From Pseudomonadota bacterium (GTDB lineage Bacteria > Verrucomicrobiota > Verrucomicrobiia > Limisphaerales > SXTU01), in NCBI GenBank assembly GCA_009924135.1, contig RFSE01000049.1:1-32894 (forward strand): a DNA stretch of 32,894 bases. Direction: 5' to 3'. The notes beneath the pieces were generated by a model. It saw only the letters and a program-made list of their open reading frames with translations, ran no database searches and was not told the origin of the DNA. How positions within the stretch are numbered: the first letter of the stretch is position 1; the number at the start of each line of letters is the position of its first letter. Both the position numbers and the translations under genes were made by a program. Positions 1-32,894 of this stretch are shown here, in pieces.

Positions 1-188
1 GGCATCTTGCCTGCCGTAGAGGGCTGGCATCTTGCCGCCCGGATGGGGCGTGAGAAGTCCTGCGGTGTGGAGTTGTTCACACACGATCGGGTGGGCCGGA
101 CGGCTTCTTCCGCCGGGCGGGACGCCCTGGCTCTACGGCAGGCGGGACGCCTGCCGCCACAGGGCTGGCTGCGGACGCGGGCGTCCGC
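1..188. repeat. Dispersed palindromic repeat, family A copy 1 (left end cut by window)
   Basis: GC-rich repeat with inverted ends. The right end (141-160, GGCGGGACGCCTGCCGCCAC) matches the ends of the copies at 19066-19191 and 31233-31374. The core at about 35-120 matches, with gaps and substitutions, the reverse complement of the 31233-31374 core: both contain GCGTGAGAAGT, TTGTTC, CACA, GATC and GGCCGGAC in the same order. The flank at 162-174 (GGGCTGGCTGCGG) is shared with the copy at 19066. It is followed by a perfect hairpin, GCGGACGC-GG-GCGTCCGC, at 171-188. An open frame runs through it into the downstream lipoprotein, but it encodes repeat DNA and is not counted as coding. Confidence 0.75.
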
Positions 189-318
189 GCTACTCGCGGT
201 CCGGTGGCGTTTCGGCCGGTCGGGGTTTTTCCTGAACATCGGCTGGTGGGCGGCTGTCTCACTTGGACGCGCACATAAGTTGGCAAGGGCCGGCGTGTCC
301 GCTACACTCACTCACTTT

Positions 319-1422
319 GTGACACGTATCGTCTCGCCAACTTTGAAATGCTCGGCCTGGGTCGCCGGACTCGCCTGCGCACTCCTCACCGGGTGCCAGA
401 AAGAGGAGATCACCGTTTACCGGGTCCCCAAGGTCGCGCCGGGCACGGGCGGAGCTGAGACCAGCATGTCATCCGCTGGCACCCCGGCCGCGTCTCCGGG
501 GGCTGCCGTCCCGCACGCACACTGGGAAAAGGTCCCCGCCGGCTGGCAGGAACAACCCATCACCAACTCCCGCCTCGCGACTTTTTCCATCGCCGGTGCC
601 GCCGGTGCCCATGCCGAAGCAGCCATCATGGCGTTTCCCGGCAGCCGCGCCCCGGACTTGGATTACGTCAACATCGGCCGGATGGGATTGAAACTTCCGG
701 CGCTCACCGAAGCCGACCTCGTGAAGATCGCCCAGCCCGCCACCATCGCGGGGGCGGCCGGTCAGATTTACGATCTCACGGCCGCCGGCGGTGCGGAGGG
801 AGCGAGTGGACGCATCCTGGTAGCCCTGCACCGGCAGGCTGACACCGCGTGGTTCATCAAGCTGGCGGGCGACACAGCGCTCGTCGAGGCGCAGAAGCCC
901 GCCTTCCTCGATTTCCTCAAGGGGCTTTCGCTCCACGCCACTGCGCACGAGGGGGCTGGACAACCGGCCCCTGTCGCAGCGGCCCCGCCGGTGGCCAGCA
1001 GCACGGGCCTGTCGAAGTGGACCGCCCCGGCTCATTGGAAAGAGGCCGCTCCAGGGGCCATGCAGGCGGCCAAGTACCGCGTCGGTGAAGGCAAGGCCGG
1101 GGCCGATGTCACCGTGGTTTTCCTGGGCGGCATGGGCGGCGGTTTGAAGCCCAATCTGGATCGCTGGCGCAATCAGCTCAGCCTGCCCGCATCGGCCGAA
1201 GGCGAAATCGACCAACAAGCCCCCTTGTTCCCCGAGCTGGGACCTGGGGCTCGGCGCGTGCAGTTGAGCGGCAGCACGGGAGAAGGCGACCCCGCCGACA
1301 TGGTCGTGCTGATCGTCCCTTCCGGCAACGGCACCTGGTTTTATAAACTGATGGGTGACAAGAGCGTCGTCGCCAAGGAAAAGGACGCCCTCACCGCGTT
1401 CGTCAAATCCGCCAAACTGTGA
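319..1422 (+). CDS. Secreted lipoprotein with two copies of one domain, unknown function
   Basis: No named family is recognised. The frame is open from position 7, but only from the GTG at 319 does it look like a protein start: two Arg/Lys residues, a hydrophobic stretch and a lipobox ending LLTGC (Cys26 from this start) give a type II signal peptide. A TTG at 343 is an alternative. The mature protein has a Pro/Ala/Gly-rich linker and then two related domains of about 130 residues. Each starts with a Trp-rich W..PA.W segment (HWEKVPAGWQ and KWTAPAHWKE). Each contains a DYVNIGRMGLKL or NLDRWRNQLSL segment and ends with a TAWFIKLAGD or TWFYKLMGD strand followed by a helix (PAFLDFLKGL, DALTAFVKSA). 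This is an internal duplication. It sits 343 bp upstream of resB on the same strand, so a link to cytochrome c assembly or redox proteins is possible but is only suggested by position. Confidence 0.72.
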   Translation: MTRIVSPTLKCSAWVAGLACALLTGCQKEEITVYRVPKVAPGTGGAETSMSSAGTPAASPGAAVPHAHWEKVPAGWQEQPITNSRLATFSIAGAAGAHAEAAIMAFPGSRAPDLDYVNIGRMGLKLPALTEADLVKIAQPATIAGAAGQIYDLTAAGGAEGASGRILVALHRQADTAWFIKLAGDTALVEAQKPAFLDFLKGLSLHATAHEGAGQPAPVAAAPPVASSTGLSKWTAPAHWKEAAPGAMQAAKYRVGEGKAGADVTVVFLGGMGGGLKPNLDRWRNQLSLPASAEGEIDQQAPLFPELGPGARRVQLSGSTGEGDPADMVVLIVPSGNGTWFYKLMGDKSVVAKEKDALTAFVKSAKL

Positions 1423-1765
1423 AGGGAATTGCGAATCGTGAATGGCGGATGACGAATGGGGGGCTCCCGGTCGCAGCGCGTGTACGGGGGCATCGCCCCC
1501 GATGGGATGTCGCAGGTTTGCAGCGTTATGGCACTTTCGCCGCCGTTCTCCCTCACCCCTGCCCTCTCGCGCTGAGGGAGGGGGCCAACTTGACCGCTTT
1601 CCAGCGTGCTGAGGCATCCGGGTTGGTGAGCGGGCGCGCCAGCTTTCCTACTCCCGCTAAACGTGAGGATGAAGCCATGCTAGGTCCAATATCGGCCGGA
1701 TTAACCATCCCCCCATTCCGCATTCAACATTCCGCCTTCCGCCTTCCGCCTTTCCCTCTTTCTTC
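1423..1765. repeat. Repeat-rich spacer before resB
   Basis: No gene is seen in these 343 bases. The stretch is a patchwork of short repeats. Positions 1430-1463 are an AT/GA-type tract with repeated GAAT units. Positions 1548-1584 (CTCCCTCACCCC through GAGGGAGGGGG) are a single half-copy of the CCCTCTCCCC/GGGGAGAGGG palindrome that occurs as an inverted pair at 3486-3652. Positions 1708-1755 contain reiterated CATTCCGC and CCGCCTT units directly upstream of the resB start. A promoter could be hidden here, but no convincing -35/-10 pair was found. Confidence 0.55.
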
Positions 1766-3403
1766 ATGTCCCGTCTGATCAAAACTCTTTCATCCCTGAA
1801 GCTCACCGTGGTGCTGCTCGCGCTGGGGCTGGTGCTCATCTTTGTGGGCACGCTCGCGCAGGTCCATGAGGGCCTTTACAACGCCCAGGCCCGGTTCTTC
1901 AAAAGCTGGTTCGTGGTGGGCGTGACCGTCTTCAACACCAAGCTGCCGTGGCTGATCCTGCCCGGCGGTTACACCCTCGGCGCGGGCCTGCTCGCGAGTC
2001 TCACGGCGGCGCACTTCACGCGCTTCCACTGGACCTGGCGCAAGTCCGGCATCTTCATGACGCACCTGGGCGTGATTCTCCTGCTCGTCGGCCAGTTCGG
2101 CACCGACATGCTGTCCACGGAAAGCTCGATGCGCCTGGAGGAAGGCGAGACCCGGAACTACTCCGAAGACTTCCATGACAACGAACTCGCCTTCGTCAAT
2201 CGCTCGCCCGGCGACTATGACGAAGTGGTCTCCATCCCCGAGAGTATGGTGGCAATGAAGGGCGAGATCCGCCACACGAACCTGCCCTTCACCGCGAAGA
2301 TCCGCGACTACTGGCCCAACGCCATCCTCATGGACATCCCGCCGACCAATGCCGTCGCCGTGACCGCGACCACCGGTGAGTTCAGGAACCACCTCGTCCG
2401 GCCGCTGACGTCGGATGTCAAATCCCGCGAAGCGCGGGCGGTGGTCGTGTTTGACGTGCTGGGAAGCAACGGGGTGACGGCAACGCCCATCGTAGCCGCA
2501 CCGTTGCGGGGCGAGCGGGAGACCGAGCGCGTCGCGTTCGCGTACGCAGGCAAGGATTTTACGGCCAGCCTGCTCTTTGCTCCCGCGATGGGCGGGAACC
2601 TCCTCGTGATCAGCGACAGTTCCGAGCGCAATGCCCGGCCGGCGATGATTCCCGAAGCAGACCTGGCCAAGCGCGGGGAACTGGCGCGCGAGGACCTGCC
2701 CTTCAAGCTGCGCATCCGCGAGTTCTGGCCGCGCGCCGAGCTGCATGAAAAACTGCCCGCCAACGCCGTCCTGCACCCCGCCACCCACGGCAGGATGAGC
2801 CAGGCCGCAGTCGTGCCGCAGCCCGTCGTCACCGACATGGCCAGCCGCAACCTGCCCGCCGCCGTGATCGAGATCATCGCCGGCGGCAAATCCCTCGGCG
2901 TGTGGCTCGCCTCGGCGCGGCACGACGGGGAAAAAATGCGGCAGGACTTCGAGGTGGACGGCAAGCCCTTCAACTTGGCGCTGCGGTTCAAGCGCTTTTA
3001 CACGCCTTACAGCCTGTCGTTGCAGAACTTCACCCACGAACGCTATCCGGGCACGGATTTGCCGAAGGATTTCCGCAGCCGCGTGCGCATTGATCATCCG
3101 GCGAAGAACGAGCGGCGTGAGACGGAGATCTTCATGAACAACCCGCTCCGGTACGAAGGTTTGACCTACTATCAGGCGGGTTTCGACGAGCACAACGACA
3201 AGGTGACCATCTTCCAGATCGTGAAGAACCCGAGCTGGCTCACGCCCTACTTCGCTTGCCTGCTGGTCGGGGCCGGACTGGCCACGCAGTTCCTGATCCA
3301 CCTGGTCGAATTCGCTCGCAAACGCGCCGCGCCCGCCCTCGCTGCCGCAGTCAAGGGGAAGAAATCCCCGCCGAAGAAGGACGCGGAAGGGGTAAAGAAA
3401 TGA
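1766..3403 (+). CDS. resB: Cytochrome c biogenesis protein ResB
   Basis: Membrane subunit of the System II (Ccs) cytochrome c maturation machinery, which with CcsA moves heme across the membrane and attaches it to apocytochrome c. The 545-residue protein has the ResB plan: TM helices at about 13-31, 63-82 and 95-112, a large periplasmic domain (about 115-488) and a last TM helix at about 492-513, with a Lys-rich cytoplasmic tail. H100 (IFMTHLG) lies in TM3. The C-terminal periplasmic part has the family-typical RYEGLTYYQAGF (462-473). The periplasmic domain carries an internal repeat: residues 173-231 and 311-371 both begin LPF..+IR(D/E)(Y/F)WP.A and end in a V.(D/E)...SR...AV segment. Start ATG at 1766. 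ccsA follows on the same strand after a 549-bp repeat-filled spacer, so cotranscription is likely but not tight. Confidence 0.93.
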   Translation: MSRLIKTLSSLKLTVVLLALGLVLIFVGTLAQVHEGLYNAQARFFKSWFVVGVTVFNTKLPWLILPGGYTLGAGLLASLTAAHFTRFHWTWRKSGIFMTHLGVILLLVGQFGTDMLSTESSMRLEEGETRNYSEDFHDNELAFVNRSPGDYDEVVSIPESMVAMKGEIRHTNLPFTAKIRDYWPNAILMDIPPTNAVAVTATTGEFRNHLVRPLTSDVKSREARAVVVFDVLGSNGVTATPIVAAPLRGERETERVAFAYAGKDFTASLLFAPAMGGNLLVISDSSERNARPAMIPEADLAKRGELAREDLPFKLRIREFWPRAELHEKLPANAVLHPATHGRMSQAAVVPQPVVTDMASRNLPAAVIEIIAGGKSLGVWLASARHDGEKMRQDFEVDGKPFNLALRFKRFYTPYSLSLQNFTHERYPGTDLPKDFRSRVRIDHPAKNERRETEIFMNNPLRYEGLTYYQAGFDEHNDKVTIFQIVKNPSWLTPYFACLLVGAGLATQFLIHLVEFARKRAAPALAAAVKGKKSPPKKDAEGVKK

Positions 3404-3485
3404 AGGCGGGCGTTTCAAAGGTTCAAGGTTTAAGGTTTAAGGTATGAAGCGGGCTTCGTGCGCCATGGTACGTCCGCCTGCTCCT
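3404..3485. repeat. Short direct repeats after resB
   Basis: AAGGTT/TTTAAGGT units are reiterated at 3416-3443 just after the resB stop. They are the left edge of the 549-bp repeat-filled spacer between resB and ccsA. No gene is seen. Confidence 0.5.
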
Positions 3486-3652
3486 CCCTCTCCCCTCAAC
3501 GGGGAGAGGGCCGGGGTGAGGGGTGGAAGCACCGGTGATATCCGTCCGTTAAAGGATGCTCCTGCTACTGGCCGGGCCGCTTACATTACTCCTCACGTTC
3601 CGGGCTTCGTCCCACCCCTCACCCTCACCCTCTCCCCGTTGGGGGGAGAGGG
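3486..3652. repeat. Inverted pair of palindromic repeats (REPIN-like), family C
   Basis: Two copies of a roughly 41-bp palindromic unit face each other. The left arm (3486-3526) holds CCCTCTCCCC-TCAAC-GGGGAGAGGG then GGGGTGAGGGGTGG. The right arm (3612-3652) is its near reverse complement. About 85 bp lies between them. Each arm can itself fold. A single half-copy lies at 1548-1584. The unit is of the kind that is dispersed in intergenic DNA; no coding role is proposed. Confidence 0.75.
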
Positions 3653-3804
3653 AACCGCCGCCATGCGCGCCGCAGCCGGAATCTCGCCAAGGCCTGATGG
3701 CGTCCACGTGGCCAAACGGGGCGCCGAGGACAGACCTGCCCTGCTTTCGCCGGTTTTTGGGGAGGGAGAACAGCCACACATTCTCCGGTGTATCAAACGA
3801 CCGT

Positions 3805-3901
3805 CGTTGAACGTCCAACCCACAATGCAGCCTTTGTTCATCATGGTGCATCCGTGCGTTTCCGCTTTAAACGTTCAGCGTTGGAAGTTGGACGTTGAAC
3901 G
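3805..3901. repeat. Inverted repeat upstream of ccsA
   Basis: CGTTGAACGTCCAAC at 3805-3819 and GTTGGACGTTGAACG at 3887-3901 are reverse complements with one mismatch in 15. The loop of 67 bp has no gene. It lies 52 bp upstream of the ccsA ATG, so it may overlap the leader. Its role is unknown. Confidence 0.6.
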
Positions 3902-3952
3902 TATCTTTTCTTTGTGTCCCCTGCGCCCCTTCGCGGCTAACCCCTCCGTCCC

Positions 3953-5956
3953 ATGAAAAAAAACTGGCCCTGGTTGCTCTTCGCCGTCTTCGCCATCGAA
4001 GTCGCCTTCTCCCTGAAGCCGCGCACGGACAAGCCGGATGACTTCCAAATCCGCGAGTGGTCCAAACTTCCCGTGCTCGTCAATGGCCGCGTCCAGCCCT
4101 TCGACTCCGTCGCGCGCAACAGCCTGGTTATCATCCGGGGCAACACCGACGTACCGCTCGAAGGCAACGGGGCCGATGGCAAGTGGGGCCGGTGGGAAAC
4201 GCTGCAAGGCCCGCTCACCGAGCGCAAATGGTACCAGTTCGACAAGCACCCTGCGAAACTCAAGCCCGCCGAGTGGTTGCTGGAGGTCTTCAGCAAGGCG
4301 GAACTCGCGGACACGCGCCCGATCTTCCTCATCCACCATCCCGAGTTGATCGGGGCGCTGAAGCTCCAGAACAAGGGCGTCGAGAAATCCGGCCTGCGCT
4401 ACTACTGCTTCAACGATCTCAAGCCCGGCCTCGACCTGATGCAGGGCGAATCGACGCGCATCGGCCAGATCAAACAGGAGCTGCGCACGCCGTATCAGCG
4501 GTCGTTCATGAACCTGCACAACGGTCTGATCACCTACCTGCGCCTCAAGAGCAGCCTGAAGCCGGAGAACAGCCGGGACTTCGCCGCCGAGGTGACGCAG
4601 TTGGAGCAGCAGTTGCCCGCCGCGATCGCCGCGTTCAAGGCGGAGAGCGCCGGCCAGCCGCATGACAAGGCGTTGCTCGAAGCCTTTGGGGAGAAGCTGG
4701 AAATGTTCAAGGCGCTCTCGCGTTATGCCTCATTGCTCATCGTCCCGCCCACCGAGCCGGGCCAGAAGAAATCCGACTGGGTGAACGTCGGCGACGGGTT
4801 GCTGGGTGGATTGCAGGAGCGGCAGATGCCGGTGGCCATCCATGCTTACGCCGCGATGACCACGGCGTACGCGCAGGGCCAGCCGGCGGAGTTCAACAGC
4901 GCGCTGGCGGACTACCGGTCGTTCCTCGCGGGCAAGCTCGATACCGAGATGAAGAAAGGCCGGCAGGAGGCGCTCTTCAACCAGTTCCTCCCGTTTTACC
5001 GCAGCATGATGATCTATGTCGTCGCGCTGATCCTCGCCGCCGCGTCGTGGTTGAATTGGTCGGAGAACCTCAATCGCGCCGCCTTCCGCCTGGTTACGCT
5101 CGGGCTGGTGATTCACACAGCTGGGCTGGTCTTCCGAATGTTCCTCGAAGGCCGTCCGCCGGTGACGAATCTTTATTCGTCGGCCATCTTCGTCGGCTGG
5201 GGCGCAGCGGTGCTGGGCGTCGTGCTGGAACGCATCTACCGCAACGGCATCGGCAGTGTCGTGGCGTCGGCGGTGGGCTTCATCACGCTCATCATCGCAC
5301 ACCACCTGGCCCAGACTTCCTCGACCGGTGACACGATGGAAATGATGCGCGCCGTGCTGGACACAAACTTCTGGCTCGCGACGCACGTGACGAGCATCAC
5401 CATCGGCTATGCCTCCACGTTCCTCTCCGGGTTTCTCGCGATGATCTATGTGCTGCGCGGCGTCTTCACCCGCACGCTCGATGAGGCCACGGCGAAGAGC
5501 CTTTCGCGCATGGTTTATGGCATCGTCTGCTTCGCCACGCTGTTCAGCTTCGTGGGAACGATCCTCGGCGGCATCTGGGCGGACCAGAGCTGGGGCCGTT
5601 TCTGGGGCTGGGACCCGAAGGAGAACGGGGCGCTGCTCATCGTGGTGTGGAACTCGCTCATCCTGCACGCGCGTTGGGGCGGCATGGTCCGCGAGCGCGG
5701 CCTGATGAACCTCGCGCTCTTCGGCAACATCGTCACCGCCTGGAGCTGGTTCGGCACGAACATGCTCGGCGTGGGCCTGCACAGCTACGGCTTCATGGAC
5801 GCGGCCTTCAAGTGGCTGATGATCTTCAATGCCAGCCAGCTCGTTCTGATCGTCCTGGGCTGCCTGCCCAGCCGGTATTGGAAGAGCGGGAACGGCCCGC
5901 AGGCAGGCGAACCGCCGGCGGCCGGACCGACGGCGTTGAAGGCACAAGCGGGGTAA
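3953..5956 (+). CDS. ccsA: Cytochrome c biogenesis protein CcsA (long form)
   Basis: Heme-handling partner of ResB in System II cytochrome c maturation. The 667-residue protein has an N-terminal anchor (5-20), then a soluble region of about 330 residues that opens with REWSKLPVLVNGRVQPFDS (34-52), and then the CcsA membrane core from about 350. The core has the tryptophan-rich heme motif DQSWGRFWGWDPKE (544-557) and conserved His residues at H388 (VIHTAG), H478 (LATHVTSI) and H610 (GLHSYGF). These are the positions expected for external and internal heme ligands. Plant and Gram-positive CcsA proteins are about half this length. Long N-terminal soluble domains of this kind occur in Bacteroidetes and Verrucomicrobia. 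The start is the ATG at 3953, followed by a Lys-rich n-region. It is preceded by resB on the same strand. Confidence 0.94.
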   Translation: MKKNWPWLLFAVFAIEVAFSLKPRTDKPDDFQIREWSKLPVLVNGRVQPFDSVARNSLVIIRGNTDVPLEGNGADGKWGRWETLQGPLTERKWYQFDKHPAKLKPAEWLLEVFSKAELADTRPIFLIHHPELIGALKLQNKGVEKSGLRYYCFNDLKPGLDLMQGESTRIGQIKQELRTPYQRSFMNLHNGLITYLRLKSSLKPENSRDFAAEVTQLEQQLPAAIAAFKAESAGQPHDKALLEAFGEKLEMFKALSRYASLLIVPPTEPGQKKSDWVNVGDGLLGGLQERQMPVAIHAYAAMTTAYAQGQPAEFNSALADYRSFLAGKLDTEMKKGRQEALFNQFLPFYRSMMIYVVALILAAASWLNWSENLNRAAFRLVTLGLVIHTAGLVFRMFLEGRPPVTNLYSSAIFVGWGAAVLGVVLERIYRNGIGSVVASAVGFITLIIAHHLAQTSSTGDTMEMMRAVLDTNFWLATHVTSITIGYASTFLSGFLAMIYVLRGVFTRTLDEATAKSLSRMVYGIVCFATLFSFVGTILGGIWADQSWGRFWGWDPKENGALLIVVWNSLILHARWGGMVRERGLMNLALFGNIVTAWSWFGTNMLGVGLHSYGFMDAAFKWLMIFNASQLVLIVLGCLPSRYWKSGNGPQAGEPPAAGPTALKAQAG

Positions 5957-6124
5957 TACGGTTGAGCACCGTAGCGCGGGCAGCCTTGCCCGTGTGATCC
6001 TTGCCCGCCGTGGCCACCACCCGCGGGCAAGGCTGCCCGCGCTACGATTCCCGCTTGTTTCCCGGCAAACCCGGCTTAACCTGTTGCCCGAACTCAAGAC
6101 AACCTTGCTCAATCCATTCCTGCC
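5957..6124. repeat. Perfect 22-bp inverted repeat between ccsA and sodC
   Basis: 5971-5992 (GTAGCGCGGGCAGCCTTGCCCG) and 6024-6045 are perfect reverse complements over 22 bp with a 31-base loop. It could act as a strong hairpin at the end of the ccsA transcript, but there is no T-run after it, so it is not a classical intrinsic terminator. It is more like the other dispersed inverted-pair repeats in this window. The rest of the spacer up to 6124 shows nothing else. Confidence 0.7.
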
Positions 6125-6721
6125 ATGAACAAACCCCTCTCCCTGACTGCCGGTCTGCTCGCCGCTGCGTACGCCGTGTTCTCCACGGGTTGCGCCAGTT
6201 CCTCGTGCTGCGATGCCCCCGGCCATGATCACAAGGCCCATGCCTCCGCCGCCCTTCCGCCCGTGAAACAGTTGATCGCGGTCATCCAGCCCACGGCGGG
6301 CAACAAGTGCGCCGGCACCGTGCGGTTCACCGAGGTGGAAGGCGTCACGTACGTCTATGCCGAAATCTCCGGCCTCACCCCGAACCAGCAGCACGCGATG
6401 CACATCCATGAGTTCGGCGATGCCACTTCCACGGATGGCACCAAGGCTGGCGGCCACTACAATCCGGCCGGGCAACCCCACGGCTTGCCGGGCGTCGAAA
6501 CCCGCCACGCCGGCGATCTCGGCAACATCCAGGCCGACGCCGAGGGCAAGACGGTCTTCCGCGGCGAGTTCAACAACATCTCCATCCAGGGGCCGAAAAA
6601 CCCGGTCATCGGGCGCGGCGTGGTGATCCATGCCAAGCCTGACGACGGCGGCCAGCCGGTCGGCAATGCCGGCCCGCGCATCGGCTTCGGCACGATCGGC
6701 GTGGCGAACCCGAAGCAGTAA
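6125..6721 (+). CDS. sodC: Cu/Zn superoxide dismutase family lipoprotein
   Basis: Dismutation of superoxide to O2 and H2O2 in the periplasm or at the membrane. The 198-residue precursor has a signal peptide with a lipobox ending FSTGC (Cys23), so it is probably lipid-anchored. A Cys/His-rich linker (SSSCCD, then HDHKAH) follows. All metal ligands of the family can be placed: Cu by H93, H95, H111 and H169; Zn by H111, H119, H128 and D131. R185 (GPRIGFG) corresponds to the active-site Arg. The intrasubunit disulfide seems missing: the residue before GGHYNP is not in the usual Cys context, and the C-terminal motif reads GFGTIG where family members have a Cys (ACGVIG-like). The only mature cysteines besides those near the N-terminus is C62 (NKCAGT). 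A disulfide-free fold is therefore likely. It stands alone after ccsA. Confidence 0.9.
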   Translation: MNKPLSLTAGLLAAAYAVFSTGCASSSCCDAPGHDHKAHASAALPPVKQLIAVIQPTAGNKCAGTVRFTEVEGVTYVYAEISGLTPNQQHAMHIHEFGDATSTDGTKAGGHYNPAGQPHGLPGVETRHAGDLGNIQADAEGKTVFRGEFNNISIQGPKNPVIGRGVVIHAKPDDGGQPVGNAGPRIGFGTIGVANPKQ

Positions 6722-6812
6722 GCGGCGGCCCTGCGGTGTTCTCGCTGACGTGTGTTGCCAGACGTTTGAACCGTTCTGACTGGCGGGTGTTTGATCTTAC
6801 GCCGCGCTGATT

Positions 6813-7919
6813 ATGAGTCCCCGCGTTTTGCAGATGAGCGCATTGGCGCTGCTCACGGTGGCAGTCTGGTTTGCCAATCGACCCGCCCCGGTGGTCGACG
6901 CGCCAAAGCCCTCGGCCCAGGCAACGGCCACATCCGTACCCGCAGCCGCACGTGAGCCGGCCCGTCCCCGTCTGCCTGCTCCGCGCCTGCCCGTGACACC
7001 GGTGGCGGCTGAGACGAGTGTTGAAAGTTCGACCAATGCCCTGGCCCGGCTCCTCAACGGTGGGGAAATTCCCAAACTCACACGCGAACAACTCGACACC
7101 TTTCTGACCCAGAACAAGCGCAGCGCAGAGAGTCTCCTCACCGCCGCCCGCACCTTGGGTGACGTGAGCCTGCTGCGCGAGGCGGCTGAGAAGTTCCCGA
7201 AAGACCCGCGCGCACAATTCGACCTCGCCCTGCGCGGGGAGTCACCCGAGGAAAAGCGGAAGGCCCTCGACGCCTTCCGGCAACTTGCCCGCGACAACCC
7301 CCTCGGCGATTACTTGTCGGCCTTGGACCGCTTCAAGTCAGGCCAGGCCGATGAGGCGGTGAAGGATTTGTTGCAGGCCGGCTCCAAGAACCGGTTTCAG
7401 GATTTCACCATCGACCACATGCAAAGTGCCGAGGAGGCCTATCTCTCCGCCGGGTATGCCCCGCTCGAAGCCAAGGTCGCAGGCATGTCCGGCGTGTTGC
7501 TGCCGCACCTCTCAGCCCTGCGTGATCTGGCCAATCAGATGGCCGGGTTGCAACAGCAATACGCCCAGTCCGGCGATGCAACCTCCGCCCAGGCCGTCAG
7601 CCAGATCGCCTTGAACCTGGCCGCACAGTTGGAAGGCCAGCCGGGCCGGACCCTCATCAGCGAGCTGGTCGGCATGGCCATCGAGAAGAAGTTCCTCGCC
7701 GGCCAGTCACCCGATTCACCTCTGGGTGACGGCCGCACTGTGGGTGGCCGGCTGGCCGAGCTGGATGCCCAGCGCCAGGGCATTCGCGATGCAACGCAGC
7801 TCACTTCTTTGTTGCCCACCCTGCCGCCCCAGGAGGCGCTCACCTATTTCGATCGCGTCAAACTCAATGGTGAGCTGGACGCGCTGCGCTGGTTGAAGAA
7901 TAAATACGCCAGTCCGTAG
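6813..7919 (+). CDS. Signal-anchored protein of unknown function, helix-rich
   Basis: 368 residues. There is an N-terminal hydrophobic segment (about 9-21, ALALLTVAVWFA), then a Pro/Ala-rich linker to about residue 68, then an all-helical body. The body reads like repeated helical hairpins (LTREQLDTFLTQNKRSAESLLTAAR, then ALDAFRQLARDNPLGDYLSALDRF), reminiscent of TPR-like solenoids, but no consensus TPR can be claimed. Starts at ATG 6813 and ATG 6834 are both possible; the first supplies an Arg in the n-region. It is followed 12 bp later by the DUF1552 gene, so the two are probably cotranscribed. Similar proteins are, as far as I recall, known only as hypotheticals in Verrucomicrobia. No function is assigned. 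Confidence 0.7.
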   Translation: MSPRVLQMSALALLTVAVWFANRPAPVVDAPKPSAQATATSVPAAAREPARPRLPAPRLPVTPVAAETSVESSTNALARLLNGGEIPKLTREQLDTFLTQNKRSAESLLTAARTLGDVSLLREAAEKFPKDPRAQFDLALRGESPEEKRKALDAFRQLARDNPLGDYLSALDRFKSGQADEAVKDLLQAGSKNRFQDFTIDHMQSAEEAYLSAGYAPLEAKVAGMSGVLLPHLSALRDLANQMAGLQQQYAQSGDATSAQAVSQIALNLAAQLEGQPGRTLISELVGMAIEKKFLAGQSPDSPLGDGRTVGGRLAELDAQRQGIRDATQLTSLLPTLPPQEALTYFDRVKLNGELDALRWLKNKYASP

Positions 7920-7931
7920 TCCAAACAGACC

Positions 7932-9200
7932 ATGAAAGCGCCTCTGCTCAACCGCCGCACCTTCCTCCGGGGTGCCGGGGTCACGCTCGCCTTGCCGCTG
8001 CTCGAGGCGATGATGCCACTGCGGGCGCAAACCGCCGCGCCGCCGCGCCGGATGATCTGCATCAACACCTCGCTGGGGCTGCATACGCCGAATTTGTTCC
8101 CGGAACAGGCCGGCAAGGACTACGCGCTGACGCCCTATCTGGAGCCTCTTCAGGAGCTCCGCCGCGAGTTCACGGTCATCTCCGGCCTGTCGCATCCCGA
8201 GGTGGATGGCGGGCATCCCGCCGAACTTTGCTATCTCACCGCCGCCCCGCACCCGCGCGCGGACAATTTCAAGAACACGATCTCGCTCGACCAGTACGCC
8301 ATCGAGAAGCTGGTGCCGGACACGCGTTTCGGCTCGCTCACCCTCGCGTCCTCATCGAGCCGGGGCCTGTCGTTCACGCGCAGCGGCGTGCCGATCCCGG
8401 CGGAGGAGCGGCCTTCGCGCGTGTTCAAGAGCATGTTCGTGGACGGCACGGCGGCGGAGATCAACACCCAGGTGCAGCGGCTAAAGCAGGGCCAAAGCAT
8501 CATGGACACCGTGAATGAGGAGGCGAAGGATTTCCAACGCGGCCTCGGCAAGCCCGACCGCGACAAGCTCGACGAGTATTTCACCTCCGTCCGTGAGGTG
8601 GAGCTGCGCATGGTCAAGGCGCAGGACTGGGCCCGCCGTCCGAAGCCGAAGGTGGACGCCAAGCCGCCGACGGACATCGCCAGCGCCACGGAAGTCCCCG
8701 CGCGCGTGCGGCTCATGATCGACCTCATGCACCTCGCGCTCCAGACGGACTCGACGCGCTACATCACCTTTGCCCTGAACGGCCTCAACGCCGTTCCCAT
8801 CATTCCCGGCGTCACGCAGGACTGGCACAACCTCTCGCACCACGGCCAGGACCCGGCGAAGCTCGCCGAACTCAAGGTCGTGGAACTGCAACAGATGAAA
8901 TTGCTGGGCGAACTGCTGGCGAAGCTCAAGGGCACGCAGGAGCAAGGCGGCACGTTGCTCGACCGCACCATCGTGATGTTCGGCAGCAACCTCGGCAACG
9001 CCAGCAGCCACGACAACAAGAACCTCCCGATCCTCGTCGCCGGCGGCGGCTTCAAGCACGGCCAGCACCTCGCCTTCGACCCCAAAAAAAACCCGCCGCT
9101 CTCGAACCTCTACGTGCAGTTCCTCCGTCGCCTCGGCGCAGACGTGAACGCGTTCGGCTCCTCCAGCAACGGAACGATTCCGGGTTTCGAACTGGCGTAG
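7932..9200 (+). CDS. DUF1552 family Tat-exported protein
   Basis: 422 residues. The N-terminus NRRTFLRGAGVTLALPLLEA has a twin-arginine motif (RR at 8-9), so export in folded form by Tat is expected. The body matches the DUF1552 family: SLGLHTPNLFPEQAGKDY, the GLSHPEVDGGH segment, SLDQYAIEKL, and near the C-terminus DWHNLSHHGQDP with MFGSNLGNASSHDNKNLP. DUF1552 proteins belong to the secreted proteins of Planctomycetes and Verrucomicrobia, and their function is not established. They usually sit next to a cytochrome-like DUF1587/1592 partner, but none is in this window. The gene starts 12 bp after the preceding hypothetical. It is convergent with the gene cluster on the minus strand. Confidence 0.88.
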   Translation: MKAPLLNRRTFLRGAGVTLALPLLEAMMPLRAQTAAPPRRMICINTSLGLHTPNLFPEQAGKDYALTPYLEPLQELRREFTVISGLSHPEVDGGHPAELCYLTAAPHPRADNFKNTISLDQYAIEKLVPDTRFGSLTLASSSSRGLSFTRSGVPIPAEERPSRVFKSMFVDGTAAEINTQVQRLKQGQSIMDTVNEEAKDFQRGLGKPDRDKLDEYFTSVREVELRMVKAQDWARRPKPKVDAKPPTDIASATEVPARVRLMIDLMHLALQTDSTRYITFALNGLNAVPIIPGVTQDWHNLSHHGQDPAKLAELKVVELQQMKLLGELLAKLKGTQEQGGTLLDRTIVMFGSNLGNASSHDNKNLPILVAGGGFKHGQHLAFDPKKNPPLSNLYVQFLRRLGADVNAFGSSSNGTIPGFELA

Positions 9201-9457
9201 TGCACTGGTGGACAGCTTGTTGGGCTTGGTTGGATTCCCCATCTGCGGTCGTCTTGAATCTGCGGGTATTAATTTTAGAAGCGCGCTATCCAGACCGGCC
9301 AGGCGCTATCGGCACTTCGCAGAAAGTCGCTCGGGCCTCGCTTTTCGAAGTCGCGCCCGCAACGGGTCGCCGCCGCCGTGATCGACTCCGTCACCCCACT
9401 CACCTCCCGCACAATAGTCGGCGCTGGGAATTGAGCCGCCGTTGCGTCCGTCGGCCG
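9201..9457. other. Spacer between convergent genes, nothing recognised
   Basis: 257 bases between two stop codons. No coding region with plausible protein character, no strong terminator hairpin and no match to the other repeat families of the window was seen. Confidence 0.5.
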
Positions 9458-11896
9458 CTATTTTGAAGCGTGCCGGACCTTGAATTCGGAAAGGCCGATG
9501 ACCGTGGGCTGCGTCGTGCTCGATTCAAGGGAAGCGATGAACTTGTCCATTTTTTCAACCTGTTCACTTTTCCCTTTCTTGGCTTCGACGGCGAATTGGG
9601 CGCGGATTTCGCGGAGTTGCGGCAGGACGGTTTTGGCATGGGCACCGTAACGCTGGAGGTATTTGAGGCAAGGATCGACCCTTTTGCCGGCGCCCCAGCG
9701 CGGTGGCTCCATGACGGTGACGCACAGCGCCATGCCTTCGCGGATGTGCAGGCGCGAGAGCAGGTCCAGGCCGGCCAGGCGAATGCCGTCGCCGAACATT
9801 TCATTGCTCGGAGCGAGCTGTTCGACCGCCCGGGTGATCGCGGGGAGCAACTCGATCAGATCGGCGTCGGTCAGGTCGTCGAATATTTTCCGCACCGAGG
9901 CACGGACGACGCTGTCATCATTTTTCAGCAGTGATTGCACGGCGGGGAGGAGCAGCTTGCGGTCAACGCCATCAAGGGATTCGGCGAGAATGCTCTTCGG
10001 CTCGCGGTGGCCAGGGTAGGGCGAAAAAAGCGCGACCGCCGCCGCGCGTTGAGCCATGTGGCGCGGATCGGCGGGATTCGGACGCAGGGTCATGGCGAGC
10101 AGATCGCTCACGCTGGCTTTGCGCGCCGCCGCGCCCAGGTTCGGCAGGGCTTCGGCGGCGAGACTTTGCAGCCAGGGGTCCGGGTCTTTGAGCAAGGCCC
10201 GCAGTTGCGGTGCGGCGGCGTCAGCGCGTGGACCGATGGCGCCGAGACCTTCGCAGGCTCCGTAGCGGGCATCGCGGTTGTTGCTGGCCAGCAGTTTGAG
10301 CAGTGCGGGGGCGAAATCGCCCTGTTTTTTTCCCAGCGCGGCGGCGGAACGCAGGCGCACGGCGGGCGACCAGCTCGCCAGCCCCGCGAGCAGTTGTTCG
10401 GGTGTGCGCCGGTCGTAGCCGTTCTCCGCATTTTTGTATGGGTAGTCGCGTCCGGCGGCGATGACCTCAGCGACTTGCGCGGCATTGAGCGCGGGCGCGG
10501 CGAATGATTTTTTCCCGGTGAGCCGCAGGCTTTTCAGCGGCAGCGCATACGCGAGCAGATAGCCGCCCGAACAATCCCAGCCCTTGTAACTGCCGTGCTC
10601 CTCCTCCCCGACAGGCGCACCTTGATAGACGAAACTCGCGTCCCAGCCCCGCGCGAGGTCGTAATACCAGGCCTGCTCCTTCAAATACGCGCCGGTTGCG
10701 AGCGGGCCGATGCGCGCGACGCCGGGCAGTGCCCAGAGCACGTTGAAATAGTTGCCCGTGTGTCCGCGCTCGCGCTCGCTGTAGGCGGCCGTGGACATTT
10801 TGGCGAAGAACTCCGCCGCCTCGCGGTCACCGAGCAAATCGTAGAGCACCGCCGCGCTGGCGCACTTGCCGTTGTCCTCGTGCGCGGGGAACGGCTGGTG
10901 GTCACCGTAGGGCACCGCGCCCTTGTTGACATACCAGCGCACGAAGCCAGCGGCCTTGGCGATCGCGCTGTCGAGGACTGCCTCCTTCACGCCCGCCTCG
11001 TGCGCGAGCACGATGCCGATGGTGAGGCTGATGCCCGGCTGGTTCATGCTCCCGTAGCCGTTCAGGTTCCCGTCGGGCCGCGCAAATTTGTGCCCCCAAG
11101 TGCCGACGCCGCTCTGGCCGCGCGCGGATTCGAGCGCGAGGCGTTTCAGCCCGGGCACCACCGATTGGTCGCCGGTCGCCATCACATACTCTGCCAGAAA
11201 ACTGAGAATGTAGCCGTAATGCCACGTCGCGAATCCGTCCGTCGAAAAGCCTGCGGCCCAGCGCGCCTCCGTCTGGAGCATCGGCAGATACTCCTTGTTC
11301 CCGCTGGCGAGCAATGCGAGCGCATTGAGCGAGCGGGGAATCGGGTTCACCGTGCGTGCGTAATTCGGCGAGCTCATCCGTTGCGCGAGCGACTTGCAGC
11401 CCAACTCAAAAATGCGCTTCGATTTCGCGCAATCATACGGCGCGGTGGCGCTGTAAGAGCCCAGCACCGGCAGCGTCACCACGGCCTCGTCCGTCTTACC
11501 CGCGCGCCAGCGCAGCAGCCGCAATTTCCCGCCGCCCTTTTCCGACTCCGCCGCTGCAATGGCGCCGGCAAACTGGGTGCGCGCATCGCCGGAGAAGTTC
11601 TTCCCCTCCACACCGAGAATCACATCACCGACGCTCAATGCCGCAGCCGCCGGCGAGTCCTTTGCCACCGCCGTCACGAGAATCTGCCGCGCTTCACCCG
11701 AGTGTCCGTTGGCAGTGTAAATCCACCCGCGCGCCCCGGTCGGCCCGAGCGTCCAGTCGTGAGGCGCGTCCTTCGCGAGGGTGTCGCCCTTGGTAAAGTC
11801 GGGCACCGCCGTCTCGACGCGCTTGCCCGCGGCGAAAGCAGCGCCATGCGCGGCGAGGATGGCAGCGAGCGCGAGGGTGAGGAGGGACGTTTTCAT
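9458..11896 (-). CDS. DUF6288 protein with PDZ and HEAT repeats, secreted
   Basis: 812 residues from the ATG at 11896, chosen because it gives a clean Sec signal peptide (MKTSLLTLALAAILAAHGAA); the frame is open further upstream, but there it crosses the esterase remnant. After the signal comes the family-typical HDWTLGPTGARGWIY (46-60), then a PDZ-like domain (about 60-140, with VTAVAKDSPAAAALSVGDVI). A long all-helical middle region follows, with Tyr/Trp-rich motifs (AYSERERGHTGNYFNVLW, YDLARGWDASF) suggestive of an alpha/alpha toroid. From about 540 there are HEAT-type helical repeats (LLKLLASNNRDARYGACEGL, LRALLKDPDPWLQSLAAEAL). The family is uncharacterised; a role in processing or binding polymeric substrates is only inferred from the toroid-plus-PDZ layout and from the neighbouring esterases. 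It is probably the last gene of the minus-strand cluster. Confidence 0.82.
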   Translation of the reverse strand: MKTSLLTLALAAILAAHGAAFAAGKRVETAVPDFTKGDTLAKDAPHDWTLGPTGARGWIYTANGHSGEARQILVTAVAKDSPAAAALSVGDVILGVEGKNFSGDARTQFAGAIAAAESEKGGGKLRLLRWRAGKTDEAVVTLPVLGSYSATAPYDCAKSKRIFELGCKSLAQRMSSPNYARTVNPIPRSLNALALLASGNKEYLPMLQTEARWAAGFSTDGFATWHYGYILSFLAEYVMATGDQSVVPGLKRLALESARGQSGVGTWGHKFARPDGNLNGYGSMNQPGISLTIGIVLAHEAGVKEAVLDSAIAKAAGFVRWYVNKGAVPYGDHQPFPAHEDNGKCASAAVLYDLLGDREAAEFFAKMSTAAYSERERGHTGNYFNVLWALPGVARIGPLATGAYLKEQAWYYDLARGWDASFVYQGAPVGEEEHGSYKGWDCSGGYLLAYALPLKSLRLTGKKSFAAPALNAAQVAEVIAAGRDYPYKNAENGYDRRTPEQLLAGLASWSPAVRLRSAAALGKKQGDFAPALLKLLASNNRDARYGACEGLGAIGPRADAAAPQLRALLKDPDPWLQSLAAEALPNLGAAARKASVSDLLAMTLRPNPADPRHMAQRAAAVALFSPYPGHREPKSILAESLDGVDRKLLLPAVQSLLKNDDSVVRASVRKIFDDLTDADLIELLPAITRAVEQLAPSNEMFGDGIRLAGLDLLSRLHIREGMALCVTVMEPPRWGAGKRVDPCLKYLQRYGAHAKTVLPQLREIRAQFAVEAKKGKSEQVEKMDKFIASLESSTTQPTVIGLSEFKVRHASK

Positions 11897-11904
11897 GGAC
11901 AGGG

Positions 11905-12024
11905 TCAGCGCTTTTGTTCGTTCATCATCTGGAGCGTCGCTTCGGCAAACGCCTTGCCCATCAGCGCGAAGGTCTTCGCGCAGCCGAGGTATTGAGTTTG
12001 GTGGCTGTTTGTGAGGGATTGAAT
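11905..12024 (-). pseudogene. C-terminal remnant of a second SASA-type esterase
   Basis: On the minus strand this 120-base stretch is open and in the same frame as the upstream esterase, directly after its TGA (12027-12025). It ends with its own TGA (11907-11905). It encodes about 39 codons, including QYLGCAKTFALMGKAFAEA. That lines up with the last residues of the intact esterase, HYLGAAKIMAPIGKAFAEA: 15 identities in the 26 positions from YLG to the Gln near the end. The remnant therefore looks like the tail of a diverged tandem paralogue, the rest of which has been lost. A C-terminal extension made by TGA readthrough is a less likely alternative. Confidence 0.72.
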
Positions 12025-13236
12025 TCATCGTGGCGCGCTATCTTGCTTTGTCATAAGCGGCACCAACGCTTCGGCGAAGGCTTTGCCGATCGGGGCCATG
12101 ATCTTGGCGGCACCGAGATAGTGAAAGCCGAAGTTGGAAACGCCGTTCATGCGCGCGGCGATTTCCGGCGGGAGCTGATCTGCGATGAACTTGTTCTTGA
12201 AAGCCTCGCCGTCCTTGACCGGATGCTTCTTGATTTCCTCGGCCAATGCTTTGTCCGCCTTTGGCCAGAGGGCTTGCACGCGCTTCCGCGTCTCATCCAG
12301 ATCACTGTCCCAGTACGGCGCTGTCTGCACGGCCACGACGTTGCCTTTAAGCTCGGGAAGCGCTGCCGGCGCGGCCTGGGCTTCGTGGAAATACGTTTCA
12401 TTCAACGGTGGCTTCGCACCGTTCAAGCCCATGACACCGATCACAAAAGGCATCTTCGGGGCAGGCAAATCCTTGCGCACATCGCGGATGAATTGCGCCA
12501 GCAGTTCACTGTAGAGATCGTAACCGCCGGACTGGCTGTGTTTCTCATACGTCCATGAGCTGACGAGATCGTTGAATCCTTGGAACCAAACGAAGCCTGC
12601 CACCTCGTAGCCTTGGCTCGGATCGTAATCCGGCACAACGCGCTTGATGTCCGCCAGCACCTTCCGCACATGGTCCATCATGAGGCGATAGTAAACGCCC
12701 GTGGCTGCAATCTTCTCGGCTTTGAACTTTTCCGCATCGTCACCGCGCTTCTTTCGTTGATTCAATTCGAACTCGCTCCACACATACGGCCCCGCGCTGG
12801 GCGGGCGAAAATTCGTGTGCAAATCCTTGCCGCCCCATGAAGTCTTGATGATGAGGATCGGTTCGTTCAGCAGCTTTTCCATGTAAAGGCCGAACGTGAA
12901 CTCCGGGCCGATGCACTGGCGCGACGCGCCAAAACCGGTCGTCAGCTTGCCTTTCTGCTCGGTCTTGTCGTCGCCCGCACAACCGATGGATGAAATCCAA
13001 ACCTTCTCACACACGCGCGGCGAGCCATCGGCATTGCGCATCTCCTTGAGCAGCGGTGCGGTCTTCGGGTCGGTGGCCATGTAGTCGAAGGTCGAGACAT
13101 TCACGTGTCCCTGCATGTTCGACTGTCCGGCGAGGATGAAGACTTTCAGCGGCTTCTTTTCAGCAGCGAGTGAATGACCACAGAGGAGAGCGGAGAGCGC
13201 GAGGAGTGGAACCAGGAGTCTTGGCGATGTTTTCAT
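12025..13236 (-). CDS. SASA-domain (sialate O-acetylesterase-like) secreted esterase
   Basis: 403 residues. A signal peptide (about 1-25) is followed at once by the SASA block KVFILAGQSNMQGH (nucleophile Ser39). Family members remove acetyl groups from sialic acids or from plant polysaccharides such as xylan; the substrate here is unknown. Other visible blocks are IIKTSWGGKDL (129-139) and WFQGFND (217-223), which replaces the usual W.QGE.D/N motif: F221 stands where Glu is normal. A C-terminal FHYLGAAKI holds a candidate catalytic His372. A remnant of a paralogue follows directly after the stop. It is part of the minus-strand cluster, 83 bp after the large DUF2341-SASA gene and ahead of the DUF6288 gene. 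Confidence 0.85.
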   Translation of the reverse strand: MKTSPRLLVPLLALSALLCGHSLAAEKKPLKVFILAGQSNMQGHVNVSTFDYMATDPKTAPLLKEMRNADGSPRVCEKVWISSIGCAGDDKTEQKGKLTTGFGASRQCIGPEFTFGLYMEKLLNEPILIIKTSWGGKDLHTNFRPPSAGPYVWSEFELNQRKKRGDDAEKFKAEKIAATGVYYRLMMDHVRKVLADIKRVVPDYDPSQGYEVAGFVWFQGFNDLVSSWTYEKHSQSGGYDLYSELLAQFIRDVRKDLPAPKMPFVIGVMGLNGAKPPLNETYFHEAQAAPAALPELKGNVVAVQTAPYWDSDLDETRKRVQALWPKADKALAEEIKKHPVKDGEAFKNKFIADQLPPEIAARMNGVSNFGFHYLGAAKIMAPIGKAFAEALVPLMTKQDSAPR

Positions 13237-13319
13237 TTCGGATTGAGTCGGTTGCGAGATTTCCGGTCAGTTGCGCGTGAGGCGTGGTGTTTCACGGCAT
13301 AAATGGACCGAGAAGGATT

Positions 13320-16316
13320 TCAGCGGTATGGAATTGTCTTCGTCGGCGCGGAGATAGGCACCTCGCAAAAGGTCAACGCCGCAAGGCCGTTGGCACCGTT
13401 GAGCAGGGTGTCCTGATTCCACGCGATCTCTTTGAGATACGTGATCTTGGTCCCGGCGGCACCTTCGACCAGTTTCAAGGTGAGCACGTTGCCGGTGACG
13501 CTGCCCGAGGCGATCTTGCCCTTTTCCCCATCCAGATAAAACTGCCCGGCCAGCGCGTCAGTCCAGACGACGGGCTGATCAAACTCGAGAGTGATCGTGT
13601 CCTTCGCGGCACCGGCAAACGCAGCCTGCCGCAAGTTGGGCGGGGTGATCGAAGCGGCCGGTACCTTGCCATAGTGATCCCGTTCGAGGAGCGGCTGGAT
13701 TAACCGCGCAAACTCCGCCCAGCCGACCAACGGAAAGTGGCACCCGCCGGGCGGACGCACACCGAGCGTGGACATGATGCTCATGTTCGCAAAGAGCTGC
13801 GGCAACGTACGTTGCTTTTCGCGCAACCGGTCCCCTGAGCCGTCGCGCCCGCCCATGCTGCAGGAGTTCGGCCAGATCTGGAACACGTAGTAGTGCTGCA
13901 CATTCGGAAAGTCCCGTTTCCAGCCAGCCGCCATCTCCACGAACAACGGCTGGTAAGTCTCCCAGCCGTAGCCGCCGGTCGGTCCGTCGGAGCCCTGGTC
14001 GTTCTCACCCTGATGCCACAGGATGCCACGGATGCCGTGGGTCAGCTTCGCCTGCTGCACGCGCCAGAGCATCCGGCCGTAAATGGTGGTAAGATCGGTC
14101 GGGGCGGCCGGGTTGCGCTGATGCTGATCGATGCGCGTGCCACCGACGGCGGCGTTGATGAGGAAGATCGGCATCTTCTGGCTGTCGAGCAATCGCTTGG
14201 CGAGTTCCATGCCCCACCAGCCCAGCTCAGCCTTCTCGCCCTTCTGCGCCTTCCAAACCGGCAGCACCCACAGGTTCCCGGTGTTGTCCTTCGGGTTTTG
14301 CGAGGGACGCGCGTAGCTGCGAATCCACTCGTTGGTCTCGGGCGGGGACTTCTCGCCGGTGTCAGTCGCGAGCGCGTTGGACTGGCCGTCGATGAGGTAG
14401 GCATCGCCACAAACGAGGTTGCCGACGCTGCGCACCACCGTCTCCTGGCCACCGGCTTTCGTACCGAACTCGATACGGTATTTGATCAGCCCCGGTTTGA
14501 GCTTCGTGGAGAGGGCGTAGGACTTGTCCGGCCCGGGCTTCGCCGTCTCAGTCTTCACGAGCTTGTCATCCGCGTAGAGCTTGAGGAACACCGCATCGGC
14601 GGCTTCGGCCAGCGTGCCGTTGCAATGGAGTGTTCCCTCGTTTTTTTCATCGCGCGCGTAAAACTGGCCTTCCTCTGGCTGCTCGTCCTTGGCCGGAATC
14701 CGCGCCACCCACGGATCGCTCTTCGGCTCCTTCACGTCGATGGTCACGGACTGCTTGGCGGGCTGGCCACCGTTGCTCACCGTGGCCGTGACGGTCAGCT
14801 TCCCGCTGTTCTGCGCGCGCTGGAGCAGGAGTTTGCCCGGCGCAACTTCCTTGATGACCGCGAACGGTCCCGCGCTCCACTCGAACTTCAACTCGCCCGC
14901 GCCCTTCGCCTGCATTGCCGGAAGATTCGCGACCTGCGGCACCACTTCGATCGTTGCGCGCCCGTCCCACGTCGTCGGAGCCTTCAGTGTGAAGACCGGC
15001 TCAGGGATGCTTTCTTTTACGGTGATGGCGATGTCCTTGGTCTTCACGCCATCCGAGTAAACTGCTTTGAACTGGAGCGTCGCAGTCGTGTCGCCCGTCA
15101 CGCGGCCAGCGGCGAACTGGTAGGCGAAACGGTCCGTCGCCACCACGGCCTCGTGACCGTCGCGCTTGAGCACCCAGTAGATTTTCTGGGCCCCGCCCGC
15201 CTGCGCCGTGATCGTGACGCTCTTGTCCTCCTCGACAACGACCTTCTCCGACGACACGCCAAACGCATTTCCCGGCTGCACCAGCGGGCCGACCAGCGTC
15301 TGCTGCGGCTTCTGGTTCTCGTATTGCAACCGCACCCAATCTGCCGAACGTTCAACCTTCGAGACCCGCACTTCATCCAGGTCGCCGACGAAGGTGTAGT
15401 TGTTATACCAGCCGCCAATCCACAACCGCGCCGGGGTCTTGATGGCCAGCGGCGGCCCGTTTTTGGTATTGGTGCCGTCCAGCTTGCCGTTCACATAGAG
15501 ACGCGACTCGCCCTGGCGGTACGTGTGCACCACATGGGTCCATTCACCGGGCGTGATCCGGCTCTCCCCGGACACGTTGCCGCCGGAGAAGTAGCAGTCC
15601 ATCTGCACATGCGGCGGGCTGCGGAATTGCATCACCACCTTGCCCTGCGCCTGTTCGTTGCCCCAGGCGGCGATGGTGGTGTTGGGTGTTTCAGTGCGGA
15701 ACCAGGCCTCCGTGCTGTGCGAGCTTGCACCGGCGGGATAGCTGGCAATCTTGTCGCCGCCGAAGATGCCTGCCTTGCCCGGAAAATGACGGGCCTTGCC
15801 GACCATACCCGCCGTGACCGAGGTGCCCGTGTCCTTCGACTCCAGCGTGCCGACCTCATCCTGCACGATGTCGCCCAGATGCCACACGCTCAAGTAACCG
15901 TTGGACTCATTGAAGACCGCCTTGCCGTTGGACTCGCCCGCTGCGTCCGCCTTGCCCCAGTGCAGACGAATCGCCTGCCGCGCGTTACCCTCGATGCGCG
16001 GGATGCGTACCCAGACGCTCGCCATGCCGCTGGCCACATCCCATTCCTCAATCTGATACGCTAGCGGCGCCCCGGCGCTGGTGGAGAAGCGCAGGTCATC
16101 GCCATTGGCCTTCGCCTGTTTGAAGTCGAACCAGTCCTTGTGCAAGCGCACGAGCAACGGGAACTCTTCGAGCACTACTCCCGTCGGCAGGTTCGCGCCC
16201 TCGGGCGTGGTCAGCAGGTGAATGGTGCCGGTGTGAGACCAGCCCGGATATTGGGCGGAGTCAATTGCCGGCACTGCCAGCAGGCAGGCAACGGCAATGG
16301 ATAACAATCGGTTCAT
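13320..16316 (-). CDS. Large secreted DUF2341-LamG-SASA esterase
   Basis: 998 residues with a signal peptide (MNRLLSIAVACLLAVPAIDS). Domains in order: DUF2341 (about 48-122; FPLLVRLHKDWFDF, AYQIEEWD, ASVWVRIPRI, RLHWGK); a LamG/concanavalin-like domain (about 138-335; STEAWFRTE, GEWTHVVHTYRQGESRLYVNG, GDLDEVRVS), likely to bind carbohydrate; two Ig-like beta regions (about 355-435 and 440-530); then the SASA esterase domain (about 635-880). Motifs in the last are DGQSNAL (Ser646), NAAVGGTRID (721-730), WHQGEND (767-773) and GGCHFP (His860, candidate catalytic His). About 100 residues of beta structure end the protein. It starts at ATG 16316, overlapping the upstream stop by four bases (ATGA), so it is translationally coupled to the zincin gene. 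Confidence 0.9.
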   Translation of the reverse strand: MNRLLSIAVACLLAVPAIDSAQYPGWSHTGTIHLLTTPEGANLPTGVVLEEFPLLVRLHKDWFDFKQAKANGDDLRFSTSAGAPLAYQIEEWDVASGMASVWVRIPRIEGNARQAIRLHWGKADAAGESNGKAVFNESNGYLSVWHLGDIVQDEVGTLESKDTGTSVTAGMVGKARHFPGKAGIFGGDKIASYPAGASSHSTEAWFRTETPNTTIAAWGNEQAQGKVVMQFRSPPHVQMDCYFSGGNVSGESRITPGEWTHVVHTYRQGESRLYVNGKLDGTNTKNGPPLAIKTPARLWIGGWYNNYTFVGDLDEVRVSKVERSADWVRLQYENQKPQQTLVGPLVQPGNAFGVSSEKVVVEEDKSVTITAQAGGAQKIYWVLKRDGHEAVVATDRFAYQFAAGRVTGDTTATLQFKAVYSDGVKTKDIAITVKESIPEPVFTLKAPTTWDGRATIEVVPQVANLPAMQAKGAGELKFEWSAGPFAVIKEVAPGKLLLQRAQNSGKLTVTATVSNGGQPAKQSVTIDVKEPKSDPWVARIPAKDEQPEEGQFYARDEKNEGTLHCNGTLAEAADAVFLKLYADDKLVKTETAKPGPDKSYALSTKLKPGLIKYRIEFGTKAGGQETVVRSVGNLVCGDAYLIDGQSNALATDTGEKSPPETNEWIRSYARPSQNPKDNTGNLWVLPVWKAQKGEKAELGWWGMELAKRLLDSQKMPIFLINAAVGGTRIDQHQRNPAAPTDLTTIYGRMLWRVQQAKLTHGIRGILWHQGENDQGSDGPTGGYGWETYQPLFVEMAAGWKRDFPNVQHYYVFQIWPNSCSMGGRDGSGDRLREKQRTLPQLFANMSIMSTLGVRPPGGCHFPLVGWAEFARLIQPLLERDHYGKVPAASITPPNLRQAAFAGAAKDTITLEFDQPVVWTDALAGQFYLDGEKGKIASGSVTGNVLTLKLVEGAAGTKITYLKEIAWNQDTLLNGANGLAALTFCEVPISAPTKTIPYR

Positions 16317-17071
16317 GGTTTGGCTTTCGCTTTTGGTTGCGGGCGGCCCGGCAGCGGTCCCCAGATTTCTGCCAACAGGGCGAAGGTTTCCGGCTCGGCC
16401 TGCATCAGTTCACCGGTGACGAATGGGTAAAAATCGTTCGAACCGAAATAGGCCTCGGTCATTTCGGCGAAGAACTCCTTCTGGTTGGTCAGCCCGTAGT
16501 GCTCGCGCATGTGGCCGGGACTGGTGAGGACGGACTTGTACTTGCCGCTGTCGCGGAACTTCTTCCACACGGCGATGACGCGCGCGTCCTCGAAACCGAC
16601 AAACTGGTCGTGAAACGCATGGGCCAGCTCATGCAGCACCACCCACGGCATACGGTGGTTTTCGTACGGTGAGAGAAACTCCTCCACCACCGGGATGTGC
16701 ACGCACTTCACCAGGTCGGGACTATACCCGTGTTCCTTCAGCCAGCCCGCACCTGGGTGATACTGCATGTGATGCAAATCGCCGTAATCGAGATCCATCT
16801 CGATGGTCACGGCACGCAGTTTGGTGAGCGACTTCTCCGGCACGACAATGGTGATGGCCACGAGTCGGGCGGTAAGGAGCTTGAGCGCACGTTCGCCGAT
16901 GGCCGCGCCTTCGCCTTTGAGCAGGCGGTCATCGATGCGGATGTTCCAGCCTTCGATGTTGCGCGTGGTGTGCGCCGTCGGAAGCGGCGGGACCTTGGCC
17001 GGAACATCGGCGGCCGAGGCAGTCATGGTGAACAATGCGGACAAGGCAAGGAGCAGGAACAGGGGCTTCAT
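16313..17071 (-). CDS. Secreted zincin-like protein with HExxH motif
   Basis: 252 residues from the ATG at 17071, which gives the signal peptide MKPLFLLLALSALFTMTASA; the open frame upstream has no protein character. H147-E148-L-A-H151 (VVLHELAHAFHDQ) is a zinc-binding HExxH motif. The segment QKEFFAEMTEAYFG (197-210) offers Glu203 as a third ligand, as in gluzincin-type families. An N-terminal region (WNIRIDDRLLKGEG, then LDYGDLHHMQYHPGAGW) is conserved, as far as I recall, in Verrucomicrobia hypotheticals. Whether it is an active peptidase is not known. It sits 46 bp after the enolase-superfamily gene and overlaps the next gene by ATGA, so it is part of the same operon. Confidence 0.8.
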   Translation of the reverse strand: MKPLFLLLALSALFTMTASAADVPAKVPPLPTAHTTRNIEGWNIRIDDRLLKGEGAAIGERALKLLTARLVAITIVVPEKSLTKLRAVTIEMDLDYGDLHHMQYHPGAGWLKEHGYSPDLVKCVHIPVVEEFLSPYENHRMPWVVLHELAHAFHDQFVGFEDARVIAVWKKFRDSGKYKSVLTSPGHMREHYGLTNQKEFFAEMTEAYFGSNDFYPFVTGELMQAEPETFALLAEIWGPLPGRPQPKAKAKP

Positions 17072-17117
17072 AAGGGGTAATTCCGGGATACGGGTTGCTG
17101 AGCTGAGGATGGCGGGT

Positions 17118-18221
17118 TCAACGGATATCCACGAGGACTTTGCCCAGTACGTCCATCTTCGGAGTGATGCCAAGTCCGGGCGAAGTGCTGGCCTGCATGT
17201 AACCGTTGACGCGTTGCGGAGCGCCGTCGGCCGTGCTGACGGTGACGTAGCTGTTAAAGTCCGTGCTGGTGAAGCGGAATTCCTCGGGCGTGCTGTGCGC
17301 GAGATGCGCGATGGCGGCGGTCGTGATGTCGCCCCCCCAACTGTCTTCCAGCGTCATCGCGATGCCCATGCTCACGCAGAGGTCGCGGACCTGCCGGGTC
17401 TTGGTGAGGCCGCCGAGCTTGCTGATCTTGAGGTTCACCACGTCCATCGCGAGATCGGCCTTCGCGCGCAGGAGCATGTCGAGGCCGTCCACGTTTTCAT
17501 CCAGCACGAAGGGATGATCCGTGTGCCGGCGCACGGCCAGGCATTCCTCGTAAGTCAGGCAGGGTTGCTCGATGTACACATCCACATCGCGCACGCCGCG
17601 CACAACGCGGATGGCCTCGTGCTGCGTCCAGCCGGTGTTGGCATCCGCCACGAGCCGGTCGGTGGGCTGCAGCATCGCCCGGACGGCGCGGATGCGCACG
17701 ATGTCCACATCGGGATCGCCGCCAACTTTGAGCTGGAAGCGCGTGTAACCGGCAGCGCGATAGCCCGCGACCTTGCGCGCCATCGTCTCCGGGTCCTCCT
17801 GCGAAATCGCGCGGTACAGCCGCACACTCTCGCCGAAGCGCCCGCCCATGAGCACGCAGACCGGCAGGCCGGTCGCCTGGCCGAGGATGTCCCAGCACGC
17901 GATGTCGATGCCGCTCTTCACATAGGGATGGCCCTTGAGCGCGGCATCCATGCGGTGGTTTAGCTTGGCAAGCTCGCGTGGGTCGTAGCCCAACAAGTGC
18001 GGGGCCAGCTCGCGCAGTCCGGCGCGCACGCCCTCGGCATAGGCGGGCAGGTAAAACGGCCCCAGGGGACAGACCTCGCCGTAACCGACGAGTCCCGTGT
18101 CCGTCTCGACCCCGACGATGGTGCTGTCAAACACGCTGACGGATTTGCCGCCGGACCATTTGTACGTGCCCTCGTGAAGCGGCAGTTCAACGCGATGGGC
18201 GAAGATGCGAGTGATTTTCAC
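17118..18221 (-). CDS. Mandelate racemase/muconate lactonizing enzyme (enolase superfamily)
   Basis: 367 residues starting at a GTG (18221). The capping domain (about 1-125) is followed by a barrel. Metal ligands can be placed at D193 (VADANTGW), E218 (YIEQPC) and D241 (VLDENVDG). Catalytic Lys candidates are K165 ([13 protein letters not shown]) and K265 (NLKISKLGG). The position two before K165 is Gln (Q163) rather than Lys, so this lacks the first Lys of the usual KxK motif. The QLKVGGDP and YIEQPC patterns recall proline-derivative racemases/dehydratases (HpbD or cis-3-hydroxyproline dehydratase type), but I do not assign a substrate. No signal peptide, so it is cytoplasmic. It heads the minus-strand cluster and is divergent from a PAS-AraC regulator with an inverted repeat in between. 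Confidence 0.9.
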
Positions 18222-18229
18222 GCGGTCAG

Positions 18230-18265
18230 TTTAGGCCATGACACGAAGCCGGGTCTTGGCCTAAA
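18230..18265. promoter_or_regulatory. Candidate operator: 9-bp inverted repeat in divergent promoter
   Basis: TTTAGGCCA at 18230-18238 and TGGCCTAAA at 18257-18265 are perfect reverse complements with an 18-bp spacer. They lie in the 72-bp gap between the GTG of the enolase-superfamily gene and the ATG of the AraC-type regulator. The left arm is only 8 bp from the enolase GTG. The symmetry fits binding by a dimeric regulator, probably the adjacent PAS-AraC protein. This is inferred from position and symmetry only. Confidence 0.55.
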
Positions 18266-18293
18266 ATTCCGGCCCGACGTGAAAAGCAGCACA

Positions 18294-19028
18294 ATGCAAC
18301 CCGAACGTGCCTTGGTCATGGCTCCGACGCGTCCCGTGGACGTGGCGGTGCTGGAGAAGCTGTTTGACCAGGCCCCCGACGTGGCGTTCTTCATCAAGGA
18401 TGCCTCAGGACGTTACGTCACCGTCAACTCCTCGCTGGTCGAGCGCCATGGCCTGCGCCACAAGTCGCAGGTGATCGGCAAACGGCCCAGCGACATCTGC
18501 CCGGGTGAAATCGGCCGCATCCCCTCGGCTCAGGACGCCACCGTCCTGCGGACCGGCCGGCCGATCCTGGATCATCTCGAACTCCACTGGTACGCGCCGA
18601 ACAAGCCCGGCTGGTGCCTGACTACGAAGCTCCCGATGCGCGATGCCACAGGTGCCATCGTCGGACTGATCGGCATTTCGCGCGACGTGCGGGCTCCCAT
18701 CGAAACGCGCGACATCCCCGTCGAGTTCGCGGCGGCGTTGGGTGAGTTCGAGGGCAACGTCGCCGCCCCGGTCAGCCCGTCCATGCTGGCCAAGCGGGCG
18801 CGCATGGCCCCGCCCCGGCTGGCCCGCCTGATGAAACGGTTCTTCGGCCTGACACCCAGCCAGTTCATCACCAAGACCCGCATCGCGGCCGCGTCGCGGT
18901 TGTTGCGTGAGACCGACCAGTCCGTCGCCGAGATCGCGCTGGCCTGCGGTTTTTACGATCACAGCGCCTTCACGCGCGCGTTCCGGGCCGTCACCGGGGT
19001 GACGCCAACGCAGTTCCGGGCGGGATAG
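18294..19028 (+). CDS. AraC-family transcriptional regulator with N-terminal PAS domain
   Basis: 244 residues from the ATG at 18294; a GTG at 18279 is an alternative start, and the frame is open further upstream across the divergent gene without protein character. The N-terminal part (about 18-135) is a PAS domain: LEKLFDQAPDVAFFIKDASGRYVTVNSSLVE, then IGKRPSDICP, and GAIVGLIGISRDV at the end. The C-terminal part (about 160-244) has two helix-turn-helix motifs of the AraC type, ending VAEIALACGFYDHSAFTRAFRAVTGVTPTQFR. The absence of a sugar-binding AraC cupin means that PAS is the sensor, probably for a small ligand. The divergent enolase-superfamily cluster is the likely target. Verrucomicrobia have many PAS-AraC proteins of this layout. 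Confidence 0.88.
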   Translation: MQPERALVMAPTRPVDVAVLEKLFDQAPDVAFFIKDASGRYVTVNSSLVERHGLRHKSQVIGKRPSDICPGEIGRIPSAQDATVLRTGRPILDHLELHWYAPNKPGWCLTTKLPMRDATGAIVGLIGISRDVRAPIETRDIPVEFAAALGEFEGNVAAPVSPSMLAKRARMAPPRLARLMKRFFGLTPSQFITKTRIAAASRLLRETDQSVAEIALACGFYDHSAFTRAFRAVTGVTPTQFRAG

Positions 19029-19065
19029 GGTGAGCTCCTGAATCAAGCTTGGTCCGTGCCTCCCT

Positions 19066-19206
19066 GTGGCGTCAGGCGTCCCGCCTGACGTAGAGGGGGG
19101 CGTCCCGCCGCCCGGATAAGGGCAGCGGTGTACCCGAACGGTTCAGACTATTCGTACGCCTCCCTCCGCCGGGCGGGACGCCTGCCGCCACGGGGCTGGC
19201 TGCGGA
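19066..19206. repeat. Dispersed palindromic repeat, family A copy 2
   Basis: Ends at 19066-19085 (GTGGCGTCAGGCGTCCCGCC) and 19172-19191 (GGCGGGACGCCTGCCGCCAC) are reverse complements with one mismatch in 20. The flank GGGCTGGCTGCGG at 19193-19205 is shared with copy 1. The core differs from that of the copies at 1-160 and 31233-31374. It fills most of the gap between the AraC gene and the convergent PQQ propeller gene. Confidence 0.75.
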
Positions 19207-19213
19207 AGCCACC

Positions 19214-20473
19214 TTACTTGCTCCCGATGCAATACAGGATCTCCTGCCGCTGACCGTCCTTGCGGGCGGCCACCCGCATATAGATACGGCCACCGCAAAT
19301 CGTCGGGGTGGCCATGGCTTCATCGCCGAGCTGGTTTTCGCCGAGCGATTCAAAGGCGGTGGGCGTGGCCTTGAAGATGAAGGTGCGGCCCGCTTCGTTC
19401 ACCGCGTAGATGCGGTCGCCCACCTGCACGGGCGAAGCACTGAACCCGCCACCGAGCCGGCTCTTCCAGACTTCGGCCCCGGTCGCGAAGTTCCAGCACG
19501 CGGCGACTCCGGCGTCCTGCACGGCAAAGAGGTGGCCCTGATGAAAGAGCATCGAAGGCACATACACGCGGCTGCTGTTTTCCCAGGCGACGCTGCCGGT
19601 GCCATCGCCGCGAATGGCGGCCACGTGGTTCTTCGGGTAGCCGCCGCTGATGATGATGGCCTGGCCGTCGGTCACGGGGGACGTGACGCATTCGGTGGTC
19701 GAGCCTTTCGTTTCCCAGAGCACCTTGCCCGTGAGCGGGTCGAGGCTCGTGACCAGCTCGCAGCCGGTGAGGAGCAATTGGTCGCGGCCATTCACCTTGA
19801 GGATGATGGGCGAGGCGTAGTTCGGAAACTTCGGGCGTTCGTGCTCCCAGACGACCTTGCCGGTGGCGCGTTCGAGACCAGCGATCTTGCCGCCGCCTTT
19901 GTTGTCCGCCGAGACGATCACCAGCGACTGGTACACGGCGGGCGAGGTGGGAAAGCCCTGGTGCAGGATGTAATCGGTGACCTTGGTCTGCCAGAGCTGC
20001 TGGCCGTCACGGCTCAAGGCCGTGGTGTAAACCGCACCGTTGTGCAGGAAGTTGATGAAGACGCGCTGGCCGTCGCAGGCAGGCGTGGACGAGGCGAAGG
20101 AGCTTTTATCATTCCCCTTGGGAAACGCGCCGCGATGAATCTCCTTCTGCCAGACCTGCTTGCCCGTCGCCCGGTCGAAACACAACAACGACTGGATGCC
20201 TTCCGGGGCCTCGGCGGCGGCTAGAAACACCTGGTTGCCCACGACGATGGGCGAGCCATGACCGCGTCCCGGCACCGGAGCTTTCCAGAGAACGTTCTCC
20301 GTGTTGCTCCACTTGAGCGGCGGCTGCTGATTGGCATCGGCCACGCCATTGCGCTGCGGCCCGCGCCACCACGGCCAGTCCGTGGGGGCGATGGAAATTG
20401 GGTCCTGGGTAGCAGCGACAGCGAGAAACGTGGAAGCGAAGGCCGTGACGGCAATCGGAAGGAGATAACGCAT
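19214..20473 (-). CDS. Secreted PQQ-like beta-propeller protein
   Basis: 419 residues from the ATG at 20473, which gives a signal peptide (MRYLLPIAVTAFASTFLAVA); the frame upstream of it is not used. The mature protein begins WPWWRGPQRNGVAD, the hallmark of Planctomycetes/Verrucomicrobia propellers. Blades carry the PQQ-type motif: CFDRATGKQVWQKE, LERATGKVVWEHE, LDPLTGKVLWETKG and NFATGAEVWKSRLGG. This is an eight-bladed propeller of the BamB/quinoprotein type; it need not bind PQQ. A 10-bp gap to the upstream SGNH gene shows that the two form an operon (SGNH first). Function is unknown; an envelope or extracellular role is inferred from the signal peptide. Confidence 0.88.
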   Translation of the reverse strand: MRYLLPIAVTAFASTFLAVAATQDPISIAPTDWPWWRGPQRNGVADANQQPPLKWSNTENVLWKAPVPGRGHGSPIVVGNQVFLAAAEAPEGIQSLLCFDRATGKQVWQKEIHRGAFPKGNDKSSFASSTPACDGQRVFINFLHNGAVYTTALSRDGQQLWQTKVTDYILHQGFPTSPAVYQSLVIVSADNKGGGKIAGLERATGKVVWEHERPKFPNYASPIILKVNGRDQLLLTGCELVTSLDPLTGKVLWETKGSTTECVTSPVTDGQAIIISGGYPKNHVAAIRGDGTGSVAWENSSRVYVPSMLFHQGHLFAVQDAGVAACWNFATGAEVWKSRLGGGFSASPVQVGDRIYAVNEAGRTFIFKATPTAFESLGENQLGDEAMATPTICGGRIYMRVAARKDGQRQEILYCIGSK

Positions 20474-20483
20474 GGGACAAAGT

Positions 20484-21836
20484 TTACTTGGCTGGCACCA
20501 ACTCAAAATGCAGCTTCTTCGGCTGTGCCGCCGCGCGGATCTTCGCGTCCGCTGCTTCGACCTGTTTTGTCAGAGTGGCGAGGCGTTCCTTCAGTTCGGC
20601 CGTGGCTTCCGGGGCGCTCGCGGTGCGGGACAGGCCGCGCCATTGGCCCACGAGACCTTCCTTGGCTCCGACTTCCGCGAGCACCGCCTTGCCCTGCGCG
20701 GCGATGGCTCCCTGACCGAATGTGGTGATGTTGATCCCGTGCGCCAGGTCCTTGGCGCTTACCGTGCCGAGGTCGCCACCGTTCACTTTCAGGGTGTATT
20801 GCTCGGCGGTGAGGCCGGTGACCTTGAGCGTGTACTGGCTGAGTTCGAGAATGACCGGGTAGAGCGGCAGGACGGCGCGGGCGTCGTCGGGAATCGGGAA
20901 GGGCAGCGAGTCATCCAGGCGGTCGAAGGAGAGCTTGCCGTTCTCGGCCTTCGCTCCGTCCACCACGCAGCCCTTGACCTCGGTCACCTTGCCCTGCGCG
21001 TCCAGCGTCGCGCTGCTGACGAAGCCGTTCGCGCCCATTTCCTTGAGCAGCGCCGCCGCCATCGTGAGCTGGCCCGGAGGTCCGGGATGGACGGGGTCGC
21101 CCTGCATGGAGACGAGACGCGTGCTGCTCTTCTCCTGCGCTTCGAGAAACGCGCGGAGGTGATCGATGCCCGCGAGGCTGTCGTCCTTCGCCGCCGCCTT
21201 CAGCGGGGGAATTGCGTTGGCGATGTTCTCCCGGACCTTGTTGGTGCCCCAGATGTCGAGCAACTGGTGAAACTGGTCGGCGAACGGCGCGTTCTGGCCC
21301 ACGGCGAAGGTTTTCAACGCAACGGCGAACTGGTGCAACTTGGTGTTGCCGCCGGGCTTGGCGTTCGTGTCGCCGTTGTTGATGGGGCTGGAGGTGAAGA
21401 AGACCGGCCGGGCCGGGCCGGCGTTGATGCGCTGGCTGAGCGTGCTCATGTTGGCGATGAATTGCTCCACGCTGAACCCGCCCTGGTCGTTCATGCCCAG
21501 CTCGACGGAGACGACCGTGGGCTTCCAAGGGGCGATGTCCCAGTCGTAGCGCGCGAGGACCTTCGGGATGGTGTCGCCGCCGACGCCGGAATTGCGGAAG
21601 CGGAAGTTAAGCTTCGGGTAGCGCGCGAAACAGAAGGCCTCGTAGTAGTTCGAGTGCAGGTGCTGCGCGGTGATGCTGTCGCCCGCCATGACCCAAGTGT
21701 CGCCGTCCTTGAGGGGAAACTCATTGGCAGCGGCGGATTGGGTCAGCCCAGCCGTGAGGAACAGGGCGAGCGCGGCACCGCCAACAATGCAGGCCAGACG
21801 AGGCGCGAGGGATGAACGCAGATTGAAATGAGGCAT
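20484..21836 (-). CDS. Secreted SGNH/GDSL-family hydrolase
   Basis: 450 residues from the ATG at 21836, which gives the signal peptide MPHFNLRSSLAPRLACIVGG...; the frame is open upstream, but there it covers a repeat element. The four SGNH blocks are present: GDS (52-54, VMAGDSITAQ), Gly in GVGGD (84-88), Asn116 in ELGMND and Asp247-His250 in GDPVHP. These proteins are esterases or lipases acting on acyl or acetyl groups; the substrate is unknown. The C-terminal 130 residues are beta-rich and then helical (VEAADAKIRAAAQPKK). Cotranscribed with the PQQ propeller, which follows after 10 bp. Divergent from the YncE/phosphoesterase gene. Confidence 0.87.
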   Translation of the reverse strand: MPHFNLRSSLAPRLACIVGGAALALFLTAGLTQSAAANEFPLKDGDTWVMAGDSITAQHLHSNYYEAFCFARYPKLNFRFRNSGVGGDTIPKVLARYDWDIAPWKPTVVSVELGMNDQGGFSVEQFIANMSTLSQRINAGPARPVFFTSSPINNGDTNAKPGGNTKLHQFAVALKTFAVGQNAPFADQFHQLLDIWGTNKVRENIANAIPPLKAAAKDDSLAGIDHLRAFLEAQEKSSTRLVSMQGDPVHPGPPGQLTMAAALLKEMGANGFVSSATLDAQGKVTEVKGCVVDGAKAENGKLSFDRLDDSLPFPIPDDARAVLPLYPVILELSQYTLKVTGLTAEQYTLKVNGGDLGTVSAKDLAHGINITTFGQGAIAAQGKAVLAEVGAKEGLVGQWRGLSRTASAPEATAELKERLATLTKQVEAADAKIRAAAQPKKLHFELVPAK

Positions 21837-21916
21837 GGAGAGACTGTGGGAATCAGCCTGCGGGGAAGTCAACTGCGGTGTGGAGAGGACTGGCGGCGCG
21901 GGCCCGCTGTGCTTGG

Positions 21917-22065
21917 GGTGGCACCCGCGTCTCGCGGGTCGGTTCGGGTGTCCCGCCCGAACCGTTGGCGCACGGAGTAATGACAAGAACGGACACGCAG
22001 AACCGCAGCGCGACCAGAGTTTTCGGCGGGACGCCGAAAATTACCCGCGGGACGCGGGTTCCACC
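21917..22065. repeat. Inverted pair of palindromic repeats (REPIN-like), family E
   Basis: Outer arms 21917-21939 (GGTGGCACCCGCGTCTCGCG then GGT) and 22043-22065 are reverse complements at 21 of 23 positions. Each is followed inward by a second palindrome: TTCGGGTGTCCCGCCCGAA at about 21943-21961 and TTTTCGGCGGGACGCCGAAAA at about 22020-22040. The two units face each other across about 57 bp of unrelated sequence. It lies in the 333-bp divergent spacer between the SGNH and phosphoesterase genes. No promoter could be picked out in the rest. Confidence 0.75.
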
Positions 22066-22169
22066 CGAGGCAAGCGGGCGCGCGGCGGCCCTACGGGCGT
22101 CAGTGCTTCGGGTACGTCCTGCAGTCGTTGCTTCGGTGACTGGCCACGGTTGACGCGGGGAGCGGCGGG

Positions 22170-24986
22170 TTGAACAATCCTTCCGTGAATCTTGAGACAT
22201 CGCCTCTACGCCCCAGTTCTGTTGTCTGCGACCGCCGAGTTTGGGCAAGTGCGGACGTTGCGTTCGGCGCTCACAGAGCGCCACTACAGCCGTTGACCTG
22301 GCTGCTGGCACTCCCGTTCATCTTGCTCGCTCCAATAATAGCCGCCACCGCAGCCACCCCGGCCGCGCCCGGCCGTCCGCCCGGTTCCAGCGAGCACGTC
22401 GGGCGCTTTGCGACCAATCGCACGGTGACGCCGGTGAACCAGGTCGTCACCCCGGCGGGCCTGCAAGTCAGCCTGCCCGGTCTGCGACCGCAGGCGCTGG
22501 CCCTCAGCCCGAACGGCCGGCTGCTGGTCACGGCCGGCAAGACCAGCGAATTGGTCGTCGTGGACCCGGCCACGGGCAAGATCCTCCAACGGGTGGCGCT
22601 CCCGTCTGAAAAGCAGAATGAACCGCTGCCGGACGTCGTTTCGCCGAACATCCTCCAGCCCGACGCCAAGGGCCAGGTGAGCTACACCGGCCTGATCTTC
22701 TCGCCGGACGGCAAACGCATCTACCTCGCGAACGTGAATGGCAGCGTGAAAGTTTTTACCGTCACACCGGACGAGAAGGTCGTCGGGTCGCACTCGATTC
22801 CGCTGCCACCGGCCGATGCCCCGCGTCGCAAAATCGAAATCCCGGCCGGGCTGACCCTCTCGCTCGATGGCACGCGCCTTTACGTCGCCTTCAATCTTTC
22901 GAACCGGCTGGGTGAGTTTGATACGGCCACTGGCAAGCTGCTGCGGACGTTCGAAGTGGGCGTGGCCCCCTACGATGTCGCGCTCGCCGCCGGCAAAGCC
23001 TACGTCAGCAACTGGGGCGGACGGCGGCCACAGGCAGGCGACGCCACCGGCCCGGCAGGTCGCGGCACGGAGGTGCGGGTGGACCCGGTCACGTATGTCG
23101 CGAACGAAGGTTCGGTGACAGTGATTGATCTCGCGACGGGGCAGGTGCGCGCGCAAGTGCTCGTGCATCGTCACGCCTCAGCGCTCGTGGCCTCGCCGGA
23201 TTTCCGGCACGTCGTCTGCGCAAACGCGGCGGACGACAACCTCAGCGTGATCGAAACCGCCACGGATACCGTGGTCGAAACGATCTGGGTGAAGCAAAGC
23301 CCGGCGGACATCTTCGGAGCTTCACCGAGCGCGCTGGCCTTCGATGCGAAGGGCCGGACGCTTTACGTGGCCAATGGCACCCAGAACGCCATCGCGGTGG
23401 TGGAGTTCAAGCCGGGCAGTTCCAAATTGCAGGGCTTGATTCCCGTCGGCTGGTTCCCGGGGGCCATCGCGTTCCACCCCTTCCGCAATCAATTGTGCGT
23501 CGCGAACATCAAGGGCGTCAGCGACGTGAAACGGACCGAGAAGGCGACGGGCAATCCCGGCTTCAACTCACACCAGCACTTCGGCTCGCTCTCGCTGGTG
23601 CCCGTGCCGCCGAAGCAGGCGTTGCCCGGGCTTTCGAGCATCGTGTGGCGGAACTACCGCCGCGAGCAGCTTGCCTTCACCAAGCTGCCGCCCCGCCCCG
23701 GCCAGCCGGCCCGGCCCGTGCCCGAACGCATCGGCGAGCCGAGCGTGTTCAAGCACGTGGTCTATGTCATCAAGGAGAACCGCACGTATGACCAGGTGCT
23801 GGGCGACCTCAAGCCCGGCAACGGCGACCCGGGCCTGTGCATCTTCCCCGAGCGCATCACGCCGAACCAGCACAAGCTGGCGCGCGAGTTCGTGACCCTG
23901 GACAACACCTATTGCAGCGGCATCCTGAGCGCGGACGGCCACCAGTGGAGCACGACCGCCTTCGCGACGGATTACATGGAGAAGTCCTTCGCCGGGTTCC
24001 CGCGCAGTTATCCCGATGGCATGGGCGAGGATGAGATGGACGCACTGGCCTATGCGCCCACGGGCTTCCTTTGGGACAACGTGCTCAAGCACGGCAAGAC
24101 CCTGCGTGACTACGGCGAGTTTGCGGTCCCCGCCGTGCGCTGGTCCGATGCGAAACGCAAAGGCTCGCCGAAGTGGACGGATTGCTGGCGGGAATACAAA
24201 GAACGCAAAGGCGACGTGATCTTCGCCAGCACACCCGCCGTGAAGTCGCTGACCCCGTATCTGGCGACGAACTCCGTGGGCTGGGACATGGCCGTGCCGG
24301 ACCAGTTCCGTGCGGATTACTTCATCAACGAGCTGAAGCAGTACGAGGCCAAAGGCGGATTCCCCAACCTCGTGATCATCTGCCTGCCCAACGATCACAC
24401 CAGCGGCACGAGCGCCAGCTCGCCCACGCCCGCCGCGTGCGTGGCGGACAACGACCTGGCCCTCGGGCGCATCGTCGAAGCGATCAGCCGCAGCAAGTTT
24501 TGGAAGGAAACGGCGATCTTCGCAATTGAGGACGACCCGCAGGCGGGCTTCGATCATGTGAGCGGCTACCGCACGACGGCCTATTGCGTCAGCCCCTACA
24601 CGAAGCGCGGGGCCGTGGTGAGCACGCAGTACAACACCACCAGCCTCATCCGCACCATGGAGCAGATCCTCGGCCTGCCGCCGATGAACCAGTTCGATGC
24701 GACCGCCACGCCGATGTTTGACTGCTTCACGGAGACGCCGGACCTGACGCCCTTCACCTTCGTGCCGAACAACGTGCCGCTTGACCAGATGAATGTCGCG
24801 GCTAACACGATCAAAGACCACTTGCTGAAGCAGCACGCGAACGCCTCGGCGCGCATGAACTTCAAGCAGGCGGACAAGTGCCCCGAGGATTTGCTCAACC
24901 GCATCCTCTGGCACGCGATGAAGGGCAGCGCTGCGCCCTATCCGGCCTGGGCCATCACGGCGGGGGCGAAGGATTGGGATGACTAA
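22170..24986 (+). CDS. YncE-like beta-propeller fused to alkaline-phosphatase-type phosphoesterase
   Basis: 938 residues. The start is probably the TTG at 22170, which has GGGGAG 7-8 bases upstream; a GTG at 22185 is an alternative. A hydrophobic segment (about 42-60, LTWLLALPFILLAPIIAAT) anchors or exports it. Residues about 80-500 form a YVTN/YncE propeller with repeated SPNGRLLVTAGKTSELVVVD, LSLDGTRLYVAFNL and DAKGRTLYVANGT strands. From about 525 there is a phosphoesterase domain (KHVVYVIKENRTYDQVLGD, PNDHTSG, EDDPQAGFDHVSGYRT) with the Asp/His-rich metal segments of the alkaline phosphatase superfamily. The substrate is not known. The same fusion architecture is known in Planctomycetes and Verrucomicrobia. 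Confidence 0.9.
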   Translation: MNNPSVNLETSPLRPSSVVCDRRVWASADVAFGAHRAPLQPLTWLLALPFILLAPIIAATAATPAAPGRPPGSSEHVGRFATNRTVTPVNQVVTPAGLQVSLPGLRPQALALSPNGRLLVTAGKTSELVVVDPATGKILQRVALPSEKQNEPLPDVVSPNILQPDAKGQVSYTGLIFSPDGKRIYLANVNGSVKVFTVTPDEKVVGSHSIPLPPADAPRRKIEIPAGLTLSLDGTRLYVAFNLSNRLGEFDTATGKLLRTFEVGVAPYDVALAAGKAYVSNWGGRRPQAGDATGPAGRGTEVRVDPVTYVANEGSVTVIDLATGQVRAQVLVHRHASALVASPDFRHVVCANAADDNLSVIETATDTVVETIWVKQSPADIFGASPSALAFDAKGRTLYVANGTQNAIAVVEFKPGSSKLQGLIPVGWFPGAIAFHPFRNQLCVANIKGVSDVKRTEKATGNPGFNSHQHFGSLSLVPVPPKQALPGLSSIVWRNYRREQLAFTKLPPRPGQPARPVPERIGEPSVFKHVVYVIKENRTYDQVLGDLKPGNGDPGLCIFPERITPNQHKLAREFVTLDNTYCSGILSADGHQWSTTAFATDYMEKSFAGFPRSYPDGMGEDEMDALAYAPTGFLWDNVLKHGKTLRDYGEFAVPAVRWSDAKRKGSPKWTDCWREYKERKGDVIFASTPAVKSLTPYLATNSVGWDMAVPDQFRADYFINELKQYEAKGGFPNLVIICLPNDHTSGTSASSPTPAACVADNDLALGRIVEAISRSKFWKETAIFAIEDDPQAGFDHVSGYRTTAYCVSPYTKRGAVVSTQYNTTSLIRTMEQILGLPPMNQFDATATPMFDCFTETPDLTPFTFVPNNVPLDQMNVAANTIKDHLLKQHANASARMNFKQADKCPEDLLNRILWHAMKGSAAPYPAWAITAGAKDWDD

Positions 24987-25036
24987 CTTGTGGCGTTGTT
25001 GTATTCGGTCGCATTCTCAGTCAATCAGGACTTGAT

Positions 25037-25061
25037 GTGTGAGAGTGCGAGGGTGTGAGAG
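25037..25061. repeat. Left flank of four-helix-bundle gene, inverted repeat
   Basis: GTGTGAGAGTGCGAGGGTGT, then GAGAG, is a near reverse complement of 25495-25519 (20 of 25 positions). It ends one base before the ATG of the four-helix-bundle gene. Confidence 0.55.
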
Positions 25062-25062
25062 T

Positions 25063-25467
25063 ATGAGTGAAGAGGCGTTGAACCTTCGAAAGCCGCTGGT
25101 GAAACGGCACACGGACCTTGAGGTGTATCAGCTGGCGTTTACGGCGGCGATGGAGGTGTTCGAGTTGAGCAAGCGATTCCCCAAGGAGGAAACTTATTCG
25201 CTCACGGACCAGATGAGCCGGTCGTCGCGTTCCGTTTGTGCGAATCTCGCCGAAGCGTGGCGCAAGCGCCGCTACGAAGCCGCCTTCATCAGCAAGCTGG
25301 GCGAGTGCGAGGCCGAGGCCGCCGAGACGCAGACCTGGTTGCAGGTCGCCGTGCAGTGCGGTTATCTCGAACGCGAAACGGTCAAAAAGCTTTTCCAAGA
25401 CTACGATCACGTCATCGCCATGCTTGTGCGAATGATCACAAACGCCGACCATTGGACCATCAAATGA
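25063..25467 (+). CDS. Four-helix-bundle protein of the 23S rRNA-IVP (TIGR02436) family
   Basis: 134 residues. The ATG at 25063 is preferred over the GTG at 25039, which lies in the flanking repeat. It matches the family: KRHTDLEVYQLAFTAAMEVF, then FPKEETYSLTDQMSRSSRSV and ANLAEAWRKRRYEAAF, ending with a helix around CGYLERETVKKLFQDYDHVIAML. In other bacteria such proteins are encoded within intervening sequences of 23S rRNA genes; here it is outside rRNA. The molecular function is unknown. The gene is bracketed by an inverted repeat (25037-25061 and 25495-25519), which suggests that it moves as a small cassette. Its TGA overlaps the ATG of the next gene (ATGA). Confidence 0.87.
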   Translation: MSEEALNLRKPLVKRHTDLEVYQLAFTAAMEVFELSKRFPKEETYSLTDQMSRSSRSVCANLAEAWRKRRYEAAFISKLGECEAEAAETQTWLQVAVQCGYLERETVKKLFQDYDHVIAMLVRMITNADHWTIK

Positions 25468-26867
25468 CCTTGCGCCTTCTCTCCCTCTCCCCCTCCCTCA
25501 CACGCTCACACCCCCACACCTCCAATCGCCCCGGCGTCATCTATGCGATCCTCTTCAGCTCGCTGTCATGGCTCGGGATCGCATCGGCGGCGCTTGGGGC
25601 CGAAACTCCCGCCGAGCTGAAACTCACAGGGGACTGGGAGGTGAAGGTGTCCGTGTCTGGAGCGCGGACCGCCGAGGCGGTCGTGGTGGTGGCACCGCCC
25701 AAGGTCCTCACCGTCAGTGCGGAGAAATATGATTCCCTGCCGGTCTTCAACCCCAAGGCCGGTGGCTGGATCCGGGGTGCACAACTCCGGCCGCTCCGCG
25801 CGCAGGAGACGACAACCGCCGGATTGCTGGACCCGGACAGCCTCGTGCTGCGTGCCGGACCGGAGGCCGACGCGGCGACGTTCCGCAAGGGCACGGACTA
25901 CGAGGCGGACCTGGCCTGGGGCACGGTGGGCCGTCTCGCGACGGGCGGCATCAAGGAAGGCCAGCCGGTTTACGCGAGTTACCGGCACGTATTGCTCCGG
26001 CTCGACACCATCGTGGTCACGCGGGATGGCCGTATCGAACTGCGTCAGGGCGAGCCACGCGCGGCGGCGCCGGCGCCTCCCTCCGTGGGGCCGGGTGAGC
26101 GGCATCTGGCCAACGTCTGGCTGCCGGGACGCATTGCCAAGCTCGCGTCGGAACACCTGTTCCCAGTCCTCGAAACCGCTTATCCCGAACCAGCCAAACC
26201 CAGCCCCAGCCTGGCCGAATTGCGCGTACCCAAGGCACTCAAGAAGCTCCGCACCGGCGAACCCCTGCGGCTGCTCGCGTGGGGCGACAGCGTGACGGTG
26301 GGCACCTACGTGCCGGACCCGGCAAAGGAACGGTGGCAGGAGCAGTTTGTCGCGCGGCTGCGGGAGCGTTTCCCGCAGGCGAAGATCGAACTGATCACCG
26401 AGGCCTGGGGCGGACGCAACACCGGCAGCTACCTCAACGAGCCGCCCGGCAGCCTGCACAATTATCGCGAGAAGGTGCTGGGCGCGAAGCCGGACCTGGT
26501 CGTGTCCGAGTTTGTGAACGACGCAGGCCTGAGCCCGGCGGCGGTCGAGGAGCGTTACAGCAAACTGCTCGCGGATTTTCAGGGGCTCGGCGCGGAGTGG
26601 ATCATCCTGACGCCGCACTACGTCCGCCCGGACTGGATGGGCCTGAACCGCGAGCGGGAGATCGACAACGATCCGCGACCGTACGTCGCCGGCATGCGCG
26701 CCTTTGCTGCGAAGCACGAGGTCGCCCTCGCCGACGCTTCGCTCCGCTATGGCCGCCTCTGGCGGCAGGGCATCCCCTACAACACGCTGATGCTGAATTC
26801 GATCAACCATCCCGACCCGCGCGGGATGAAGATCTTTGCCGATGCGCTTATGGAGTTGTTTCCGTGA
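25464..26867 (+). CDS. Secreted SGNH/GDSL-family hydrolase
   Basis: 467 residues from the ATG at 25464, which overlaps the upstream stop by four bases. No later start is seen before the hydrophobic segment (about 26-45, IYAILFSSLSWLGIASAALG), so the first ~20 residues are encoded partly by the right flanking repeat of the four-helix-bundle gene. A beta-rich region (about 50-250) precedes the catalytic domain. SGNH blocks: LLAWGDSVTVG (GDS at 274-276), WGGRN (Gly 317-318), SEFVND (Asn352) and INHPDPRG (His449). It is probably an esterase; the substrate is unknown. The ATG choice is uncertain because of the repeat. Confidence 0.85.
   Translation: MTLRLLSLSPSLTRSHPHTSNRPGVIYAILFSSLSWLGIASAALGAETPAELKLTGDWEVKVSVSGARTAEAVVVVAPPKVLTVSAEKYDSLPVFNPKAGGWIRGAQLRPLRAQETTTAGLLDPDSLVLRAGPEADAATFRKGTDYEADLAWGTVGRLATGGIKEGQPVYASYRHVLLRLDTIVVTRDGRIELRQGEPRAAAPAPPSVGPGERHLANVWLPGRIAKLASEHLFPVLETAYPEPAKPSPSLAELRVPKALKKLRTGEPLRLLAWGDSVTVGTYVPDPAKERWQEQFVARLRERFPQAKIELITEAWGGRNTGSYLNEPPGSLHNYREKVLGAKPDLVVSEFVNDAGLSPAAVEERYSKLLADFQGLGAEWIILTPHYVRPDWMGLNREREIDNDPRPYVAGMRAFAAKHEVALADASLRYGRLWRQGIPYNTLMLNSINHPDPRGMKIFADALMELFP
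25495..25519. repeat. Right flank of four-helix-bundle gene, inverted repeat
   Basis: CCCTCACACGCTCACACCCC then CACAC; partner of 25037-25061 (20 of 25 positions as reverse complement). It lies inside the start region of the next reading frame. Confidence 0.55.
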
Positions 26868-26889
26868 ATCTTGAACTGCGCGATCTTCG

Positions 26890-28557
26890 ATGAGCATCAC
26901 GGAGCTGATCCGGCGCGTGGAGAACAAGGCATCTCCGGTTTCCGCCGGAGAGCTGGCATTGTTCGAATCGGAACTTGGCGCTCCGCTGCCGGAAGATTAT
27001 CGCGCGTTTCTGGTCGTAACGAACGGGGGCTATCTAGGGGGCAGCCTTTGGTTCACCGGGCCCACACCAGATGGCCAAGCTGCGGATGCAGGCCTACATC
27101 ACCTCGGCGGTTTGCGGGAGGAAAGCCACTTCTCCTTGAAGGCTAACCGTGCCGGTTATGCAGGTCGAATTCCCGAAGGTCTGATGTGGATTGCGGACGA
27201 CCCTTTTGGTAACGCGATTTGCATCGGTCTGCGAGGCTCGCACCGTGGGCATGTGTACTTCTGGGACCACGAATTGGAACCCGGCCCTGACACAAGGACC
27301 GGCCAACTTGAGACCGCCGGGAATATTACCCTGCTGGCCAACAGTTTTTCTGAGTTTGTCAGGCGCCTCATCGCGGACCACAACCAGCCTTACGAGGTGC
27401 CGAAGAAGATGCTCGAAGCCTTCGCGCTGAACAACCGGAGCGAGGTGAAGTTTTACAAGAAGCCTGGCTGGGAGTTCAAACAACGCGGCCAGTCAGGCCT
27501 GTGGATCAGCGAGTTGTTCCCGAAGACCGCCGAGTGCGCGGACGACCTGTGCCTCATCCGCTCGATGTTCAACGACCATGCGGACCACGCGCAGGCGACG
27601 CTGGGCATCCACACCGGCTCGGTGACCTTCACGCGGCCCAGCATGGGGGCGTGGGTGAGCTACGGCCTGGGCACGGAGAATGCGAATTTGCCAAGCTTCA
27701 TGGTCATTGCCCCCGCGATGCCGTATGCCGGTGCGCAGGTGTGGTCGGCGGATTTCCTGCCCGGTTGCCATCAGGGCACGCGCGTGGTGCCCGGCCCCGA
27801 GCCGGTGCCCAACATCAACCGCCGCATCACTGACGCGGAATTGCAGGAGATGGAACTGGGGCTCAGCGCGGCCTTCAACAAGAAGCATCTCCTCGCGCGG
27901 GGCAACGACGCGCAGCTCGCGGCGCGCATCAAGTCCTTCGAGACCGCCTACGGCATGCAGGCCGCCGCACCGGAGGCCTTCGATCTCACGAAGGAAACCG
28001 ATGCGACGCACAAGCTCTACGGGCTTGATCGCGGCAGCACGAAGGGCTTCGCGTGGCAGTGCCTGATCGCACGCCGGCTCGCCGAGCGCGGCGTGCGATT
28101 CATCGAGCTGATCGACACCGGTGCTTCCGGCAACTGGGACGCGCACGGTGACATGGCCGGCCACGCACCACTCGCGCGCAACGTGGACCAGCCGATGGCC
28201 GCGCTGCTGAAGGACCTCAAGAGCCGTGACATGTTGAAGGACACGCTCGTGGTGTGGGCCACGGAATTTGGCCGCACGCCGTTCAACACGGCGAAGGATG
28301 CGAAGGGCCGCGAGCACCACGCGCAGGCGTTCACTTGCTGGATGGCCGGCGGCGGGGTGAAGCCCGGCTTCAGCTACGGTGAGAGTGACGAGCACGGCAA
28401 CGCGGTTGCGGCCAACGGTGTCCATGTCCACGACTTCCACGCGACGATGCTGCATCTGTTGGGTTTCGATCACACGCGCCTCACTTACCGCCACGCGGGC
28501 CGGGACTACCGGTTGACGGACGTGTTTGGGAATGTGGTGAAGGATGTGATCGCGTAA
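26890..28557 (+). CDS. Chimera: SUKH (SMI1/KNR4) domain fused to truncated DUF1501 protein
   Basis: 555 residues. Residues 1-160 are a SUKH/SMI1-KNR4 domain: ELALFESELGAPLPEDYRAF, LVVTNGGYLGGSLWF, ADDPFGNAICIGLRGSHRGH, VYFWDHELE and a final LANSFSEFVRRL. SUKH proteins include immunity proteins against secreted toxins. From about residue 170-192 to the end it matches DUF1501: GWEFKQRGQSGLWISELFP, DDLCLIRSMF, HTGSVTFTRPSMGAWVSYGLGTE, DTGASGNWDAHGDM, VVWATEFGRTPF and GREHHAQAFTCWMAGGGVKPG. The usual DUF1501 beginning (Tat signal, then the GGPSH-type segment) is missing, so the protein would stay in the cytoplasm. Two 60-base samples of the SUKH part have 52-53% GC; two samples of the DUF1501 part have 62-67%. 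There is no stop or frameshift at the junction. Confidence 0.85.
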   Translation: MSITELIRRVENKASPVSAGELALFESELGAPLPEDYRAFLVVTNGGYLGGSLWFTGPTPDGQAADAGLHHLGGLREESHFSLKANRAGYAGRIPEGLMWIADDPFGNAICIGLRGSHRGHVYFWDHELEPGPDTRTGQLETAGNITLLANSFSEFVRRLIADHNQPYEVPKKMLEAFALNNRSEVKFYKKPGWEFKQRGQSGLWISELFPKTAECADDLCLIRSMFNDHADHAQATLGIHTGSVTFTRPSMGAWVSYGLGTENANLPSFMVIAPAMPYAGAQVWSADFLPGCHQGTRVVPGPEPVPNINRRITDAELQEMELGLSAAFNKKHLLARGNDAQLAARIKSFETAYGMQAAAPEAFDLTKETDATHKLYGLDRGSTKGFAWQCLIARRLAERGVRFIELIDTGASGNWDAHGDMAGHAPLARNVDQPMAALLKDLKSRDMLKDTLVVWATEFGRTPFNTAKDAKGREHHAQAFTCWMAGGGVKPGFSYGESDEHGNAVAANGVHVHDFHATMLHLLGFDHTRLTYRHAGRDYRLTDVFGNVVKDVIA

Positions 28558-28574
28558 CCTTGGCAGGGACGGAT

Positions 28575-28600
28575 TTCGCTCCATGCCCAAACGGAGCGAA
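28575..28600 (+). terminator. Possible terminator hairpin after the SUKH-DUF1501 gene
   Basis: TTCGCTCC (28575-28582) and GGAGCGAA (28593-28600) form a perfect 8-bp stem with a 10-base loop, 17 bases after the stop codon. Only a short TTT follows, so it is weak as an intrinsic terminator. Confidence 0.35.
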
Positions 28601-28636
28601 TTTGAAGTCAAAGTCCTCCCCATGAACCGAGGTTTT

Positions 28637-28670
28637 GGCAGGAAAATTGGGAGAAAAAAATCTTCCTGCC
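28637..28670. repeat. 8-bp hairpin in spacer
   Basis: GGCAGGAA (28637-28644) and TTCCTGCC (28663-28670) are perfect reverse complements around an A-rich loop. No T-run follows on the plus strand. It is probably another dispersed palindrome; the spacer from 28558 to 28773 has no gene. Confidence 0.45.
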
Positions 28671-28773
28671 CTCAATCCGGCTCTTCCGCTGCGGTTCAGG
28701 GGTTCAAAGCGCGTACTTTTGTTCCGCGAATTCTCGCCCCGAATCTTGGCATTGTGAATTGATGCGCAACGAG

Positions 28774-29057
28774 AACAGAGTGTGTGAAAACGCCAATCCA
28801 CGTTGAAGTTTGTGGGCTTCAGCAACGGAGTTGCGAAAGAATGTAGCCCACGGCGCGAGCCATGGGAATGTGGACGATGGGCACCAGCCCCGTAGGGGCG
28901 GCAGAACTCTCGTCCAAAATCGGTTTTTGAAGGAATTCTGTCGCCGCGCTGCGGCTCACCACTTCCTCGCTTTCCACCCACAGTTCGCGCCGTGGGCTAC
29001 TGTCGGTCGCAACTCCGTTGCCTCCCGATGGGCCATCGAGTTTTCACACAGTCTGTT
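28774..29057. repeat. Nested inverted-repeat element of about 284 bp (MITE-like)
   Basis: Outer ends AACAGAGTGTGTGAAAAC (28774-28791) and GTTTTCACACAGTCTGTT (29040-29057) are reverse complements at 17 of 18 positions. Inside are perfect matches: GCAACGGAGTTGCGA (28822-28836) with TCGCAACTCCGTTGC (29007-29021), and GTAGCCCACGGCGCG (28843-28857) with CGCGCCGTGGGCTAC (28986-29000). The centre (about 28858-28985) is not symmetric and has a small CCCCGTAGGGG palindrome at about 28888-28898. No coding region is supported within it. Confidence 0.75.
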
Positions 29058-29094
29058 AAGGTTGCGACTACTGAATCAATCAGTCCCTACCGGG

Positions 29095-30045
29095 CTATTT
29101 GTCGGCGACGGCGGGTTTGGGGGCCACGGGTTTGGGCTCCGCCTTTGCGGCAGGGACAGGCTTAAAATTCTTGGACTCCTCGTGGTAGTGGAGCCGCTTG
29201 TTCACCATCACTTCGCGCCCGGCCATCTCGAAGTCCAGAATCGTCGGCATCCAGGCGTTGGGATCGAGGCGGGTGCGGTCGAGGGTCATTTCAAATTTCC
29301 GCAGCACACCGGCGACGCCGCCGACCACCGTGACCTCTTCGGTGAGCCAGAATTTCAGCCGTGAGACCTCCCATTCCTCGGTGTCCACCCAGAGCTTGCC
29401 GGCCACCTTGTTCGCCACGCGGTCCGTCGGCTTTTTGACCGGAAGGTCCTTGCTGCGCGGGGTGAACTCCACCACCCAGGCCGGCCGGTCCCGCACGAGT
29501 TCCTGGCCGGTGATTTTGAAGGTGTAGCGGGCCAGCATTTCGTCGGTGAACTGCCAGGGCTTGTCCCGTTTCGAACCATCCGCTGAACGCCCACCCTTTT
29601 TACCACTGCGCACGGCGGCTTCGCGCTCCTCCTCGACCTTGGTTTCCTTTTCGTTCAGCAGTTGGCCATCCTTCTGGATGAGCCGGGCAAAGGGCACTCC
29701 GTTAATGGGGAAGCATTCCTGGCGCGACTGCTTGTGGTCGGTAATCTTGCCCTTGGCATCGAACTCCTCCAGCACCCGGATGCGGCTGAAAAGATACTTG
29801 GCAGCGGTGTTCTGCGAACGGTCCCACGTCGAGCGGGCCACGACGTTGGAAGAAAGCTGCTCGAAGGTGGGCGGGGTGATGGTATTGGTGGGTATGGAGC
29901 CGGGAGGAACGCCTGCAAAGCCCCCAATCCCAAGCTGCAAACCGCCTACTAACACCAGGCACAAGACTCCAAAACGCCACAGGCCGGGGCCAGTCGTTCG
30001 GACCTTGACCGGGCCTGAGGATGTTGGACTTGAAGCTTTCACCAA
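29095..30045 (-). CDS. Secreted protein resembling outer-membrane lipoprotein-sorting (LolA-like) fold
   Basis: 316 residues. After an N-terminal extension there is a signal-like segment (about 24-45, RFGVLCLVLVGGLQLGIGGF). The mature part has an alternating beta pattern: KYLFSRIRVLEEFDAKGKI, ARYTFKITGQELVRDRPAWVVEFTPR, GKLWVDTEEWEVSRLKFWL and VLRKFEMTLDRTRLDPNAWMP. This is the arrangement of LolA/LppX-type lipid-binding folds, with an inserted charged linker (about 130-165, Lys/Glu/Arg-rich) and a Pro/Ala/Lys-rich tail. Family assignment is by pattern only. It begins 6 bp after the stop of the NHL propeller gene, so it is the second gene of a two-gene operon. Confidence 0.68.
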   Translation of the reverse strand: MVKASSPTSSGPVKVRTTGPGLWRFGVLCLVLVGGLQLGIGGFAGVPPGSIPTNTITPPTFEQLSSNVVARSTWDRSQNTAAKYLFSRIRVLEEFDAKGKITDHKQSRQECFPINGVPFARLIQKDGQLLNEKETKVEEEREAAVRSGKKGGRSADGSKRDKPWQFTDEMLARYTFKITGQELVRDRPAWVVEFTPRSKDLPVKKPTDRVANKVAGKLWVDTEEWEVSRLKFWLTEEVTVVGGVAGVLRKFEMTLDRTRLDPNAWMPTILDFEMAGREVMVNKRLHYHEESKNFKPVPAAKAEPKPVAPKPAVADK

Positions 30046-30051
30046 GTATTC

Positions 30052-31140
30052 CTATGGCCGGATGACGCGCACCCGATGCGTCTCGCTGTCGCCGATGAAG
30101 ATACTCCCATCCTTGTCCGCCCACAAGCCGTGCAGGCGGGCGAGCTGGCACTTGAGCGGGTCACCCTCGGGGCCATCGCCCTTCTCGCCGGTGCCGGCGA
30201 CAAGTTCGAGCGTGCCTTTTTTCATGTCCACCATGCGGACGCTGTGACTTTCGGTATCGGCGAGATAGACGTTCCCATTGGGCGCAACCGCAATGCCCTT
30301 GGGACCGGACAAGGTGGCGTCCTTCGCCGGGCCACCGTGGCCGGTGAAGCCCTTCTTGCCCGAACCGGCGATGTGCCGAATTTTCCCGGCCTTGAGGTCG
30401 AACTTGAAGACCTGATTACCCTCGCGGGTCGCGAGCCAGAGATTCCCGGCGGCATCGAAGTCCAGCGAACGCGGGCCGTTCAGCGTCGTGCCAGTGATGG
30501 GTGCCCCATCCGGCGTCGGTCCGGCCTTGCCGGTGCCGGCGAACGTGCTGATGACGGTGGTTTTCATGTCCACCTTGCGAATGGCGTGATTCGCGATATC
30601 GCAGATGAAGAGGTCCCCGGCGGGATCGAACTGGATGCTGTGCGGCTGCTTCAACTGCGCGTCCTTCGCCGGGCCGCCGTCCCCGGAGTAACCAGGTTTG
30701 CCCGTGCCGGCAAAGGTGGTGATGATCCCGGTCTTCAGGTCCACCTTGCGGACGACATTGTTGCCCATGTCCACGATGTAGAGGTCGCCCTGTTTGTCGA
30801 ACCGGATTTCGTGCGGCAGGTTGAACGTGGCCTGCAACGCGGGGCCGCCGTCGCCGGTGTAACCCTTCTGGCCGCTGCCGGCGACGGTGTGAATCTTCCC
30901 GTCCGGCGTGACCTTCCGCACGCGCTGGCCGGTGTATTCGCAGAACCAGATGTTCCCATCCGGCCCGCGCACAACGCCGAAGGGATTATCGATCTGCGCC
31001 TGTGTGGCCGGCCCGCCATCGCCAGCGGAACCCTTCGTGCCATTGCCGGCAAAGGTGGAAATGGTGGCAGCAGAAGCAGAGGTGTAAATCAAGGTGTTGG
31101 CGAGCACAAGCAGGCCGAACCGGCGGAGCGATAGCGTCAT
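30052..31140 (-). CDS. Secreted NHL-repeat six-bladed beta-propeller
   Basis: 362 residues from the ATG at 31140, which gives a signal peptide (MTLSLRRFGLLVLANTLIYT...). Six blades of about 55 residues each open with a (F/V/I)AG(N/S/T)G motif: ISTFAGNG, IHTVAGSG, ITTFAGTG, ISTFAGTG, IRHIAGSG and LELVAGTG. Most are followed by a GDGGPA-type loop and an NHL strand such as GNIWFCEYTGQRVRKV or GDLYIVDMGNNVVRKV. Six blades make a complete propeller. Such proteins bind ligands or act as scaffolds; none is suggested here. The next gene downstream follows after 6 bp. Confidence 0.88.
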   Translation of the reverse strand: MTLSLRRFGLLVLANTLIYTSASAATISTFAGNGTKGSAGDGGPATQAQIDNPFGVVRGPDGNIWFCEYTGQRVRKVTPDGKIHTVAGSGQKGYTGDGGPALQATFNLPHEIRFDKQGDLYIVDMGNNVVRKVDLKTGIITTFAGTGKPGYSGDGGPAKDAQLKQPHSIQFDPAGDLFICDIANHAIRKVDMKTTVISTFAGTGKAGPTPDGAPITGTTLNGPRSLDFDAAGNLWLATREGNQVFKFDLKAGKIRHIAGSGKKGFTGHGGPAKDATLSGPKGIAVAPNGNVYLADTESHSVRMVDMKKGTLELVAGTGEKGDGPEGDPLKCQLARLHGLWADKDGSIFIGDSETHRVRVIRP

Positions 31141-31405
31141 GTTGAGGAAAACGTAACACAAATGCCTCCATAGCCAAGAAAGTAGGGGCGGCGGTGGATT
31201 ACCCGGATTAACACCCCGCGAACCAAACATGGGTGGCGGCAGGCATCCTGCCTGCCGTAGAGCCGGCGCGTCCCGCCCGGCGGGAGAAAACGTCCGGCCG
31301 CTTGATCCTGTGCGAACAACCTCAGGTCCTGGAACTTCTCACGCCCATCCGGGCGGCAAGATGCCTGCCGCCACGGCACACCGGCACCGCCATCAGCTCG
31401 TTTAC
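31141..31405. repeat. Spacer with dispersed palindromic repeat, family A copy 3
   Basis: The element proper spans 31233-31374. Its ends GTGGCGGCAGGCATCCTGCC (31233-31252) and GGCAAGATGCCTGCCGCCAC (31355-31374) are reverse complements at 19 of 20 positions. Its core is the reverse complement of copy 1 at about 35-120, with differences, so the two copies are in opposite orientation. The bases before 31233 and after 31374 show nothing else; the promoter of the NHL gene must lie in 31141-31232. Confidence 0.78.
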
Positions 31406-31447
31406 AAAAAAAGACGCAAAGGGGAGGGGCGCTCACACCTTTGCGTC
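31406..31447 (-). terminator. Intrinsic terminator of rho
   Basis: On the minus strand, a perfect 10-bp stem, GACGCAAAGG (31447-31438) with CCTTTGCGTC (31422-31413), and a 15-base loop are followed directly by seven T residues (31412-31406). It starts 19 bases after the rho stop codon. This is a canonical rho-independent terminator. Confidence 0.88.
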
Positions 31448-31466
31448 GGGGAATTGAAGGGCTGGT

Positions 31467-32894
31467 TCAGCCCGCGTTCATCCCAAGGAGGAACATGATG
31501 TTGTTCGGGGTCTTCTTGAGCTTGTTGAGCAGCAGTTCCATCGCCTCGACGGGCGGGACGCCGGTGAGCGCGCGGCGGAGCATGACGATCTTGTTGTACT
31601 CGTCCGGATGATAGAGCAGCTCTTCCTTGCGGGTGCCGGAGCGCTCGACATTGATGGAGGGGAAGATGCGGCGATCCACGAGGCCGCGGTCGAGATGCAC
31701 CTCCATGTTACCAGTACCCTTGAACTCTTCAAAGATGACTTCATCCATGCGGCTGCCGGTATCCACGAGGGCGGTGGCCATGATGGTGAGTGAACCGCCT
31801 TCTTCGATGTTACGGGCCGCACCGAAGAAGCGCTTGGGCTTGTGCAACGCGTTGGCATCCACGCCGCCGGAAAGGATCTTGCCGGAATGGGGCTGGACGG
31901 TGTTGTAGGCGCGGGCGAGACGGGTGATCGAATCGAGCAGGATGACGACATCCTTCTTGTGCTCGACCATGCGGCGGGCCTTCTCGATGACCATTTCGGC
32001 GACCTGCACGTGACGCTCGGGGGGTTCGTCGAAGGTCGAGGCGATGACTTCCGCCGGTTTGCAGGACCGCTCCATGTCGGTGACTTCCTCGGGGCGCTCG
32101 TCGATCAGCAGGATGATGAGGTAGGCCTCGGGGTTGTTCTTGATGAGGGCATTGGCCAACTTCTGGAGCAACACCGTCTTGCCAGTCCGGGGCGGAGCGA
32201 CGATGACGCCGCGGGTGCCCTTGCCGATGGGGCAGACGAGGTCGAGCACGCGGGTGGACAGCTCGGTGGGGTCGGTCTCGAGGATGAAGCGCTTGTTGGG
32301 GAAGAGCGGCGTGAGATTGTCGAAGTGCGTCTTCTCCTTGGCCTTGTCCGGCTCCATGTGGTTGACGGATTCCACCTTGAGCAGGGCGAAAAACTTCTCC
32401 TTCTCCTTGGGCGGACGGATCTGGCCGGCCACGAGGTCGCCGGTCTGGAGGTCGAAGCGGCGGATCTGCGAAGGGGAGACGTAAACGTCCTCCGGGCAGG
32501 GGAGGTAGTTGAACGCCTGCGAACGGAGGAAGCCGAAGCCTTCGCTGAGGACTTCCAGGACACCTTCGGCAAACAGGCCACCGGCGCTTTCAGCGTTCTT
32601 CTTCAGGATGGCGAAAATGACCTCCTGCTTGCGCAAGGTCCCGTAGTTCTCCACGCCCATGTCCTTGGCCATCTTGTTCAGATCGGCAATGGACAGGGCC
32701 TGCAGGGTCGAAATGGCGATGGGCGGGCCTTTCAGCTCGGGGGCGCTGCGCTCGACTGGCTCGGGGGCAGGCTTCGGCTGCGGCTTCTGCTTTTGCGGCT
32801 GCTGATGCTTCTGACCCTGCTGGGGCCGGGGGCCGTTGGGAGCCTTTTCGGCGAAGGGCCGGGCCGGTTCTGCGGGAGTAGCCGGCGGTTGCGG
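31467..32894 (-). CDS. rho: Transcription termination factor Rho (5' end beyond the window)
   Basis: RNA-dependent ATPase/helicase that ends transcription. 475 codons are visible and the frame is still open at the window edge. In order: a Pro/Gln/Lys-rich N-terminal extension (about residues 1-45 of the visible part), then [24 protein letters not shown] (Rho N-domain), the cold-shock RNA-binding domain ([36 protein letters not shown]), and the ATPase core. Walker A is APPRTGKT, Walker B is [15 protein letters not shown], followed by [31 protein letters not shown] (Q/R-loop region) and the typical Rho end [20 protein letters not shown] at 32672 would be too late as a start because the N-domain begins earlier. 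An intrinsic terminator follows the stop. Confidence 0.97.

Follow-up and report, generated by a model that had tools for sequence, protein, structure and literature searches.

The window analysed here, a stretch of 32,894 nucleotides, is a whole contig (C424) of a draft, probably verrucomicrobial genome of the Limisphaerales type (6.68 Mb in 490 contigs, 90.45% complete, 3.62% contamination). Among its genes (Table 1) is a forward-strand open reading frame at positions 26890-28557, which starts with ATG and comprises 555 codons without internal stops before the stop codon at 28555-28557. Its first part matched SMI1_KNR4 (SUKH, PF09346) on residues 16-158, covering profile positions 1-124 of 125 (E 1.6e-20; 74.4 bits against a curated cut-off of 25.4), and the remainder matched DUF1501 (PF07394) on residues 184-554, covering profile positions 34-390 of 390 (E 3.4e-127; 425.3 bits against a cut-off of 27). 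Since both Pfam matches are far over their cut-offs, a chance reading frame or a mistaken domain call was ruled out. NCBIfam yielded no family at E 0.1, the structure model of the fusion was poor (pLDDT 49.4), and a promoter and terminator scan returned no terminator and one weak minus-strand match.

An initial annotation of this sequence had described a frame that passes from SUKH into DUF1501 without a stop or frameshift, and the 555 open codons bear this out. Both of its domains are present, but its boundaries (SUKH on residues 1-160, DUF1501 from about 170) needed correction: because the DNA of seven orthologues places the junction at 27363, DUF1501 homology runs from residue 159, and the boundary is at residues 158/159. 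The GC contrast that it reported (52-53% against 62-67%) is real but smaller, with 58.4% in the SUKH part and 65.0% in the DUF1501 part (GC3 62.7% and 87.2%). The value for the SUKH part is not extreme, as 8% of the window's 474-bp stretches are equally low.

In a Pfam scan of 16 window ORFs, the neighbour families were GDSL, IVP, phosphoesterase/propeller and NHL; no recombinase was found among the 16, and neither a toxin gene nor a further SUKH gene among the 15 other than the fusion.

Table 1. Coordinates of the fused gene, its parts and its neighbours in the window.
Feature	Position	Strand	Basis
IVP gene (23S_rRNA_IVP, PF05635), ORF listed from 25039; not part of the fusion	25063..25467	+	Pfam E 3.9e-31
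GDSL-like lipase/acylhydrolase gene, start approximate (ORF listed from 25236)	25314..26867	+	Lipase_GDSL_2 E 2.1e-12
Stretch without counterpart in compared relatives; carries the SUKH frame	26868..27362	+	L044 match ends at 26867, resumes at 27363
SUKH (SMI1_KNR4) domain, codons 1-158, essentially full length	26890..27363	+	Pfam; stand-alone SUKH relatives
Fusion junction, third base of codon 158 (...SFSEFVR-RLIADHN...)	27363..27363	+	Orthologue DNA and protein comparison
DUF1501 part, residues 159-555, without 76 N-terminal residues of the G010 orthologue	27364..28554	+	Pfam; orthologues
Downstream neighbour	29095..30045	-	Best Pfam E 0.075, below cut-off

The GDSL-DUF1501 locus in related genomes

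Seven of the ten genus-mates of the window's genome have an orthologue of the DUF1501 part, recognised where residues 155-191 matched within a frame coding for DUF1501; G001, G002 and G009 had no such match. In six of these seven (G003, G005, G006, G007, G008 and G010, with the G005 contig ending inside the gene) the protein has a leader with RR, which marks Tat export. These six orthologues read ...VIFLHMSGGxSHVDSWDYKP-RLIADHN..., while the window reads ...SFSEFVR-RLIADHN..., and in all seven the common DNA begins at 27363. Over the common part, the DUF1501 protein of the window is 97% identical to the orthologue of G010 (L059). To the left of the fusion, DNA of the GDSL gene matches relatives from about 25600, and in G010, G003, G005 and G007 the match continues up to 26867 or 26868; GDSL protein identity is 79-92% in L059, L060, L062, L064 and L066. 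The GDSL gene also lies upstream of DUF1501 in G003, G005, G007, L064 and L066. Only 14 bp separate the GDSL stop from the start codon of the intact DUF1501 gene in G010, and this spacer measures 9 bp in L064 and 283 bp in L062 (from G003). The 495 bp between the breakpoints in the window stand for 241 bp in G010, namely the 14-bp spacer and 227 bp of gene, or 76 DUF1501 codons less one base. Since conserved sequence picks up again on both sides, it is unlikely that the contig is a random chimera. The ends of the insert showed no direct or inverted repeat of 12 bases or longer over 26780-27480, the longest exact word being 10 bases between insert and DUF1501 part and 8 bases between insert and the intact G010 leader.

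SUKH was found at this locus in the window only, among the relatives compared. The initial annotation had pointed to relatives that might hold a full DUF1501 gene and a separate SUKH gene at this position; full DUF1501 genes are indeed there, but a separate SUKH gene is not, nor did the relatives searched contain an intermediate in which SUKH accompanies an intact DUF1501. From a contig scan that gave 337 relatives we took the best 80, and none of these 80 had SUKH fused to DUF1501. At E<1, their loci contained only two short weak SUKH matches (E 0.040 and 0.56), neither of them within the DUF1501 gene. An RR stands 30-75 residues ahead of the GGxSH motif in 77 of these best 80; the exceptions are L058 (from G004) and two records, L082 and L113, in which the match starts at or near a contig end. 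With SUKH as the query, matches were obtained in 9 of the 320 order genomes sampled and in 14 of the 387 sampled from the phylum, two samples that may overlap and that both count the window's genome. In neither sample did another match lie in a frame of sufficient length to be fused to DUF1501; the longest open frame apart from the window's had 324 aa. A SUKH match within a 340-aa frame in G007 was rejected as a second fusion, since that frame overlaps the rhodanese gene in another frame. The literature searched, part of it represented by title or abstract, yielded no report of a SUKH-DUF1501 fusion, nor a paper mentioning both SMI1 and DUF1501. As far as the assembly goes the fusion is real; it is also a derived state, and a single case within what was searched. 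Public records of metagenome-assembled genomes with close orthologues (L058, L059 and L063) are titled Proteobacteria, Akkermansia muciniphila and Klebsiella pneumoniae, and are probably misnamed bins.

The junction between GDSL and DUF1501 is variable among relatives, with an IVP gene in L060 and L066 and the 283-bp spacer in L062; the IVP gene ends at the DUF1501 start in L060, L063 and L066. An IVP element as the cause of the fusion was not supported, because the window's copy precedes the GDSL gene and is not at the breakpoint. In this genus, inverted short tandem repeats often flank the IVP genes (PF05635; window 25036-25520; L153-L182), with a motif that varies by copy (for example GTGTGAGAGTGCGAG, GATTGCC, TTCAGTGA, GTGAGAAAG, GAGGATAGAA, TTGATGG). 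There were 44 IVP matches in 10 of 11 genomes, from which 30 loci were taken and 26 had usable flanks. In 19 of the 26 the flanks reached the 99th percentile (27) of 2000 random spots, with 7 below 27, and 15 exceeded the top random score (33). With flanks exchanged between loci as the reference, no more than 5 of 26 reached the 99th percentile (50), perhaps because related IVP copies share motifs. The IVP element has the look of a mobile element related to 23S rRNA intervening sequences; in an abstract-level search, the only relevant literature was work on the Coxiella IVS.

The SUKH half and other SUKH genes of the genus

Nine of 14 stand-alone SUKH relatives match the fusion as far as residue 157 or 158 and end 3-10 residues beyond that point, which argues that the SUKH domain is essentially whole; in the other five the match ends at residues 128-130. 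The nearest relatives in the order and phylum have 28-46% identity over the matched stretch. Plasmids gave no DNA match that could indicate a donor, and their protein matches came from 23 records, with 26-36% identity among the 15 records listed. In viral contigs no donor was found by peptide pattern or by junction DNA pattern. Among solved structures there was no convincing match to the SUKH part, the best (E 0.02) being an unrelated enzyme, and this part has no other home in the window's assembly.

SUKH proteins, which occur in polymorphic toxin loci, have been characterised as the immunity superfamily that faces the widest range of toxins (PMC3482391), and orphan SUKH immunity proteins (rAID systems) are reported to protect against T6SS effectors in Bacteroidales (PMC12247911). 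Like SUKH-1 immunity genes, the fused gene has a full-length SUKH-1 domain in a single-gene unit. Unlike those genes, it has no adjacent toxin, immunity array or recombinase among the scanned ORFs, and it lacks its own stop and continues into DUF1501. A SUKH domain inside a larger polypeptide also recalls polyimmunity proteins, in which SUKH is repeated or fused to SuFu or Imm33 (PMC3482391), whereas the partner in the window is an exported-enzyme-like domain rather than an immunity domain, and there is one occurrence.

Pfam gave six SUKH matches in 4 of the 11 genomes of the genus. On contig 98 of G003, an ABC ATPase gene and the gene of its permease enclose SUKH; these two genes abut in G006, G008 and G002, are separated by 489-727 bp of other DNA in G001, G004, G005, G007 and G009 and by 1439 bp of other DNA in the window's genome, and the site had no match in G010. 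On contig 829 of G007, SUKH lies between rhodanese and NifU-like genes, which have 106-678 bp of other DNA between them in the six relatives measured, and are about 1.5 kb apart in G004 and about 1.9 kb in G000, the genome of the window. At these two junctions (L209-L218 and L197-L206) the flanking genes meet without a gap or have SUKH or other DNA that contains open frames between them, depending on the species. Another SUKH gene starts 13 bp downstream of a short-chain dehydrogenase gene (G003, contig 3), and the second SUKH match of the window's genome is tail to tail with a neighbour gene that we take to be guaA. These varied placements suggest that single SUKH genes come and go at operon junctions in this genus. 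In G010 (L193, 56-1857), an ORF ending in an LHH nuclease domain has a SUKH gene immediately after it; judged by domain content and order, this is the layout of a toxin-immunity pair.

The DUF1501 half and its history

The fused protein shares profile positions 34-390 of 390 with the DUF1501 (PF07394) twin-arginine proteins of Verrucomicrobiota and Planctomycetota. It differs from these secreted proteins, and from its orthologues, just as the initial annotation had noticed: the twin-arginine leader and the first conserved core segment (VIF...GGxSH....D) are both absent, and SUKH forms the N-terminus. The lost part includes columns that are fully invariant in 29 intact relatives, among them R3 and R4 and also V57, I58, F59, G64, G65, S67, H68, D73 and P76 (L059 numbering). 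With these residues lost, the DUF1501 half is probably unexported and inactive. We take the DUF1501 family to have a sulfatase-like relationship. Matches of its profile to sulfatases were weak (E 0.0061-0.84), and in a fold search with a poor model of the intact orthologue (pLDDT 59.0, pTM 0.68) the top 50 PDB matches were mostly LtaS/LtaP and sulfatases (E 5.3e-4 to 1e-2). By way of this weak relationship, the lost invariant residues may include active-site residues. The earlier suggestion of a cytoplasmic protein with an incomplete alkaline-phosphatase-like core agrees with the loss of leader and invariant residues and with the weak sulfatase/LtaS-type matches.

The orthologous leader was not found elsewhere in the window's genome, the best match being a paralogue (69% over 52 aa), and the search of that genome turned up no near-identical DUF1501 copy able to confuse an assembler. 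There were 108 matches to the DUF1501-containing fusion protein in this genome, itself included, and DUF1501 is therefore a very large paralogous family there; the closest other match is 63% identical, from residue 187 onward.

A tree of 13 sequences placed G004 as the sister of the window, with support of 1.000. In G004, the same DUF1501 gene (L058; RFVF01000068.1, 4957-5012) has a 172-bp out-of-frame deletion between MNRRTA and GGxSH; MNRRTA is kept, and the open DUF1501 frame is leaderless. The left flank of this gene is unlike that of the window, and the right flank is common to both (79.5% DNA identity over 29162-31160). Over the common DUF1501 part the two differ by 93 synonymous and 9 nonsynonymous changes (dN/dS 0.022). 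Polarised with six outgroups, and omitting sites that could not be polarised, the changes numbered 35 synonymous and 2 nonsynonymous on the window branch and 24 and 3 on the G004 branch. The neutral expectation beside 35 synonymous changes is about 86-113 nonsynonymous ones, which limits any functionless period to at most about 5-7% of the window branch, a rough figure from a Poisson upper limit of 6.3. The near absence of change in the DUF1501 part leaves two options, a fusion of very recent origin or a core that remains under constraint, and the picture is complicated by the separate out-of-frame loss in G004.

Origin and meaning of the fusion

We consider it probable, at about 0.7, that an orphan SUKH gene landed in the GDSL-DUF1501 operon junction and decapitated DUF1501. 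Of the two readings offered by the initial annotation, this corresponds to the debris of a SUKH gene that entered a DUF1501 gene by insertion or recombination, which is supported by GDSL and DUF1501 neighbours that are as in relatives, with SUKH only here; the other, a stable new fusion, is not supported, as no second genome with the fusion was found, although the conservation of DUF1501 is still compatible with stability. Insertion is further supported by the breakpoints, 26867/26868 and 27362/27363, against the intact GDSL-DUF1501 pair of G010, by the RR leader in 77 of the best 80 relatives, by the stand-alone SUKH relatives that end just past the junction, by the GC3 contrast, by the lack of an orthologous leader elsewhere in the genome, by the 35 to 2 polarised changes and by the SUKH genes that stand alone at other junctions in the genus. 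Against it stand the missing donor and intermediate, the lack of repeats of at least 12 bases and of a recombinase in the 16 scanned ORFs, the distance to the nearest SUKH relatives (28-46% identity) and the unremarkable GC of the SUKH part. The orphan immunity-type gene would have entered the junction between the GDSL-lipase gene and the secreted DUF1501 gene, and the same or a later event would have deleted the spacer along with the 5' end of DUF1501, which comprised its start codon, its twin-arginine signal and 76 codons less one base. The SUKH stop, and probably the last few SUKH codons, would have been lost in the same or a later event, and that SUKH and DUF1501 ended up in frame would be a matter of chance, with a probability of 1 in 3. 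Any protein made from it would be cytoplasmic; its SUKH domain may still fold and bind a toxin, and the DUF1501 remnant would not be exportable and would lack conserved core residues. The fusion is probably accidental and recent, but the very low dN/dS is equally compatible with a maintained DUF1501 core.

A maintained fusion is therefore possible, and less likely than insertion of an orphan SUKH gene. SUKH might serve as a binding module on a working or scaffold cytoplasmic DUF1501 core kept by selection, and the open frame of 555 codons, the low dN/dS with its 35 to 2 polarised changes, and the leaderless and likewise conserved (24 to 3) DUF1501 frame of G004 all fit such a protein. We nevertheless hold it to be unlikely, given that one genome only among those searched has the fusion, that residues invariant in 29 intact relatives are missing, that an in-frame join has a 1 in 3 chance and that the G004 lesion is out of frame. 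The contig count and contamination of the draft genome raise the matter of an artefact, in which the assembler joined a SUKH allele to a DUF1501 allele or a minority-strain contig was recovered. This appears improbable, as both flanks are the correct neighbours of the same locus in relatives, repeats that could guide a false join are below 12 bases, and no alternative location for the SUKH part or for the orthologous leader was found in the assembly; chimerism by way of sequence outside the assembly keeps a small probability. The sister relationship of the window and G004 bears on a different order of events, namely that the leader was lost before their split and that SUKH joined a leaderless DUF1501 which was by then cytoplasmic or in decay. 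Both sisters lack the leader, and the only other leaderless proteins among the best 80 are those beginning at or near contig ends; however, the breakpoints differ, as G004 kept MNRRTA, lost its 172 bp out of frame and has another left flank, and two independent losses fit equally well, so that we give a common loss little weight. Slightly less probable still is that the DUF1501 core moved to the cytoplasm and was kept there, with both sisters leaderless, the core under strong purifying selection in both and one of them gaining SUKH where its export signal had been; if true, such retention would represent a new kind of SUKH-tethered cytoplasmic protein.

On the preferred reading, insertion of an orphan SUKH gene, a gene fusion has apparently been caught near its birth, with the pre-fusion arrangement kept in sister species, and it suggests a way in which mobile immunity-type genes that settle in operon junctions can remove the head of the gene that follows. 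Should the fused protein prove to be maintained, it would be a case of SUKH being taken up by an enzyme-like partner away from toxin immunity, and of a formerly exported protein being re-sited to the cytoplasm.
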